This document shows positions 1 to 64,000 of a stretch of DNA of 64,000 nucleotides, in pieces (the first letter of the stretch is position 1; each line of letters begins with the position of its first letter). Source of the stretch: Bacteroidia bacterium. Lineage in GTDB: Bacteria > Bacteroidota > Bacteroidia > Flavobacteriales_D > JAUILH01. The translations under genes and the position numbers were made by a program. Under the pieces are notes generated by a model that did not search any database, was not told the origin of the DNA, and was given only the letters and a program-made list of their open reading frames with translations. The stretch lies in the NCBI GenBank assembly GCA_030433115.1, contig JAUILH010000004.1, positions 1-64,000 of the forward strand, in the 5' to 3' direction.

Positions 1-344
1 GTATGTTTCTGCGGATTCTGAGTGCTTAAGGAAAGATCATTGCTGGCGTTTTCAAATTCCAAATCAACGCGCGAATAGTCATAGGTCATTTGCATGAACA
101 AACTGTCATAAAGTCTTGAACCTGGCTGCAAGCCTTTTAAGATATCGTCATGTACTTCCATGAATTTGAATACAACACGGTCTTTTTCGAAGAAAACGAA
201 GGCATTGCTTTCCTGATAGGTAAACAACACTTCTGGTCTTAGTTGATCATTTTCATCCTGCACCTGTCCGGCATTTTCGACAAATTGTGCAATCGAGAAC
301 AAACCTGGAAAAACCAATGCAATGAGTAGAGAAATTCTTTTCAT
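1..344 (-). CDS. Secreted protein with DUF7948-like N-terminus (partial, 3' end outside window)
   Basis: The reading frame is open from an ATG at 344 to the left edge, giving about 114 residues. It begins MKRISLLIALVFPGLFSIAQ, a signal peptide, followed by FVENAGQVQDEN and a segment predicted to be beta-rich. That FVENAGQ opening resembles the 'F-x-E-N-x-G-Q' start of the DUF7948 domain found at the N-terminus of large Bacteroidota secreted proteins, which often end in a T9SS sorting domain. The C-terminus is not in the window, so sorting type and full function cannot be read. It is divergent from the next gene; no exact promoter box is visible upstream. Confidence 0.7.
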   Translation of the reverse strand, partial: MKRISLLIALVFPGLFSIAQFVENAGQVQDENDQLRPEVLFTYQESNAFVFFEKDRVVFKFMEVHDDILKGLQPGSRLYDSLFMQMTYDYSRVDLEFENASNDLSLSTQNPQKH

Positions 345-538
345 AAGTGAGTTAATGATTTGAATGATAAGCGATTACTGATGTCTTGAGAGATAATCAC
401 TGAACATTTTTTTCAAAATTAGAGCAGAATGCTCTTTTATTAAAGCCAAATCTTTTGTAAATTAATGTTTCTAGAAATATATAGATTTATTTATATACTT
501 GATTTAAAACATTTTATTTAAAAATAAGTTATGTTTCT

Positions 539-2029
539 ATGATAGAAGACTTGATTGCCTCATTATCGAAAAGCGAAAAGCGATATTTCAAACTAAGTTT
601 GAAACATGGAAATGTGCAGCATCAATTATTGGAGTTGTACGATTATTTCGAAAGTCAAGGTGTTTCAAAACGTAGATCAGAAAAGGATAAAGCTCGATTG
701 AGTTCGTCGTTAAGAAAGAATATGTCTGCTTATAAAAACCAGCTTCAACAAAAAATTCTGGATGCCCTGGTGGATTATAATAAAAGAGAGAAACCAAGAT
801 TTGAAGTTAATAGCTTACATACTGAGATTGACATTCTTTTCGACAAGAAAATGATGACCTTATGTCTCAGAAAAATTAGACGTTTGCAAAAGCTGGTTGA
901 CCTATATGAGCTTCATGAAGAACGACCAAAGCTCAATATATGGCAGCGTAAATATCAGCTTCAATCTGGATATTATAGCACAACTGCACTGAAGGAAGAA
1001 CAAAAAGTACATCAATCAACAATTGCATTGATCGATCAAAGCGCAGAATATTGGTTTTTACCCCATCAGTTTGTCGTTCTGAGAAATACTTATAAAAATG
1101 AACGTTCTGAAGAATTGAAAGAAGCGTTAGAAAAATTCTGTTCAAAGTATGAAAAACTCAGTGTGCCGGATGGCTTGAGTTTCATGGATAGGATTAATTT
1201 TTTAAATGCGCAGTCGCTCATAGCAGAATACAGATTCGATAATGAAAAGGCCTGGAGAAGAAGGGCTGTTATCGGTAAGTTGTTTCTGGATAATCCTGAG
1301 CATATTAAAAATGATCCTTCAAGGTTTTTAGATATGTTTTATAATTATACGATTTCATGTCTCAAAACGGAAAAGTATGATGAGGGATTAGCTGCTTGTT
1401 TGCAAATAGAAGAAAGCGCAGAGCGATATGGATTTAAATTAACTCAGCAACTCAAATTTAGGGTCTATGAATATGCTAATTCCATGCGTATCGTTCTGTT
1501 GATTAAATCCAAGCATTTGGATGCATTTGATATTGTGGAACGTATTGAGAGTGGATTTGAAGAACATGGAAAGACTATGCGATTTGCCAGTAGGATGGTA
1601 CTCATGTATTTCATTTCTTATTACCATTTTATTAATGGTGAATACAAAAAGGCGCTCGATTGGATAAATAGGGTGTTTCTTGTAAAAGTAGCCGATGAAC
1701 CGGAGGTATTGACCGCTGCCAATCTATTCTTTTTAGTAATTCATATAGAACTGGGAAATGCTGCTTTTCTTGATCGGCACCTAAGAAACAGCTTGTATTT
1801 TATTAAAAAGAAGAGTCGCAAATTGGCAATTGAAGATCTCGTGATTGATGTTACCAGAAGCTTCATCGACTCGGAGCTCAAAACTGCAACAATAGATGGT
1901 TTTCTTCAAAGGTTATCCAAAACGGATTTGACTCCTTTAGATCATTCGGTTTTGTATTCTTTCGACCTGGAAACCTGGTTGATCGCAAGAAAATTGAAGC
2001 AGCCTATGAAGCAGCTTCTGGAAAAATAA
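539..2029 (+). CDS. Alpha-helical cytoplasmic protein of unknown function
   Basis: A 496-residue protein without signal peptide or membrane segment. It opens MIEDLIASLSKSEKRYFKL and is almost wholly helical, rich in Lys, Glu, Leu and Arg, with repeated aromatic and Leu spacing that suggests a TPR-like alpha solenoid. The SxSKxEKRYFKL opening looks familiar from Bacteroidota proteins of unknown role, but I know of no function. It stands alone, between a divergent secreted protein and the convergent gdhA. The ATG at 539 follows an A/T-rich stretch; a weak box (TATACTTG, one mismatch to TAnnTTTG) lies at 494-501. Function is not assigned. Confidence 0.75.
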   Translation: MIEDLIASLSKSEKRYFKLSLKHGNVQHQLLELYDYFESQGVSKRRSEKDKARLSSSLRKNMSAYKNQLQQKILDALVDYNKREKPRFEVNSLHTEIDILFDKKMMTLCLRKIRRLQKLVDLYELHEERPKLNIWQRKYQLQSGYYSTTALKEEQKVHQSTIALIDQSAEYWFLPHQFVVLRNTYKNERSEELKEALEKFCSKYEKLSVPDGLSFMDRINFLNAQSLIAEYRFDNEKAWRRRAVIGKLFLDNPEHIKNDPSRFLDMFYNYTISCLKTEKYDEGLAACLQIEESAERYGFKLTQQLKFRVYEYANSMRIVLLIKSKHLDAFDIVERIESGFEEHGKTMRFASRMVLMYFISYYHFINGEYKKALDWINRVFLVKVADEPEVLTAANLFFLVIHIELGNAAFLDRHLRNSLYFIKKKSRKLAIEDLVIDVTRSFIDSELKTATIDGFLQRLSKTDLTPLDHSVLYSFDLETWLIARKLKQPMKQLLEK

Positions 2030-2043
2030 TGTTTTGTGGCCAT

Positions 2044-2080
2044 AAAAAAGCCCCTCCAGATTCGTTAGAGGGGCTGTTAA
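2044..2080. terminator. Intrinsic terminator between convergent genes
   Basis: Perfect 8-bp stem AGCCCCTC/GAGGGGCT (2049-2056 with 2068-2075) around an 11-nt loop. A run of A on the left (2044-2049) becomes a U-tract for the minus-strand gdhA transcript; the right flank GTTAATTCT is only moderately T-rich for the plus-strand transcript. It sits between the two stop codons. Confidence 0.85.
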
Positions 2081-2100
2081 TTCTCTAAAGTTGGATTCGC

Positions 2101-3465
<1,365 letters not shown>

Positions 3466-3482
3466 TTAAATAGCGTTTCGAG

Positions 3483-3490
3483 CAAATGTA
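3483..3490 (-). promoter_or_regulatory. Predicted -7 box of gdhA
   Basis: TACATTTG on the minus strand matches the Bacteroidota -7 consensus TAnnTTTG exactly. It is 32 nt upstream of the gdhA ATG, implying a 5' leader of roughly 27 nt. No clear -33 TTG is visible. Confidence 0.55.
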
Positions 3491-3610
3491 AAAAAAATGA
3501 CATTCGGTATTTGACTTGGCTACTTAAATTTGACGGATTGTATTAATCTTAAGATAAATTGGTGTGAATTTTCTTGTAGATTGTGTTACTTTGAGACAAA
3601 CAGCGGTGTT

Positions 3611-4780
3611 ATGAAAAAAACGATTTTGTTATTGGGCTCGGGAGAGTTAGGAAAGGAATTTGTGATTGCCTTGCAAAGACTTGGTCAGCATGTTGTGGCT
3701 TGCGATAGTTACGAAGGTGCGCCTGCCATGCAAGTTGCAGATGCACATGAAGTGTTCGATATGTTGGACGGAGATGCCCTTTCAAGAGCAGTAGAAAAAC
3801 ACAATCCTGATTTCATAGTGCCTGAGATAGAAGCCATACGCACCGAACGGCTCTATGAACTTGAAAAACAAGGTGTAAAAATCGTGCCTAGCGCTAAGGC
3901 TGTGAATTACACTATGAATAGGAAAGCTATTCGGGATTTGGCAGCTAAAGATTTGGGGATTAAAACAGCGCCTTATTCTTATGCGACATCAGCTCAAGAG
4001 TTGATTGATGCCGTGAATACCATTGGTGTGCCTTGTGTAGTGAAGCCCCTGATGTCGTCTAGTGGAAAAGGACAGAGCACAGTGAAACGTTTTGAGGATG
4101 CCAAGGCAGCCTGGGATTATGCAGTTGAAGGGTCTCGAGGGGATGTGACGGAAGTGATTGTGGAAGGTTTTATCAAGTTTGATTCGGAAATTACCTTGTT
4201 AACGGTTACTCAGGATGACGGTCCTACACTATTTTGTGCTCCAATAGGACATAGGCAAGAGCGTGGAGATTATCAAGAGAGCTGGCAACCTGCTGTCGTG
4301 TCGGAAACTGATTTGAAAACAGCTCAAGACATGGCCGATAAAGTAACTCAAGCATTGGGTGGGTCTGGAATTTGGGGAGTGGAATTTTTTCTGGCACCAG
4401 ATGGGGTGTATTTCTCAGAACTGTCGCCGCGCCCCCATGATACTGGAATGGCTACTTTGGCTCAGACGCAGAATTTAAATGAGTTTGAACTGCACGCGCG
4501 CGCTATTTTAGGGATCCCCATACCGAAAATTGATCAACTAAGACCCGGAGCATCTGCCGTGGTTCTGGCAGACAGAAACTCAAAAGACTTTCATTTTGAC
4601 GGGTTTCAGAATTTAGGTGAGGAAAAAACAGATGTCAAATTATTTGGGAAACCTACTACACGACCATACAGAAGAATGGGGGTTGGTTTAGCTTACGGGG
4701 AAACAGGAGATTCAATAGAAAGCATTGTGGCTAAAGCAAAGTCGGTTGCAGAGTCGGTCAAAATCATCTACAACGATTAA
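3611..4780 (+). CDS. purT: Formate-dependent phosphoribosylglycinamide formyltransferase (GAR transformylase 2)
   Basis: PurT makes formyl-GAR from GAR, formate and ATP in purine synthesis. The ATG at 3611 gives [16 protein letters not shown] and 389 residues, close to the family's 390; an upstream in-frame ATG at 3530 would add 27 residues unrelated to the family, so I reject it. The N-terminal [10 protein letters not shown] preATP-grasp fold, [13 protein letters not shown] of the ATP-grasp, and [11 protein letters not shown] near the metal/nucleotide site are all present. A near-consensus box TTACTTTG is at 3586-3593. The TAA overlaps the stop codon of the convergent dprA in the palindrome TTAA at 4777-4780. 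Confidence 0.95.
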
Positions 4781-5892
4781 GTAATGTCGTAGTGCTTTCC
4801 AGGCTTAGATTTGATAAGTCCTGAAAGTTCCAGCATAAGTAATTTGGGTAGTAAGGCGGCTGTGGATGTGTCCATTGTCCTGGCAAGATCATCGATTAGG
4901 GTGCTCCCCTTCTCCCGAATGGTGAGGTAAATAGACTTACTGAAGGAGTCCAGTTGACCCAAATCTACCTCTGGTTTGGACTGTCTATGTTGGACTTGTT
5001 GCCAATTCATGAAATATGCCAAATCATCTGCACATTCAATGAGCCTGGCTCTATCAGTTTTTATGAGAAAATTGCAACCTGAATTAGCGGGTGTTTCAAT
5101 TGGGCCGGGAAATGCAAATACCTCTCTATTGTAGTCGTTGCCAAGATATGCCGTGATCAATGATCCGCCTTTCAAACCACTCTCCATTACCACAATGGCG
5201 TCACTCATGCCTGCCACAATTCTATTCCTTTTTGGAAAGTTTTCTCTGTCCGGATTTGTTCCGGAAGGGAATTCGGTGATGAGGGCACCATTTTCTACAA
5301 TTTGAGCGGCTTCTTTTCTATGGGCGGACGGATAAATACGATCCAGACCATGCGCCAAAACAGCCAGGGTCGGTATTTGATTGTGCAAACTTTCTCTGTG
5401 TGCGACAATGTCAATCCCATAAGCCAAACCACTGATGATAGCGGGATTATACGCCCCCAAATCTTTCACCAGTTTTTTACATTGATCCACTGCTTGCACA
5501 GAGCATTTCCTTGTTCCGATCACGGACACCTTGTAATCATGATTTAATTTGCTTGAGCCTTTAACATATAAGACAATCGGACCATCAATACATTGTCCAA
5601 GGTTGACGGGGAATCGATCGTCATAAAATAGGACAACGTCAATGTTGTGTTTTTCTGTGAACTCAAGCTCGTATTTTGAACGGTCTAGCGCTTCTGCTCG
5701 ATTCTTGAATACCTTATTGGCAAAGACTTCTCCCACATGTTTAACATGCTTGAGATCAGATTTTGAAGCATTAAATATATTTTCCGAGCTTCCAAAATGT
5801 GCAATCAAAGATCTGGCTGTTTTGGCTCCAATGCCCTTAATCATGCTTAGAGCGACTGCATATTGCTTTTCGTCGATTTTGATAGTCTTCAC
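4777..5892 (-). CDS. dprA: DNA-processing protein DprA
   Basis: A 371-residue DprA/Smf protein, which loads RecA onto incoming single-stranded DNA in natural transformation. The start is GTG (5892), giving [11 protein letters not shown]. An N-terminal helix-hairpin-helix region ([13 protein letters not shown]) precedes the Rossmann-like DprA core with [33 protein letters not shown] and KGGSLITA, and a C-terminal winged-helix-like tail. The stop overlaps the purT stop by 4 bp, tail to tail. No promoter box is clear. DprA occurs in many bacteria not known to be competent, so transformation is not proven by it. Confidence 0.95.
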
Positions 5893-5950
5893 GATTACTT
5901 AATAAATAAAAAAGGTTACCTTAATCCGTTGCAATTTTAAGCTCTCAGAT

Positions 5951-8308
5951 ATGAAACTATTTACGTTCTGCCTCTTTTTTTCTGTTTTTTCCAGTCTTGC
6001 TCAAAACGTGATAATTTCCGGAAACATCTACGATTACACCACACTTGAATCTCTGCCAACAGCCGGAATCATTCTTGAAAATGCAGGAGGAATTCGCTCA
6101 GACTTTGAAGGGCATTTTGAAGGTGAGTTTCCTGCAGGGACCTATAAAATGAAAGTGAAACTCCCGGGTTATGTGAGCAAAGATTCAACCATTAAGTTAA
6201 GCGGTAAGCTCGTAAAATTCAATGTCTATTTAAAGGATGATCAGCTGCAGGATTTAGTAGTGGCGGCAGGAAAGTTTGAGCAAAGTATAGAAGAAGTCAG
6301 TGTCTCTATGAACGTGATTAAACCTGCCCTCATCGAAAATAAGGCGACTATTGATTGTGAACAAATCATTGAACAGGTACCCGGTCTAACGGTTCAGGAT
6401 GGCCAGGTGAGCATTCGCGGAGGTAGTGGATTTGCCTATGGTGCAGGGAGTAGAGTGCTGGTATTGGTGGATGAGTTGCCCTTTTTGTCTGCAGACGCCG
6501 GAGACGTTAAATGGAATGCTCTGCCTATTGAAAATATTGAGCAAATAGAAATCATCAAGGGGGCTTCATCGGTTCTTTATGGATCATCTGCGCTGAATGG
6601 TATTATTAATATTCGAACAAAATATCCGAGAGAAGAACCGGAAACCAGGGTAAACTTGCACCATGGCTACTACGCTGATCCCAAACGAAAAGAATTGAAA
6701 TGGTGGAGCAGTAATCCATACTATTATGGTGGAAACTTCTACCATATGAGAAAATTGAGCAAAAATGCAGATTTGGTTTTGGGAGGTAATTTCCTTTCAT
6801 CTATAGGTTACAGACAGGGGGAAGATGAGGACAGGATTCGATTTAACGCCAATACGCGCTTCCGTTCCCGAAGAGTGGAGAACCTCTCTTATGGACTCAA
6901 TACAAACATTCAGCTGGCCAGGACCGGTGTATTCGTACTATGGGAAACAGATTCGAGTGGATATGTGCCTGCAGGGGGAGCGGATCCAAATGACCCCAAT
7001 ACCACTTTGACTTTTCAGGACGGTTGGCGTCTCAATTTTGATCCATACGTGAGCTACACAGATGCCAAGAATAATCAACACAACATTAGAACCAGATGGT
7101 ATAGGACAGACAATCAGAACAATCAAGGAAGAGGGGCAACAGCCGATTTATATTATGGAGAGTATCAATTTCAAAAATACTACGACTCTCTGCAATTGAA
7201 TTTAACAACCGGCGTCAGCTCTTATGCGAATGTTGTTAATTCCGATTTTTATGGCAATCACAAGGGGAAAAATTTTGGCGCATTTGTTCAACTTGATAAA
7301 AAATGGAAAAAATTTAACTTTAATGCCGGTATGCGGGTTGAGTATTTCAAAGTAGATACGGCCGAGACACGTTATCAAATTGGTGAAACAGAGCTGCCAA
7401 TAGTACCTGTTTTTAGATCAGGTGTAACCTATAAGCTTTTCGAGCATTCTATTTTAAGAGCAAGCTGGGGACAAGGCTTTAGGTTCCCGAGTATTGCTGA
7501 GAAATTTGCGGCAACGAACATTGGAACTGTGTCCATTTTTCCAAATACCTCCTTGCAGCCAGAACAAGGTTGGAGTGCGGAGCTGGGCTTCAAGCAGGGC
7601 GTTAAAGTGGGAAAGTGGGCTGGTTACATTGATGTGGCTGCGTTTATAACTCAGTATTCTAATATGATAGAGTTTGTATTTGAAGAGTTTATTCCGGAGG
7701 GGGTGGTTCCTCAGTTATCAGATCCTGATGGGGAGAATTATTTATATGACTTGATTGGTTTTCAAGCTCAAAATTCTGAAGAAGCCCGAATCACTGGAAT
7801 CGATATGTCAATTACTGGAAAGGGGCAACTAACAGACGACTTAAGCATGACCATTTTTGGTGGGTATACCTACATGAATCCAATTACGCTCAATACGGAT
7901 AGCGCTTATTTAGCTACTTTTTCGGACAGTACCACTACTCTGAAATACAGATACAGACATTTGATTAAAGGCGACATCCAGTTCGATTATAAAAAATGGT
8001 CTTTTGGGGTGAGTTCTCGCTATAATAGCTTCATGGAGAACATTGATGAGACCTTCAATAATTTGGTAATTGACTTCAACGGCTTTCCGCTCTCATTGGG
8101 AGATCAGGTATTGCCAGGTTTGCCCGCTTACCGAGCAGCCAACAATCAGGGAGATTTGGTGTTTGATGCCAGAACCAGTTATTCAGTTAATGAACAATTT
8201 AAGTTTGCTTTTTTGGTCAACAATGTCGCGAACAGAGAATATACTGGTCGACCTGGAAATATCAGAGAACCAAGAACTTTCATCGGACAAATAACCCTCA
8301 ATTTCTAA
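5951..8308 (+). CDS. TonB-dependent outer-membrane receptor
   Basis: A 785-residue receptor. Signal peptide MKLFTFCLFFSVFSSLAQ, then a carboxypeptidase-regulatory-like beta-sandwich (about residues 20-95, NVIISGNIYDYTT), a plug domain (IEQVPGLTVQDGQVSIRGGSG near 145, and GSSVLYGSSALNGIINI), and a long beta-barrel ending in FIGQITLNF with a terminal aromatic residue. It would take up a siderophore, cobalamin, metal or glycan; the substrate cannot be read. There is no SusD partner, which argues against a glycan-utilisation locus. Its TAA overlaps the ATG of the next gene (TAATG), so the two are probably translationally coupled. Confidence 0.95.
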   Translation: MKLFTFCLFFSVFSSLAQNVIISGNIYDYTTLESLPTAGIILENAGGIRSDFEGHFEGEFPAGTYKMKVKLPGYVSKDSTIKLSGKLVKFNVYLKDDQLQDLVVAAGKFEQSIEEVSVSMNVIKPALIENKATIDCEQIIEQVPGLTVQDGQVSIRGGSGFAYGAGSRVLVLVDELPFLSADAGDVKWNALPIENIEQIEIIKGASSVLYGSSALNGIINIRTKYPREEPETRVNLHHGYYADPKRKELKWWSSNPYYYGGNFYHMRKLSKNADLVLGGNFLSSIGYRQGEDEDRIRFNANTRFRSRRVENLSYGLNTNIQLARTGVFVLWETDSSGYVPAGGADPNDPNTTLTFQDGWRLNFDPYVSYTDAKNNQHNIRTRWYRTDNQNNQGRGATADLYYGEYQFQKYYDSLQLNLTTGVSSYANVVNSDFYGNHKGKNFGAFVQLDKKWKKFNFNAGMRVEYFKVDTAETRYQIGETELPIVPVFRSGVTYKLFEHSILRASWGQGFRFPSIAEKFAATNIGTVSIFPNTSLQPEQGWSAELGFKQGVKVGKWAGYIDVAAFITQYSNMIEFVFEEFIPEGVVPQLSDPDGENYLYDLIGFQAQNSEEARITGIDMSITGKGQLTDDLSMTIFGGYTYMNPITLNTDSAYLATFSDSTTTLKYRYRHLIKGDIQFDYKKWSFGVSSRYNSFMENIDETFNNLVIDFNGFPLSLGDQVLPGLPAYRAANNQGDLVFDARTSYSVNEQFKFAFLVNNVANREYTGRPGNIREPRTFIGQITLNF

Positions 8309-9633
8309 TGTTGACCTGGCGCGGAAACATATGTGTGTTACTTGTTTTAGCGTCAATGAAACCTTGTCAGGCTCAACAAGCACTTCCAGATATACGGTAT
8401 GTACAAACGCAACAATTGAAAGTTGGTACCAAAATGGCTATTCCCGAGATTTGGTTCGGAGTGTCTCGTTACAGCATGATGGTAAGAACCGAGTCCTCTG
8501 ATCTCAAACAATTACCTCATAATGCCATTGATAGTTTAAAAGTGGTGTACCGTTTTCTTAAGTTTTATCCCCGTTTGAAAGTTGAAATTGGTGTCCATAC
8601 TGATTGCAGGGGCTCCGATAAATACAGTGTCAGACTCTCGGGCAGACGCGCTCAAACTTTGGCGGATTCTCTAGTTAGTTGGGGTATCCGAAGAGAGCGG
8701 GTAAAGTTCAAAGGATATGAAAAAAGTGAGCCTATCATACCTTGTGATGACATAAGCAAAATGAGTGATGTGAAAGATCAGGAAGCCGCTCATCATGTGA
8801 ACCGAAGAATTGAACTAAAGATCCTTGGAACGGATTACCTCACACCAAGCTACTTATACGAAGGTTATAATGGACACAGAGCTATCAACGAGGGGGATGA
8901 TTTGACTTTCGGAGATCAGTTCAAAGTTGTGTTTCCATCTATTTATGATCGAAAAACAATTGAATGGGAAGGCTTGTTAAATAAAATGGAAACATGTGCT
9001 ACCTGTGCCTATGAAATCGTCTGTCCTGAGTCGATTTCTGAAAAAGGAGATTGGAAATTGAGACAATTTAGACGCTTGGTTTATCTGGAGAAAATGAATA
9101 CGGAAAAGTGCCGTGTTTCGGTCTCCCCAGACATTGAAGATAGTTTCTTGCTAGTTAAAGTGTCAAATGAACCTTATACCGAACCGTTTCTCATGTTTAA
9201 AGGCCAACGAGACAGCAGATCAATCTTTAAGGATGATACCTTGAAGACTGGTGATGAATTTATTCTTGCCATAGAATATGATTACGATAAAGCCGATATC
9301 AGACCAAGATCAAAGATCATACTGACCTGGCTTGGAGAGAAGCTGACCGCTTTGGATACGTTTAAAATTATAATTGAGTCTCACACGGACTGCAGGGGCA
9401 ACGACTATTACAATAATCGCTTGTCGCATAGACGCGCTCAATCTGTAACAGAATACTTGTTGGATCAATTTGATTTCCCGGATAATTCAATTCTGCCAAA
9501 AGGGATGGGCGAAGAAGATCCTCTGTCTGAAACATCATGTGAAGAGATTAATCGTCTTCCCTCGGTTGAAGAGAGGGAGAAGATTCATCAAATGAATCGG
9601 CGAACTGTGGTGAAAGTGAAGTTGGCTGAGTAA
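8308..9633 (+). CDS. Secreted protein with two OmpA-like peptidoglycan-binding domains
   Basis: A 441-residue protein with a hydrophobic N-terminus ending near CQAQ (signal peptide). Two OmpA C-terminal-type domains are visible: about residues 45-172 (HTDCRGSDKYSVRLSGRRAQ ... VNRRIEL) and about 320-441 (HTDCRGNDYYNNRLSHRRAQ ... MNRRTVV). They share the same insertion with a conserved Cys and a [ED]EIN/DDIS element, so they look like an internal duplication. A Cys-rich linker (CATCAYEIVC) separates them. No beta-barrel is present. The start overlaps the receptor stop codon, which suggests a peptidoglycan-anchored partner of that receptor (inference). Confidence 0.85.
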   Translation: MLTWRGNICVLLVLASMKPCQAQQALPDIRYVQTQQLKVGTKMAIPEIWFGVSRYSMMVRTESSDLKQLPHNAIDSLKVVYRFLKFYPRLKVEIGVHTDCRGSDKYSVRLSGRRAQTLADSLVSWGIRRERVKFKGYEKSEPIIPCDDISKMSDVKDQEAAHHVNRRIELKILGTDYLTPSYLYEGYNGHRAINEGDDLTFGDQFKVVFPSIYDRKTIEWEGLLNKMETCATCAYEIVCPESISEKGDWKLRQFRRLVYLEKMNTEKCRVSVSPDIEDSFLLVKVSNEPYTEPFLMFKGQRDSRSIFKDDTLKTGDEFILAIEYDYDKADIRPRSKIILTWLGEKLTALDTFKIIIESHTDCRGNDYYNNRLSHRRAQSVTEYLLDQFDFPDNSILPKGMGEEDPLSETSCEEINRLPSVEEREKIHQMNRRTVVKVKLAE

Positions 9634-9683
9634 AAACAACTTCAGAAACAACCTGCCAGCACATTTGTTCGTCAATGAGTTAG

Positions 9684-11333
9684 ATGACCAGAATAAGCTC
9701 AGTCATATTATTGTCTGCCATAACTCTGTTCTCATTTGGACAGAATCAGGATTCCCATTGGATTTTTGGAGACATGGCTTGGTTGGATTTTTCCTCCGGG
9801 ACTCCGGTTAATCAGGGCTTAGGTCCTTTTTTTATTAATGAAGGAGGCAGTTCTATCGCGAATCAAAATGGTGATTTGTTATTTACCACAGATGGCGAAC
9901 ATGTCTATGATAGAAATGGAAACTTAATGCCATCAAGCGGCAGTATTAAAGGCCATTCAAGTTCAACACAATGTGCTTTGATTGTCCCTATGCCAGGAGA
10001 TCGTTACGATCAATTCTTCTACATTTTTACGGTTTCGGCAGAGGCAGGGAACTATACACCTATGCATACTGGTTTGGAATATGTGATGGTGGATATGAGC
10101 CTTAATATGGGGCTGGGAGATATCGTTGGACCAAGTACTCAGTTAGTTCCAAATACCGGTGAGAAATTACACGCCACATGGCATTCCAATAAAAGGGACG
10201 TCTGGGTGCTAACGCACAGTATGGATTCTGATGAATATCATGCATTTTTAATCACTTGTGATGGGATAACAACTCATGAAATCAGTGCCACCGGGTTGGT
10301 TCATTCCAACACGCCATTTGGTGAAGGCTGTATTGGTAGTTTGAAACTGTCACCAGACGGTTCTAAGGTAGCTTGTTCATACAATGAATTAGCCCCAAAT
10401 GGATTTAATTTTATCAATCATCTTGAAGTGGGAGAGTTTAATACAAGTACCGGAGCAGTGACAATAATCGAAGATGTAGTCAAAGATTTTAATGCTGCAA
10501 CACAAGGTTATGGTGTTGAATTTTCTCCCGATAACAGCAAAGTGTATTGGACAATATCTAATAACGGAGCTACGCTATTTCAATACGATTTATCTAATCC
10601 TCCATTATCGACTACCGAATATGTGGTGAGTAGTAATAATGCAACAGGTCTTCAGTTAGCCCCAAATGGAAAAATTTATGCAACAGGTTTTCTCGGTACT
10701 AGTGATGTTGCTGTAATTGGTATTCCAAATGTTGCCGGAGTGGGTTGCAGTTACTCGGGGCAGGGAGTTGTACTTACAGGTAAGTGTAGGTTTGGTTTGC
10801 CCAATCAATGGATGTTTCCATATCCTACCCCCGATTACAATTTGGACACTCTAAATTTGTCGTTTTGCCAGAATGGAGAACTTGAACTCAACGCGCCGCA
10901 AAGTATGCCAGAAAATCTTGTCTGGAGTAATGGTAAGTCAAACTCAAGCATATATGTTAATGATACCGGTCTGTATTGGGTAACACCACGATTTTGTAAT
11001 GAAGATACAACCTTTTTTAAGGTGGAGCCTGATGAGTTTTGCGTTTGTGAACTCTTTATTCCTAATTCATTTACACCAGATGGAGATGGAATAAATGATG
11101 AGTTTAAGGTTAACAGTTGGTGTGACCTGAAAGATTACCAATTGCAAATTTTTGATCGATGGGGCCAATTGGTGTTCGAATCTAAGAACCAATCGGAATC
11201 CTGGAACGGACAAGTAAGAGGGAAATACGCTTCTAGTGATGTATATGTTTGGAGGGCTGTTTGGACGGATCCATATACAAACGGTCCCAAATCCAACCAT
11301 ATCGAAATAGGACACATTACGCTTCTAAGGTAA
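9684..11333 (+). CDS. T9SS type B cargo protein with beta-propeller-like body
   Basis: A 549-residue secreted protein: signal peptide MTRISSVILLSAITLFSFGQ, a central region of repeated strands such as LSPDGSKVACSY, FSPDNSKVYWT and LAPNGKIYATG that resembles a WD40/lactonase-like propeller, a short Ig-like stretch (LVWSNGKSNSSIYVNDTGLYWV), and a C-terminal gliding-motility/T9SS type B sorting domain (FIPNSFTPDGDGINDEFKV ... YQLQIFDRWGQLVFES ... YVWRAVW). It should be exported by T9SS to the cell surface. It lies 50 nt after the OmpA-type gene and may share its transcript. The ligand of the propeller is unknown. Confidence 0.88.
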   Translation: MTRISSVILLSAITLFSFGQNQDSHWIFGDMAWLDFSSGTPVNQGLGPFFINEGGSSIANQNGDLLFTTDGEHVYDRNGNLMPSSGSIKGHSSSTQCALIVPMPGDRYDQFFYIFTVSAEAGNYTPMHTGLEYVMVDMSLNMGLGDIVGPSTQLVPNTGEKLHATWHSNKRDVWVLTHSMDSDEYHAFLITCDGITTHEISATGLVHSNTPFGEGCIGSLKLSPDGSKVACSYNELAPNGFNFINHLEVGEFNTSTGAVTIIEDVVKDFNAATQGYGVEFSPDNSKVYWTISNNGATLFQYDLSNPPLSTTEYVVSSNNATGLQLAPNGKIYATGFLGTSDVAVIGIPNVAGVGCSYSGQGVVLTGKCRFGLPNQWMFPYPTPDYNLDTLNLSFCQNGELELNAPQSMPENLVWSNGKSNSSIYVNDTGLYWVTPRFCNEDTTFFKVEPDEFCVCELFIPNSFTPDGDGINDEFKVNSWCDLKDYQLQIFDRWGQLVFESKNQSESWNGQVRGKYASSDVYVWRAVWTDPYTNGPKSNHIEIGHITLLR

Positions 11334-11494
11334 ACTTGAATATCATATTGAAGGCGGAATTCAATACAAGTTATTGTGTTGCTATTGAGAAGTTTAGTTC
11401 GGTTTTTTATAAGCTGAACATTGTATTTATAACGGTTTATTGTTTTACTAATTTCTTTGGTTTGGAGACCTTCGCATCATAAAATGATGTGATT

Positions 11495-12565
11495 ATGAAG
11501 AATACAGTAATTATAGGTTCGGGTTCCTGCATTCCCAATAATGAAGTGGATAATCTGGAATTCGTTGAAAACCCATTTTATTTTGAAGATGGCAGAAGAA
11601 TTCAGGACGACAATCATGTGGTGATTGAAAAGTTCAAAGAAATTACAGGAATTCAATCGAGACGCTATGTTGAAGATGAACAGTCCAACTCCAAAATTGC
11701 CTATATAGCAGGGAGTAGAGCGATTAGAAACGCAGACATTGATCCGGAAACAATTGACATGATCATTGTGGCACACAATTTTGGAGATGTCATCAAAGGA
11801 TCACATCAAACCGATATTATTCCAAGTTTGGCCTCAAGAGTAAAGCACCAATTGGGGATAGAAAACCCAAATTGTGTTCCTCACGACATAGTTTTTGGAT
11901 GTCCGGGATGGGTCCAGGCTGTCATTCATGCTCATTTATTCATGAAGGCAGAAGCCGCAAAAAGATGTTTGGTCATAGGTTCTGAAGTGTTGTCGCGAAT
12001 TCTCGATCCTTTTGACAGAGATACCATGATTTTTGCTGATGGCGCTGGTGCAGTTGTTCTGGAATCCAAGGAAGAATCGAGTCCAAGAGGTATTCTGTCG
12101 CATGCAACCTTATCACACACAAAAGAGGAATTAAATTACCTCAAATTGGATAAAAGTTACAACCGATTTTCCGATGATGATAACCGCTATGTGAAAATGC
12201 AAGGCAGAAAAATCTATGAATACGCCTTAACAAAAGTGCCGGCAGCCATGAAGGATTGTCTGGAGAAAAGCGGTTTATTTCATACTGATTTGGATAAAAT
12301 ATTGCTGCATCAGGCAAATGAAAAAATGGATGAAGCCATCGTAAAAAGATTTTACAGAAAATTTGGTGTGCGAGAAGTGCCTGAAAATATTTTGCCAATG
12401 ACAATCGAGCGTCTTGGGAATAGCTCTGTGGCCACCATTCCCACTATGTATGATTTAATCGTGAGAGGTAAACTGGAAGGTCATAATATACAAGCAGGAG
12501 ATCAGATTTTGATGGCGTCTGTTGGGGCAGGTATGAATATTAATGCCATTGTCTACCAGGCTTAA
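11495..12565 (+). CDS. 3-oxoacyl-ACP synthase III (KAS III)-like condensing enzyme
   Basis: A 356-residue thiolase-fold enzyme. I choose the ATG at 11495 (MKNTVIIGSG); an upstream in-frame GTG at 11489 adds two residues. The catalytic Cys (about C136 in VFGCPGWVQA), His (LLHQANEKMDE) and Asn (RLGNSSVAT) are all present, so the enzyme should be active in decarboxylative condensation of an acyl-CoA with malonyl-ACP. The sequence resembles the KAS III-like group typical of Bacteroidota more than housekeeping FabH, and no acpP, fabD or fabG is nearby. It might serve fatty-acid initiation or a specialised lipid; I cannot decide. Confidence 0.85.
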   Translation: MKNTVIIGSGSCIPNNEVDNLEFVENPFYFEDGRRIQDDNHVVIEKFKEITGIQSRRYVEDEQSNSKIAYIAGSRAIRNADIDPETIDMIIVAHNFGDVIKGSHQTDIIPSLASRVKHQLGIENPNCVPHDIVFGCPGWVQAVIHAHLFMKAEAAKRCLVIGSEVLSRILDPFDRDTMIFADGAGAVVLESKEESSPRGILSHATLSHTKEELNYLKLDKSYNRFSDDDNRYVKMQGRKIYEYALTKVPAAMKDCLEKSGLFHTDLDKILLHQANEKMDEAIVKRFYRKFGVREVPENILPMTIERLGNSSVATIPTMYDLIVRGKLEGHNIQAGDQILMASVGAGMNINAIVYQA

Positions 12566-12591
12566 TTGACCTAAAAATGTAACTTAGGGGC

Positions 12592-13305
12592 ATGAGAACA
12601 TTGGGTGTGATTCCTGCTCGATATGAGTCTTCAAGATTTCCGGGAAAACCTTTGGTAGACATCAGAGGGAAGTCCATGGTCCAGAGAGTTTACGAACAAG
12701 CTAGTTTGTCTATTTTGGATGAGGTAGTTGTCGCCACAGATGACGACCGCATTTTTCAGCACTGCGAAGAAAAAGGGCTGAATGTCGTCATGACGGCTAA
12801 AGATCACCAAAGCGGTACCGACAGATGCGCGGAGGTAGCTAAAAATTATCCGGCTCAAGTAGTGGTGAATGTGCAGGGCGATGAACCTTTCATTGATCCC
12901 TCACAAATCAATGACCTCATAAACCTCTTCGACGATGAATCTTGTGATATCGGTACTTTAGTGAAGCCATTGGAACAAGGTCATCAAGATATTGAAGATC
13001 CTAACAAGGTCAAAGTGGTTCTGGCCGTGAATCGTGCTATGTACTTCAGTCGTTCTGCTATTCCATACAAAAGAAACCATGATGCGGCGGTGCCATATTA
13101 CAAGCACATTGGTTTGTATGCCTATAAATCGAGGGTGTTGAGTGAAATTGCTCTATTGAGTCCGAGTAAATTAGAGCAAATAGAGTCTTTGGAACAGCTC
13201 AGGTGGTTAGAGAATGGGTATGTCATCAAGGTAAAAGAGACGACCTTGGAAACGCCAAATGTAGACACGCCAGAAGACCTTAAAAAGCTGCTGGAAACAC
13301 TTTAG
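12592..13305 (+). CDS. kdsB: CMP-KDO synthetase (3-deoxy-manno-octulosonate cytidylyltransferase)
   Basis: A 237-residue enzyme that activates KDO with CTP for lipopolysaccharide inner core synthesis in the cytoplasm. The N-terminus GVIPARYESSRFPGKPL is the nucleotide-binding signature; VVATDDDRI, SGTDRCAE and VNVQGDEPFI follow as expected, with IGLYAYKS near the C-terminus. Length is normal for the family. A near-consensus box TAACTTAG (12580-12587) sits 4 nt before the ATG, one mismatch from TAnnTTTG, so this gene may also be leaderless. Confidence 0.96.
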   Translation: MRTLGVIPARYESSRFPGKPLVDIRGKSMVQRVYEQASLSILDEVVVATDDDRIFQHCEEKGLNVVMTAKDHQSGTDRCAEVAKNYPAQVVVNVQGDEPFIDPSQINDLINLFDDESCDIGTLVKPLEQGHQDIEDPNKVKVVLAVNRAMYFSRSAIPYKRNHDAAVPYYKHIGLYAYKSRVLSEIALLSPSKLEQIESLEQLRWLENGYVIKVKETTLETPNVDTPEDLKKLLETL

Positions 13306-13322
13306 ATTGTCCAATTAAATCC

Positions 13323-13330
13323 TATCTTTG
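13323..13330 (+). promoter_or_regulatory. Predicted -7 box, leaderless arrangement (HU-CCDC81 gene)
   Basis: TATCTTTG, exact TAnnTTTG, 6 nt before a GTG codon at 13337. In this phylum the start of transcription lies a few bases after the box, so the mRNA should begin at or next to the GTG. A TTG is at 13307-13309 but only 13 nt upstream of the box. Confidence 0.6.
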
Positions 13331-13336
13331 TGGAAA

Positions 13337-14389
13337 GTGGAATTAGCTGCTCACATAAAAGATTTGTTGTTAGAACACGATTGTGTGGTTGTGCCTGAAT
13401 TCGGTGGCTTTATAGCCAATTATGAACCAGCACAACTCAATAAGGAAACACACGTCATTCAGCCCCCGTCAAAGCGCGTTTCTTTCAACAAAAAATTGAC
13501 CTCAAATGATGGTTTGCTTTTGCAATCAATTCAACAAAACAATGACTTGAATTATACGGATGCCCTTTCATTTGTGAGAGAAACAGTTCTGAACTGGAAC
13601 AACGTGCTCAACAATAATGGCAGGGTGCAGTTACCAGGTGTTGGCGTAATTTTTAAGGATAAAGATGCCAATTACCGATTTAACCGAGATGCCAAATCGA
13701 GTATGTCATTGTTTAGTTATGGTTTGCAAACTGTGGCCCTGAAGCCAATAATAGTTGAAGAGGAAGTAGAAGAGCCCAGGGTAGTAGCTATCGAGTCAGG
13801 GAAGGAGGCTGTTAAAACGTCCGGAAGATCTAAATGGAAGTATGCGGTGGCTGTAGCTATTTTGTTGCCGGTTGCTTTCTATTCTTATTGGATTCCGGTT
13901 CAGTCTGGCGCAACTGACAGAGGCTTTGTAACCGCTGCTGACTTCAATCCGTTTTCATCCGAGAAAGCCAATCACTCAGAGGTGGCGCGCTATGAAAAAC
14001 GACCGGTGTCGGATGCGCTTGAGTCTGTTGAAATGCCAAAACTAGAACCAATTTCTAAGGAGTTGGCTATTGGAGACAGAACTTTCAAAGTGGCATCCAC
14101 TGAGGCAACATCCACTAAAGTAGTTTTACCCGAAACGGAGTCTGTTGAAGTAATTACCACAACTAACTCTGGAAATTACCATGTAATTGCAGGTTGTTTT
14201 TCCAAAATTGAAAATGCTGAAAATCAAGTAGCAGCGTTCAAAGAAGCTGGCTACAACAGTTATATATTGGATGTAGTCGGTGGCTTGCACAGAGTGTGTG
14301 TACAATCATTGAATAGTAGCCTTGAAGCTGGTAAGGTTAAGAGAGCCGTTCTCAACTTGGGTAAGAGTGCCTGGATTCTAAAACGCTAG
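13337..14389 (+). CDS. HU-CCDC81 and SPOR domain protein
   Basis: A membrane protein of about 350 residues. I place the start at GTG 13337, because the TTG at 13328 lies inside the promoter box. The N-terminal part (ELAAHIKDLLLEHDCVVVPEFGGFIANYEPA) matches the HU-CCDC81 nucleoid-protein-like domain common in Bacteroidota. A single membrane helix (KWKYAVAVAILLPVAFYSYW) follows near residue 165-185, then a low-complexity periplasmic linker and a C-terminal SPOR domain (GNYHVIAGCFSKIENAENQ ... RVCVQS) that binds denuded peptidoglycan, typically at the septum. It may link the nucleoid or cytoplasm to the division septum; that role is inference. Confidence 0.88.
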   Translation: MELAAHIKDLLLEHDCVVVPEFGGFIANYEPAQLNKETHVIQPPSKRVSFNKKLTSNDGLLLQSIQQNNDLNYTDALSFVRETVLNWNNVLNNNGRVQLPGVGVIFKDKDANYRFNRDAKSSMSLFSYGLQTVALKPIIVEEEVEEPRVVAIESGKEAVKTSGRSKWKYAVAVAILLPVAFYSYWIPVQSGATDRGFVTAADFNPFSSEKANHSEVARYEKRPVSDALESVEMPKLEPISKELAIGDRTFKVASTEATSTKVVLPETESVEVITTTNSGNYHVIAGCFSKIENAENQVAAFKEAGYNSYILDVVGGLHRVCVQSLNSSLEAGKVKRAVLNLGKSAWILKR

Positions 14390-14412
14390 GATTTTGTGGT
14401 CCATGTTTGGTG

Positions 14413-14718
14413 ATGAATTCGCCTGGTGATACACATAAAACTTTTACAAATCTTTTATCAGTTCTATTAATTGTTTCATGCGTCTTAGTTAAGATTATAA
14501 ATAGCCGCTATGGAGATGGTTATGATGGAACCTTCGCTTCCTCAGCAGTTGTTCCCTTGTATGTGCCCGCCCATTATTGTCTTTCAATGATTATTTTGAT
14601 TACGACCATAACGGGACTTGTTGCTAAGTCTGATAAAAAAATCCTGAACCCATACGCTACAATAAGACTTCTGCTGTTGCTTTTAGTCTTGCTTGCCCCG
14701 ATAATATTTCTGCTCTAA
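14413..14718 (+). CDS. Small three-helix membrane protein, unknown
   Basis: About 101 residues from the ATG at 14413 (MNSPGDTHKTFTNLL); an upstream TTG/GTG in frame is less likely. Three hydrophobic segments are visible: FTNLLSVLLIVSCVLVKII, CLSMIILITTITGLVA and IRLLLLLLVLLAPIIFLL. A charged and Gly/Tyr-rich loop (SRYGDGYDGT) lies between the first two. I recognise no family. It is 23 nt after the SPOR gene and convergent with hemJ. A near-match box CATGTTTG lies 3 nt before the ATG. The coding call rests on helix pattern and position, so confidence is moderate. Confidence 0.55.
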   Translation: MNSPGDTHKTFTNLLSVLLIVSCVLVKIINSRYGDGYDGTFASSAVVPLYVPAHYCLSMIILITTITGLVAKSDKKILNPYATIRLLLLLLVLLAPIIFLL

Positions 14719-14732
14719 TTTCTCCAGAAACA

Positions 14733-15275
14733 CTAGGACTGTTTTCTTTCCCGGCTGTTCTTATACATTCTCACAGCAATGGTTAGGGCTATTCCAAAAC
14801 ACAAAAAACCTACTACGCCCCAAATCCAATTCATACCATCTTTCATCACCACAGTAAATACAATGGCAACCAGGAAAATGGTCGCTACTTCATTCCATAA
14901 CCTCAATTTGAATGAGCCATACTTAATGATGTCTTTTTTAAACTGCACCAACATGCGTTGAATAGAAATGTGGTAGAGAATTAAACCGAAAACCAGTCCC
15001 AATTTCACGTGCATAAAAGGCATTTTAAGTAAATCCGGTCTCAATACAATCATCCAGGTTCCAAAAATGGCTGTGAGAATCATGGCGGGCCAACCAATGA
15101 TGTACCATAATCTTTTCTCCATTAAGGTGTATTGCTTTTTGAGAATTGATCTTTCAGGTTCTTCCTTGTCTTCCGCTTCCGCGTGATAAATGAACAGGCG
15201 TACTATGTAGAACAAAGCCGCGAACCAGGAAACCACAAATATGATATGTAATGAGAGTATCGCCGTGTAACTCAT
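14733..15275 (-). CDS. hemJ: Protoporphyrinogen IX oxidase, HemJ type
   Basis: A 180-residue protein with four or five membrane helices. The start MSYTAILSLHIIFVVSWFAALFYIVRLFIYHAEA holds the conserved His and the W-F-A-x-L-F-Y pattern of HemJ (UPF0093/TIGR00701), and MHVKLGLVFGLILYHISI holds the second His region. HemJ oxidises protoporphyrinogen IX to protoporphyrin IX in the inner membrane for haem synthesis. An exact TAnnTTTG box lies 4 nt before the ATG, so the mRNA is probably leaderless. Divergent from the hotdog thioesterase gene. Confidence 0.88.
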   Translation of the reverse strand: MSYTAILSLHIIFVVSWFAALFYIVRLFIYHAEAEDKEEPERSILKKQYTLMEKRLWYIIGWPAMILTAIFGTWMIVLRPDLLKMPFMHVKLGLVFGLILYHISIQRMLVQFKKDIIKYGSFKLRLWNEVATIFLVAIVFTVVMKDGMNWIWGVVGFLCFGIALTIAVRMYKNSRERKQS

Positions 15276-15279
15276 GGCA

Positions 15280-15287
15280 CAAAAGTA
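15280..15287 (-). promoter_or_regulatory. Predicted -7 box, leaderless arrangement (hemJ)
   Basis: TACTTTTG on the minus strand, exact TAnnTTTG, separated from the hemJ ATG by only TGCC. Transcription should start at or within a base or two of the ATG. Confidence 0.6.
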
Positions 15288-15305
15288 GACTTTAAACCAT
15301 TATTA

Positions 15306-15337
15306 TTGTCAGAAGCATGTCAAGGTGATTATCTTTG
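15306..15337 (+). promoter_or_regulatory. Predicted -33/-7 promoter of the hotdog thioesterase gene
   Basis: TTG at 15306-15308 and TATCTTTG at 15330-15337 with 21 nt between them, the best two-part match to the Bacteroidota promoter in the window. The ATG is 22 nt further on, so this gene has a short leader, unlike its divergent neighbour hemJ. Confidence 0.6.
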
Positions 15338-15359
15338 TCACAAAATAAAACTGAAAAGG

Positions 15360-15884
15360 ATGAAATCCACGAAAGCCAGTGAAACCTTGTCTATTTCCAC
15401 ACATTTTGTGTTGCCTAACGACACCAACATGCTCAACAATCTATTTGGGGGGACTTTAATGGCCTGGATGGATGAGATCGCAAGTATTTCTGCACACAGG
15501 CATTGTAGACGTGTGGTAGTGACAGCTTCCGTAAACAACGTGTCTTTTCGTTCTCCTATTTCCTTAGGCGCAATGGTTACTTTGGAGGCTAAAGTGTCAA
15601 GAGCATTTACAAGTTCCATGGAAGTTATTGTAGATGTATTTGTAGAACACCCTTCTACCGGAGAAAGAACCAAGTCCAATCAAGCTATTTTCAATTTTGT
15701 GGCGGTGGACCAGGCAGGCAGACCGATTGAAGTGCCGGCACTGGTTCCTGAAACTGAGAACGAAGAGTTGAGGTTTCAAGCAGCTTTGAGAAGAAAGCAA
15801 TTAAGTTTGGTGTTGGCAGGAAAAATGAAACCAGAGCAAGCTACCGAGCTCAAAGCTTTGTTTGTGAGTGCTGGTGAAGAATGA
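15360..15884 (+). CDS. Acyl-CoA thioesterase, hotdog fold (YciA/BFIT type)
   Basis: 174 residues from the ATG at 15360 (MKSTKASETLSISTHFVLP); the longer open frame from 15306 starts upstream of the promoter box and is rejected. The core NDTNMLNNLFGGTLMAWMDEIASISAHRHC is the acyl-CoA thioesterase hotdog signature, with the catalytic Asp in WMDE and the Asn-Asn-Leu-Gly-Gly region. VTASVNNVSFRSPI follows. It should hydrolyse acyl-CoA in the cytoplasm, probably as a hexamer. The last 35 bp overlap the 3' end of the convergent glycosyltransferase gene. Confidence 0.88.
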   Translation: MKSTKASETLSISTHFVLPNDTNMLNNLFGGTLMAWMDEIASISAHRHCRRVVVTASVNNVSFRSPISLGAMVTLEAKVSRAFTSSMEVIVDVFVEHPSTGERTKSNQAIFNFVAVDQAGRPIEVPALVPETENEELRFQAALRRKQLSLVLAGKMKPEQATELKALFVSAGEE

Positions 15885-16830
15885 GGTCCAAACCTTTAAC
15901 AATTTCTTGGATTTGAATATTCAGCATCACGTGTGTTGAGGTTTTCTTGTTGCCCAACTTACTCAGCGTACGTTCACCCTCTGGCTCAATAATCTTTGAT
16001 TGAGGATGGGGTTTGTATGGCGACATGCCAAACTTAGGAGTGGTTTGTCCCCACAAGGAAATAATCGGTTTGTCGAAAGCGCTGGCTATATGCATCATGC
16101 CCGTGTCATTGCTAATAATACATTGCGCATGTTTCATAATGTATGCTGAATCAAAAACGCTGAGCTGTCCGCATAGATTCTTTACATGGCTAAATTGATT
16201 AGAAAGGTCGTCTCCAACCACTTTGTCTTCCGGACCGCCAATTAAATAAACCGGGTAATCATAAACCTTGAACAAATCAAGCCATTTACTGGCAGGAAAA
16301 CGTTTGCCTTCATGCTGACCACCAATCGCACATACAATATAACTGTCATCATTGATAAGGCCATCCTTTAACTTGAAATCCGGTGGAAAAAAGAAATCAA
16401 GCCCTTGTTCATCTTGTTTCAAATTAAAGTGAGACAGGGTTTCCATATACCGATCCACCACATGAAGATTGGGAAGCCTATCTATGCCCAATTGACACAA
16501 CAACCACTTTTGAATGTTCAATTTTCTAAAAGTAAATGACTGTGTTTTTAAAGTGGATTTAACCCGTTTTGTTCGGATGTTATGGTGCAAGTCAATGACG
16601 TAATCAAAAGAATGTGCTTTTAATGATGGTAAGACCTCATTCACCGATTTTTCAAAGGTGTGTATCTGATCAATATGAGGGTTGTGTTCCAGCAGATAAG
16701 CATACTTTTGCTTACACATAAAATGCAGTTCGCATGACATTTGCTTCAGTTGCCTCACCACAGGACTGCATAAAACGATATCACCTATTGAGCTAAATCT
16801 TAAAACAAGTATCTTTATCGGCTGTTTCAT
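15850..16830 (-). CDS. Family 9 glycosyltransferase (heptosyltransferase-like)
   Basis: About 326 residues from the ATG at 16830 (MKQPIKILVLRFSSIGDIVLCSPVVRQLK); a TTG four codons upstream overlaps a near-promoter box (TTCCTTTG) and is less likely. The RFSSIGDIVL N-terminus, the Rossmann-like second half (CAIGGQHEGKRFPASKW), and IISNDTGMMHIASAFDKPIISLWGQT with the acidic-Gly-Thr donor site are typical of ADP-heptose:LPS heptosyltransferases. It likely adds a sugar to the lipopolysaccharide core at the inner membrane's cytoplasmic face. kdsB is about 3 kb away. The donor sugar is not certain. Confidence 0.88.
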   Translation of the reverse strand: MKQPIKILVLRFSSIGDIVLCSPVVRQLKQMSCELHFMCKQKYAYLLEHNPHIDQIHTFEKSVNEVLPSLKAHSFDYVIDLHHNIRTKRVKSTLKTQSFTFRKLNIQKWLLCQLGIDRLPNLHVVDRYMETLSHFNLKQDEQGLDFFFPPDFKLKDGLINDDSYIVCAIGGQHEGKRFPASKWLDLFKVYDYPVYLIGGPEDKVVGDDLSNQFSHVKNLCGQLSVFDSAYIMKHAQCIISNDTGMMHIASAFDKPIISLWGQTTPKFGMSPYKPHPQSKIIEPEGERTLSKLGNKKTSTHVMLNIQIQEIVKGLDLILHQHSQTKL

Positions 16831-16869
16831 TTCCCAGCTCAAAGGAAACTAATTTTTAACAAACGGAAA

Positions 16870-17646
16870 ATGCTGATAGATACACACGCGCATATTTATG
16901 TCGACCAGTTCAAGGAGGATTTGCCAGAAATTGTCGAAAGGGCTAAATCTGCAGGACTTGAGAAAATCTTAATGCCCAACATTGATGTTTACAGTATAGA
17001 GGCCATGAAGCAAGTAGAGCAGCAATACCCTAATTTTTGCTTCTCTATGATGGGGCTTCACCCATGTTCGGTTAAAAGGGAATCGTATAAGGCAGATCTT
17101 AGCAAGATTAAAACTGATCTGGAAGCAGGGGGGTATGTAGCAGTTGGAGAAATTGGTATTGATCTTTATTGGGATAAAACCACTTTGGATATTCAGCAAG
17201 AAGCCTTTAAGGAGCAGATTCAGTGGTCAATTAATCATGACTTACCTTTTGCCATTCATGCCAGAGATGCTTTTCAGGAAATTTTTGAGGTGATGGATGA
17301 TTTTGATGCAAAAAAAATCAAAGGTGTATTCCATTGTTTTAATGGTGGGGTGGAGGAAGTTGAAAAAATCAATGCGGCTTATCCAAATTTTATGTTTGGT
17401 CTGGGCGGGGTCAGTACATTCAAAAATGCTGGAATGGATGTGTCTATCCCGTTAATTCCAAATGAGAAAATTGTGTTGGAAACAGATGCGCCTTACCTGG
17501 CTCCGGTCCCTTTCAGAGGGAAACGAAATGAACCATCATACGTTTATCATATCGCGCAGCGCGTAGCAGATATCAAAGAAATGTCACTCGATAGGCTTTC
17601 TATTATCACTACGAACAATGCGAAGACATTATTTGATCTAAATTGA
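16870..17646 (+). CDS. TatD family metal-dependent hydrolase
   Basis: A 258-residue TIM-barrel deoxyribonuclease-like protein. The metal ligands are visible in LIDTHAHIYVDQF (HxH), AVGEIGIDLYW (Glu), FAIHARDA (His), GVFHCFNGG (His) and LETDAPYLAP (Asp). TatD proteins are 3'-5' exonucleases and DNA-repair or D-aminoacyl-processing candidates; the exact substrate is unresolved for most. It is divergent from the glycosyltransferase and is followed 9 nt later by the asparaginase gene, so they probably share a transcript. Confidence 0.93.
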   Translation: MLIDTHAHIYVDQFKEDLPEIVERAKSAGLEKILMPNIDVYSIEAMKQVEQQYPNFCFSMMGLHPCSVKRESYKADLSKIKTDLEAGGYVAVGEIGIDLYWDKTTLDIQQEAFKEQIQWSINHDLPFAIHARDAFQEIFEVMDDFDAKKIKGVFHCFNGGVEEVEKINAAYPNFMFGLGGVSTFKNAGMDVSIPLIPNEKIVLETDAPYLAPVPFRGKRNEPSYVYHIAQRVADIKEMSLDRLSIITTNNAKTLFDLN

Positions 17647-17655
17647 TACTTTACC

Positions 17656-18663
17656 ATGGCGTCATCGATACTTATAATATATACAGGCGGTACTATTGGC
17701 ATGCAGCAAGATGCCGAAACCGGTGCTTTGAGACCTTTTGATTTTGAGCACCTCCTGGCGGAAATTCCTGAGTTGAGAAAGTTTAATTACTCTATTGACT
17801 CTCACTCTTTTAAAAGACCTATTGATTCGTCCAATATGAATCCCAAAACCTGGGCCAAATTGGCGAAATTAATAGAGTCAAATTATGAGGCTTACGATGG
17901 TTTCGTGGTGCTTCATGGTTCTGATACCATGGCTTATACCGCTTCAGCGTTGAGTTTTATGCTACAGAATTTGGGAAAACCGGTCATTCTCACAGGGTCT
18001 CAATTGCCAATTGGGGTAATTAGAACCGATGGAAAGGAGAATCTGATTACATCCATAGAAATTGCTGCTGCAAAAGAGGATGGACTGCCTGTGGTGCCGG
18101 AAGTGGCCGTTTATTTTGAGTATCAGTTGTACCGGGGCAATCGAACGACCAAAATTTCTGCTTCACATTTTGAAGCATTTTTATCACCAAATTATCCAGT
18201 AATTGCTGAGGCGGGAATAGATATCGCATACAATCATCGGTTCATCAGATCTGTATCAGAAGGCGGGTTAAAGTTGTCAACGGATTTCTGCAATGAGGTG
18301 GGCGTACTTAAACTCTATCCGGGAATTCATCAAAGCTATGTGCAATCTGTACTGAAGGTGCCTGAACTCAAAGCAGTCATCATAGAATCTTATGGGGCGG
18401 GCAACATGCCAACTGATAGTTGGTTGTTGAACGATATCAAAGAGGCAGTTGACTCTGGTAAAAAAGTCATTAACATCACGCAATGCCTCAAGGGAACGGT
18501 TAAGCAGGGCTCATATGAAACCAGTAAGAAGCTCGACAAATTGGGGGTGATTAGCGGTCGTGACATGACCGTTGAATCTGCCATTACTAAAACCATGTAT
18601 TTGTTGGGTTCTGGAACTTCTGATTTTGAAACAGAATTTTCAGTGTCTCTCTGTGGTGAGTAG
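17656..18663 (+). CDS. ansA: Type I (cytoplasmic) L-asparaginase
   Basis: A 335-residue asparaginase that hydrolyses L-asparagine to aspartate and ammonia. The two active-site threonines are in IIYTGGTIGMQ and VVLHGSDTMAYTASAL, and the TGSQLPIG segment follows. No signal peptide is present, which fits the cytoplasmic type. It follows the TatD gene by 9 nt; the pairing is probably only transcriptional. Downstream is a 411-nt non-coding stretch leading to tRNA-Ser. Confidence 0.94.
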   Translation: MASSILIIYTGGTIGMQQDAETGALRPFDFEHLLAEIPELRKFNYSIDSHSFKRPIDSSNMNPKTWAKLAKLIESNYEAYDGFVVLHGSDTMAYTASALSFMLQNLGKPVILTGSQLPIGVIRTDGKENLITSIEIAAAKEDGLPVVPEVAVYFEYQLYRGNRTTKISASHFEAFLSPNYPVIAEAGIDIAYNHRFIRSVSEGGLKLSTDFCNEVGVLKLYPGIHQSYVQSVLKVPELKAVIIESYGAGNMPTDSWLLNDIKEAVDSGKKVINITQCLKGTVKQGSYETSKKLDKLGVISGRDMTVESAITKTMYLLGSGTSDFETEFSVSLCGE

Positions 18664-19074
18664 TCGTTCCACTATCCACCCTTGAATCTCATTCACCAAT
18701 AATCCGCAACCAGACTCCTTCGTCGTTCCTCCTCTGAGGACGGTTGCTGGCTGTCTGCACCCAATGGCAATTCCCCTGCCTACCTAACCTACACCAACTC
18801 AGAGCGCAGCTAAGGAGTCTGCTCCTTGATGACGTCTATTCTACCCATTAAAATTCAATTTTAACAACATTAGTTTATGGAAATCCAACTTTCTCCTCAT
18901 CTCATAATCACAACAGAAAAATCAAGCTTTCGGGGCTTTCAGTCAATAGAATCTCAGAAGCATAATAAGAAAGTTATTTACGAGTTCTCTATTATAGATT
19001 TTTTTGTAATTTGGCACCCCATAGAGAAGAGCTATGTTGAAGCAAACAAACAGAATTCTTCGCTATCCGTGAGA
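18664..19074. other. Non-coding stretch with an inverted-repeat block
   Basis: This 411-nt stretch holds no credible gene. Its left part is more GC-rich than its surroundings and is framed by a perfect 10-bp inverted repeat, CAGACTCCTT at 18711-18720 and AAGGAGTCTG at 18812-18821. The right part (about 18840-19070) is A/T-rich and includes TAATTTG near 19004-19010, a possible promoter for the tRNA. A plus-strand open frame from 18877 runs straight through the tRNA gene and is rejected. Confidence 0.6.
18711..18821. repeat. Inverted repeat flanking a structured 91-nt spacer
   Basis: Arms CAGACTCCTT and AAGGAGTCTG are exact reverse complements. Inside lies a second small hairpin, TCCTC-CTCT-GAGGA at 18727-18740. 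The block looks like a dispersed intergenic repeat or a structured RNA rather than a terminator, since no T-run follows. Only one copy is in the window, so repetitiveness is unproven. Confidence 0.45.
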
Positions 19075-19161
19075 GGAGAGGTGCTAGAGTGGTTGAATAG
19101 GCTACCCTGGAAAGGTAGTATACTCGCAAGGGTATCGAGGGTTCGAATCCCTCTCTCTCCG
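19075..19161 (+). tRNA. trnS: tRNA-Ser (anticodon GGA)
   Basis: An 87-nt class II tRNA. The acceptor stem GGAGAGG pairs with TCTCTCC (one G-T wobble), the anticodon stem CTACC/GGTAG encloses CTGGAAA with anticodon GGA at 19109-19111, a long variable arm follows, and the T arm GAGGG-TTCGAAT-CCCTC is canonical. The discriminator is G at 19161, correct for serine. The 3' CCA is not encoded. It reads UCC and UCU codons. Confidence 0.96.
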
Positions 19162-19224
19162 CTTAAAAACAAGGAAAATAAATTTTATAACAAATAGAAA
19201 CGTTTGCAAACCAATTAATCAATC

Positions 19225-20091
19225 ATGAAAAGAATACTGACTTCAATTGCAGTTGCAGGATTTTTAACTTTAGGAGGCGCACAAGCTTCAACAGTTAACG
19301 ACTTTGAATTAAGTTCGACTGAAAGTTCGACTGAAACGCACGTAGTAATGGCCGATCAAATGCCATCATCCGATCTACTAGCTCAGGATGGAGGAGACGC
19401 AGAAGCTTCCGACGAAAAAGCCGGAGAGGAACCTAAAGAAGAGAAAAAGCAAGAAATCAACCAGATGCAAACTTTAAAGCAAAAGTTCATCGAAGGTGGT
19501 GCTTTGTTTATGGCCATTGTATTGTTAGCCTTGATTCTTGGTTTGGCATTGTGTATCGAAAGAATCGTATACTTGAACATGGCAACAACCAACACAGACA
19601 AGTTATTGGAAGATGTAGAGTCTGCCTTGGCTTCAGGTGGTGTTGAAGCTGCTAAAGAAGTATGTAGAAATACCAGAGGTCCTGTAGCATCTATTTTCTA
19701 TCAGGGATTGGACAGAGCCGATGAAGGTATTGAGCAGGCAGAGAAGTCTGTTATCGCCTACGGTGGTGTGCAAATGGGATTGTTGGAAAAAGGACTGCCA
19801 TGGATTGCCTTGTTTATCGCCTTGGCACCAATGCTTGGGTTCATGGGAACAGTAATCGGTATGATTGATGCCTTCGATACAATCGTTGAGCAGAAAGATA
19901 TTAAAGTAGACCAGGTAGCGAAAGGTATTAAAGTAGCCCTTTTGACAACTGTATTTGGTTTGATCGTTGCGATTATCCTTCAGATCTTCTATAACTACAT
20001 TGTGAGTAAAATTGATGGTCTGGTTAACCAAATGGAAGATGCTTCTATTAGCTTGGTTGACATGCTTGTAAAGCACAAAGAAGGGAAATAA
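19225..20091 (+). CDS. exbB: MotA/TolQ/ExbB proton-channel protein
   Basis: A 288-residue inner-membrane protein. It starts with a signal-like helix (MKRILTSIAVAGFLTLGGAQAS) and an acidic, Lys/Glu-rich linker up to about residue 85, an extension common in Bacteroidota ExbB proteins. Membrane helices follow at about 93-115 (GALFMAIVLLALILGLALCIERI), then GLPWIALFIALAPMLGFMGTVIGMIDAF and LLTTVFGLIVAIILQIFYNYI. The LGFMGTVIGMI segment is the ExbB/TolQ hallmark. With the ExbD proteins it should convert proton flow into force for TonB- or Tol-like transport. First gene of a four-gene operon. Confidence 0.92.
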   Translation: MKRILTSIAVAGFLTLGGAQASTVNDFELSSTESSTETHVVMADQMPSSDLLAQDGGDAEASDEKAGEEPKEEKKQEINQMQTLKQKFIEGGALFMAIVLLALILGLALCIERIVYLNMATTNTDKLLEDVESALASGGVEAAKEVCRNTRGPVASIFYQGLDRADEGIEQAEKSVIAYGGVQMGLLEKGLPWIALFIALAPMLGFMGTVIGMIDAFDTIVEQKDIKVDQVAKGIKVALLTTVFGLIVAIILQIFYNYIVSKIDGLVNQMEDASISLVDMLVKHKEGK

Positions 20092-20125
20092 TAAGCCCGA
20101 TTATTAATTAAAAAAACTAAGTATT

Positions 20126-21040
20126 ATGTCAGAAATACTTGAATATATATTACAGATTTTCACCTTCGGGCTTGATCCAATTGCATCAGTTGCGTTCTAT
20201 TTGGCACTGATCGTGATTCCCGGTCTGGTTTGGTTCCTTGGGAAGCAAAATGCCGAGAAAGGTCAGAAAATCATTTCATTGACTTTTAAGATCGTGACTG
20301 CTGTCATATTTGTGACAGGTTTCGTATTGATCTATTTAATCACTTCAAGTGCAACCAAATATGAAGTCTTTGAGACGCAAGAAGGTGGTGAAGTCAAGAA
20401 AATGCAAGTCAACGGAGAAGATGTTGTTGGAATCTATGCAGTGCAAAGTGATGAGAAGATTTTGGTTGAAGGTGACGTGCTATTGAAGTCTGCAGAGGAA
20501 TCTCCTGAGGCTGTTGAGCAAAGAAAACAATCTGATCCTGATGCCATAGTTCGTCTAGATGAAAACGGAAATGAGCAAATCTTCGAACCAATGGAAGAGG
20601 AAGTTTTGCCATTGCCTAAAGACATCATCAAAGTGGAACTGAAAAGTGGAGATATTGTGATGGTTCAGGATGGAAAGTACTACAACGAAGGTATGATTGA
20701 GTCTTCAGTTGGCTTCTCCATTTTAATTGTCCTGATCTGTTTTGGTTTGATGCTGGGATTCGGAATCAGTAAATTGATTGAACAACCTAAGCAAGCTGTG
20801 AAGCCATTGATCATGTTCGGTGCCTTGGTATTGATCATTGCATTGTCATACGGAATTGAAGGGTCTTTCTTTACAAATGTATCTGATGACCCTGATTTCA
20901 TGGAAGCATTCGGTGGTGAGGTAACAGCTGGTGATGAAAAAGATTCAGGGGGAAGCATCATTGCCGCCTTCATCTTAATTACCATTGCTACAACCCTGGC
21001 TGTTGGATGGAGTATTTATAACCTAATCACTAAACGTTAA
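20126..21040 (+). CDS. Unknown membrane protein of the ExbB-ExbD operon
   Basis: A 304-residue protein with about five membrane helices: ASVAFYLALIVIPGLVWFL, IVTAVIFVTGFVLIYLI, then a soluble 140-residue Glu/Val-rich domain (about 75-205), and VGFSILIVLICFGLMLGFGI, KPLIMFGALVLIIALSYGI and IIAAFILITIATTLAVGWSI. No family is recognised. It sits between exbB and two exbD genes with 34-nt and 4-nt gaps, so it is probably an accessory subunit of the same motor complex (inference from position). The soluble domain faces the periplasm if the first helix crosses inward-to-outward in the usual way; topology is not certain. Confidence 0.8.
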   Translation: MSEILEYILQIFTFGLDPIASVAFYLALIVIPGLVWFLGKQNAEKGQKIISLTFKIVTAVIFVTGFVLIYLITSSATKYEVFETQEGGEVKKMQVNGEDVVGIYAVQSDEKILVEGDVLLKSAEESPEAVEQRKQSDPDAIVRLDENGNEQIFEPMEEEVLPLPKDIIKVELKSGDIVMVQDGKYYNEGMIESSVGFSILIVLICFGLMLGFGISKLIEQPKQAVKPLIMFGALVLIIALSYGIEGSFFTNVSDDPDFMEAFGGEVTAGDEKDSGGSIIAAFILITIATTLAVGWSIYNLITKR

Positions 21041-21044
21041 TATT

Positions 21045-21863
21045 ATGGGAAGAAGAGAATTGCCCGAAATTAATGCTGGATCTATGGCGGATATCGCCTT
21101 CCTACTTCTGGTATTCTTCCTTGTTACTACAACTATTAACATCCCGGAATCCGGGGTGAAAGCTAGCGTACCTGAGAAACCACAGGAACAACTTGATAAA
21201 GAGGATCAACCTATCATTATAACAAAGGTTTATGACCGAGATATCTTGATGATTATCGCAAATAAAGAAAACCGACTGTTGATTGAGGATAGAGAGTACG
21301 GTCCTGAAGAAGTAGATCAGATCTACGATCATGTTATCAAGTTTTATGGATCTCATACCACCAACGAAAGACCAATGCCGGAAAATGACATTGAAGGTGA
21401 TGGTGAGCAGGATTTCCCGATTCGTTGGAAAGTAACTCAGGATTCAATTGATTCTCAGGTGCAATACTGGGAAGAACAGAGAACAACTGTTGTAAACTAT
21501 GGTGGAGAAACCAAGTTCTTCGACTTCATGATTGAAAGATGGAAATTTAAAGAGGAGATTTTGAAAGAGGTGGGTGAGTATTACGAATTGCCAGATGCTT
21601 CTTCCATCAAGTTTGAAACGGATGAGGAAACTACCTATGGCTTCTATCTATCTGTATTGGATATGATTTATGCGGCAAGAACTAAAGTGCAAAACGATTT
21701 CTGTCAGGAAAGATGGCAGTTGGATTATGCCCAGATCGTGGCTGCGGCTAAAAGTGATAAAGCTACTGAAGCTGATAAGAAAAGAAAGAAAATCGTTGAG
21801 ACCTTATATCCTTCCAAGAAATTGCAGGATAAAGCGGCCAAACTCGATGACGTAGAACTATAA
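21045..21863 (+). CDS. exbD: Long ExbD/TolR family biopolymer transport protein
   Basis: A 272-residue ExbD-type protein, nearly twice the usual 140. The single membrane helix with its proton-relay aspartate is at about residues 12-32 (GSMADIAFLLLVFFLVTTTINIP). The periplasmic part starts like ExbD (KPQEQLDKEDQPIIITKVYDRD) but is interrupted by a roughly 130-residue charged segment from about residue 105 on, with many Tyr, Trp and Glu residues. It is followed 10 nt later by a second exbD of normal size, so the complex may contain a heteromeric ExbD pair. Confidence 0.9.
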   Translation: MGRRELPEINAGSMADIAFLLLVFFLVTTTINIPESGVKASVPEKPQEQLDKEDQPIIITKVYDRDILMIIANKENRLLIEDREYGPEEVDQIYDHVIKFYGSHTTNERPMPENDIEGDGEQDFPIRWKVTQDSIDSQVQYWEEQRTTVVNYGGETKFFDFMIERWKFKEEILKEVGEYYELPDASSIKFETDEETTYGFYLSVLDMIYAARTKVQNDFCQERWQLDYAQIVAAAKSDKATEADKKRKKIVETLYPSKKLQDKAAKLDDVEL

Positions 21864-21873
21864 TATTTAGAAG

Positions 21874-22326
21874 ATGTCTAAATTTAGTAAGAAGAAAAAA
21901 AGAGGAACACCAGGTATATCTACGGCGTCATTGCCAGATATTGTATTCATGCTTTTATTCTTTTTCATGACAGTAACTGTTGTAAAAGAGAATCCAGCTA
22001 AAGTATTGTATACAAAACCTACAACAAAGTTCTACGACAAGATTGAGGACAGAAATACCATTGCCTATTTGTACGTTGGTACGGACGATAAAGGAAATAT
22101 CCGATATGAAATCAATGGTCAGGTCTATGATAAGTTGACTTCCTTCAGAGATGAGATCATTGCCAATAAAGAATATGTTCTTAAGAAGGCAAAAGGAAAA
22201 GAACCTATCTATACTTTAAAGATTGATAAGGACAATGTGGACGTTCAGATTGTTGCTAAAGTGAGAAAAGCACTTCAGGAAGCAGAAATTCAAACGATCC
22301 TTTACTCTTCAGATAAGCGGGAGTAA
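21874..22326 (+). CDS. exbD: ExbD/TolR family biopolymer transport protein
   Basis: A 150-residue ExbD: a basic N-terminus (MSKFSKKKKRGTPGIS), one membrane helix with the key Asp (TASLPDIVFMLLFFFMTVTVV), and a periplasmic domain (residues 45-150) ending in VRKALQEAEIQTILYS. Last gene of the exbB operon. Its final 25 bp overlap the end of the convergent CPBP protease gene, and its transcription terminator lies inside that opposite gene at 22357-22393. Confidence 0.93.
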   Translation: MSKFSKKKKRGTPGISTASLPDIVFMLLFFFMTVTVVKENPAKVLYTKPTTKFYDKIEDRNTIAYLYVGTDDKGNIRYEINGQVYDKLTSFRDEIIANKEYVLKKAKGKEPIYTLKIDKDNVDVQIVAKVRKALQEAEIQTILYSSDKRE

Positions 22327-23297
22327 GTAAATTGCTTCCTTAGAAAGAAAATGATCACGCCCGTTATTGCAATGCCAATGGCGGGCGTTTTTTCTATCCA
22401 GTCGGGAATAGAAGATGGATTATTTTGCTGCCAGTAAAGTAATATCACTCCGCTGGTATTATAGGCAGCATGTACAATCATGCTGGCCAATAAAGAACCC
22501 GTTCCAACAAATACCCAGCCCAAAAGAACGCCCATGGCAAACCGGGTGAGAAAACCATCCCACTCCATGTGCATCACTGCAAACATCAAGGCACTAATGA
22601 TAATAGCCAACCATTTTTTATGATACACGTAAGTGGTCTCTTCAGAAGTTTCCTGATTGGTGGCGTCCTCATCAATAAGATTTCCAAATCCATCCTTGTC
22701 TAGCTTCTTCGAATTGGTTAATTGGAGTAAGTACTGCAATACGCCGCCTCTGTAAAATAACTCTTCGCAAATGCCAGGTAGAATGCCAATGACCAATATG
22801 TTGATCAGTAAACTACTTTGTCCACCAGACATAATGATACTCTGAATGGTATGATAATGCTTATTGGCCTGGTCAGCTTGATCCCTTAAACCAAGCGCTT
22901 CAATGATCTCCAGATTCCAGAAATTGAGGGCAAAAGAGGCAAAAATCGCCGAAATGCCCAATAATGCGAAAACTGGTCCCAAAAATGGCGTGATGCCTAC
23001 ATGAACTTTCGAAAACCGGATACTTTCCCTCTCCGTAAGTTGGAAAAAGGACAATGCAGCAAGGGCAAAGACCCCCAGTTGATTCAAAGCAGTTGATAAC
23101 TGATGGGCATGCCTGTAGTCAGAGAACTTCTCCGGTCCCACGTTTGAGAGTTTCTGATTGGCCAAATCCACATCAAAAACCATTGAAGCCAGTTGTATAC
23201 TAAGTGTGCCAAAAATGATGAGTCCAACCAAACAAAAACTAAACAAAAAAAGCAGTTTATAGCCCGGACTTAGCTCATCAAAAATGGGTGTCTTCAT
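22302..23297 (-). CDS. CPBP family intramembrane glutamic endopeptidase
   Basis: About 331 residues from the ATG at 23297 (MKTPIFDELSPGYKLLF); the upstream extension to 23414 runs through dusB and the promoter and is rejected. It has about eight membrane helices and the CPBP/Abi motifs: CEELFYRGG (EExxxR), AVMHMEWDG (HxxxxxxG) and IVHAAYN (HxxxN). An inserted charged loop (GNLIDEDATNQETSEETT) separates motifs 1 and 2. Such proteases process membrane or prenylated substrates or give bacteriocin immunity; the role here is unknown. The gene shares an interlocked promoter region with dusB and overlaps exbD tail to tail. Confidence 0.88.
   Translation of the reverse strand: MKTPIFDELSPGYKLLFLFSFCLVGLIIFGTLSIQLASMVFDVDLANQKLSNVGPEKFSDYRHAHQLSTALNQLGVFALAALSFFQLTERESIRFSKVHVGITPFLGPVFALLGISAIFASFALNFWNLEIIEALGLRDQADQANKHYHTIQSIIMSGGQSSLLINILVIGILPGICEELFYRGGVLQYLLQLTNSKKLDKDGFGNLIDEDATNQETSEETTYVYHKKWLAIIISALMFAVMHMEWDGFLTRFAMGVLLGWVFVGTGSLLASMIVHAAYNTSGVILLYWQQNNPSSIPDWIEKTPAIGIAITGVIIFFLRKQFTYSRLSEE
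22357..22393 (+). terminator. Intrinsic terminator of the exbB operon, inside the opposite coding sequence
   Basis: Stem ACGCCCG (22357-22363) with CGGGCGT (22382-22388) is extended inward by TTATTG/CAATGG (four Watson-Crick pairs and two G-T pairs), leaving a 6-nt loop CAATGC, and is followed by TTTTT. It is about 30 nt past the exbD stop and lies wholly within the minus-strand CPBP gene. Confidence 0.85.
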
Positions 23298-23305
23298 ATT
23301 CTTAC

Positions 23306-23313
23306 TACTTTTG
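23306..23313 (+). promoter_or_regulatory. Predicted -7 box, leaderless arrangement (dusB)
   Basis: TACTTTTG, exact TAnnTTTG, 6 nt before the GTG at 23320. It supports GTG as the dusB start and a leaderless mRNA. It lies in the leader of the divergent CPBP gene. Confidence 0.6.
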
Positions 23314-23319
23314 CAGAAG

Positions 23320-24306
23320 GTGACAAAGATAGCAAATATAGAACTCGGGGATTTTCCGCTCTTGTTGGCGCCAATGGAAGACGTATCCGATCCGCCATTT
23401 CGTGCCTTATGCAAAAAGTATGGTGCCGATTTAATGTATACAGAATTTATTTCTTCTGAAGGTTTGATTCGTGATGCAGCAAAAAGTGTTCAGAAGTTAG
23501 ACATATTTGAATATGAAAGACCTGTGGGCATTCAAATTTTTGGGAGCAATATCGAGTCTATGATAGAGGCCACGAAAGTGACTGCGAAAGCGAATCCAGA
23601 CATCATTGACATCAATTATGGTTGTCCGGTGAAAAAGGTAGCCTGCAAAGGTGCAGGTGCTGGTATTCTTCAAGACATTCCTAAAATGGTATCTATGACT
23701 AAGGAAGTTGTTAATGCAACGGACTTGCCTGTAACGGTTAAAACCAGATTGGGCTGGGATGATGACACAAAGTACATTGTTGAAGTGGCCGAAAGGCTTC
23801 AGGATGTCGGCATCAAAGCCATATCAATTCACGGAAGAACCAGAAAACAAATGTATAAAGGGGAAGCTGATTGGACACTCATTGCTGAAGTGAAGAACAA
23901 CTCTAGAATCCAAATCCCCGTGTTTGGCAACGGTGATGTAGATTCACCCGAGAAAGCGGTTGAATATAAAAATAAATATGGTGTAGATGGTATCATGATT
24001 GGTCGTGCCAGCATTGGTTATCCTTGGATTTTCAGAGAGATCAAACATTTTGTGAAAACCGGGGAGCATCTGCAAAAACCAGATATTCATGAGCGCGTCT
24101 CAGCAGCCAGAGAGCACTTGGAAATGTCTGTTAAATGGAAAGGAGAACGCCTTGGCCTGGTTGAAATGAAGCGCCATTATACCAACTATTTCAAAGGGAT
24201 TCCACATTTTAAAGATTACAGGTTAAAATTGGTGACCTCTATGGACCTGGAAGAAGTGAGAGATGCATTGGATGAGATTCCTGAAAGATTTGCCGTTGAG
24301 TTTTAG
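23320..24306 (+). CDS. dusB: tRNA-dihydrouridine synthase
   Basis: About 328 residues from GTG 23320 (VTKIANIELGDFPLLLAPMEDVSDPPFR). The upstream ATG at 23284 is rejected because it precedes the promoter box. FMN-binding TIM-barrel motifs are clear: APMEDVSDPPFR, INYGCPVKKVACKGAGAGIL with the catalytic Cys, VKTRLGWDD, IHGRTRKQMYKG and VFGNGDVDSPE, IGRASIGYPW. It reduces uridines in tRNA D-loops using NADPH. Assignment to the DusB subgroup is by overall similarity. The TAG stop overlaps the stop of the convergent permease gene by 4 bp. Confidence 0.94.
   Translation: MTKIANIELGDFPLLLAPMEDVSDPPFRALCKKYGADLMYTEFISSEGLIRDAAKSVQKLDIFEYERPVGIQIFGSNIESMIEATKVTAKANPDIIDINYGCPVKKVACKGAGAGILQDIPKMVSMTKEVVNATDLPVTVKTRLGWDDDTKYIVEVAERLQDVGIKAISIHGRTRKQMYKGEADWTLIAEVKNNSRIQIPVFGNGDVDSPEKAVEYKNKYGVDGIMIGRASIGYPWIFREIKHFVKTGEHLQKPDIHERVSAAREHLEMSVKWKGERLGLVEMKRHYTNYFKGIPHFKDYRLKLVTSMDLEEVRDALDEIPERFAVEF
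23324..23331 (-). promoter_or_regulatory. Predicted -7 box of the CPBP protease gene
   Basis: TATCTTTG on the minus strand, exact TAnnTTTG, 26 nt before the CPBP ATG. It lies inside the first codons of dusB. The sequence just upstream on this strand also reads TATATTTG (a second exact match, one base away), so two alternative start points are possible. Confidence 0.55.
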
Positions 24307-25526
24307 TGCTTAACCGGCTTTCTCAACAAATACCTAACGGGAATATAAGTGGTGATGATACCCACAAACAACACTGTTCCAAAAATCCAGAGTAAATCAA
24401 GCCAGACTATTTTTACCGGGAAACTTTCCAGCTCAGCTTGCTCTCCCATACCCACCCAGCCAAATTGGAGCTGACCATAGGTGAAGATCAAGCCCAAACC
24501 AATGCCTATGCTCGCGCCGAGAAAATTAATTAATAGCCCTTCGGTAATGAAGATTTGCCTGATTGTAGTGTAATTTGCACCCAAGGCATGAAGTGTAGCA
24601 ATGTCTCTCTTTTTGTCCAACACGAGCATAGTCAATGACGCAATCATATTAAAAGTGGCCAACAGGAAAATGAAACAGAGGATCAAAAAGGTCATCCATT
24701 TCTCCGTTCTGTGTGTGCTGAATAGCAGTTCGTTCTGATCAAATCTATTTTGGATTTCGAAACCATCCCCCAGAATATCTGTCAGTTTACCCTTAATTTT
24801 TTCGCTGTCGACCGATTCTTCAAGTTGTAATTCTATACCGGTCACATCTCCATCATAGCCTAAAATGCCTGACGCGAAATTGAGCGTAGTGAAAAAGAAC
24901 TTATCGTCATACTTGGGATTCTTGGATTTAAAAACACCGGCTAGAGGGATTTTCTGCTCTTGCAGCGCTGATTCCTTGCTTTTGCTGAGCTTTTCGCTGC
25001 CCTGTACTCCTAAAACTTTGATGGTTTGTGGTCTCACAGTAGAAATGTAGGTGCGCAACTGTCCGGCCAAACCTACTCCCATAATGGTTTGAGGAAAGGT
25101 GTCGATTTCCAAAGTAAGCTCACCATCATACAAGTACTTCTTCAATCCGGCCATATCCAAAAAAGACGGTTCAATGCCTTTCATCTCGGCCAAAACCCAG
25201 TTGTCTTTCGTTGATTTGAGAATGGCAATTTCTTCAATGAAATAAGAGGCATTTGCTACCTCTTCCAGAGCAAGTAATTCTTCTTTTTTGAGGGACTCTT
25301 TGGTCGTTTTTTTTCCGAGTTTTTTGGTAATCTTAATGTCGGAATCCAACCTTGAATATCGGTTTTCAACAAAATCTTCAATACCATTGAATCCAGAAAG
25401 GACGATCACCATTGCCATGGTGCTCACTGCAATTCCAAAAACAGAAATGCCCGAAATCAGGTTAATGACATTGTGTGTTTTCTTACTAAACACATACCTT
25501 TTCGCTATTCTGAAAGGAAGATTCAA
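24303..25526 (-). CDS. FtsX/LolC/E-type ABC transporter permease
   Basis: A 407-residue inner-membrane protein starting at TTG 25526 (MNLPFRIAKRYVFSKKTHNVINLISGISVFGIAVSTMAMVIVLSGFNG), with four helices: one N-terminal and three C-terminal, and a large periplasmic domain (about 45-265). The architecture is that of lipoprotein-releasing LolC/LolE permeases. No LolD ATPase is nearby, which is common when it is encoded elsewhere. It begins 1 nt after the rbfA stop, so the two are co-transcribed and perhaps coupled. The stop overlaps dusB. Confidence 0.88.
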   Translation of the reverse strand: MNLPFRIAKRYVFSKKTHNVINLISGISVFGIAVSTMAMVIVLSGFNGIEDFVENRYSRLDSDIKITKKLGKKTTKESLKKEELLALEEVANASYFIEEIAILKSTKDNWVLAEMKGIEPSFLDMAGLKKYLYDGELTLEIDTFPQTIMGVGLAGQLRTYISTVRPQTIKVLGVQGSEKLSKSKESALQEQKIPLAGVFKSKNPKYDDKFFFTTLNFASGILGYDGDVTGIELQLEESVDSEKIKGKLTDILGDGFEIQNRFDQNELLFSTHRTEKWMTFLILCFIFLLATFNMIASLTMLVLDKKRDIATLHALGANYTTIRQIFITEGLLINFLGASIGIGLGLIFTYGQLQFGWVGMGEQAELESFPVKIVWLDLLWIFGTVLFVGIITTYIPVRYLLRKPVKH

Positions 25527-25527
25527 G

Positions 25528-25866
25528 CTACTGCTTTAGGAGTTTGTCAATGGTCTCTGCATAGTCCTGCGTGTCATCAAGGAAAAAAGCCAGTTCAGGA
25601 ACTTTTCTGACTTGTTGAGAAATGGTTTTTCCCAAATCTCGTCTAATCATACCAGTTTGTGCCTTAATGTTTTCGAAAACTTCAAGCGGTTTTGCATGAC
25701 CAAATACACTTAAGTAGACTTTGGCAAAACTCAAATCCGGACTCATTCTAACCACTGTAACACTTACCATTGCACCATTACAAAGTGTTCTGGATTCACG
25801 TTGGAATATGAGGCTCAATTCTTGCTTAATGAGGTTCGCTACTTTTTCTTGTCTGATACTTGCCAT
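25528..25866 (-). CDS. rbfA: Ribosome-binding factor A
   Basis: A 112-residue KH-fold protein for late maturation of the 30S subunit and cold adaptation. MASIRQEKVANLIKQELSLIF, VTVVRMSPDLSFAKVYLSVFG and LGKTISQQVRKVPELAFFLDDT are typical RbfA segments. An exact promoter box lies 4 nt before the ATG, so the transcript should be leaderless, and the LolC/E-type permease is the next gene. Confidence 0.95.
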   Translation of the reverse strand: MASIRQEKVANLIKQELSLIFQRESRTLCNGAMVSVTVVRMSPDLSFAKVYLSVFGHAKPLEVFENIKAQTGMIRRDLGKTISQQVRKVPELAFFLDDTQDYAETIDKLLKQ

Positions 25867-25870
25867 CTTG

Positions 25871-25878
25871 CAAAGATA
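25871..25878 (-). promoter_or_regulatory. Predicted -7 box, leaderless arrangement (rbfA)
   Basis: TATCTTTG on the minus strand, exact TAnnTTTG, followed by CAAG and the ATG of rbfA at 25866. Divergent from the ABC exporter promoter, 28 nt away. Confidence 0.6.
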
Positions 25879-25906
25879 ATCTTTTTACCTGCCAAGCATT
25901 ATATCC

Positions 25907-25914
25907 TATATTTG
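25907..25914 (+). promoter_or_regulatory. Predicted -7 box, leaderless arrangement (ABC exporter)
   Basis: TATATTTG, exact TAnnTTTG, followed by CGGG and the ATG at 25919. Confidence 0.6.
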
Positions 25915-25918
25915 CGGG

Positions 25919-27748
25919 ATGCGTGATTTTTTTAAAATACTGCGCTATACGAATAAGTACAGCAGACAAAGAATCCTGGTGATCTTCTACAATGTGCTAT
26001 TCGTTATTTTTAACCTGTTATCTCTATTACTGTTTATTCCGTTTCTGAAGTTAATTTTTGTTCCGGAAGATGCAGAGGTGCCTCCCGTTCCAAACCCAGA
26101 TGCTTCTTTCAAGGCATATTGGGAAGCCAAATACAATTACGAGCTCTACGATTTCATGCAAGCAAATGGCAAAGTACAGGTGCTCGCGTACATATGTGTG
26201 ACGATTCTGATTTGTTTTCTTCTTAAGAATTTATTCAGGTACCTGGCCATGTTTTATCTCGCAGACATCAGAAATGGTGTGGTCAGAGATATCAGAAATA
26301 ACATCCATAAGAAGATCGTGAATTTGGAATTGAGTTTCTTCTCAGAGGAGAAAAAAGGGGATTTAATGGCAAGAGCCATGAGTGATGTTCAGGAAATTGA
26401 AGTGTCTATTATAGGGATGTTGGAACTGCTTTTTAGAGAACCATTGGCAATTATCATCACTTTGTCCAGTTTATTCTTTATTTCTGCCAAATTCACCTTG
26501 TTTTCGCTGGTAATGCTGCCTCTGAGTGCGCTCATCATTTCAAGAATAGGAAAAAGTTTGAGAAGGAGTTCTAAACGTGCTCAGGATAAATTGGGGCAGT
26601 TAACGGCAGCTCTTGAAGAATCTTTGTCCGGAATACGAATCATCAAAGCATTTAATGCTGAGGAAATTGTCCATAACAAGTTTGAAACGATTAATGATGA
26701 TCATAAAAAGGTGTTGACAAAAGCGTATAGAAAAAGAGATTTGGCGTCTCCATTGAATGAGGTAATGGGCTCATTTGTGATGATTGCTTTGGTATGGTTT
26801 GGAGGATCCATCGTTTTGAAAGGAGATAGTTTGTCGGGATCCACTTTCCTCGGCTTTATCATTGTGTTTTCTCAACTTCTTCGCCCCATTCAAGGTGTGG
26901 CTAACTCCATTTCTTTTGTAAACAAAGGTCTGGCATCCATAGAACGCATCAATAAGATCCTGGATGTAGAAAAAACGATCACAGACATTGATCAGGCAAA
27001 AGAATTTGGCAACTTGACTAGCAGTGTGGTTTATAAAAATGTCTATTTCCAATATCCCGGTAATGAAGACATGGTGCTCAAAAATGTCTCATTTACCCTC
27101 GAGAAAGGCAAGACCATAGCGCTTGTTGGAGAATCTGGTGGAGGTAAATCAACCATCGCAGATCTCCTGCCCAGGTTTCACGATTGTACAAAAGGTCAAA
27201 TAGAGTTAGACGGCATTAATCTGAAGGATTACACTCAACAGAGCATCCGTTCTTCGATGGGGATTGTTACGCAACAGTCTATATTGTTTAATGATACAAT
27301 CAAAAACAACATTGCTTTTGGGGAGACTCAAATTGACGATCAAGCCATCATTGAGGCAGCGAAAATTGCCAATGCTCACGAGTTTATTTCAGCCATGCCA
27401 AATGGATACGATACCAATATTGGTGATGCTGGAAATAAGCTGTCTGGTGGACAAAAACAAAGGTTGAGTATTGCTCGGGCAGTTCTGAAGAATCCGGACA
27501 TTTTGATCTTGGATGAAGCCACCTCAGCATTGGATACGGAATCTGAAAAATTAGTGCAGGAAGCACTAATTAAGTTGATGGAGAACAGGACATCACTGGT
27601 AATCGCACACAGATTATCTACCATCAAACATGCGGACGAAATTCTGGTACTCCAAAAAGGTGAAATTGTGGAGAGAGGTAAACATGACGAACTCTATGCC
27701 AGACAGGGTGTTTACCGAAACCTCTGTGATTTGCAGTCTTTCAGCTAA
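25919..27748 (+). CDS. MsbA-like ABC exporter (fused permease and ATPase)
   Basis: A 609-residue half-transporter: six membrane helices in the first 330 residues, then a nucleotide-binding domain with Walker A (GESGGGKSTIADLL), Q-loop (GIVTQQSILFND), signature LSGGQKQRLSIARA, Walker B (ILILDEATSALD) and the switch His (VIAHRLSTI). It should act as a homodimer in the inner membrane. Similarity in architecture suggests lipid A-core flipping (MsbA) or a drug/lipid exporter; I cannot tell these apart. A 65-residue extracellular loop between helices 1 and 2 (PEDAEVPPVPNPD...) is longer than usual. It is preceded by a leaderless-type promoter. Confidence 0.92.
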   Translation: MRDFFKILRYTNKYSRQRILVIFYNVLFVIFNLLSLLLFIPFLKLIFVPEDAEVPPVPNPDASFKAYWEAKYNYELYDFMQANGKVQVLAYICVTILICFLLKNLFRYLAMFYLADIRNGVVRDIRNNIHKKIVNLELSFFSEEKKGDLMARAMSDVQEIEVSIIGMLELLFREPLAIIITLSSLFFISAKFTLFSLVMLPLSALIISRIGKSLRRSSKRAQDKLGQLTAALEESLSGIRIIKAFNAEEIVHNKFETINDDHKKVLTKAYRKRDLASPLNEVMGSFVMIALVWFGGSIVLKGDSLSGSTFLGFIIVFSQLLRPIQGVANSISFVNKGLASIERINKILDVEKTITDIDQAKEFGNLTSSVVYKNVYFQYPGNEDMVLKNVSFTLEKGKTIALVGESGGGKSTIADLLPRFHDCTKGQIELDGINLKDYTQQSIRSSMGIVTQQSILFNDTIKNNIAFGETQIDDQAIIEAAKIANAHEFISAMPNGYDTNIGDAGNKLSGGQKQRLSIARAVLKNPDILILDEATSALDTESEKLVQEALIKLMENRTSLVIAHRLSTIKHADEILVLQKGEIVERGKHDELYARQGVYRNLCDLQSFS

Positions 27749-27865
27749 TGTCTTCAACAAGATAGTCTTAGCATGTCTTAGATGAACGGTTTGTGGGTCT
27801 CGACAAATTCCCGTATTTTCGGGGACGAAACAATTAACCTTTTATTAATTACCTAAATTTTTTTT

Positions 27866-28834
27866 ATGATGAAACGTTTACTATTTGTGGCTTCCATGTT
27901 TGTTGCTGGAAGCTCTTTCGCTCAAGATTTTGAAGCGACTATCAAGCAAGCTTATCACCCAACAGTGAATACTGGTGAAAGAGTAGCTGATACTGTATTT
28001 ACTTATTTAACTAGAGGAACTGCATTTTTCTCTTATGGTGCTCCAGGAGGAGGTAACGCGATTGGAAACGGTCACGCTGACCCAGGTACAGGAACAGCAG
28101 TTCAGGTTTTAGATGCTGTTGGAATGCACTATGATGGTGTAGCCAATGCCGCTGCAACTGAAATTTTAGTTTGGTTTGCTGAAGGTGTTGTAATGGGGGC
28201 TGGACCAGACAATATCACAGGAGCTGTATATACTGTAAATACTGATAGTACTCCAAACGCAATGCTTGGGTCAGGAACCATTACTACTGCTGATGCTGAT
28301 TTGGCCGGTGGATTGACTTCAATTATGCTAACTGCACCAGCACCTTTGGCTGGTCAGGATTTTGCAGTCACTGTAGAGTGGGGTGCAGCTGATGATACTA
28401 TCGGTATTGTTGGAAGCCAAGACGGTGATGGTGCCGGAGAAGAAAGAGTTTTAGGGAAATTCACTCCTGGTTTAGGTGGAGTTTGGCAGCATGGTGCGCC
28501 TTACCAAAACTTTGATTTGGACGCCATGATATTCCCGGTTCTTGATATTGTTGCCGGACTTGAGGCTTATAGCAATGGATTGGCTATCGAGAATGTATAT
28601 CCTAACCCAGCTTTAGAAACTGCTGTGATTCCTTTCAACCTTGATCAATCTGAAGTTGTTTCAGTAAGAGTGATGGATGTGACTGGAAAAGTAGTTTATA
28701 CTGAGTCGTCTCAAAGAGGTTCAGGTCAGCACTTAGTTGAGTTGAATACTGGAGCACTAGAAGCCGGTAACTATTACTACACAATTAGCACAGCTAAAGC
28801 TAGCTTAACCAGCAAGTTTATTGTTACAAAGTAA
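27866..28834 (+). CDS. T9SS type A sorting domain protein
   Basis: A 322-residue secreted protein. Signal peptide MMKRLLFVASMFVAGSSFAQ; a body rich in Gly, Ala and Asp with beta-strand pattern and no recognised enzyme motif; and a C-terminal type A sorting domain (about 245-322: AIENVYPNPALETAVIPF ... VMDVTGKVVYTES ... GNYYYTISTAKAS ... KFIVTK). It should be exported through T9SS and the sorting domain removed or replaced by a lipid anchor. The second ATG at 27869 could also be the start. The function of the mature part is unknown. Confidence 0.88.
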   Translation: MMKRLLFVASMFVAGSSFAQDFEATIKQAYHPTVNTGERVADTVFTYLTRGTAFFSYGAPGGGNAIGNGHADPGTGTAVQVLDAVGMHYDGVANAAATEILVWFAEGVVMGAGPDNITGAVYTVNTDSTPNAMLGSGTITTADADLAGGLTSIMLTAPAPLAGQDFAVTVEWGAADDTIGIVGSQDGDGAGEERVLGKFTPGLGGVWQHGAPYQNFDLDAMIFPVLDIVAGLEAYSNGLAIENVYPNPALETAVIPFNLDQSEVVSVRVMDVTGKVVYTESSQRGSGQHLVELNTGALEAGNYYYTISTAKASLTSKFIVTK

Positions 28835-28854
28835 TCAGTTAACGATATAAATTT

Positions 28855-28888
28855 AAAAAACCCTGATGAGTCATCATCAGGGTTTTTT
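28855..28888. terminator. Bidirectional intrinsic terminator
   Basis: Perfect 9-bp stem CCCTGATGA/TCATCAGGG (28861-28869 with 28874-28882) around GTCA, with A6 before and T6 after, so it works on both strands: for the T9SS cargo gene and for the convergent hflX operon. Confidence 0.93.
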
Positions 28889-28917
28889 ATTTTGAATACT
28901 TCCCATTATTAATCCGT

Positions 28918-30120
28918 CTAGTACAAGAAGTTGTTATAAGGGTAACGAACCTTGAAAATCTCCTTCACTTCCTCATACAACATGTCCCTGAATTCATCAA
29001 AGTTCTGTTTCTTGTAGGCAGAAATAAATACACACTTTTTATCATTTAATTGAGCCACCCACTGCTTTTTCATTTGTTCAAGTGTGTACTCTGTTTCAAT
29101 CACATCTCCATCCTCATCAATGTGCGTGCGCTCCTTGGAGTAATTGTCAATTTTATTGAATACCACAATGGTTGGTTTATCCGCCCCTTTTATATCGGCT
29201 AAGGTTTGGTTTACCACTTCATAATGGTCTTCAAAATTGCGATGAGAAATGTCTACCACGTGCAGTAGAATATCCGATTCCCTCACTTCATCCAGAGTTG
29301 ATTTAAAAGACTCAACCAATTGATGAGGCAGTTTTCTGATGAATCCTACCGTGTCGCTTAGTAAGAAAGGTAAGTTGCCCAGTACAACCTTTCGAACTGT
29401 GGTATCCAGCGTTGCAAAAAGTTTGTTGTCAGCATATACCTCACTTTTACTCATAGCATTCATGATGGTAGATTTACCTACGTTGGTATAACCCACTAAA
29501 GCGACCCTTACAAGTTGACCTCTGTTGCCTCTTTGTTGGGCTTTTTGCTTGTCAATTTTTTCGAGCTTTTCTCTGAGTTTCGAGATTTTTTGTTGAATGA
29601 TCCGCCTATCCGTTTCAATCTGCGTTTCACCCGGACCACGCATTCCAATTCCACCTTTCTGTCGTTCAAGGTGAGTCCACATTCTGGTCAATCGCGGCAG
29701 TAAATATTGATATTGGGCCAATTCAACCTGCGTGCGTGCATGGGATGTTTGAGCATGTCGTGCAAAGATGTCAAGAATCAAATTGTTTCTGTCCAAAATT
29801 TTGACTTTCAATAAGCGCTCAATATTTCTGAGTTGAGAAGGACTCAGTTCATCATCGAAAATCACGATATCAATGCACTGTTCATCCACAAAACGAATGA
29901 TCTCGTCCATTTTTCCAGACCCCACAAAAGTCTTTGGATTAGGTTTGTCCAGTCTCTGAATGAACCGCTTTTTTGTGATGGCTCCGGCTGTCTTCGCTAA
30001 GAATTCAAGCTCGCTCAAGTAATCGTCTACATCTTCAGAAGTAACATCTTGCGTGATTAAACCCACCAAAACGGCAGTTTCTTCAACGTTTTTATCCGAA
30101 ATTCTCTTTTTCTCAATCAT
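28918..30120 (-). CDS. hflX: GTPase HflX
   Basis: A 400-residue ribosome-associated GTPase that splits or rescues stalled ribosomes. The N-terminal HflX domain (TFVGSGKMDEI, IDIVIFDDELSPSQLRN, ILDIFARHAQTSHARTQVELAQ), GQRGGGxxGxRGxGE-like stretch (QKGGIGMRGPGETQIETDRR), and GTPase motifs G1 GYTNVGKST, G3 DTVGF, G4 NKID and G5 ISA are all seen. The ATG overlaps the stop codon of the upstream cytochrome frame (TAATG), so hflX translation may be coupled to reading through that second cytochrome domain. Confidence 0.96.
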   Translation of the reverse strand: MIEKKRISDKNVEETAVLVGLITQDVTSEDVDDYLSELEFLAKTAGAITKKRFIQRLDKPNPKTFVGSGKMDEIIRFVDEQCIDIVIFDDELSPSQLRNIERLLKVKILDRNNLILDIFARHAQTSHARTQVELAQYQYLLPRLTRMWTHLERQKGGIGMRGPGETQIETDRRIIQQKISKLREKLEKIDKQKAQQRGNRGQLVRVALVGYTNVGKSTIMNAMSKSEVYADNKLFATLDTTVRKVVLGNLPFLLSDTVGFIRKLPHQLVESFKSTLDEVRESDILLHVVDISHRNFEDHYEVVNQTLADIKGADKPTIVVFNKIDNYSKERTHIDEDGDVIETEYTLEQMKKQWVAQLNDKKCVFISAYKKQNFDEFRDMLYEEVKEIFKVRYPYNNFLY

Positions 30121-30398
30121 TAATTCTCTTGAAATTTTTCAGCGTACTTTCCAACAGCTTCAATTTCCTCTTCTGTCAAATAATCAAATGGCGGCATATC
30201 TGATGTCCCATTTTTGATGAAGGACATGATTTGTTCTAAGTTGAGCATTGAATTTTGAAGATTTGCGGATTCCGCATCACCGGCATTACCTGCTTCTCCG
30301 TGACAAATAACACATTCTCTCTTGTAAATGGTCTCTCCAAACTGCAGGTCTGTCCCTTGTGTAGTCTGTTCAACTATTTTTTTGCTTTTTTTTTCAGC
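30120..30398 (-). CDS. Second cytochrome c domain in the -1 frame, without its own start codon
   Basis: This frame is open from just after a TGA (30401-30399) to a TAA at 30122-30120. From about 30376 down it encodes a second class I cytochrome c domain: GETIYKRECVICHGEAG with CxxCH, and NGTSDMPPFDYL with the likely Met ligand. It is clearly homologous to the domain encoded just upstream in the other frame (GEIIYQKTCFLCHGEYG). There is no ATG, GTG or TTG before the haem motif and no signal peptide, though haem attachment requires export. So it can be useful only as the C-terminal half of a fusion made by a -1 frameshift, or it is a remnant of an indel. The TAA overlaps the hflX ATG. Confidence 0.75.
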   Translation of the reverse strand, partial: AEKKSKKIVEQTTQGTDLQFGETIYKRECVICHGEAGNAGDAESANLQNSMLNLEQIMSFIKNGTSDMPPFDYLTEEEIEAVGKYAEKFQEN

Positions 30399-30706
30399 TC
30401 ATTTCTCACATAGTCAACTACCAGTTTTACCTGGTCATCGTTCAATGCAGAAACTGGGCGCATCTCACCTCTTCCGTGTTTCACAGCATCAATCATGTCT
30501 TCTTCACTCAACAATGAAGTTCTTAGATTTGCTGCTCCACTATTGCCTTCATCACCGTATTCTCCATGACATAAAAAGCAAGTCTTCTGATAAATGATTT
30601 CACCACTCTCTTTGCCATCCGGACCAACATATTCCTTCGGGTCTTCACATGAACTCAAGGAAACAACGCCAAATGCGACAGCTATGATGATTAATAAATG
30701 TCTCAT
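30374..30706 (-). CDS. Cytochrome c lipoprotein (haem domain 1)
   Basis: A 110-residue c-type cytochrome. The N-terminus MRHLLIIIAVAFGVVSLSSC is a lipoprotein signal with acceptor Cys20. The haem motif is C43-F-L-C46-H47, and M82 in GRGEMRPVS is the likely sixth ligand. It should carry electrons on the periplasmic side. The frame ends in a Lys-rich tail (NELKKKAKK) and TAG, encoded by A9 and A7 runs. A second haem domain follows in the -1 frame, so the product may be partly or wholly diheme. The upstream gene encodes a His-bearing membrane protein 4 nt away. Confidence 0.88.
   Translation of the reverse strand: MRHLLIIIAVAFGVVSLSSCEDPKEYVGPDGKESGEIIYQKTCFLCHGEYGDEGNSGAANLRTSLLSEEDMIDAVKHGRGEMRPVSALNDDQVKLVVDYVRNELKKKAKK
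30377..30394 (-). promoter_or_regulatory. Candidate -1 frameshift (slippery) site
   Basis: On the minus strand this reads A9-GC-A7 followed directly by the in-frame TAG stop of the first cytochrome domain. Both runs contain A_AAA_AAA in the phase needed for -1 tandem slippage, and the second places the stop codon immediately after the heptamer. The A9 run could also cause transcriptional slippage. Either event would join haem domain 1 to haem domain 2. Confidence 0.55.
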
Positions 30707-30710
30707 ACGA

Positions 30711-31157
30711 TTACATATATCCGCTTACACCACTAAACTTAGACAAAAATGGCCATGGAATCATTAGCATGATAATGATAAATGCAATGCCATACCAAAT
30801 CCAGATTTTTCTATGGCTTCCGGCGTCTCTTTTGCTCTGTTCAGCTCTTTTTCTTCCGATGGTAACAAGCACCACCGCAATTAACATGGCCAGCATATGT
30901 TCAATGGCAAAGAACCTGGCTGTCGCATTGCCCATATTGTCCAGTTGTTTCATACCCAAATCTCCTCCGAAATAAAGTATAAATCCAACCAAAGCCTGAG
31001 TATGCAACAAAACCATGGACAACAAATTGATTGTTTTGTCCTTAGCGCCATACCCGCCTTTGTTTTTCCACTTCTTAAATGCATTGACCAAAGCCAAAAT
31101 AAGTGCCAGCAAAACGAGCCATCTTAACCCTGAGTGCATGTGTTTCAAAAAATCCAT
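30711..31157 (-). CDS. Four-helix membrane protein, cytochrome b-like
   Basis: A 148-residue inner-membrane protein with four helices (LRWLVLLALILALVNAF, TINLLSMVLLHTQALVGFILYFGG, RFFAIEHMLAMLIAVVLVTIG, IWIWYGIAFIIIMLMIPWPFL). Histidines occur at or inside helices 1-3 (KHMHSGLRW, LLHTQ, IEHML), a pattern that could bind haem b, and similar proteins are sometimes called cytochrome b. That role is inference. It heads an operon with the cytochrome c gene(s) and hflX, which fits a small electron-transfer pair. An exact promoter box lies 16 nt before the ATG. Confidence 0.78.
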   Translation of the reverse strand: MDFLKHMHSGLRWLVLLALILALVNAFKKWKNKGGYGAKDKTINLLSMVLLHTQALVGFILYFGGDLGMKQLDNMGNATARFFAIEHMLAMLIAVVLVTIGRKRAEQSKRDAGSHRKIWIWYGIAFIIIMLMIPWPFLSKFSGVSGYM

Positions 31158-31173
31158 TCTTGTAATTTGATGT

Positions 31174-31181
31174 CAAAAATA
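31174..31181 (-). promoter_or_regulatory. Predicted -7 box of the membrane protein-cytochrome-hflX operon
   Basis: TATTTTTG on the minus strand, exact TAnnTTTG, 16 nt before the ATG at 31157. Confidence 0.55.
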
Positions 31182-31241
31182 AGCAAAATGAGTCCACGAT
31201 AAACCAAGTAAATTACTTCTAGTTTATTACAACAATAATTT

Positions 31242-31249
31242 TATTTTTG
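31242..31249 (+). promoter_or_regulatory. Predicted -7 box, leaderless arrangement (amidohydrolase operon)
   Basis: TATTTTTG, exact TAnnTTTG, followed by TTAG and the ATG at 31254. Confidence 0.6.
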
Positions 31250-31253
31250 TTAG

Positions 31254-34200
31254 ATGCGTTTAATGACGTTCATATTGTTAGCATGTATGCTCGTGCCTGG
31301 AGTGAAAACGGTGGCTCAGCCCACCTTTCCGGTAAACGGAACCGTTAACAAAAGAAGCAATCATTATATTTTCAATAACGCTTACATCCACCTCAATGAA
31401 AAGGATGTGATTTACAAGGGGTACCTGGAAATCAAAAATGATCGAATAGTGAGTGTGGGCTCAGGAAAAGCACACAAAAAGGGGGCGGTTGAAATTGACC
31501 TGGAAGGCTTACATATTTATCCATCATTTATCGATTTACATTCTGACTACGGCATTGCCAAATCAAAGCCTAAAGCGGCTAAACCCGGACCGCAAATCGA
31601 GAATTCTAAGCAGGGGGCATTTGCTTGGAATGAAGCCATTAAATCTGATGTGGAAGCCGCTAAAAAGTTCGTAAAAAATGAAGCGCAGGCTAAAGCCTAC
31701 CGTCAATTGGGATTTGGAGCCGTACTCAGTCATCAGATGGATGGAATCTACAGAGGGACGGGTTGTGTGGTGAGCTTGTCAGATGAGAATGAGAATTTTG
31801 TGATGCTGAAACCACAAGCATCTGCGCATTTGTCTTTTAATAAAGGCAGTAGTCGGCAATCCTATCCCTCGTCTCTCATGGGATCTATTGCCTTGTTGAG
31901 ACAGACATATTTAGATGCCGAATGGTATAAAAATCAGCAGGATAAGTTGGAAAGAAATTTGTCGCTTGAGGCTTTTTTGGCTCAACAAGACCTTCCACAG
32001 TTTTTTGATGCGGGCAATTATTTGAACGAACTCAGAGCCAATAGAGTGGGTGATGAATTTGGTAAAAACTACATCATTAAAGGCAGAGGTGATGAGTATT
32101 TGAGAATAGATGAACTCACTAAAACAGACGCGAAATTCATTGTGCCCCTGCACTTTCCCAAACCCATCGATCCAACTGACCCAGATGAAACTATGCTCGT
32201 TACATTGAAGGAGTTAAAGCATTGGGAATTGGCACCGGGTAATCCGGCTCAGTTGGAACAAGCCAATCTCAATTTTGCCCTCACCTCATTTGGAATGACC
32301 AACAAAAAAGATTTTCTTAAAAATTTAAGGAAAGCAGTGAAACATGGTTTGTCGAAAGAAAAAGCATTGGCTGCGTTAACAACGCTTCCGGCTTCTTTTG
32401 TTGGCATGGAAGACGATATAGGGAGCCTGAAAAAGGGGAGTTATGCCAATTTCATCATTGTGTCTGATGATATTTTCAATGATGACGCCAAGATTTATGA
32501 AAACTGGATACAGGGCAAACGGTTCGTCCAAAAAGAAATCCCGGAGTTTGATATTAGAGGAGAGTATGACCTTAAAGTGAGGAATACTATCTACAAGTTG
32601 AAGGTCACCGGAACGCCGGAAAAACCAAAGGCATCTTTCAAGTTGGATACAACCACAGTGAAGGTGAAGATCAAACAGGAAAGAAAACTAGTAGCCTTAT
32701 CCTTCGATTTGAAGGACTCCGTTGAGACTGGCTTGACACGTTTGTCAGGACAGATCCATTTCGACAGTGGTGTTTGGGATGGTACAGGGATCTACGGAGA
32801 TGGGAGTCGCGGAATCTGGCATGCGGTGAGAAGTGATCGATTCAAGCCCAAAGACAAAAAGATACAACAAGATAGCTTGCGATTAGGTAAAACCTGGTTC
32901 CCAAACCTGGCCTATGGTTTGGATTCTTTGCCGCGCACACAGCCAATTCTGATCAAGAATGCCACTGTTTGGACCAATGAAGAAGCGGGCATTCTTAAAA
33001 ACACTTCTATTCTAATTCAAGATGGCAAAATCGTTGAAATTGGAGAAGGTATTTTAGATGCTCGAGATGCCATTATTATTGATGCAGAAGGGAAGCATGT
33101 TACCTCCGGGATCATTGATGAACATTCACATATTGCCATTTCCGGAGGAGTGAATGAGGCAGGGGAGGCAATCGCAGCAGAAGTACGCCTGGGAGACGTT
33201 ATTAATCCAGACGACATCAATATATACAGACAGTTAGCGGGAGGCGTAACCGTATCACAATTGCTACATGGTTCTGCCGATCCAATTGGAGGTCAGTCGG
33301 CATTGGTTAAGCTAAAATGGGGAGACGGTGCTGAGGACATGAAGTTTAAAAACGCTCCGGGTTTCATCAAATTCGCGTTGGGAGAAAATGTAAAACAATC
33401 GAATTGGGGAGATTACAATGTAGTACGATTCCCGCAAACCAGAATGGGAGTTGAGCAGATATACTATGACGCTTTCATTAGAGCCAGAGAGTATGAAGCC
33501 TCATGGGACGCTTATAATAAAGCCATCAATAAGAAAAGGAATAAAGAAAAACCCGTAAAACCAAGGAAGGATTTAGAGTTGGATGCGCTCCTGGAAATCC
33601 TGAAAAGTGAACGATTCATTACCTGTCATTCCTACGTTCAAAGTGAAATTAACATGTTGATGCATGTTGCAGACTCTATGGGCTTCACCTTAAACACCTT
33701 TACGCACATTCTGGAAGGATATAAAGTGGCAGATAAAATGAAAGCCCATGGTGCTGGAGCATCTACTTTCTCTGATTGGTGGGCATATAAGTATGAAGTG
33801 AAAGATGCGATTCCTTACAATGCCGCATTACTCAATCAAATGGGAATTGTGACCGCCATTAATTCGGATGATGCCGAGATGGCAAGACGCTTAAATCAGG
33901 AGGCCGCTAAGGCTGTTAAGTATGGAAAAGCATCAGAAGAGGATGCCTGGAAAATGGTGACTCTTAACCCTGCCAAACTACTTCATATTGACGACAGAGT
34001 TGGCTCCATTAAAGTGGGTAAGGACGCTGATGTTGTTGTATGGAGCGATCATCCATTATCAATTTACACAAAGGTTGAAAAGACCATCATTGATGGAAAG
34101 ATTTATTATGACAATTCCACGGATCAACAAATGAGAAACCGAAACCGGGCGGAAAGAGAACGAATCTTAAAGAAAATGATGACCGCAATTGAAAATGGAG

Positions 34201-34274
34201 AAGCGGTGAGAAGCAGTCAATCTAAAAAGAAGCCGTCCTACAACTGCATAAAAGCCACTATGGACAATGAATAA
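31254..34274 (+). CDS. Secreted double-module amidohydrolase
   Basis: A 1006-residue secreted protein: signal peptide MRLMTFILLACMLVPGVKTVAQ, a first amidohydrolase-like module (about 30-440), a linker of beta-strands (about 440-590), and a second module (about 600-980). The second module keeps metal-site residues: IIDEHSHIA (HxH), ITCHSYVQSEINML, NTFTHILEG and INSDDAEM. The first has IDLHSDYG in place of HxH, so one metal ligand is lost and that half may be structural. It should hydrolyse a cyclic amide or peptide-like bond in the periplasm. The end overlaps the next gene by 8 nt. Confidence 0.88.
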   Translation: MRLMTFILLACMLVPGVKTVAQPTFPVNGTVNKRSNHYIFNNAYIHLNEKDVIYKGYLEIKNDRIVSVGSGKAHKKGAVEIDLEGLHIYPSFIDLHSDYGIAKSKPKAAKPGPQIENSKQGAFAWNEAIKSDVEAAKKFVKNEAQAKAYRQLGFGAVLSHQMDGIYRGTGCVVSLSDENENFVMLKPQASAHLSFNKGSSRQSYPSSLMGSIALLRQTYLDAEWYKNQQDKLERNLSLEAFLAQQDLPQFFDAGNYLNELRANRVGDEFGKNYIIKGRGDEYLRIDELTKTDAKFIVPLHFPKPIDPTDPDETMLVTLKELKHWELAPGNPAQLEQANLNFALTSFGMTNKKDFLKNLRKAVKHGLSKEKALAALTTLPASFVGMEDDIGSLKKGSYANFIIVSDDIFNDDAKIYENWIQGKRFVQKEIPEFDIRGEYDLKVRNTIYKLKVTGTPEKPKASFKLDTTTVKVKIKQERKLVALSFDLKDSVETGLTRLSGQIHFDSGVWDGTGIYGDGSRGIWHAVRSDRFKPKDKKIQQDSLRLGKTWFPNLAYGLDSLPRTQPILIKNATVWTNEEAGILKNTSILIQDGKIVEIGEGILDARDAIIIDAEGKHVTSGIIDEHSHIAISGGVNEAGEAIAAEVRLGDVINPDDINIYRQLAGGVTVSQLLHGSADPIGGQSALVKLKWGDGAEDMKFKNAPGFIKFALGENVKQSNWGDYNVVRFPQTRMGVEQIYYDAFIRAREYEASWDAYNKAINKKRNKEKPVKPRKDLELDALLEILKSERFITCHSYVQSEINMLMHVADSMGFTLNTFTHILEGYKVADKMKAHGAGASTFSDWWAYKYEVKDAIPYNAALLNQMGIVTAINSDDAEMARRLNQEAAKAVKYGKASEEDAWKMVTLNPAKLLHIDDRVGSIKVGKDADVVVWSDHPLSIYTKVEKTIIDGKIYYDNSTDQQMRNRNRAERERILKKMMTAIENGEAVRSSQSKKKPSYNCIKATMDNE

Positions 34275-35550
34275 CTTGCTGATAGTCATATTGATTTTGT
34301 TGTCTACACTGGGAAGCGCTCAGGATGGCAAACACATTCTTTATCTGAATGGTCACGCACATTTAGGAACTGGTAAAGCCATTGAAAAATCCGCCATTGC
34401 CGTGCAGGATGGTAAATTTACTTTGGTGGCCAATGCCCTTCTCATCAAAATAGACAGTAGTAAGTATGATTCCATCGTTTACCTCAAAGGACAGCATATT
34501 TATCCCGGATTTATCGCGCCGAATTCGACCGTTGGTTTAACCGAAATTGATGCAGTAAGAGCCAGCAGAGATTTTATGGAAGTAGGCAACTTCAAACCCC
34601 ATGTACGATCCTTAATTGCTTACAATACCGATTCTGAGATTACCCCAACAGTGAGGTTTAATGGCATTTTATTGGGACAGATTACCCCACGTGGAGGTAT
34701 AGTGGCAGGAACCTCTTCAATTGTAGCGTATGATGGCGATAATTGGGAAGAAGCTGTTGTGAAAAAAGATGATGGAGTCCATGTGAATTGGCCGAGAATG
34801 TATAAAAGATCCTGGTCATCCAGGTCCAATAACCAAAAAGATGAGAAGTATGCGGAAAAAGTGGAAACCTTAAAAACCTTCTTTAGAGAAGCGAAAAGTT
34901 ACCACGAATTAAAAAACGCAGACGAAAAAGACCTGCGTTTTGAGTCAATGAAAGCTGTGTTTGAAGGTGAGAAAACCGTATTTGTGAATGCAGACTACAT
35001 CAAAGAAATAATTGAAATTGTTCATTTTAAGAAGGAATTGAAAATTGAAAAACTGGTGATTGTTGGTGGATATGATGCCTGGATGATTCCGGAAATGCTC
35101 AAAGACAATAATATCAGCATCATGCTAAGAAGATTGCACAGCCTACCTGCCAGAGAAGAGGATGATGTAGATTTACCTTACAAACTCCCTAAACTACTCG
35201 ATGAAGCAGGCATTCCTTTTTGCCTTGAGAACTCAGGTGACATGGAAGCTATGGGAACCAGAAATTTACCTTTTTATGCGGGTACGGCAGTAGCGTATGG
35301 TCTCGACTATGAAAAAGCGGTAGCCTCAATTACACTTAACACCGCTAGAATATTAGGAATCGATAATCGATTGGGATCCATTGAAAAGGGGAAGGAGGCC
35401 ACTTTTATCATCTCAAAAGGAGATGCACTGGACATGCGAACCAATCTTGTTGAACATGCTTTTGTTCAAGGACAAGCCATTGACTTATCCAACCGACAAC
35501 TTGATTTGTACAAGAAATATATGGATAAGTACGACTTAGAGATGCGTTAG
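34267..35550 (+). CDS. Degenerate amidohydrolase-like secreted protein
   Basis: A 427-residue secreted protein with signal peptide (MNNLLIVILILLSTLGSAQ). The fold is that of the upstream amidohydrolase: YLKGQHIYPGFIAPNSTVGLTE at the place of the metal site, and TLNTARILGIDNRLGSIEKGKEATFI near the C-terminus, the usual composite-domain return. The HxH motif is replaced by APNST, so metal binding is doubtful. The 8-nt overlap with the upstream gene suggests the two form a complex in which this one stabilises or regulates the active module (inference). Confidence 0.85.
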   Translation: MNNLLIVILILLSTLGSAQDGKHILYLNGHAHLGTGKAIEKSAIAVQDGKFTLVANALLIKIDSSKYDSIVYLKGQHIYPGFIAPNSTVGLTEIDAVRASRDFMEVGNFKPHVRSLIAYNTDSEITPTVRFNGILLGQITPRGGIVAGTSSIVAYDGDNWEEAVVKKDDGVHVNWPRMYKRSWSSRSNNQKDEKYAEKVETLKTFFREAKSYHELKNADEKDLRFESMKAVFEGEKTVFVNADYIKEIIEIVHFKKELKIEKLVIVGGYDAWMIPEMLKDNNISIMLRRLHSLPAREEDDVDLPYKLPKLLDEAGIPFCLENSGDMEAMGTRNLPFYAGTAVAYGLDYEKAVASITLNTARILGIDNRLGSIEKGKEATFIISKGDALDMRTNLVEHAFVQGQAIDLSNRQLDLYKKYMDKYDLEMR

Positions 35551-35615
35551 TCACATTGTGGTCCGAATATCATTGGATGGTTTTTCGATTAGATAAATTT
35601 GCTGTATTTTGCACT

Positions 35616-38099
35616 ATGCTTGCCATGAAGCATATTATTACAGGACTGCTACTACTGTTAGGAATCGGTTTGCACGCTCAAGTTGCGGATTTTACGGTTA
35701 ATCCCGCACAGGGCTGCAGCATCCCGCACACCACTTTTTTTACGGATCAGTCTACCAACCCGGATACTTGGGCCTGGGATTTTGGTGATGGCAATACATC
35801 TACACTACAAAATCCCGTTCACAACTACACGAGCACAGGAACTTTTACCGTGGTTCTAACCATCACAGATACCATTTTGGGAACAACATCTTCTCATTCG
35901 GAAACGGTCACAGTGGGAGACTTTGTTGCACCAACAATTACATGTCCGGCTACCCAGAATGTCTTTTTCGATAGTCAATGCAGATTCACACTGCCAGATT
36001 ACACATCTATGGCAACAGTAACAGACGTTTGTGACCCAAGCCCAACGTTGACACAATCACCGGCCATAGGGACTTTTATTTTTGGAAATACCAGTGTTAC
36101 AATCACGGCAACAGATGCTTCAGGAAATTCCTCAAACTGCTCGTTTAATGTCAATCCAACGGACAATACTCCACCTAGCATTACTTGTCCGGGAACTCAG
36201 AATGATTTCTTTGACGGTAACTGTCAGTTTAGTTTACCAGATTACTCAACGATGGCTACTACGAGTGATAATTGCGCAACAACGGTCTCCGTGAGTCAAA
36301 GTCCGGCAGTTGGCACCCTTGTCTCAGCCAATACAACGATTACCTTAATCGCCGATGATGGCAATGGAAATGTGGCTGTTTGTACGTTCAATCTTACATT
36401 GAGTGATACCATTTCTCCAAGTGTGACGTGCCCTGGTAATCAGACAGTATCTTTTGATGCGAATTGCGAATACAGCATGGCGGATTTTACCTCAATGGCC
36501 AGTGCAACGGATAATTGTGGAGGGGTCACTCTAACGCAGTCTCCCACTTCAGGAACAACCATCACGAGCACTACCACGGTAACCATAACGGCAGAAGATG
36601 CTTCCGGCAATACCAGTACCTGTAACTTTGACGTGACGCCAGAGGACAACACGGAACCGAGTATCACATGTCCAGGCAATCAAACAGGTTTCCTGAATAG
36701 CAGCTGTGAGAATGCCTTGCCAGATTTTGCCTCTTTGACATCTGCCACAGATAATTGTGACCCAAATCCAAGCATTTCTCAATCTCCAGCGGTGGGATCA
36801 ACGTACCAGGGAACTACACCATTTTCTGTTACCATGTATGCCCAGGATGTATCTGGAAATATTGATTCCTGTACCTTTACTTTTACCCCTCAGGATACCA
36901 TTTCACCCAGTATCACCTGTCCGGGAAATATCAGCTCTTGCAATCCTGTCGTCAGTTTTGCACTGCCATCGGCTTCAGATAATTGCGGAACAGCACTCGT
37001 GACTCAAACAACTGGTTTGCCATCGGGCTCCAATTTCCCAGTTGGAATTACTACCAATACTTTTCAGGCAACAGATCTTTCCGGGAATACCAAAACCTGC
37101 TCATTTGATGTGGAGATATATGACATTCCGGACGTCACAGTCACGGGTACAGATCCATTGTGTGCCGGAGACGCTAATGGAAGTGCAGACGCCACAGTGA
37201 TAGGAGGTACGCCGAACTATTTTTATGATTGGAGTAATGGTGCTTCTACTGAGGATTTGAGCGGCGTTTCAGCTGGAACCTATACGATAGTAGTAACTGA
37301 TGACAATGGTTGCAAAGATTCTACCACAGTTACTTTAACAGATCCTCCGGGGGTTGAAGTATCAGGTTCGGTGACAAATGTTTCGTGCTTTGGTCAAAGC
37401 GATGGCGCAATTGATGCCGCAGCAACTGGAGGTACGGGAACCTTAACTTACATGTGGTCTACTGGTTCAAGTAATGAGGATGTAACTGGCCTGACCGGGG
37501 CAAGTTATACTTTGGTAGTGACTGATGGTAATAATTGTACTGTGTCAACGGATTTCACAGTGTCTGAACCAGATTCTATCTCCGTGTCTTATACCGCTTC
37601 AGAGTTTTCTCATGGGCACAATGTTTCCGTCAATGGCGCGAGTGATGGAGAAATTGATGTGAGTTTTTCCGGGGGTACTGGTCCCTATACCTACCTCTGG
37701 AGCAACGGTAGTACAGATTTAAATCAGGAAGATTTGCCTGCGGGAACGTATGTTTTGACCATTACGGATAATAATGGTTGCGAGAAAGTAGTGACCATTG
37801 TTCTGACGGAACCTGTTCCTGTTCAGCCTGCCAACGCCTTTAGTCCTAACGGAGATGGTATGAATGATTATTTCGTGATTAAGAATATTGAAGATTTTCC
37901 TGGCAACAAACTTAGCGTCATGAATAGATGGGGAGATGTAGTTTACAAAATGGAACCCTACTCCAATAATTGGGATGGTTCGGCAAACAGAGGTTTGAAG
38001 CTATACGGCAAGCAACTGCCTGAGGGCTCATATTTTTATATACTGGTATTGGAAAAAGGAACCAAGCCTATCAGAGGCTCAATTGTATTGAAGAGATGA
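35616..38099 (+). CDS. T9SS type B surface protein with PKD, HYR and SprB repeats
   Basis: About 827 residues from ATG 35616 (MLAMKHIITGLLLLLGIGLHAQ); ATG 35625 is an alternative, and the longer frame from 35556 is rejected for lack of a signal peptide there. In order: a PKD domain (AWDFGDGNTSTLQNPVHNY), four or five HYR-type modules each beginning S-I-T-C-P-G-x-Q, three SprB repeats (GTYTIVVTDDNGCKDST type), and a type B sorting domain (NAFSPNGDGMNDYFVI ... VMNRWGDVVYK ... GSYFYILVLE). Likely a surface adhesin. A box TATTTTG lies 4 nt before 35616. The TGA overlaps the PorP/SprF start (ATGA). Confidence 0.92.
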   Translation: MLAMKHIITGLLLLLGIGLHAQVADFTVNPAQGCSIPHTTFFTDQSTNPDTWAWDFGDGNTSTLQNPVHNYTSTGTFTVVLTITDTILGTTSSHSETVTVGDFVAPTITCPATQNVFFDSQCRFTLPDYTSMATVTDVCDPSPTLTQSPAIGTFIFGNTSVTITATDASGNSSNCSFNVNPTDNTPPSITCPGTQNDFFDGNCQFSLPDYSTMATTSDNCATTVSVSQSPAVGTLVSANTTITLIADDGNGNVAVCTFNLTLSDTISPSVTCPGNQTVSFDANCEYSMADFTSMASATDNCGGVTLTQSPTSGTTITSTTTVTITAEDASGNTSTCNFDVTPEDNTEPSITCPGNQTGFLNSSCENALPDFASLTSATDNCDPNPSISQSPAVGSTYQGTTPFSVTMYAQDVSGNIDSCTFTFTPQDTISPSITCPGNISSCNPVVSFALPSASDNCGTALVTQTTGLPSGSNFPVGITTNTFQATDLSGNTKTCSFDVEIYDIPDVTVTGTDPLCAGDANGSADATVIGGTPNYFYDWSNGASTEDLSGVSAGTYTIVVTDDNGCKDSTTVTLTDPPGVEVSGSVTNVSCFGQSDGAIDAAATGGTGTLTYMWSTGSSNEDVTGLTGASYTLVVTDGNNCTVSTDFTVSEPDSISVSYTASEFSHGHNVSVNGASDGEIDVSFSGGTGPYTYLWSNGSTDLNQEDLPAGTYVLTITDNNGCEKVVTIVLTEPVPVQPANAFSPNGDGMNDYFVIKNIEDFPGNKLSVMNRWGDVVYKMEPYSNNWDGSANRGLKLYGKQLPEGSYFYILVLEKGTKPIRGSIVLKR

Positions 38100-39100
38100 G
38101 AGCATTGATTGTCGTCATATTAGTGTTGGGATTGGGATCTGTTAAGGCTCAAAATCGCGTGAGCTATAGCCAGTATATGCACAACCATGCATTGTTCAAC
38201 CCAGCTTACACGGATTTATCTCACGATCTTGGAGCCATTGCTTTTGTCCGGCACCAATGGTATCAATTTGAAGGGGCTCCGGTGACTTATCATGGCAATG
38301 TATGGTACAATCTAAATCAGCACGGCTTTCAACTGCAATTACTTAAAACCAAAATCACCGCTTTCAAACATTTTGAAGCTGGCTTGGCATACAATTACAA
38401 GTTGTTCCTAGGGAATAATACGACCCTGGCTTTTGGTTTAAAAGCCAGCTACAATAGTCAGAGTGCTAACTATGGTGGACTCACTTATTTTGATGGTGGA
38501 GATCCGGCTTTGTCTGGTTCCGTAAAGAAAATCGGAGTGAATTTTGGAGCTGGTGCCTTCATTACGAACGACTATTGGCATGCCGGTGTTGGAGGTCCGT
38601 ACTTATTTAATAATAGGCTGGTGACCAATACCGGTGGACTTTTTGATATTGCATACAATCACTTTTTCCTGACAGGCGGTTACAAAATGATTGATGAAAT
38701 AGATTTCATGGCCTATCCAACTGCTTTGATCAAGATTGTTAAAGGGGCCCCATTGTCTGCTTCAGTTGATTTCAACATGCTGTTTCAGGAGCGTATTTGG
38801 GCCTCAGTAGGATATCGTTTAAACCACACAATGGTCTTGTCAGCTGGTGTCATTATATGGGATGATTTTAAAATCGTTTATTCATATGACCTGGGATTGG
38901 GCGGCGTGAATCGCTATGGAGGCATGACTCATGAAATTTCCTTGGGTTATGGCATGTCACTATACAATAATTCTTTCCAAAAGCGAAAATACCTGAACAA
39001 CAAGGGTGGCTTCAAACGTTCTCACAGAAGAAAAGGCAAGAAAGCAGGTAAAGTGGACAACACAGTTCCGGATAGTGAATTGAAGAAAAGTAAGATTTAA
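38096..39100 (+). CDS. PorP/SprF family type IX secretion membrane protein
   Basis: A 334-residue outer-membrane protein: signal peptide MRALIVVILVLGLGSVKAQ, then the family N-terminus YSQYMHNHALFNPAYTD and a predicted beta-barrel with repeated GxxY/AGVGG strands, and a basic tail (RSHRRKGKKAGK). PorP/SprF proteins dock individual T9SS type B adhesins at the surface. The ATGA overlap with the upstream adhesin gene strongly suggests it is that adhesin's dedicated partner, as SprF is for SprB. Confidence 0.93.
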   Translation: MRALIVVILVLGLGSVKAQNRVSYSQYMHNHALFNPAYTDLSHDLGAIAFVRHQWYQFEGAPVTYHGNVWYNLNQHGFQLQLLKTKITAFKHFEAGLAYNYKLFLGNNTTLAFGLKASYNSQSANYGGLTYFDGGDPALSGSVKKIGVNFGAGAFITNDYWHAGVGGPYLFNNRLVTNTGGLFDIAYNHFFLTGGYKMIDEIDFMAYPTALIKIVKGAPLSASVDFNMLFQERIWASVGYRLNHTMVLSAGVIIWDDFKIVYSYDLGLGGVNRYGGMTHEISLGYGMSLYNNSFQKRKYLNNKGGFKRSHRRKGKKAGKVDNTVPDSELKKSKI

Positions 39101-39208
39101 CGCTGAAATTGTATCCAAATAATCGGTGAACCCCCTCGTTCTATCAATTAAATCTACGCTTATCAACTTTGGCTCTATTTTGGTAAGTCTTAAAGAAAAT
39201 TAGAAACC

Positions 39209-39859
39209 ATGATGAAATTAATGACAATAGCAGTTTTGAGTTTAAGCCTGACCAGTTTGACCGCTCAAGAGCCTAAAGCAGGTGTCTTTGAAAAATCAAT
39301 CCGCCACCATCATATAAGCGATCACATAGGAGACCAAATGTTTACTGTTGGTAGTGGGAAGGTGAGGTTCTCAAATTTGAGATTCGGGAAAGAGATAACC
39401 AGTGTTCCTGACAGTATTAAAACTGCAGTGCCTGTGGTTATCAATGAAAACTATGTAATGGCCAACGGAGATTCCGCCAAACAAAAAGTGGTCATGTTCT
39501 ATGCAGATGTGGAAAACAAAAGACTTTATATCAATCCCGAGTACTTCACAAACCTACAAAAGTGTTATGCAGATGATGTTGTTGTTGGACCAATTGGAGG
39601 GGTTACTCAGGCATTTTTGGACCATGGGTTCTCTGGAAGTGACGTCATTGCGCTTTTGATGATGGCAGAAGTAGTGGGTACTTACCATCATTTGTACGCC
39701 AATGTTAGGCTTGTAAAAGAACAGGAAAAAGAGGGGCATTACAGAGCTCATTATAAAGCAACTCACCATTATTGCACCAATGATTGTTATGATGACGACT
39801 ATCAATTCGATTTTGAAATGACCAAGTTGGGCTCAGATTATAGCATGAGTATCTTCTGA
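39209..39859 (+). CDS. Secreted His/Cys-rich protein, unknown
   Basis: A 216-residue protein with signal peptide MMKLMTIAVLSLSLTSLTAQ (ATG at 39212 also possible). The mature part is beta-rich with no recognised family. It has a His cluster at the N-terminus (SIRHHHISDH) and a C-terminal segment HHYCTNDCYDDDYQFDF that looks able to bind a metal through His, Cys and Asp. No sorting domain is seen, so it is probably periplasmic. It stands alone; its stop is 1 nt from the stop of the convergent YD-repeat gene. Confidence 0.7.
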   Translation: MMKLMTIAVLSLSLTSLTAQEPKAGVFEKSIRHHHISDHIGDQMFTVGSGKVRFSNLRFGKEITSVPDSIKTAVPVVINENYVMANGDSAKQKVVMFYADVENKRLYINPEYFTNLQKCYADDVVVGPIGGVTQAFLDHGFSGSDVIALLMMAEVVGTYHHLYANVRLVKEQEKEGHYRAHYKATHHYCTNDCYDDDYQFDFEMTKLGSDYSMSIF

Positions 39860-39860
39860 A

Positions 39861-41912
39861 TTATGGATTTGGGTACGAAATCTCGTACAAAGTTTCTCGA
39901 TTTGGTCTGACATAAATCCGCTGTTCCGAAATGATGTTTTTCCCATCATTTTCATATACTACCCGATCATTTTCGGTGCCATCTTCTTTATAGATGCGTT
40001 CCAATGTTTTAAAACCTTTTTTGTCGTAGTCGTAGCTTGTCAGACTAAAGTACCCACTGCCATACCTCTTAATCTCTTTTGATAATTGCCCGTCATTATA
40101 GGTGTACTCAATGGTATCTCCTCCTATGTTTGTCACAGATTGTTTTGTGCTATCCGAATTGTAAAGCGTTGTGGAAACCGTGTCGATCGTATACCTGCCA
40201 AATCGAATGTGATCCAAACGTTTGTTGCTGTAGGTATTTCGATTTCCTAAAGATTTAGAACTCTTTCCGTCAAAGTTGAAGAGTACAATGCCATCGCTTG
40301 TGGTTTCCTTCAATCCAACTAATTCACCTTTCTGATTAAAAGTTTCTACTCTGGTAAGGTTTTGATGATAATGTGTTTCTGGAGGATTGTGCCCATAATA
40401 AACCGGTTTAGCATAGTCCAGATTCAGGGTTATGCTCGTTGTGCTTCCGTATTTTTCTTTTTTGACAGTATCTAATCTACTGATCATTTGAAATGTAGTA
40501 GAGGGCATGCCAAAAGGATCGTTGTTATGCTGCATGATGCCATAATCACCATCGTATATTTTTGTAATTCTGGTAAGATGACCGCCTTGATAGTACTCGT
40601 TCAATTGCCTGCCCTGATTGTCATAAGTGTAGTAGGTGTAGCTGTTTACGTAGTTTTTATAGGGATCTGGTTTTGGTTGAGGTGCTTGTCCCTCTATGTA
40701 CACAGTAGTTATACCATAAAGATGATTTGAGTGATTAGGATGCTTATGCTTAATTCGATCTAATTGCCCCTGATCATTATAGTAAAAGTACTTGATCCAA
40801 TCCAGAGCTTCTTGTCCTTCAACCGGCATGGGTTCCTGACGAATTAATTTGCCAGTTTTGGAATAATAGTTTTTGGTATAATAGGTGAGTGCTTCCCGGT
40901 TATAATGTTCCGTCTTTTGAAGCAATCCATTTTTATAGATAAATCTTTTTTTGCTTTGAGGAGCTGATCTGCTATCCTCGAATTTGCTAGATATTAAGTC
41001 TCCCAGTTGGTTGTAAGAATAGAAATAGGTAAACTCGTCAAAATCGGTTCTGATCTTTTGTTTCGATGAATTGTAGGTATGGGTTTTGTACCAAACCGTT
41101 TTACCCAGGGAATCCAGATGTCCTTCTTTAGCCAACAAGCCTCTTGAATTATATTGGAATAGTTGAGTTCTTGATGATTTCATGTCTTCCGGAGATATGA
41201 CTTCTGTGACTTCCTTTGTTTTTAAGCCATCAGAATTGTACGTATACCTGGTAATGGCATGGTATGAACGATATTGAGACTGGTACTCCTTTGTGCTCAA
41301 TAGCCCCATAGAATTGTACCGTTTAGTTTCTGTATATTTTATTGAACTATCCTGATTGAGTTCTTGAAACTTAATGGGTCGATTGTGGTTATCTCGGGTA
41401 GTCTTAGTCCACCTTCCAATATTTAATTTAGTCTTGCGAAAACTGATTAATTCAATTTCAAAGCCATCTTCATTGTATGTGTATTCCGTCCAACCAGACA
41501 TTTTTCCATTGTAGAATGATTCGGTTTTTATGTGCAGAGTATCTCGGTACACATATTTTTGAATGGAGGTATCAGGTTTTCGCATAGGGTGGTCTATTGA
41601 TAAACTTTGCAAACTAACTTGTCCGGGCCAAAAGCCATTCGGGTAGCTTATTCGAGTAATTTCAACTGGTTTTGCCCCATTGTATGAGGTCAACGTCTCC
41701 TGTGACTTGTATCCGTGTGCGCCAAAACGAATTTCCTTAACAACCTGTCCTTCTTTATTGTAATGAGTCTCTAAGTTCAAATAGCCTTTTCCGTCATTGA
41801 ATAAAGTAGGTCCGTCTCCACGACTATATTCTTTAACAATCTTGTATACCTTGTTTTGAGCATTCCCAGAAAAGCCAATTAACAATACCAGACATGTCAA
41901 AATCGATTTCAT
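39861..41912 (-). CDS. Secreted YD/RHS-like repeat protein
   Basis: A 683-residue secreted protein: signal peptide MKSILTCLVLLIGFSGNAQ, then about 20 repeats of the form Y-N-x-x-G-L-x-x-K-E-x (YNSDGLKTKEV, YNSRGLLAKEG, YNQLGDLISSK, YNDQGQLDRI, YDNQGRQLNE). These resemble YD/RHS repeats, which form a beta-cage or beta-solenoid. There is no RHS core, toxin tip or sorting domain at the C-terminus (ETLYEISYPNP), so it is not a complete polymorphic toxin. Function is unknown; perhaps a periplasmic or surface structural protein. Confidence 0.8.
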   Translation of the reverse strand: MKSILTCLVLLIGFSGNAQNKVYKIVKEYSRGDGPTLFNDGKGYLNLETHYNKEGQVVKEIRFGAHGYKSQETLTSYNGAKPVEITRISYPNGFWPGQVSLQSLSIDHPMRKPDTSIQKYVYRDTLHIKTESFYNGKMSGWTEYTYNEDGFEIELISFRKTKLNIGRWTKTTRDNHNRPIKFQELNQDSSIKYTETKRYNSMGLLSTKEYQSQYRSYHAITRYTYNSDGLKTKEVTEVISPEDMKSSRTQLFQYNSRGLLAKEGHLDSLGKTVWYKTHTYNSSKQKIRTDFDEFTYFYSYNQLGDLISSKFEDSRSAPQSKKRFIYKNGLLQKTEHYNREALTYYTKNYYSKTGKLIRQEPMPVEGQEALDWIKYFYYNDQGQLDRIKHKHPNHSNHLYGITTVYIEGQAPQPKPDPYKNYVNSYTYYTYDNQGRQLNEYYQGGHLTRITKIYDGDYGIMQHNNDPFGMPSTTFQMISRLDTVKKEKYGSTTSITLNLDYAKPVYYGHNPPETHYHQNLTRVETFNQKGELVGLKETTSDGIVLFNFDGKSSKSLGNRNTYSNKRLDHIRFGRYTIDTVSTTLYNSDSTKQSVTNIGGDTIEYTYNDGQLSKEIKRYGSGYFSLTSYDYDKKGFKTLERIYKEDGTENDRVVYENDGKNIISEQRIYVRPNRETLYEISYPNP

Positions 41913-42124
41913 ATCATTAAATTACTTTATTTCGGTGCAATGAGATCAATCTTAACAGGATGGTAACAATTGTCATTGACCGCAGAAGTGATTACACTCA
42001 ACGATAAATTAAGTTCATTAGAGGCATAATTAGGTTTGAAACGGATTTATTCCGAATTTTAGGAACAGAAATTGTAATGAAGGCATGAAATCATGCTTCT
42101 CAGATGAGCGTTAAAATAAATACT

Positions 42125-42790
42125 ATGATACAAAAGTTTACTTTGGCTATTGCCGCTATAGGAATATCGATGAGCGTTTCAGCTCAAAAAAAGATTGAAG
42201 TAGCAGAGACCAACCACTCGTTTTCTACTGGAAATCAAAATGCCTTAACGGTGGTAGTTTTCGGTGCGGATGCGGATGATGTTGAAAAAGCCTGGAAAAA
42301 GCAATTGAAAGACATTAAAGGAAAGGTGAAAGCCAAAAATGAAATTTTTGCGGATGATTGCAGAATCAAAAAAATGAGTGACAACACGTTTGATGTATAC
42401 TCTGTTATTGAACCAACAGATGATGGGGTTAAAGTCATCGCAGGATTTGACCTTGGTGGTGCATACTTGAGTTCTTCAGAGCACAAAAGTGAATTTCCAT
42501 TTGTAAAAGACATGATGTACAAGTTTGGCGTGAGTGAAACCAAAGCTGCAATTGGCAAAGTCATCAAAGAGGAAGAAAAGAAACTGGAGGAATTAACAGA
42601 TGAAAAGGAAGATTTTGAAAAAGAAGTAGACGGTTTCAATAAAGACATTGAAGACTACAAGAAGAAAATTGCTGAAGCAGAGAAGAATATTGAGGATAAG
42701 AAAGAGGAGATTGAAAAGAAAAAGGAAGAAATCAAAACTCAGGAAGGCGTTGTTAAAGAAGTTCAAGAAAAACAAAAGGCTGTTAAATAA
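42125..42790 (+). CDS. Secreted coiled-coil protein, unknown
   Basis: About 221 residues from ATG 42125 (MIQKFTLAIAAIGISMSVSAQ), a clear signal peptide; ATG 42104 would add seven residues. Residues about 30-140 form a mixed alpha/beta domain (ALTVVVFGADADDVEKAWKKQL) that looks like a small ferredoxin-like fold, and the last 75 residues are a continuous Lys/Glu coiled coil (EEEKKLEELTDEKEDFEKEV ...). It probably sits in the periplasm as an oligomer. A strong terminator follows. Confidence 0.75.
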   Translation: MIQKFTLAIAAIGISMSVSAQKKIEVAETNHSFSTGNQNALTVVVFGADADDVEKAWKKQLKDIKGKVKAKNEIFADDCRIKKMSDNTFDVYSVIEPTDDGVKVIAGFDLGGAYLSSSEHKSEFPFVKDMMYKFGVSETKAAIGKVIKEEEKKLEELTDEKEDFEKEVDGFNKDIEDYKKKIAEAEKNIEDKKEEIEKKKEEIKTQEGVVKEVQEKQKAVK

Positions 42791-42830
42791 TGATTGAATA
42801 GCCCTCGTTTTATAAAGCTTATTACATTTG

Positions 42831-42863
42831 ATCCCGTTCCGACTAGTCGGAACGGGATTTTTT
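42831..42863 (+). terminator. Intrinsic terminator, perfect palindrome
   Basis: A perfect 28-bp palindrome (42831-42858) whose 14-bp halves are ATCCCGTTCCGACT and AGTCGGAACGGGAT, followed by five T. It ends the coiled-coil protein transcript. Confidence 0.92.
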
Positions 42864-42870
42864 ATGCTCT

Positions 42871-42917
42871 GGCCGTAGCTTCAGCATAAGCGTTGCGCCT
42901 GCGATAAACTATGGCGA
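42871..42917. repeat. Possible structured intergenic element
   Basis: GGCCGTAG near 42871 can pair with CTATGGCG near 42910 through one G-T pair, with a small inner hairpin (GCTT/AAGC) between. It lies between the terminator and the EamA gene. Its unusual base makeup suggests a dispersed repeat, but only one copy is present here. Confidence 0.3.
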
Positions 42918-42921
42918 AAAT

Positions 42922-43863
42922 ATGATGTCACAAAGTCGATTAAAATATTTTGCATTGCTGCACATCACTGTGTTTATCTTCGGATTTACAGGGATTTTAG
43001 GTAAGCAGATTTCTACAGATCAACCTCAATTGGATGCGATCAACGTGGTGCTATATAGAATGTTTATTGCGGCCATTGGTCTGTGGATTTATATGAAATT
43101 CATGAAGATCAGGTTCAAAGCGCCCTCAAAAGAATTGCTAAAAATGGTGGGGGTAGGAGCAATCATTGCCGGACATTGGATCACATTTTTTGCGTCAATT
43201 GAAGAGTCGAATGTATCGGTTGCTTTGGCATGTATCTCTTCGGCTACTTTGTTCACCTCTATCCTGGAACCCCTTATCCTAAAACGCAAATTCGATCCTT
43301 CGGAATTGCTTATTGGCATTGCAACCATTGTCGGGATCTACATCATTACAGTGGCGACCAGCGATGACGGACTAGATTATACTTTAGGAATTGTGCTCAG
43401 TGTAGTCAGTGCTTTTCTGGCGGCTACGTTTGGTGTATTCAATGCAAAATTGGGTGTTGACAATGATCCGGAAGAAATTTCCGTTGTTGAGATGATCAGT
43501 GGCGGTTTTTTCACGCTCTTATTTGCATTGATATCTAACCATCATTTGCTCGGACCCTCAGAAATTTCGGATGGTAATTGGTTTAGATTGATTTTATTGG
43601 GACTCATTGCTACCTCCTTTGCTTTTGTGGCTACCGTTGCCATTATGCGAGTTTTAACACCCTTTACTGTGGCTTTATCTATTAATCTGGAGCCGATTTA
43701 TGCCATCATTTTGGCTTTAATCCTATTCCCAAACTCGGAAAAAATGTCTCCATTGTTTTATGTTGGAGCAAGCATCATCATCGGTTCAATTGCAGTGAAT
43801 GCGGTTCTCAAAAAACGGAGACGGCAGAAAGCAAAGAAAATGGCTGCTCATTCGGAAATATAA
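42922..43863 (+). CDS. EamA family (DMT superfamily) transporter
   Basis: A 313-residue inner-membrane protein with ten helices in two EamA halves (about 12-145 and 155-295). NVVLYRMFIAAIGLWIY, GHWITFFASIEESNVSVALACISSATLFTSILEP and ATVAIMRVLTPFTVALSINLEPIYAIILAL are the usual conserved stretches. It should export a small metabolite or amino acid; substrate unknown. Start at 42922 or 42925 (ATG ATG). The last 16 bp overlap the convergent murF-alr gene. Confidence 0.92.
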   Translation: MMSQSRLKYFALLHITVFIFGFTGILGKQISTDQPQLDAINVVLYRMFIAAIGLWIYMKFMKIRFKAPSKELLKMVGVGAIIAGHWITFFASIEESNVSVALACISSATLFTSILEPLILKRKFDPSELLIGIATIVGIYIITVATSDDGLDYTLGIVLSVVSAFLAATFGVFNAKLGVDNDPEEISVVEMISGGFFTLLFALISNHHLLGPSEISDGNWFRLILLGLIATSFAFVATVAIMRVLTPFTVALSINLEPIYAIILALILFPNSEKMSPLFYVGASIIIGSIAVNAVLKKRRRQKAKKMAAHSEI

Positions 43864-46229
43864 ATCCGCTTTACTCTGCTGGAAACAGAAGTCAGCGCCT
43901 CATATGCAATGGTGTCCATCATAGCGGCAAAATCCATAACAGATTGTTGTTCTCCAAAAATCTCAATGTCATCACCTTCTTCAATCGAAAGATCACCGAT
44001 ACTCAACATAGTCATATCCATACACACCTTTCCAATGATGGGCAGCTGTTGTCCGGTTTTGCAATGTATCAGTCGTCCTTTGCCATTGCTGAGCTGTCTT
44101 TTTAAACCATCTGCATAGCCAATTGGAATGATACCGATTTGTCCATCTTTACTCAACTTATCAGTTAAACCGTAACTCACACCTTCACCTGCTTTAACCG
44201 TTTTTATCTGAGTAATTTTGGTCTTAAGTGAAGACACTGGTTTTAAGTTTAAACCCGAATCCCCAGCTAAACCATATAAACCTAGCCCCAATCTCACCAT
44301 GTTAAAATGTGCTTCCGGATAATGGCTAATGCCAGAAGAATTGCAGATGTGTCGTTGAATGGGGTAATTCAGTTTTTCGATTAATAGGTTGCTCCAAACC
44401 TTAAATTTCTCAATTTGCTTAAGCGTTGAATGTCTTTCTGAAGGATCATCTGCTGCCGCTAAATGTGAAAAGATACTGCTGACCTTCACTTCTGGTTGGG
44501 ACAGAATTTGATTGCTCAATTCTTGTAAATCTTCTTCATCAAACCCCAGACGGTGCATGCCAGTATCAAGCTCCAAATGAATAGGATAGGCAGTAAGTTG
44601 TTTTTGGATAAGCACACGGATAAAATCATCTAATTGATTCAAACTATAAATCACCGGTTCCAATCGATGATCAATCAACTTAGAGAAATTGGCTCGGTCG
44701 GAATTCATCACCATCACCGGAATCTCAATGCCCGCTTCACGGATTTTAATGCCTTCAACCGTGTAGGCCACCCCAAAATAATCGATCCTTTGATCTGCCA
44801 GATGTCTCAAAACCTCATGTTCACCTGCACCATATGCCATGGCCTTCACCATGCACATCAATTTGGTGTCTTTTTTAAGGAGCGATTTGTATGCCGTTAA
44901 ATTATGTGTGAGGTGATTTAGGTTGATTTCAAGGCGTGTATTGTGGGGCGTATTTTCAAAAATCTCCAGTAACCGCTCGAACCTGAATTTTCTGGCGCCT
45001 TTGATTAAAATCCAAGAGTTGGAAAAGGTGAGAGGATCTATGGTCGGAATGGCATCATCCAGACTGGAATAATGCTCCAAATGGCTGCCATTATATAGAT
45101 GTTTGAAAGCCGCAATATCGTCTCCAATTAGAATCAACCGATCTAAAGATGCTTGATTCAAAAAATCAAAAACCGCCTCATAAGTTGTCTCGGCACTTCC
45201 CCGGTCCCTTTGGATACTGCTCAGAATTACTGCTTTTTTCCCAGTTGCCATTTTGTTTAACTGGTTCAAAGCCATGCTCAAACCGCCAACGTCAGAGTTA
45301 TAGGCGTCATTGATGATCTTACTGTTGTTAATGCCATCAAGCAGTTCTAACCTAAGAGCAATGGGCGGCAAATCAGCCATGTGTTCAATGATGGTTGACC
45401 AGGGGCAATTGAATGCACGGGCCACTTTCATAATAGTCAGGCTATTTCGAATAGCTGCATCATCTGTAAATGGAATTTTGACGGTGCGTTTATCGGTTCC
45501 TTCAATTACATGGATAACTGCAGTATTGTCTTCAATCTTAACACTTTCAACATGCAAAGTGTCATCTTCATAGGAGATGAGTTCTGAGTCTTTGAAAAGC
45601 AAACTTTTCTCCTTTTTCAATTGATTGAGATCCTCGAAATTTTCAAGATGAGAAGAGCCTATATGAGTTAAAACACCATGGGTTGGTTGAATAATCCTTT
45701 GGAGTGTCTGCATTTCGCCAGGTTTAGAAATGCCGGCTTCAAAAATGCCAAGCGTATGGTCTGGTCTGAGTTGCAAGATGGACAAAGGGACACCAACTTG
45801 AGAGTTATAACTTTTGGGGCTTCTACAGATGTTATAATTTTCTTTCAATACATGATACAACCATTCCTTGACAATGGTTTTTCCATTACTTCCTGTGATT
45901 CCTATAACGGGGATGTTGAATTGTTCACGATGGTGTTGCGCAATTTTTTGAAGTGCAGATAGCCCGTCATCCACCTGAATAAAATGGGCTTCCGGAAAGC
46001 GTTTGGTTTCAATAGACTCACTGATGATAAAAGCACGTTGACCAGCATCATATAATTCATCTACAAAATCATTTGCATTGTGATTCCCCCCTTTGATAGC
46101 TATAAATAAAGCGCTTTCTTGACCGTGAAAGGACCTGCTGTCAATAAAAACAGAATGCACTGGATAACTGTTCTCATAATTCAGAATCTGTCCATCAACA
46201 ATTTCAGCAATATTTTCGAGATCATACAT
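43848..46229 (-). CDS. Bifunctional MurF ligase-alanine racemase
   Basis: About 793 residues. The N-terminal half is UDP-N-acetylmuramoyl-tripeptide:D-Ala-D-Ala ligase (ATP loop GITGSNGKTIVKEW, SYNSQVGVPLS, IDDAYNSD-like INDAYNSD). The C-terminal half (from about 430) is a PLP alanine racemase: Lys in CMVKAMAYGAGEHEV, HLELDTGMHRLGF, and the catalytic Tyr in GEGVSYGLTDK, with VCMDMTMLSIGD. So one protein makes and uses D-Ala for peptidoglycan precursors. This fusion is known in Bacteroidota. I choose ATG 46229; GTG 46232 lies 6 nt after a TAATTTG box. Lys in the racemase motif is followed by Ala rather than the usual Ala-Asn-Ala-Tyr. Confidence 0.92.
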   Translation of the reverse strand: MYDLENIAEIVDGQILNYENSYPVHSVFIDSRSFHGQESALFIAIKGGNHNANDFVDELYDAGQRAFIISESIETKRFPEAHFIQVDDGLSALQKIAQHHREQFNIPVIGITGSNGKTIVKEWLYHVLKENYNICRSPKSYNSQVGVPLSILQLRPDHTLGIFEAGISKPGEMQTLQRIIQPTHGVLTHIGSSHLENFEDLNQLKKEKSLLFKDSELISYEDDTLHVESVKIEDNTAVIHVIEGTDKRTVKIPFTDDAAIRNSLTIMKVARAFNCPWSTIIEHMADLPPIALRLELLDGINNSKIINDAYNSDVGGLSMALNQLNKMATGKKAVILSSIQRDRGSAETTYEAVFDFLNQASLDRLILIGDDIAAFKHLYNGSHLEHYSSLDDAIPTIDPLTFSNSWILIKGARKFRFERLLEIFENTPHNTRLEINLNHLTHNLTAYKSLLKKDTKLMCMVKAMAYGAGEHEVLRHLADQRIDYFGVAYTVEGIKIREAGIEIPVMVMNSDRANFSKLIDHRLEPVIYSLNQLDDFIRVLIQKQLTAYPIHLELDTGMHRLGFDEEDLQELSNQILSQPEVKVSSIFSHLAAADDPSERHSTLKQIEKFKVWSNLLIEKLNYPIQRHICNSSGISHYPEAHFNMVRLGLGLYGLAGDSGLNLKPVSSLKTKITQIKTVKAGEGVSYGLTDKLSKDGQIGIIPIGYADGLKRQLSNGKGRLIHCKTGQQLPIIGKVCMDMTMLSIGDLSIEEGDDIEIFGEQQSVMDFAAMMDTIAYEALTSVSSRVKRIYISE

Positions 46230-46324
46230 CACTGGCCGCAAATTACGAAAAAGCCACGGTGCATGTTGTATGAAATGATTATTCGCGTCAGAAGACAAAT
46301 AATTGATGCTTATTTTACCGCACT

Positions 46325-46762
46325 TTACTCTGCAATTACCCTGGTACCGGGCAAAGAATCATGCCACCCAATACCACTTTCTCCCAGAAATGAAAAGGCC
46401 TCAAATGGAATGAATCTGGCAAAACTTCTGCCCAATATCTGCCCGGGAGAGGGCTTGCCTCCCTCCAAATCAACAACCCTTGTTTTAGTGATCATTTTTC
46501 CAACGGTTTTACCAGTAGTCACTTCCATTAAAAAATAATATACCAAATACATTAGGTAAGAGAGAATGTTGAGTTGCAAATCATCTTCCAGGATTTCTTC
46601 CTGACCAGTAAATCCCAACAAAAGACCCAGCAAAAATCCACCAACCAAAAAGATGATAACAAAGTCTATCAGCGAATTGGCAAGTCTTTGTCCTTTGCTG
46701 GCAATGTTCAGTTGCCTTTTTACCTCCTCTTCCTGGAAGTCAATTACTTCAGTTTCTGACAT
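46325..46762 (-). CDS. RDD family membrane protein
   Basis: A 145-residue inner-membrane protein with two or three helices. The RDD pattern is seen as QRLANSLIDFVIIFLVGGFLLGLLL (Arg...Asp) and TTGKTVGKMITKTRVVDLEGGKPSPGQILGRSFAR. Function of the family is mostly unknown; some act as Na+/H+ antiporters. The ATG overlaps the tdk stop (TAATG), so it is translated with tdk. Confidence 0.88.
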   Translation of the reverse strand: MSETEVIDFQEEEVKRQLNIASKGQRLANSLIDFVIIFLVGGFLLGLLLGFTGQEEILEDDLQLNILSYLMYLVYYFLMEVTTGKTVGKMITKTRVVDLEGGKPSPGQILGRSFARFIPFEAFSFLGESGIGWHDSLPGTRVIAE

Positions 46763-47358
46763 TATTTTTCGTTTAGTTTTTCAAACCTTTGAGCATCAAT
46801 AAAAGCTTCTCTGGATAACGGTTCGTAGATGTCTTTCTCTCCTAGTTCAACTACCTCATTGCCACCTGCTATTCTGTGAGAATAATTGGCCAATTTCCCT
46901 GTTTTCATGCAAATCGCATGAACTTTGGATACATATTCGGCAATGGCCATCATATTTGGCATTGGACCAAAAGGTTTTCCCTGAAAATCCATGTCAAGCC
47001 CGGCTACAATAACTCTGATGCCTGCATTGGCGAGCTCATTACATACGTCTGGTAAACCCATGTCAAAAAATTGCCCCTCATCAATTCCAATTACCTCTGC
47101 GCCATCAATTAATTTGAGAATATCATGCGCTTTATCCACCGGCTGGGATACAATCTCTCTTCCATCATGACTGACCACTTTGATTTCATGATATCGGGTG
47201 TCTACTTTGGGTTTGAAAATTTTTATTTTCTGCTGGGCATATTCTGCACGTTTCAGTCGTCTGATCAGTTCTTCTGTTTTGCCGGAAAACATGGAACCAC
47301 AGACCACTTCAATCCAACCTACTTTTCTATGTCGTTTACCTGTGTCTTCAAGAAACAT
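46762..47358 (-). CDS. tdk: Thymidine kinase
   Basis: A 198-residue thymidine kinase (type II, TK1-like) in the dTMP salvage pathway. P-loop GSMFSGKTEELIRRLKRAEYA, the catalytic EGQFF-type segment IDEGQFFD, GLDMDFQGKPFGPM and the lasso region are present; the usual CxxC zinc residues are reduced to one Cys (AICMKTG), so zinc binding may be lost. Start MFLED matches the family. A box TATTTTG lies upstream. It heads a minus-strand operon with the RDD gene and perhaps murF-alr. Confidence 0.94.
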   Translation of the reverse strand: MFLEDTGKRHRKVGWIEVVCGSMFSGKTEELIRRLKRAEYAQQKIKIFKPKVDTRYHEIKVVSHDGREIVSQPVDKAHDILKLIDGAEVIGIDEGQFFDMGLPDVCNELANAGIRVIVAGLDMDFQGKPFGPMPNMMAIAEYVSKVHAICMKTGKLANYSHRIAGGNEVVELGEKDIYEPLSREAFIDAQRFEKLNEK

Positions 47359-47504
47359 AAGCGTGCATTTTGGGCAAAATATGTAGATAACTTACCCGTT
47401 ATTATTATTTGAGGTGATGAAAAATGTATAATTTTATCCCCCGTTGAAAGCCTTCCAAATTTATGGGTTTTGATTGAGTGCTTTCGATAGAAATTACGAA
47501 CATT

Positions 47505-48380
47505 ATGAGCAGTAATCAACAATACAAAAGCATGCTTGAGTTGGCAAATGCCATTCAGGAGAAGATAGGTCAACTGGAAGCAGGATCGATCAGTGAAGAA
47601 GAATTGAATCTGACCCTTGAAGAAACCAGAACCCTCTATGATCGTTTGGTAGTCGTTCAATACAAGGCTTTTGAAAAAAGTGTGAAAGGGGAAGCACCTG
47701 TCGAAGATGCTGTGGCTCCTGTGGCTGAACCGAAACCTGAAAAAGTTGAAACACCTGCTGAGTCGGAACCAGAACCAGAACCGGAAAATGACCTGTTTGG
47801 AGGTTTTAAGTTCACTTTAAACACGAAAGAGGACAAGGAAAACGAGCTGAAGTCTTCCCCAGGCAATACACAGAAGCCACCTAAAACCACTCCTAAAATA
47901 ACTCCAGGAAAGCAGGAATCTATTCCAATGCCAGAGCAACCGCTGCCATTCAATAATCCTAACCCACCAAAGTCGGTTGAATCGGCTCCAGTTGAACCTG
48001 TAAAAGAAGAGGAACCAGCTGCAGCTGCCGAAAACCAGATTAACATCATCGATCAGATTGATGAGGCACCAACACCTAAATCCTTAAACGATCAGCTGGC
48101 GGCTAATCAATCAGGAGATAACCTGGCAAAAAAACTGGCTATGCAGCCAATCGATAATTTGAAAACTTCCATAGGCATTAATCAAAAATTTCTCTTCATG
48201 AATGACTTATTCAAAGGAGAGCATATGGATTTTCATGCTGTGATTGATAGAATTGATGCTATGACAGAATCTGAGGAAGCCATGACATATTTGGTTCAGT
48301 TAAGGGAACAGTATAATTGGGACATGGAAAGTGAATCTGCTTTGAATTTTACGGAACTGGTTGAACGCAGATTCCTGTGA
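47505..48380 (+). CDS. Cytoplasmic protein with helical N-terminus and Pro/Glu-rich linker, unknown
   Basis: About 291 residues from ATG 47505 (MSSNQQYKSMLELANAIQ); the frame from 47478 adds nine residues without support. An N-terminal helical part (2-60) is followed by a low-complexity Pro/Glu/Lys region (about 65-190) and a conserved-looking C-terminal helical part (LKTSIGINQKFLFMNDLFKGEH ... YLVQLREQYNWD). Proteins with this end are widespread in Bacteroidota but have no known function. The TGA overlaps the ATG of the M28 peptidase (TGATG), so the three genes here form an operon. Confidence 0.78.
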   Translation: MSSNQQYKSMLELANAIQEKIGQLEAGSISEEELNLTLEETRTLYDRLVVVQYKAFEKSVKGEAPVEDAVAPVAEPKPEKVETPAESEPEPEPENDLFGGFKFTLNTKEDKENELKSSPGNTQKPPKTTPKITPGKQESIPMPEQPLPFNNPNPPKSVESAPVEPVKEEEPAAAAENQINIIDQIDEAPTPKSLNDQLAANQSGDNLAKKLAMQPIDNLKTSIGINQKFLFMNDLFKGEHMDFHAVIDRIDAMTESEEAMTYLVQLREQYNWDMESESALNFTELVERRFL

Positions 48381-49651
48381 TGAGAGCACTCCTCTTTCTG
48401 ATTGCATATTTACCACTTGTCGCTGTTGGGCAGCAAAAAAAAGCTCAAAAGTATGTGTACGATCTAGCATCACCAGAGTTTTATGGGAGAGGTTATACGC
48501 ATGGAGGGGATAGCCTGGCTGCCAACTACATCAGATCTAAGTTTAAGACATTTGGACTCCAGACCTTTGATGATTCTTTCTATCAGTATTTCAAACTCAA
48601 CGTCAATACTTTTCCGGGTACAATAAACCTAAGCATTGATAATAAGGATTTGGAAGCCGGAAAGGATTTCATTGTCGATCCGTATAGTGGCTCCGCAGAT
48701 GGCGAGTTTGATCTGTTTTTAATCAATTCACAGAATGTCTTTTCCTTTGAATCATTCATTCAACAAAATGCGGAAGACATCCGTGACAATAAATGGGCGG
48801 TTATCATTCATCCGGGTGAGGAAGCTGATAATCCCGATTCATTGCTCAAATACCAGTCATTGAAGTATCAGTTGTCTCAAATCATGCCGGTATTTTATGT
48901 GAACGACAAAAAACTGACTTGGGGTGCGGCACGTGAGCATACCCGATTTCCAATTATTGAACTCAAAAGTGAATTGGTTCTTGAAGAAAATCGTGTGCAG
49001 TTATCAATCAAAAACAAATTCATTGAGGCCTATCAATCCCAAAATGTCATTGGGTACATACCCGGCAGTAAAAAGTGCAAAGCCAAAAAACACTTCAAAG
49101 TCATCACTGCTCATTACGATCATCTAGGAGAAATGGGGGACAAGGCTTATATTCCAGGGGCAAACGACAATGCCAGTGGGTGTGCCATGCTCCTTAGTTT
49201 GGCTCAATACTATGCAGAAAATCCACCCAAGGACTATTCAGTTGTGTTTATGGCTTTTGGTGGCGAAGAAGCGGGATTGGTTGGCTCAAAATATTACACT
49301 GAGAACCCTCTGTTTCCTTTGTCTAAGATCGATTTTTTGCTGAATTTGGATCTTCAGGGAACCGGAGAGGAAGGCATTACAGTGGTGAATGCCACGCTGC
49401 ACCAAAAAGAATTTCAAACACTTTTAGAAATCAATAAGGGGCAGGATTATCTGAGTAAAATTAAGAAGCGCGGACCGGCTCAAAATAGCGACCATTATTT
49501 CTTTACTAAAAAAGGTGTTCCGGCATTCTTCATTTATACCATGGGTGGTATTTCAGCGTACCACGACATTTATGATAAAGCAGAAACCTTGCCTTTAACA
49601 GAGTTCAACGATTTGTTTAAGTTGTATATTGAGTTCCTCGAAAAGATTTAA
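48380..49651 (+). CDS. M28 family zinc aminopeptidase, secreted
   Basis: A 423-residue secreted metallopeptidase with signal peptide MRALLFLIAYLPLVAVGQ. The catalytic region is about 235-420: ITAHYDHLG (His ligand), GANDNASG (bridging Asp), FMAFGGEEAGLVGS (Glu catalytic base and Glu ligand), LNLDLQG (Asp) and a late His (DIYDKAETL and YHDIYD). A PA-like insertion (about 80-200) precedes it. It should remove N-terminal residues from peptides in the periplasm or outside. No sorting domain. ATG 48380 is preferred over GTG 48377. Confidence 0.9.
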   Translation: MRALLFLIAYLPLVAVGQQKKAQKYVYDLASPEFYGRGYTHGGDSLAANYIRSKFKTFGLQTFDDSFYQYFKLNVNTFPGTINLSIDNKDLEAGKDFIVDPYSGSADGEFDLFLINSQNVFSFESFIQQNAEDIRDNKWAVIIHPGEEADNPDSLLKYQSLKYQLSQIMPVFYVNDKKLTWGAAREHTRFPIIELKSELVLEENRVQLSIKNKFIEAYQSQNVIGYIPGSKKCKAKKHFKVITAHYDHLGEMGDKAYIPGANDNASGCAMLLSLAQYYAENPPKDYSVVFMAFGGEEAGLVGSKYYTENPLFPLSKIDFLLNLDLQGTGEEGITVVNATLHQKEFQTLLEINKGQDYLSKIKKRGPAQNSDHYFFTKKGVPAFFIYTMGGISAYHDIYDKAETLPLTEFNDLFKLYIEFLEKI

Positions 49652-49652
49652 A

Positions 49653-50669
49653 ATGGTACGAATCATCTTCTATAAACTCAAAAAAATTGGTCGTTATGCG
49701 CTCATCTCCCTGTTGCTAAGTTTGGTGCTTTTCATTGGGAATTATAACCTGAGTTCACTATTCATTTGGTTCTGGTCGTTATCTCTTGGGGTTTTCGTTG
49801 GACTATTTGAAGAGTTTGTTGTGGGGCGATGGTTATTGAAGCGAGCTGCAATTTGGCAAGTTATAATTCGCGTATTGGTGATCAATGTATTTGCTTTTTC
49901 TATGTTGATGCTAATAGCTTTTTGGGAATTGGGCGAACTGAATTTTAGTAAGATATTTGGAGCAGCTGCCAATGTGGAAGATCAACGCTATTTGAGAATG
50001 ACTTACAACGCTTTTATCATCTCAATTCTCCTGATTTTTTACTTTCAAATGGAAGCCTTTGTTGGCCGTAAAATGTTTGGAAACTACCTGCTGGGGAGGT
50101 ATGCTTTGCCTAGAGAGGAGGAACGAATTTTTATGTTCATAGACATGCAGGATTCCACCACTCATGCTGAGCGAATGAGTAATGACCTATTCTACGAATT
50201 GGTGAACGATTGTTTTTATTTGGTGACAAGTCCCGTGCTTAAAACTAAGGCTGAAATCCTAAAATATGTGGGAGATGAGATCATTTTTACCTGGCCCATG
50301 AAGGACGGTTTAAAAAACAATAATTGTATCGAGATCATTGTAAGTTACCGTAGAATTCTGGAAAGCAAAAAAGCATACTTTGAAGAGAAATATGGATTTG
50401 TGCCCTTTTTTAAAGCTGGTGTGCATGGCGGAAAGTGCATTGGTGCGGAAGTGGGACACTTAAAGAAAGCCATAGATTTTAGCGGAGATGTGCTGAGCAC
50501 GGCTGCCAGAATTCAAGGCGTGTGCAATGAGCACAAAGCCGAACTATTGGTGTCAAAATCTTTGTTTGAGAAACTTCCCAATAAGAATAAATACCAAATC
50601 GAATCTGTTGGTGGACTTGACTTGAAAGGAAAAGAAGAATCTGTTGAGGTGATTAAGGTGATTTTGTAA
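49653..50669 (+). CDS. Membrane-bound class III nucleotide cyclase
   Basis: About 338 residues from ATG 49653. Four membrane helices (about 10-140) without a recognisable sensor domain precede a cyclase homology domain (about 160-338). Metal-binding aspartates are in MFIDMQDST and KYVGDEIIF; the transition-state Arg is in STAARIQG, but the partner Asn seen as VN-LAAR in most enzymes is replaced (DVLSTAAR), so activity may be reduced. Adenine specificity is unresolved. It begins 1 nt after the M28 stop. Bacterial cAMP signalling is uncommon in this phylum, which makes this gene notable. Confidence 0.88.
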   Translation: MVRIIFYKLKKIGRYALISLLLSLVLFIGNYNLSSLFIWFWSLSLGVFVGLFEEFVVGRWLLKRAAIWQVIIRVLVINVFAFSMLMLIAFWELGELNFSKIFGAAANVEDQRYLRMTYNAFIISILLIFYFQMEAFVGRKMFGNYLLGRYALPREEERIFMFIDMQDSTTHAERMSNDLFYELVNDCFYLVTSPVLKTKAEILKYVGDEIIFTWPMKDGLKNNNCIEIIVSYRRILESKKAYFEEKYGFVPFFKAGVHGGKCIGAEVGHLKKAIDFSGDVLSTAARIQGVCNEHKAELLVSKSLFEKLPNKNKYQIESVGGLDLKGKEESVEVIKVIL

Positions 50670-50686
50670 TCAAACCCAGTTTTCTT

Positions 50687-52330
50687 TTATTTCGCTTCAG
50701 ACATTTTCGATTGTTCTACTTTTTCAGGTGCGTTTAGCAGCTTTTTAGAGTCATCTTGATCATATAAATGCGGCATGAAGTAGCTACCTTTTTGGCCCTC
50801 TCTTTTCTCAACTTCAACGTCACGTTTTTCCGGGTGCTTCTGTAAATAAAGGTCATTTCTTTCTGCATAAACTGCCCATGACACTTCCTTGCCCTCAATG
50901 CCTCCGCTCACCACAAAACTCTGGTTGTTGTCGACTTTGGTTTTCACAAACAATGGCATGTATGCTCCAACTGGAGTTAATTGGTAACTCACATTGCGGT
51001 TAATGTCACTGAAGTATTCCGGTAGTTGAATAGTCGCATTCCCGTTTGCATCAAATGTAGCAGTGCCTCTATAGACATTGAGTACTTCATTGGATTCAAG
51101 GCTAAAATGCTTAAGGACCTTGTTTTCCGGATCGGAAGGATGATCAATACTAAAAGTCTTCACACCAGTGGCCCCTAAGTCCCCGTTAGAAAAAACTCCA
51201 TACGCGCCTGCAACTGCCCCAGCATATCGGTCTTCACCAACTACACCAAGATAACCTCTGCCTCCAACGCCCACACCATTGCCCAAAGGCGCAATGTTAT
51301 CAAGGTTTTCGCCATATACTGCATTGCCTGTTGATTGACCTGTTTGACCAACGACTCCGTTAAATCCTATTCCGAGCACACCATGTCCGCCGTTAGTTCT
51401 TAGATTGCTTCCATAAACAGCAGATTCAGATGTGGCAGCAGCATCAACTTGTCCGGCAACGCCCCAGGCAGCACCGGTTGAATTTCCGGTAACAGCAGCA
51501 GCAATCGTAGATGTACTGTTCGTAGAAGATTGGATTGGAGAAAAGGTGTTACCAGCATTGGTGTTGTTTGTAATGATTGACACACCTGTATTGCTATTTT
51601 CTACGCGCAAACCAGCACTGTTAGTTCCTGCAGTTGAGATGCTCACTTCTCCTGCATCCGCATCAATTGTTCGTCCCATTCCGGCACCCCCAAAATCATA
51701 GGCTTGATCAAGAGTACCGCCTCCACCAGGCAATGTAATGGTGTTTCCTCCACTGATACTGATGTCGTTCCCAGATAATGATAGACTCTGAATTTCGTTT
51801 AATGGGTCCGCATCCGCATCATCTGTATTAATTGTGATCGTGTTGCCACTGCTTATTGAGATGTCATTGCTGCTGATAGACAGGCTCTGGATCTCGTTCA
51901 AAGGATCTGCATCTGCATCATCAGCATTGCTTACAGACTCGGCATGAAGGGCGTAAGGCACACTCAATAATTGGCTGGTACCCGTAATTGTATAACTTGT
52001 TCCTCCTGTAGGATCAATCTCGGACTTGATGAAGTAAGGTCCCGCACTCCAATCTATGGTACTCATATCTCCGGATACCAATACACCTCCACCAATTTGT
52101 AAAGACAATAACCCATTGACATTGGTGCTGACAGCATGCGTTTCAACGTAAACCGGCGTTCCGGAAGTCGATCCTTGCAATATGCTGATCTGTGTGCCTA
52201 CCGATTGATTGGTGACCAGTGCATTACTGGAATTTCTTACAACTGATTGATAGCTGATTCTGTTGGGAGATTGTGCCCAGCTTGCACCAAACAATAGTGT
52301 TAATAGAAATGTGATTGAAAGGATTTTCAT
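50687..52330 (-). CDS. Secreted repeat-containing surface protein, unknown
   Basis: A 547-residue secreted protein (signal peptide MKILSITFLLTLLFGASWAQ). The N-terminus SPNRISYQSVVRNSSNALVTNQSVGTQISI looks familiar from Bacteroidota secreted proteins that precede trimeric tail-fibre-like folds. Two copies of DADADPLNEIQSLS-IS/LS-NDISIS-GNTIT follow near 140-200, then a Gly/Ser/Asn-rich body with beta repeats and a helical C-terminal tail. No sorting domain is seen. It follows the type A cargo gene 3 nt downstream, so they are co-transcribed and may assemble together. Confidence 0.75.
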   Translation of the reverse strand: MKILSITFLLTLLFGASWAQSPNRISYQSVVRNSSNALVTNQSVGTQISILQGSTSGTPVYVETHAVSTNVNGLLSLQIGGGVLVSGDMSTIDWSAGPYFIKSEIDPTGGTSYTITGTSQLLSVPYALHAESVSNADDADADPLNEIQSLSISSNDISISSGNTITINTDDADADPLNEIQSLSLSGNDISISGGNTITLPGGGGTLDQAYDFGGAGMGRTIDADAGEVSISTAGTNSAGLRVENSNTGVSIITNNTNAGNTFSPIQSSTNSTSTIAAAVTGNSTGAAWGVAGQVDAAATSESAVYGSNLRTNGGHGVLGIGFNGVVGQTGQSTGNAVYGENLDNIAPLGNGVGVGGRGYLGVVGEDRYAGAVAGAYGVFSNGDLGATGVKTFSIDHPSDPENKVLKHFSLESNEVLNVYRGTATFDANGNATIQLPEYFSDINRNVSYQLTPVGAYMPLFVKTKVDNNQSFVVSGGIEGKEVSWAVYAERNDLYLQKHPEKRDVEVEKREGQKGSYFMPHLYDQDDSKKLLNAPEKVEQSKMSEAK

Positions 52331-52333
52331 GAT

Positions 52334-52807
52334 TTATTGTTTTAGAATCTTAAACGTTTGATCGGCTTGACCTTTGTGGTAGATTGTGATAAAATAATTG
52401 GATTTAGCCAAACCTGTCATGTCGATAATGGTTTGACTGGACTGAATGTCTGATAGCTTGATTAATTTACCGTTGTTGTCTGTTAAATGGAATGATAGAT
52501 TGGATAAATCACCGGCTTCTGTTTCAAGTACCAGGGCATCCGTAGTAGGATTGGGGTAGACAGAGAAAGAAAAAGTGTTTTGATCCTCTATTCCGTCAAT
52601 GATGTAAATCTCGTAAGCGTGTTGTACGCCTTGTGCTTCTGTGTCTCCACTACCATGGGTGATATAAACAACCTGACCAACACTGTAGCTATTGGAACCA
52701 CCAGAGCCGGAAGCATTGCCGCCACTGCTATTAATGGATTCCTGTCCGTAGATGTGCCCGAATACACAGACAAATAGAGTAAAAAGTAAGCTGAATTTGA
52801 GGCGCAT
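52334..52807 (-). CDS. Small T9SS type A sorting domain protein
   Basis: A 157-residue secreted protein: signal peptide MRLKFSLLFTLFVCVFGHIYG, a short Ser/Gly-rich body (INSSGGNASGSGGSNSYSVGQVVY), and a complete type A sorting domain from about 70 (FSFSVYPNPTTDALVLE ... LTDNNGKLIKLS ... YFITIYHKGQADQTFKILK). The non-sorting part is only about 50 residues. It is the first gene of a pair with the repeat protein downstream. Box TACTTTG lies upstream on the minus strand. Confidence 0.85.
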   Translation of the reverse strand: MRLKFSLLFTLFVCVFGHIYGQESINSSGGNASGSGGSNSYSVGQVVYITHGSGDTEAQGVQHAYEIYIIDGIEDQNTFSFSVYPNPTTDALVLETEAGDLSNLSFHLTDNNGKLIKLSDIQSSQTIIDMTGLAKSNYFITIYHKGQADQTFKILKQ

Positions 52808-52889
52808 AGTACAGGTAATTGAGTTCCTGTTTACAAAGTAGTGATTTTTTGGTCTTGGGAAAACATTTGAAAAATCTATTACATGATCC

Positions 52890-54062
52890 CTACTCAGGTG
52901 CAGTAAATTTAACGGGCAAAGTCATTGATTGACTGGTTGGTGTGCCGTTAACTGTGGCAGGGGACCATTTGGGCATGAGTTTGATACATCTGAGCACCTC
53001 AGCATCAAAATCTGGTTCCAGGCTTTTTACAATTACCGGATTAACCACCATGCCTTTGTCGTTAACGGTGAAACTTGCCACAACCTTACCGCTCACTTGT
53101 TTGGTTTTAGCAGACTCCGGAACCCGCATTTTTGAATACAACCATTGGTAAATATCCTGACCAAATTCGGCCTCCGTAGTGATTTGTTCTTTCTGTTCGA
53201 CTCCAGACTTATTGGATGACCCAACATTATTTTCGTCTGTGGCATCTGCCTCCAAAAAATCTTCAGTATCGTCTTTATATTCTATAGTATCTGCCATGCC
53301 CGAATTGTTCTGTGGCTGGTATGCTGAAAATCCTTCTTCAGTCACATGATAAAGCATGGAGTCACATTCTAATAAAACGCCAGCTTCATTGTAAGGCGTA
53401 AAATAAAGTTGAATCTCATTACAAGGCAGGTTCCACAACTTAATGGTGTCTCCCGAGGAACTTAGAAGCATTTCAATTGAGGGTTCATTGCCATTGGTCA
53501 TTGGGCATACCATGAATGTTTGAGAGCCGTAGTCGCCATAAGTGGTGTCATCATTCTCAATCATCATTTTACCCTGATAATCCTCAAACATACTGGGAGG
53601 TAGACAGGCAATCATGGTGCAGTTACTTTCCTCAACTTCCTCCGTGATAACAGTTTCAATGTCACCTCTTTTCTTATCTTTCTTAAGTTTTTCTTCAAGA
53701 TCGGGAAGGTTGAAAATTGCGATCAGAAAAGCGACTAATAGCAACCCGGAACCAATGATCATAAACCACATTAGGATGTTCCAGTTGCGTTCTTTTCTGC
53801 TTCTGTTTTTGCCGGTTCTTTGAGGTGTATAATCCCTGAGGTCTTCCGATTTAATCTGGCTGTCTATGGCAGAAAACTCAGCCTTAAGAATGCGGGGTGT
53901 GACAGCTTCAATGCCCAGAACCATGTCTCTATATTCGTTGAAAGCGGCCCTCAGTTCCGGATCCGTTTTCAGAGTTTCGTCCAGATGAAGGCGTTCTCGC
54001 GTACTCAATTCTCCATTGAAGTATCGGTCAAATAAATCTATATGATCTTCATTAGCCTTCAC
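52890..54062 (-). CDS. Anti-sigma-like membrane protein with periplasmic TonB C-terminal domain
   Basis: A 390-residue inner-membrane protein. Cytoplasmic residues 1-60 (DLFDRYFNGELSTRERLHLDETLKTDPEL) match the anti-sigma N-terminal pattern without the zinc HxxxCxxC. A membrane helix lies at about 94-117. The periplasmic part carries an acidic linker and a C-terminal TonB domain (about 300-388: MRVPESAKTKQVSGKVVASFTV ... LMPKWSPATVNGTPTSQSM). Overlap of 11 bp with the upstream ECF sigma gene supports a sigma/anti-sigma pair. A TonB domain on an anti-sigma factor suggests it could sense or energise an outer-membrane receptor (inference). Confidence 0.85.
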   Translation of the reverse strand: MKANEDHIDLFDRYFNGELSTRERLHLDETLKTDPELRAAFNEYRDMVLGIEAVTPRILKAEFSAIDSQIKSEDLRDYTPQRTGKNRSRKERNWNILMWFMIIGSGLLLVAFLIAIFNLPDLEEKLKKDKKRGDIETVITEEVEESNCTMIACLPPSMFEDYQGKMMIENDDTTYGDYGSQTFMVCPMTNGNEPSIEMLLSSSGDTIKLWNLPCNEIQLYFTPYNEAGVLLECDSMLYHVTEEGFSAYQPQNNSGMADTIEYKDDTEDFLEADATDENNVGSSNKSGVEQKEQITTEAEFGQDIYQWLYSKMRVPESAKTKQVSGKVVASFTVNDKGMVVNPVIVKSLEPDFDAEVLRCIKLMPKWSPATVNGTPTSQSMTLPVKFTAPE

Positions 54063-54594
54063 TCAATATCATAGATTTAAGTTTCTTCATGCACTTGTAT
54101 TTTTGGGATTTGGCATGATTCGCATTCGTATACCCCAGGTTTTTAGCGATTTCCGTCATCGACCGTTTCAGGTAGTAAAATTGCTGAAGAAGTGTTTTAC
54201 ACGGGTCTCCCATGGCGGCCAGTTGTTTTTCCAGTCTGTCTAACCTTTCATCATGCGCCTTTTTTCTTTCAACTGCTGTTTCGTCACTTTCAAGATAATC
54301 TTCAAAATCTGTAATGGTTTTCAAGCCTTTTCTTTTTCTGGCTCTGCTATACCATATGTTTCTGGCAACCGAATAAATGAAAGTCTTTATGCTGGCTTTG
54401 AGCACAAAATCGGCCTGACGACTCTTGTTAATGAGCACTAAAATGGTGTCTTGAAAAACATCTCGGGCATCTTCTTCAGTCCCCTGATTGTTTTCAACCA
54501 AATACTTGACCATGCCAAAGTAGTTAACAAAAAGTGTTTGATACACTTTAGAATCTCCCTGTCTCAGGTTTTCTATGATGTCGTGGTTGTCCAA
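54052..54594 (-). CDS. ECF-family RNA polymerase sigma factor
   Basis: A 180-residue sigma-70 family protein starting at TTG 54594 (LDNHDIIENLRQGDSKVYQTLF). Region 2 (YQTLFVNYFGMVKYL ... DARDVFQDTILVLINK ... TFIYSVARNIWYSRARKR) and region 4 (LLQQFYYLKRSMTEIAKNLGYTNANHAKSQKYKCMKKLKS) are both seen. It should direct a small regulon, kept in check by the overlapping downstream gene. The promoter box (TATCTTTG) is 28 nt upstream; the leader AGGAAAAGAAGGAACC is A-rich. Confidence 0.92.
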   Translation of the reverse strand: MDNHDIIENLRQGDSKVYQTLFVNYFGMVKYLVENNQGTEEDARDVFQDTILVLINKSRQADFVLKASIKTFIYSVARNIWYSRARKRKGLKTITDFEDYLESDETAVERKKAHDERLDRLEKQLAAMGDPCKTLLQQFYYLKRSMTEIAKNLGYTNANHAKSQKYKCMKKLKSMILSEG

Positions 54595-54622
54595 AAAGGT
54601 TCCTTCTTTTCCTAGTTGATGT

Positions 54623-54630
54623 CAAAGATA
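54623..54630 (-). promoter_or_regulatory. Predicted -7 box of the sigma/anti-sigma operon
   Basis: TATCTTTG on the minus strand, exact TAnnTTTG, 28 nt before the TTG start at 54594. It is the same form as the housekeeping boxes elsewhere in the window, so the operon is not obviously autoregulated by its own sigma. Confidence 0.55.
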
Positions 54631-54656
54631 GAAAAAGGTAAACCGCTGAGATGAAA

Positions 54657-55121
54657 TTATTGGTTGAATATGAATTTTAGGCTGAAACCATCTGCGGTAT
54701 CGTAAAATTCAATATCCATTCCGCTTCCCGCCCAGGCACCGTCACCCTGAGAAAGGTACCTTTTGTTGAGCAGTTTAGTTATTTTTTTACTGAGTTCATC
54801 GATTTTAGCGCTAGATGTAAGATACCCTTCAACTGTGCACGCAAGCACCATGTCACCATCTTCTTCAAACTTGATTTCAGCATAGTTGTCCGGACTTAAA
54901 AAAACAACAGAGAAAACATTGCCTACCTGATCATAAAACAAATTTTCAGGCTTTTTCTTTAGAAGTTTTGCTTTAGCTTGAGAGTAAGAGCTCATTGGCT
55001 TAACATTCAATGCCATTTTTCCTTTTTTGGAAATACCAAGATCATCGATCATGTCATCTACCGACTGAGCTGAAATACCTTGAAAGAAAAATATCAATAA
55101 TAGAATCCCGAAAGTTTTCAT
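54657..55121 (-). CDS. Small secreted protein, unknown
   Basis: A 154-residue protein with signal peptide MKTFGILLLIFFFQGISAQ. The mature part (SVDDMIDDLGISKKGKMALNVKPMSSYSQAKAKLL ... VVFLSPDNYAEIKFEEDGDMVL ... FYDTADGFSLKFIF) is mixed alpha/beta with no recognised family and no sorting domain. It lies between the propeller-CAP gene and the sigma operon, all on the minus strand; the 73-nt and 62-nt gaps leave its transcript unresolved. Confidence 0.7.
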   Translation of the reverse strand: MKTFGILLLIFFFQGISAQSVDDMIDDLGISKKGKMALNVKPMSSYSQAKAKLLKKKPENLFYDQVGNVFSVVFLSPDNYAEIKFEEDGDMVLACTVEGYLTSSAKIDELSKKITKLLNKRYLSQGDGAWAGSGMDIEFYDTADGFSLKFIFNQ

Positions 55122-55194
55122 GAGTTGAGGAGTTATAAAAATTGTGACACAATAATACGGAATTCTTGTTTTTCTATTTGATCAGGTATCAAGT

Positions 55195-57318
55195 CTATCT
55201 GCCACCAGAAAAGTTCTGTGTGCCCAAACAAGATGAAGTTGATTTTCTCAATGCCATGCCGCATCCCAGGTAGTTGAATTCTTTTGAGAGAATGTTTTTT
55301 CTGTGGCCCGGAGAATCCATCCACATATCCACGAAAGCGTAGGCCACTTCCAGGTAGGTAGAACCGTAGTAGGATACTTTTGCAATGTTCTCGGCTTTCT
55401 GACCGTCACCCACGCCAAATCGAGCCATGCGCATGCCAGGGTCTCTTTTGCTCCCGTCTTTAGGATTGATATGGGAGTAGAAATTGTCACGAGCCATGTC
55501 TTCACTGTGCATGTCGGCTGCTTTTCTTAATGAGCTGCTGTGCTTGAATGGAGAACGGTTATGAGCCACTCTCTTTTCATTCGTAACATAAAAAATACAC
55601 GCGTCCAAAAGTGCCTGGTCGAAATTGTTATCATCTATTTTTTCCTTGATTTGAGGTAGCTTCATGAAGGCTTGTCTACTGGTTGTTTTGTAGTCGCTAT
55701 CACGCCATTTTTTTGATGAATTTCCGGAACCGGATGTGTTCGACCAAGCTTCTAATTCGGGCGTATTTTGAGAAGCACCATTGGATTCGATTCCAGGTTC
55801 AGTCTGACTGCCTTCATGATTTTCCCAATTGTCTACTGCATACTCATGCAGACGGTATTTCGCTAGGAAAAATTCTGTGTTTCCAGAGTATTCAGGAGCT
55901 TTTCTGGTCGAGCCAAACTCTTTTGGGTCCAATACATAGGATCTGCCTTCACCAAAGAGTAGGAATGTGTTTTTACGAATGTCCAGATGAACAAAAAAGT
56001 TTGCGGTACCACAGCTAGACTTATAAAAGCCATTGTTCTTACCGTCTTTATTCCCAAAAACGTGGCTGTCGATTTTTTGACCGTAGCTATTGAATTTTTC
56101 GAAATAAACGGACCACCACAAGCCTTCAGAGCAATGAGCTCTGGTAGTATAAATCTCTCCGTTGGAAGGGTCAATTTGAAGTGATTCGCCATAATTGCCA
56201 CCATTTTTCTTGTCTCTTGACTCCAACGCTTTTACCCATTTCAATTTGCCTGAAGAAGCATATTGAGCAATAAATGCCTGATTTCGGTTTCCATAAGTTT
56301 TCGACAATTTTTCACTTTGGTTGATGCCAAAAGTAGATTTGGAAGAACAAGTTCCGAGCACCGTTACATTATGATTCGCATCTACGCTGATGGAAGCGAT
56401 TTCCTCTGATTGAGAGCTTCTGATCAGGTTTGCCCAAATCATCTCTCCTGTACTGGCATCAAGGCAAGCTACCATAGCTTCAGTGTTGTAGAAGTAATCT
56501 TTGTCTTTTTTGATGGCAGCATAGTTTTTTTGCGAACCATCCTTGAAGTTCAAGCTGATCTCATAGTCGCCTGAAATACTTGTTCCAAGGTATAGTTTGT
56601 CTCCTTTCAATTGAATAGAACCCGGTGTGTTGCCATTAGGCAGATATTTTCTGTAGATTTCCTCTCCGCTTGGACTGATCTTTGCCACATTGGCCGGATA
56701 GCTGATTAAGTAACTGTTCCCTTTCGAATCAACCACAAAGTCTCTGGTGCTGCTATAAAAACCACTTGTATACGAACGGGCCCAAATAAGCTGTCCTGTT
56801 TTGTCGTATTTGGCCAAAAAATCCACAGTACTTTCGCTTTCAATATAGTCAGTGTCGCTTGATAAATCCATGTCCTGCTTTCCTTTGTGAACTCCAAAGA
56901 CATAGATGTTTCCTGATGGGTCTAATTCAATTTTTTCTGCACTTAAGTAACCACCACCTTTTACCGGTGAGTCGAATGGTTTGATCCACTGCAGTCGTCC
57001 TGTGGGATCAAATTTTCCAAAAAAGTAGGTGGTACCAGATGCTTTTGAACCGCATGAATAGTGATTGCCATTCATGTTCAGAGCTTTTCTGAAAAAACCT
57101 ACCGCAAAGATGTTTCCGGATTGGTCTAGTTCTATGTCCAGAAGTCCTTTGTCGTTGTCTTCAATTGTTTGTCTTTCCGTCTGGTCAGATGAAAAATTGA
57201 GGAATTCTAAGTTGGAACTTAAATTTGATTGTGCTACGCTTACCTCTGGGGTTAAGCCAATGAAGGAGCTAGTTAAACTGAGAGCTATAAACTGTTTGGA
57301 AATACTTGCGAATGTCAT
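55195..57318 (-). CDS. Secreted propeller protein with C-terminal CAP/SCP domain
   Basis: A 707-residue protein: signal peptide MTFASISKQFIALSLTSSFIGLTPEVSVAQ, a long region (about 45-480) of repeated strands of the SBBP/YTV propeller type (DQSGNIFAVGFF, DPSGNIYVFGVH, DSKGNSYLISY, DANHNVTVLGT), an acidic/Ser linker, and a CAP domain (about 570-705: LLDACIFYVTNEKRVAHNRSPF, MHSEDMARDNFYSHINPKDGS, MWMDSPGHRKNIL). The CAP motifs HxxxM and SPGHRxNIL are intact. Such proteins may bind glycans, sterols or cell-wall material. No sorting domain is seen at the C-terminus. Confidence 0.85.
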   Translation of the reverse strand: MTFASISKQFIALSLTSSFIGLTPEVSVAQSNLSSNLEFLNFSSDQTERQTIEDNDKGLLDIELDQSGNIFAVGFFRKALNMNGNHYSCGSKASGTTYFFGKFDPTGRLQWIKPFDSPVKGGGYLSAEKIELDPSGNIYVFGVHKGKQDMDLSSDTDYIESESTVDFLAKYDKTGQLIWARSYTSGFYSSTRDFVVDSKGNSYLISYPANVAKISPSGEEIYRKYLPNGNTPGSIQLKGDKLYLGTSISGDYEISLNFKDGSQKNYAAIKKDKDYFYNTEAMVACLDASTGEMIWANLIRSSQSEEIASISVDANHNVTVLGTCSSKSTFGINQSEKLSKTYGNRNQAFIAQYASSGKLKWVKALESRDKKNGGNYGESLQIDPSNGEIYTTRAHCSEGLWWSVYFEKFNSYGQKIDSHVFGNKDGKNNGFYKSSCGTANFFVHLDIRKNTFLLFGEGRSYVLDPKEFGSTRKAPEYSGNTEFFLAKYRLHEYAVDNWENHEGSQTEPGIESNGASQNTPELEAWSNTSGSGNSSKKWRDSDYKTTSRQAFMKLPQIKEKIDDNNFDQALLDACIFYVTNEKRVAHNRSPFKHSSSLRKAADMHSEDMARDNFYSHINPKDGSKRDPGMRMARFGVGDGQKAENIAKVSYYGSTYLEVAYAFVDMWMDSPGHRKNILSKEFNYLGCGMALRKSTSSCLGTQNFSGGR

Positions 57319-57497
57319 GTTAACTATATAAATGAATAATCAGATTTGCTTTGGTCAATATTACGGCTCAGATAAGAGGTGGTTGTGGGTATATGTACTC
57401 AAATATTGGTTAAGATACCTGAAATAGCTTGCTGAGAAGAGCGAATAATCAAAATTGGTGTGATTTTGGCTGCGGTTTATTTAATTTGCTGGTATTA

Positions 57498-59411
57498 ATG
57501 AGAATCACTTTCTCCATACTATGTTGTCTCTTCCTTGTTATTTCAAGAGCACAGGAGGCGCCTGATTATATCTCCAGGATTGAAAGTTTCGAGTCCTATG
57601 AGATGCTTCAAGGCAATCCCTTGTCTACTAAGTTTGGAGACGTAAAATCTTTAAAGGTAGCATATCAATATAAAGATGATGTTTTGTACTTCATGAACTC
57701 TACCAGATTTAAGTACCATCTGGAATTTTGTGAGGAGGTCTTGAACTATTACAAGGGCAGTTTCAATTTCAATTACGACAATTACACCAAAACAGAAGGT
57801 CGTGATTATATTTTGGCAAATATCAACTTCTATTCCAGCGACAGCATATTCACCTTGGAATTCTCTATTGCGGATCAAATTAAAGTATCGGATATTGAAA
57901 TGTTGTATGGCAAATTGAAAACCCACTTTCTGCTCACAGATTCACTAAAGCTATTCCTGAATACCTCTCAATTGGAGAATAGATTTAAAAAGTCAGGATC
58001 TAAATTGCCTTCAATAGGTGTTGACGAGATATATGCTGGACAAACCTTTCAATCAATACAGCCGGGGACTTCATATGGCATACTGAAGTTTGTGGATATT
58101 CAGGACGTGCATCATCAAATTTGGTCAAATAACATCATTGTGATGAAGGGAACACCCAATGAATTATCATTGGTGCAAGGTGTTATTGCTAATGATATGC
58201 AAACCCCATTGAGTCACATCTCCATATTATGTAAGAATAGAAAAACACCGTTTTCAGCACATAAAAACGCCTGGAATGATTCTCTGCTGAGGAGTTTGGA
58301 GGGACAGTATGTTCGTTTGACAGTGAATTCCTACAATTACCAAATAAAGCCTGTTCCGGAAGACTCTGCCAAGGCGTTTTTGGCCAAGCATTTGAAACCA
58401 AAGCTGAGCCATGAGTTGATGATTGATTTGGACCAACAAGACATCATTGATGGAAAAGACCTGGGATATGAAGACATCATTCAGGTGGGTGCGAAAGCCG
58501 CTAATTTTGGAGAGCTCATTAAAGCCAGTAAAAAGAAAGGAGCCAAATTCAAAACACCTGAAAATGCCTTTGCCATTCCTTTTTACTATTATATGGAACA
58601 CCTTGAGCGCTCGGGAGCACAGGGCCTAATAGATAGCTTGTTGCATTTGGACTATGATGATCATTCAACTCAAGTGGACCTCTTGAAAGCAATCAGAAAG
58701 CGAATAAAGGCAACTGCTGTCGACTCAAATCTGGTTAAACTCATTGAAAATAGGTTAAAGATGCACCCTGAATACACCAGCTATCGATTCCGGTCGTCCA
58801 CCAATGCAGAAGATATTGAAGGATTTAATGGAGCAGGTTTATATACGTCCACGAGTGTAATCCCAGGACATGAGAAAAAAACGGTAGAGCGTGGACTCCG
58901 GAAAGTGTGGGCAGGTATCTGGAATGATCGGGCGTTTTTTGAGCGACTTTACTTTGGAATTGATCAAAAGAATGTAGCCATTGGTGTACTTGTCCATAGA
59001 GGATTTCCGGATGAGCTGGCAAATGGAGTGTCTATTACGCACAATATATACCGACCAGCCAATCTTGGATTTGTCATCAACGTTCAGAAAGGAGATATTC
59101 CGGTCGTGAACCCTCCTCTAGGAGTGGTATGTGATCAATTGATTTGTTACTCCGATACTGACAATACCTTCTACAACCCTAAAAGAATAGTGGAGTATAT
59201 TTCCAAATCTTCCGAAAATGAAGGGGATCAGGTGTTGGATGACAAACAGGTTGTATTGCTTACTAAGGAACTGGCTAAAGTCAAAAAACACTTTTATAGA
59301 AAGGTCAATAAAAATTGGTTGAAGTACGATTATCAGAGTTTTGTGCTTGACATTGAATTCAAACTGGATAAATCCGGGTATTTTTATATCAAACAGGCAA
59401 GACCATTTTAA
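57498..59411 (+). CDS. Exported PEP-utiliser/ATP-grasp protein
   Basis: About 637 residues from ATG 57498 (MRITFSILCCLFLVISRAQ), an export signal; the upstream ATG at 57429 is rejected because a near-promoter box (TTAATTTG, 57481-57488) lies between them. An N-terminal unknown part (about 20-180) is followed by a phosphohistidine-type domain (MQTPLSHISILCKNRKTPF near 230-260, with the likely swivelling His) and a C-terminal ATP-grasp of PPDK/PEP-synthase type (GAKAANFGEL, YRFRSSTNAEDIEGFNGAGL, FVLDIEFKL ... FYIKQARPF). The order is reversed relative to PEP synthase and the PEP-binding barrel is absent. Substrate unknown. Confidence 0.82.
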   Translation: MRITFSILCCLFLVISRAQEAPDYISRIESFESYEMLQGNPLSTKFGDVKSLKVAYQYKDDVLYFMNSTRFKYHLEFCEEVLNYYKGSFNFNYDNYTKTEGRDYILANINFYSSDSIFTLEFSIADQIKVSDIEMLYGKLKTHFLLTDSLKLFLNTSQLENRFKKSGSKLPSIGVDEIYAGQTFQSIQPGTSYGILKFVDIQDVHHQIWSNNIIVMKGTPNELSLVQGVIANDMQTPLSHISILCKNRKTPFSAHKNAWNDSLLRSLEGQYVRLTVNSYNYQIKPVPEDSAKAFLAKHLKPKLSHELMIDLDQQDIIDGKDLGYEDIIQVGAKAANFGELIKASKKKGAKFKTPENAFAIPFYYYMEHLERSGAQGLIDSLLHLDYDDHSTQVDLLKAIRKRIKATAVDSNLVKLIENRLKMHPEYTSYRFRSSTNAEDIEGFNGAGLYTSTSVIPGHEKKTVERGLRKVWAGIWNDRAFFERLYFGIDQKNVAIGVLVHRGFPDELANGVSITHNIYRPANLGFVINVQKGDIPVVNPPLGVVCDQLICYSDTDNTFYNPKRIVEYISKSSENEGDQVLDDKQVVLLTKELAKVKKHFYRKVNKNWLKYDYQSFVLDIEFKLDKSGYFYIKQARPF

Positions 59412-59418
59412 AATCTGC

Positions 59419-59426
59419 TAACTTTG
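59419..59426 (+). promoter_or_regulatory. Predicted -7 box, leaderless arrangement (small membrane protein operon)
   Basis: TAACTTTG, exact TAnnTTTG, followed by TAGC and the ATG at 59431. It starts 7 nt after the stop of the preceding gene. Confidence 0.6.
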
Positions 59427-59430
59427 TAGC

Positions 59431-59778
59431 ATGACAGATCAGGATGTTAAACTGCCCAATTATCCAGCGTTTTTCGTGTTGTTGCTCACTTTTGTGCCCC
59501 TCATCATTATTGAAATGAGTTCGGCGAGCTATGTGTTTTCAAGTGATTTTTATAACACTTTACGCGAAAATTTTGGCTTTTTCCTGTTCTTTCAACTAAT
59601 CCTATATGGTTTCACCTTTAGTCAATCCATCATTCAATATGATCAAATTCCCAGAACGCATCACGTGGGATTGGTTGTTTTGTTGTCCACATTTGGCTTC
59701 TCAATTATTGCGTTAATCATCTCCTGGATGGGCTATTTTAATGCTGGGATGCATACCTTCATCTGGCTCAACGTATGA
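59431..59778 (+). CDS. Small three-helix membrane protein, unknown
   Basis: A 115-residue protein with three helices (FFVLLLTFVPLIIIEMSSASYVF, FGFFLFFQLILYGFTFSQSII, GLVVLLSTFGFSIIALIISWMGYF). No recognised family. The ATG follows a perfect TAnnTTTG box by 4 nt. Its TGA overlaps the ATG of the dehydrogenase gene (ATGA at 59775-59778), so the two are co-translated; the functional link is unknown. Confidence 0.75.
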   Translation: MTDQDVKLPNYPAFFVLLLTFVPLIIIEMSSASYVFSSDFYNTLRENFGFFLFFQLILYGFTFSQSIIQYDQIPRTHHVGLVVLLSTFGFSIIALIISWMGYFNAGMHTFIWLNV

Positions 59779-60725
59779 GACAGGTAATCTTTATCGATGA
59801 GGTACACCACCATTTGCACGAGCGTTTGGAAGAAATGGGATTCTCTTGTGAGAATTGTTACGCATTGTCTAAAGCATCACTTCAAGAAAAATTAACAGAG
59901 GCTAAAGGCATTGTGGTGAGAAGTCGTTTTAGAATGGATAGCCACCTTCTGGACCATGCACCTCATTTGGAATTCATAGCGCGTTCCGGAGCGGGTATGG
60001 AAAATATCGACCAGGACTATTGTAAGAAGAGAGGGATTGTCTTGTTTAATGCGCCCGAGGGAAACAAAAATGCGGTGGCAGAGCATGCATTGGGAATGTT
60101 ACTATCTCTATTCAATCGACTAAGGAAAGGAGACTCAGAAATTCGTTCCGGAAAATGGGATAGAGAGGGGAATCGAGGATATGAATTGGAAGGAAAAACC
60201 ATTGGTTTGATTGGTTTTGGCAATAACGGGAGTCAGTTTGCCAAAATTTTATCCGGATTTGACGTGCGAATTTTGGCATACGACAAATACAAAACTGGCT
60301 TTGGAACTTCCATGGTTGAAGAGGTTGATTTAGAAACCATTTTTAAAGAGGCAGACGTGCTAAGTTTCCATATTCCACAAACGGAAGAAACTTTGGGATG
60401 GTGCGATGAAACCTTATTGGGCAAGTTTGAAAAACCAATTTATTTAATCAACCTGAGCAGGGGCAAAATTGTCAAGACCTCAGCATTGCTTGAGGCACTT
60501 AATTCCGGCCAGGTTCTGGGCGCTTGTTTGGATGTACTGGAATTTGAAAAAAGCTCTTTTGAGGATATGTTCGATCAGTCGAATATGCCGGATGCCTTTA
60601 AACAATTACTTGAAAATGACAAGGTCATTCTATCTCCTCATGTTGGAGGATGGACACACGAATCCTACTTCAAGCTGTCAAAGGTGCTTGCAGATAAGAT
60701 TGAAGCACATTATTCGGGACAGTAA
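59775..60725 (+). CDS. D-2-hydroxyacid dehydrogenase (NAD-dependent)
   Basis: A 316-residue protein of the D-isomer-specific 2-hydroxyacid dehydrogenase family. NAD motif GLIGFGNNGSQFAKIL (GxGxxG variant), catalytic Arg in INLSRGKIV, Glu in DVLEFE and His in LSPHVGGWTHESY. The substrate-domain signature VVRSRFRMDSHLLDHAPHLEFIARSGAGMENID resembles SerA-like proteins, but there is no ACT domain, so 3-phosphoglycerate, glyoxylate or another 2-ketoacid are all possible. The gene ends 1 nt before the convergent aspartate kinase stop. Confidence 0.93.
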   Translation: MRQVIFIDEVHHHLHERLEEMGFSCENCYALSKASLQEKLTEAKGIVVRSRFRMDSHLLDHAPHLEFIARSGAGMENIDQDYCKKRGIVLFNAPEGNKNAVAEHALGMLLSLFNRLRKGDSEIRSGKWDREGNRGYELEGKTIGLIGFGNNGSQFAKILSGFDVRILAYDKYKTGFGTSMVEEVDLETIFKEADVLSFHIPQTEETLGWCDETLLGKFEKPIYLINLSRGKIVKTSALLEALNSGQVLGACLDVLEFEKSSFEDMFDQSNMPDAFKQLLENDKVILSPHVGGWTHESYFKLSKVLADKIEAHYSGQ

Positions 60726-60726
60726 C

Positions 60727-61998
60727 TTAGACTATATTTTCCATAACCATACGTGCCGTATTTCTGGTTCGCTGATCTACTAAAATCTTCTTATTGAGCG
60801 TGACTCTGTCAATGGTAGCCTCATCAAAATGACGAATGGTGACCAATTCCAGATTCTCGTTGTACAAGACTTTGTAATCCTCTTGAAGCGCCTCAATCAA
60901 TGAAGGTATTTTCCGTTCATCCATATCTGCGCATACAGAAAAATTAAGTGCAGAGTTTTGCATCAAACGAATTTTAACCCGGTGCTCATTGAATAATTTA
61001 AAGATGTCCTGCAAGTTTTCTTCTACTACAAAAGAGAAGTCTTTGGTAGAAATGGACAGTAGGATTTGATTAATTTTAAAGATGAAACTGGGAACCAATG
61101 TGTCATAATCTTGAGATTCCTGAATGACCGTGCCTTCTTCTTCCGGATTTAAGAATGATTTAGCATACAAAGGAATTTTTTTGTTCTCCAGTGGTTTTAT
61201 CGTTTTTGGATGAATGATGGATGCCCCATAGTAACTCAACTCTGTGGCTTCTCGATACGAAATCTTGTCCAATTTGATGGTGTTATCGAACCATTTTGGA
61301 TCTGCATTCAAAACTCCCGGTACGTCCTTCCAAATAGTGACACTCTCAGCTTCTGTGCAATAAGCCAAAATGGAAGCCGTATAATCAGACCCTTCCCGAC
61401 CAAGTGTCGTTGTTAATCCCTCTGGCGTGCTTGCAATAAACCCTTGAGTCACTACAATTGTATGCTTATTCATCAAAGAAGTCATGGTTTTCTGAACCAA
61501 ATTCTGGGTGGTTTGCCAATCCACACGACCATCTCTGTATACATTGTTGGTGCGGATCATTTTACGGGCGTCTTGCCAAACTGCCTTTTTGTTTTGACTC
61601 TGCAGATAGCGGGTAATAATTTTGGTGCTTAGCAATTCACCTCTGCTTACCAAGCCGTCATAATCGTAGTCAAAAAAGTCATTGTGGCCACCTTCCAGAT
61701 ACGATTCAATATCGCCTTGCCATTGAGTAAAATCTGTGTAAATGGGGTCACTAAAATCCGGAAATAAGTCGCGAATAATGGCATTGTGGTAATCAATAAT
61801 CTCCTGAAAGCATTCTTCAACCAAACTGTTGTTGTGATACCAGGCATTCAATAACATCTCAAATGCATTGGTTGTCTTTCCCATAGCAGACACAACTACC
61901 ATCAATTGATCATTGGGGTAACGGTTGATCACACTGACCACATTTCTCACAGCATCCGCACTCTTAACAGAAGCACCACCAAACTTGAAAACCTTCAT
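60727..61998 (-). CDS. Aspartate kinase (monofunctional)
   Basis: A 423-residue aspartokinase that phosphorylates L-aspartate for lysine, threonine and methionine synthesis. KVFKFGGASVKSADAVRNV (nucleotide site), VVSAMGKTTN, LTTTLGREGSDYTASILA and WKDVPGVLNADP are clear. The C-terminal part (about 300-423) is ACT-like (VPSFIFKINQILLSISTKDFSFV) and probably gives feedback control. It follows rsmA after 74 nt on the same strand. Confidence 0.93.
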   Translation of the reverse strand: MKVFKFGGASVKSADAVRNVVSVINRYPNDQLMVVVSAMGKTTNAFEMLLNAWYHNNSLVEECFQEIIDYHNAIIRDLFPDFSDPIYTDFTQWQGDIESYLEGGHNDFFDYDYDGLVSRGELLSTKIITRYLQSQNKKAVWQDARKMIRTNNVYRDGRVDWQTTQNLVQKTMTSLMNKHTIVVTQGFIASTPEGLTTTLGREGSDYTASILAYCTEAESVTIWKDVPGVLNADPKWFDNTIKLDKISYREATELSYYGASIIHPKTIKPLENKKIPLYAKSFLNPEEEGTVIQESQDYDTLVPSFIFKINQILLSISTKDFSFVVEENLQDIFKLFNEHRVKIRLMQNSALNFSVCADMDERKIPSLIEALQEDYKVLYNENLELVTIRHFDEATIDRVTLNKKILVDQRTRNTARMVMENIV

Positions 61999-62072
61999 AA
62001 CAACGAATTTGCCATAAAATTAGAGTTAAAAAGGACAAATGAGCCAGAAAAAAACGGTCACTTATTAACCGC

Positions 62073-62831
62073 TTACTTTGAAATAGCATTGGTGATTTCC
62101 ACGAAGGTTTCCCAAGACAATTGTTCGGGGCGTTTGGCAAGAATTTCCGGATCAACTTTGTCTATCACTCCAAACTGTTTTAATGAGTTCCGCAATGTTT
62201 TTCGCCGTTGATTGAACCCTGCTTTAACTACTTGTTTGAATTTTTTCGGATCGCAATCGAGTGTTTGATTAGTTTTCCTTTTCAATCGCAATACGCCAGA
62301 TTTGACTTTTGGTGGGGGATCGAAAACATCCTCGTTGACTGTGAACAAATATTCCGCCTCATAAAATGCCTGAACCAACACACTCAAAATGCCATAAGTT
62401 TTGTTGCCCGGAGGCTCACAGATTCTCTCAGCAACTTCCTTTTGAAACATGCCAACCACTTCTGGGATTTTGTGTTTAAAATCGAGTACTTTAAAGATGA
62501 TTTGAGAGGAAATGTTGTAAGGGAAATTGCCCACTACAGCTACCTGATCGTCGAAAAAGTCATCTAGATTGGCTTTCAAAAAATCCTGATGATGCACGGT
62601 GATATCAGGGTAGTATTTATTGAGGTAGGTGATGGATTCAGTATCAACTTCCATCAACTCCAGGGCACAGTCGATTTTGGTTAAATATTTGGTAAGTGCG
62701 CCGGTTCCCGGACCAATTTCCACCATCCGATTATAACCTTCATGAATGGTAATGCTATCTGCTATACGAACACAGACCTGTTCGTCCTTGAGAAAATGTT
62801 GCCCAAGGTGTTTTTTTGGTTTAACGTACAC
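62073..62831 (-). CDS. rsmA: 16S rRNA dimethyladenosine transferase
   Basis: RsmA/KsgA dimethylates two adjacent adenosines near the 3' end of 16S rRNA. I choose GTG 62831 (VYVKPKKHLGQHFLKD), 252 residues, because the family typically begins just before KKHLGQHFL; the ATG at 62855 would add eight residues. SAM motif EIGPGTGALTKYL, the NFPYNISSQI (N-x-P-Y) active site, FQKEVAERI and FNQRRKTLRNSL are present. It overlaps the upstream DUF4286 gene by 11 bp with the GTG start. Confidence 0.94.
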   Translation of the reverse strand: MYVKPKKHLGQHFLKDEQVCVRIADSITIHEGYNRMVEIGPGTGALTKYLTKIDCALELMEVDTESITYLNKYYPDITVHHQDFLKANLDDFFDDQVAVVGNFPYNISSQIIFKVLDFKHKIPEVVGMFQKEVAERICEPPGNKTYGILSVLVQAFYEAEYLFTVNEDVFDPPPKVKSGVLRLKRKTNQTLDCDPKKFKQVVKAGFNQRRKTLRNSLKQFGVIDKVDPEILAKRPEQLSWETFVEITNAISK

Positions 62832-63147
62832 CTTCGGCAGTTTGGTGATGAACAACTTCTAAAATGGTCCTGAAGGCTCCAAATTTACCTGAGTAGCGGT
62901 CTAGGTGGTCTTTCTGTAAGGCTTGTGCAAATTCTTCCTGGTAGCGGTTGTAATGGTCCCAACTTTCTGCCAAATATTGAATGCTGTATGCTTTACCGCC
63001 TTCTTCCTCACCATGAATTCTACAGATTTTATTGTCGACAAACATGCCTGTTTTCATGACATCAGGAATATGAACCGTTTTCATCCAATTGAGCCACTCG
63101 TCGTGTACATTCTCATCAATACTAATGGTAACGTTGTATAAAATCAT
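62821..63147 (-). CDS. DUF4286 family protein
   Basis: A 108-residue cytoplasmic protein of ferredoxin-like fold (MILYNVTISIDENVHDEWLNWMKTVHIPDVM ... AYSIQYLAESWDHYNRYQEEFAQAL). It matches the DUF4286 pattern common next to rsmA in Bacteroidota; function unknown, perhaps a stress-responsive dimeric barrel. It is the first gene of the rsmA operon. Confidence 0.88.
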   Translation of the reverse strand: MILYNVTISIDENVHDEWLNWMKTVHIPDVMKTGMFVDNKICRIHGEEEGGKAYSIQYLAESWDHYNRYQEEFAQALQKDHLDRYSGKFGAFRTILEVVHHQTAEGVR

Positions 63148-63235
63148 GAAGCTAAATTAAGCAAATGCCAAGAATGGCAGAGAGATTGGAGCGGACTGTA
63201 TAAAATTTCGTTTCTTTGGATCAAAGTTGGATTGC

Positions 63236-64000
63236 TTGAAAATTGCTGTTAACACAAGGTTTTTATTAGATGGAAAGCTAGAAGGCTTTGGTCGATTTAC
63301 GGATGAAATATTCAAGCGATTAGTACTCAATCATCCCGAACATGAGTTCATTTTTTTGTTCGACAGGCCATTTCACGAGAAGTTTATCTATGCCAAAAAT
63401 GTAACGCCGGTGGTACTGAAACCTCAAGCGCGCCACCCCATCCTTTTTTACATCTGGTTTGAAATAAGTGTGAGGCGTTACTTAACGAAACATGAACCGG
63501 ACATCTTCGTCTCACCTGATGGATATTTGCCCTTAAGATGGAAAGGAAAGGAGCTTGGTGTGATTCATGACCTCAATTTTGAGCATTACCCCAAAGATTT
63601 GCCAAAATCTGCTCGATGGTATTTGAGACGATTTTTTCCAAAGTTTGCAAAACGGGCAGATCGCATTGCCACAGTATCGGAATATAGTCGTTGGGACATC
63701 ACTCAAAAATATAAGGTATCGAAAGACAAGATAGATGTGATTCACAATGCAGCAAGTGGTGATTTTAAGCCGGTTTCTGATGAAGTAAAAGTGTCTGTAA
63801 AAAAGACATGGACCAACAACAAATCTTATTTCGTATACCTGGGTTCATTGCACCCTAGAAAGAATGTACACAGACTCATTCAAGCGTTTGACCATTTTAA
63901 ATCAACTACAGAAAGTGATTATAAATTGGTGATAGTGGGCGATAAATATTGGTTTAACTCAGACATGAAAACAACATTTGAGCAGATGACCTATAAGGAA
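63236..64000 (+). CDS. Family 4-type glycosyltransferase (partial, 3' end outside window)
   Basis: Open from TTG 63236 to the right edge, 255 residues. It reads LKIAVNTRFLLDGKLEGFGRFT, the N-terminal donor-fold start of GT-B group 1 glycosyltransferases, then ELGVIHDLNFEHYP, RIATVSEYSRWDI, KIDVIHNAASGDF and YFVYLGSLHPRKNVHRLIQAF, the classic linker and C-terminal Rossmann opening. The donor-binding EX7E motif lies outside the window. It should add a sugar to a surface polysaccharide. A near-box TTTCTTTG is about 20 nt upstream. Confidence 0.9.
   Translation, partial: MKIAVNTRFLLDGKLEGFGRFTDEIFKRLVLNHPEHEFIFLFDRPFHEKFIYAKNVTPVVLKPQARHPILFYIWFEISVRRYLTKHEPDIFVSPDGYLPLRWKGKELGVIHDLNFEHYPKDLPKSARWYLRRFFPKFAKRADRIATVSEYSRWDITQKYKVSKDKIDVIHNAASGDFKPVSDEVKVSVKKTWTNNKSYFVYLGSLHPRKNVHRLIQAFDHFKSTTESDYKLVIVGDKYWFNSDMKTTFEQMTYKE

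Follow-up and report, generated by a model that had tools for sequence, protein, structure and literature searches.

A conserved, apparently exported GWD-like dikinase family of Bacteroidota with a recurrent DUF4956 neighbour

The gene, its domains and their predicted structure

The window (the whole stretch of DNA that was analysed, 64,000 nucleotides from a Bacteroidia bacterium) carries at 57498-59411 (+) an open reading frame that runs from an ATG at 57498 to a stop codon at 59411 and encodes a product of 637 amino acids. The longest mechanically called reading frame opens at a TTG (57429), while the ATG at 57498 yields a signal-like start (MRITFSILCCLFLVISRAQ-E). From N- to C-terminus, and all on the + strand, the protein comprises a predicted signal peptide (residues 1-18, MRITFSILCCLFLVISRA; 57498..57551; cleavage before Gln19 was judged by eye), an N-terminal domain (residues 20-180; 57555..58037; supported by alignments A2 and A3 and by a model of the lone domain), a GWD-type phosphohistidine (i.e. 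swivelling) domain (residues 181-289; 58038..58364) and a PPDK-type ATP-grasp domain (residues 312-637; 58431..59408). This agrees with the preliminary description of the gene, which had named a signal-like start, the segment LSHISILCKNRKTPF (residues 238-252) and a C-terminal ATP-grasp.

The expected phosphate carrier is His240 (in TPLSH), which is invariant across the relatives; the histidine itself had been recognised before, and only its position needs correction, from near 58213 to the codon at 58215..58217. In the ATP-grasp domain, Lys333 of VGAKAANFGEL (58494..58496), the predicted nucleotide-binding lysine, aligns with VGGK of the PEP synthase chains, and RSSTNAED (residues 432-439; 58791..58814), in which Arg432, Glu438 and Asp439 are invariant, aligns with RSSATAED of PEP synthase. 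The metal/ATP-site end, with Asp618, Glu620, Gln633 and Arg635 (DIEF...QAR; 59349..59402), aligns with DIEW...QARP of 2ols, the PEP synthase chains thus carrying equivalent motifs at the aligned catalytic positions, and the protein terminates at QARPF. Both the RSSTNAED and the QARPF ends are present as had been claimed.

The identity and order of the domains were computed directly. Pfam assigns PPDK_N (PF01326) to residues 329-636 (E 1.2e-19) and GWD1_pHisD (PF22973) to residues 184-289 (E 4.5e-6), the latter with 26.7 bits against a cut-off of 27 in the whole-protein scan, and with 30.8 bits, above this cut-off, in a six-frame search of the protein's own genome. In the six-frame search, the GWD1 phosphohistidine domain was absent from all 14 control genomes. 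At E 1 the window protein has no other Pfam match than these two, a pyruvate/PEP-binding domain being absent, and the PEP synthase models of NCBIfam match by their N-terminal (ATP-grasp) part, with 86 bits against a cut-off of 598. The layout of PEP synthase and PPDK (ATP-grasp, central His domain, C-terminal PEP/pyruvate-binding domain) is therefore not the one found here. The domain order had initially been regarded as reversed, which holds only relative to PEP synthase and PPDK: in plant GWD and PWD the phosphohistidine domain likewise precedes a C-terminal ATP-grasp, and Pfam names the domain after GWD1. The order is therefore not new, and was rejected as a novelty.

An AlphaFold2 model of the full-length protein (73 aligned sequences) has a mean pLDDT of 92.7 and a pTM of 0.90. 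In comparisons with VIA-align, the ATP-grasp domains of both rifampin phosphotransferase (Z 30.2 with 5hv1, rmsd 2.1, 286 aligned) and PEP synthase (Z 28.8 with 2ols, rmsd 2.3, 290 aligned) can be superposed on residues 312-637, and residues 181-287 match the swivelling domain of the phosphotransferase (5fbu, 754-867; Z 11.3, rmsd 2.8, 99 aligned). With these fits of the model to 5hv1 and 5fbu, the domain match is far beyond chance. Structure prediction and alignment with PEP synthase, which had been proposed as a check on the gene, bear out the ATP-grasp in both its fold and its aligned motifs. No solved GWD structure was among the matches listed in the structure and PDB comparisons.

Folded alone, the N-terminal domain reaches a pLDDT of 94.4, and six of its residues are invariant in the 73 relatives (Pro41, Lys53, His74, Phe77, Tyr96 and Asn110). 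Pfam matches nothing in this domain of the window protein, Foldseek gave no match at E 0.001, and the comparison with the PDB by VIA-align yielded no credible relative (best Z 4.6). That the domain binds a glycan, as the preliminary description had suggested, is therefore conjecture, and the lack of a recognisable module for starch or glycan binding in it counts against the dikinase reading. Polyphosphate kinase 1 took three of the first four rows, a likeness that was discarded, its Z of 4.0-4.6 being below the noise level of the tool. A starch-binding module (CBM45 or CBM20) was found neither in the window protein (Pfam, E 1) nor in the listed families of the 73 members, and the protein is therefore filed as GWD-like rather than as a GWD.

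Conservation, export and distribution

Alignment A2 consists of 73 sequences with 35-44% identity to the window protein. It was drawn from 85 proteins, of which 12 were omitted (L051, L076, L085, L089, L093, L096, L099, L102, L104, L108, L111 and L113, i.e. one duplicate contig and near-copies), and L100 and L109 were placed in it without their N-terminal extension. His240, Lys333, Arg432, Glu438, Asp439, Asp618 and Glu620 are unchanged in 73/73, and Gln633 and Arg635 are kept in 72, with one gap. An equivalent of His240 is present in all longer relatives as well (4/4 of type B, ~830 aa; 6/6 of type C, ~1315 aa; 11/11 of type D, ~970 aa), and the whole catalytic set is kept, gaps aside, in these 21 proteins, one of the ~970-aa relatives being cut by a contig end. 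The GWD phosphohistidine model, on the other hand, is matched at E <=0.01 by only 24 of the 73 members, which counts against the reading as a dikinase.

Loss of the ATP-site residues, named in the preliminary description as something that would speak against an exported dikinase, is not seen in A2, where they are kept apart from the one gap. The pseudo-enzyme that it had offered as an alternative is made unlikely by the invariant catalytic set, and was set aside as the main reading in view of the conservation over the 73 sequences. A catalytically dead scaffold, which preserves the fold only, would agree with the scarcity of ATP outside the cell, and an exported enzyme fold can act as a binding protein; considering that six catalytic positions (His240, Lys333, Arg432, Glu438, Asp618 and Glu620) have stayed the same in 73 sequences with 35-44% identity to the window protein, this reading is highly improbable.

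A hydrophobic N-terminus of signal-peptide strength occurs in 79 of 80 relatives' loci, although for this figure start codons had been picked for hydrophobicity, which favours export; as a control, a similar single rule was applied to focal proteins and neighbouring ORFs alike, and was passed by 81 of 84 of the former against 354 of 784 of the latter. The N-terminal ends of the 73 aligned proteins are lipobox-like in 14, cleavage-like in 42 and neither in 17. Among the latter, L055 lacks a hydrophobic start at the chosen start codon, while L100 and L109 had been shortened and possess a hydrophobic start at full length. The ~830-, ~970- and ~1315-aa relatives also open with signal-like sequences, and Por_Secre_tail/TIGR04183 scored above cut-off in both proteins scanned (L023 and L024) of the ten type-B/C proteins at hand. 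The window protein itself, in which no Por_Secre_tail was found, has a predicted Sec signal peptide, judged from its sequence and the family comparison. Export is apparently a trait of the whole dikinase-like family and not of the window protein alone, and the original picture of the protein (exported, with ATP-grasp and phosphohistidine domains, its N-terminal domain left unassigned) is strengthened by the signals common to the family and by the type IX tails of two relatives. A membrane anchor, suggested at the same time, could apply to some members (in L035 and L065 the start is hydrophobic over a long stretch and shows no clear cleavage site), but does not suit the lipobox-like and cleavage-like ends of most others.

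If the hydrophobic N-terminus were not an export signal, the protein could simply be a cytoplasmic metabolic enzyme of the GWD or PEP synthase kind. It is the sole PPDK_N protein found in its genome (94% complete), so that redundancy gives no argument against a metabolic role, and the starts of L035 and L065 would also fit. The lipobox-like starts and type IX tails of the relatives, as well as the unmatched pyruvate/PEP-binding domain, argue for the opposite, and we therefore consider a cytoplasmic enzyme very unlikely. Neither a PEP synthase nor a PPDK was found in this genome.

The export signals and the intact ATP site would equally suit an exported nucleotide sensor, or a scavenger of extracellular ATP, that autophosphorylates without a dedicated acceptor, and the N-terminal (acceptor) domain indeed has neither a Pfam nor a PDB fold assignment. 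However, the fact that both His240 and an N-terminal domain with invariant residues of its own have been kept implies transfer to some acceptor, which leaves the sensor or scavenger a rather doubtful candidate.

With the single window protein as query, a first contig search found no relatives; a second contig search found 152, and 80 loci were retained. By title, nearly all records belong to Bacteroidota. Among plasmids, tblastn returned only two records, both annotated as PEP synthase and covering half of the query. The short form is present in 5 of 60 genomes and in at least 8 of 395 genomes of the phylum (each time including its own), the latter being a lower bound because at most three candidates were scored per genome. 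This patchy distribution counts against the dikinase reading. A tree made by a quick method places the window protein together with a clade of Crocinitomicaceae (SH-aLRT 84). One Fibrobacter MAG, outside Bacteroidota, holds two copies of the family (L055 and L071), through either transfer or mis-binning.

Gene neighbourhood

When the 84 relatives' loci and the window were clustered, one neighbour recurred across distant genomes, namely a membrane protein with DUF4956 (E 3e-46, 1e-49 and 3e-21 by Pfam in the three members scanned), which is encoded beside the dikinase gene in 22 of the 84 loci. In 14 of these it lies downstream, tail to tail (Chryseobacterium, Epilithonimonas, Flavobacterium, Taibaiella and Edaphocola), and in six, from Tenacibaculum and another member of the Flavobacteriaceae, it is immediately upstream in the same orientation, with the ends of the two genes overlapping or touching in Tenacibaculum. 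The remaining two (by title, L065 from Flavipsychrobacter and L082 from Chitinophagaceae) have a run of dikinase, VTC domain (a polyphosphate-polymerase domain) and DUF4956. Adjacency to DUF4956 was seen in four further loci (L173-L176), at least one seemingly from a genome already counted. The three arrangements form three separate clades of the gene tree, which points to about three origins of the DUF4956 link. By a rough estimate (not simulated), with one copy per ~3500 genes, ~0.05 DUF4956 neighbours would be expected by chance in 168 adjacent slots, whereas DUF4956 is directly adjacent in 19 loci, which represent about three clades. Co-occurrence at the genome level was dropped as evidence, since VTC and DUF4956 are nearly universal in the order, being present in 50 and 56, respectively, of 60 relatives' genomes anyway, and it is therefore only adjacency that carries weight. 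Two Chitinophagaceae dikinases (L074 and L087) fall within the Weeksellaceae/Flavobacterium clade and have the identical DUF4956 arrangement, which suggests that dikinase and DUF4956 were transferred as a pair.

At the window's own gene neither DUF4956 nor VTC is adjacent, and both this and the limited reach of the DUF4956 link (22 of 84 loci, about three origins) count against the dikinase reading; in this genome the dikinase is located on contig C142, and VTC and DUF4956 on contig C247. On the latter (G000:C247:4614-6842, L177) the genes for VTC, DUF4956 and DUF2490 are consecutive. The neighbours of the window gene (a CAP-domain protein, a small protein and a 2-hydroxyacid dehydrogenase) give no functional hint. 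The product of the divergent neighbour, at 55195-57318 (-), is exported and combines a repeat region with a CAP domain at its C-terminus.

In five Tenacibaculum loci an exported histidine-phosphatase (SixA-like) lipoprotein is encoded directly downstream of the dikinase (e.g. L045:8906-9403), the placement that a phosphate cycle would want. Of ten exported 970-aa relatives, the two that were checked both lie beside an exported beta-lactamase-fold protein (PF13354; L163:1841-6042 and L165:3538-7740).

It could be that the exported phosphotransferase does not depend on environmental ATP but is fuelled through the VTC/DUF4956 pathway (e.g. with polyphosphate that a VTC-domain polymerase would make in the cytoplasm and DUF4956 would export), either onto His240 directly or by recharging a nucleotide. 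Besides the adjacency of DUF4956 in three arrangements, including those of Tenacibaculum and the two VTC-containing runs, it agrees with this that at least three genomes of relatives (G010:C37, G027:C11 and G030:C126) have CotH, another kinase family, next to VTC-DUF4956. Contiguous cotH, polyphosphate polymerase and DUF4956 genes are also reported for Gram-positive pel loci (PMC7112168). However, VTC adjoins the dikinase gene in only two of the 84 loci, the mere presence of VTC and DUF4956 in a genome is uninformative, polyphosphate transport by DUF4956 was not found in the literature searched, and the fully kept ATP-grasp residues point to a nucleotide as the donor; fuelling through this pathway is therefore unlikely. 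In a wider version, VTC polymerase and DUF4956 would move phosphoryl energy outward, exported kinases (the GWD-like dikinase here, CotH elsewhere) would use it to phosphorylate glycans of the envelope or outside the cell, and the exported histidine phosphatase would remove it again. As a whole this scheme is quite speculative and probably incorrect, but if true, it would make covalent phosphorylation outside the cytoplasm independent of environmental ATP. Open-licence PMC yielded no paper on VTC in combination with CotH and others.

Interpretation and comparison with known systems

Considering the sequence, the structural model, the conserved catalytic set, the export signals of the family, the recurrent DUF4956 neighbour, the histidine phosphatase of Tenacibaculum and the analogy with known dikinases, it seems somewhat probable that the protein is an active, extracytoplasmic, Sec-exported GWD-type dikinase whose acceptor lies in the envelope or outside the cell and may be a glycan. 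ATP would be bound by the ATP-grasp domain and its beta-phosphate transferred to His240, with release of AMP and phosphate; the swivelling domain, which carries His240, would then deliver the phosphoryl group to an acceptor positioned at or close to the N-terminal domain. This would take place in the periplasm or on the outer membrane and, in relatives that have a type IX tail, at the surface of the cell. For GWD itself, PMC7569903 describes autophosphorylation of the histidine with the beta-phosphate, followed by transfer to the glucan, while the gamma-phosphate goes to water. By analogy, the acceptor of the exported dikinase may be an envelope glycan or glycoconjugate; we infer that the enzyme is active and that it has access to ATP, or to a different phosphate donor, outside. 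ATP is scarce outside the cytoplasm, which counts against an exported dikinase.

The conserved family is an apparently exported variant of a known dikinase type, with a domain order that is already known: it is widespread in bacteria and has all the parts for ATP-driven phosphate transfer that the plant starch dikinases have. Dikinases use up two phosphate bonds of ATP, and those known are enzymes of the cytosol or of plastids. An intact exported family, part of which probably uses type IX secretion, raises the question of whether bacteria are capable of phosphorylation beyond the cytoplasm at the expense of ATP and, if so, what is phosphorylated and how this is fuelled. The adjacency of DUF4956 provides a first genetic handle on this membrane family, and is the most useful new lead. 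Among the matches listed for the terms used in open-licence PMC, none dealt with GWD-like dikinases exported by Bacteroidota, and the words sought in a paper on the Tenacibaculum maritimum secretome (PMC10288586) were absent from it.

Like GWD1 and PWD/GWD3, the window protein has a GWD1-type phosphohistidine domain directly before a C-terminal PPDK-type ATP-grasp, with the full catalytic set. Unlike them it is predicted to be exported, has no CBM45/CBM20 match and has an N-terminal domain of its own without known relatives, at half the length of GWD or less. With PEP synthase and PPDK it shares the ATP-grasp, for which they provide the best sequence relatives in the PDB, whereas the order of the two domains is opposite, no pyruvate/PEP-binding barrel is matched, and export is predicted. 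Rifampin phosphotransferase provides the nearest solved structures for both domains (5hv1 and 5fbu), but is cytoplasmic and has its ATP-grasp first (1-313) and its swivelling domain last (754-867). Compared with the CotH/VTC/DUF4956 groups, the window's gene lies away from VTC and DUF4956, and the kinase fold of CotH differs from the dikinase fold; what some relatives of the window protein have in common with these groups is that the gene of a phosphate-transfer protein adjoins those of VTC and DUF4956.
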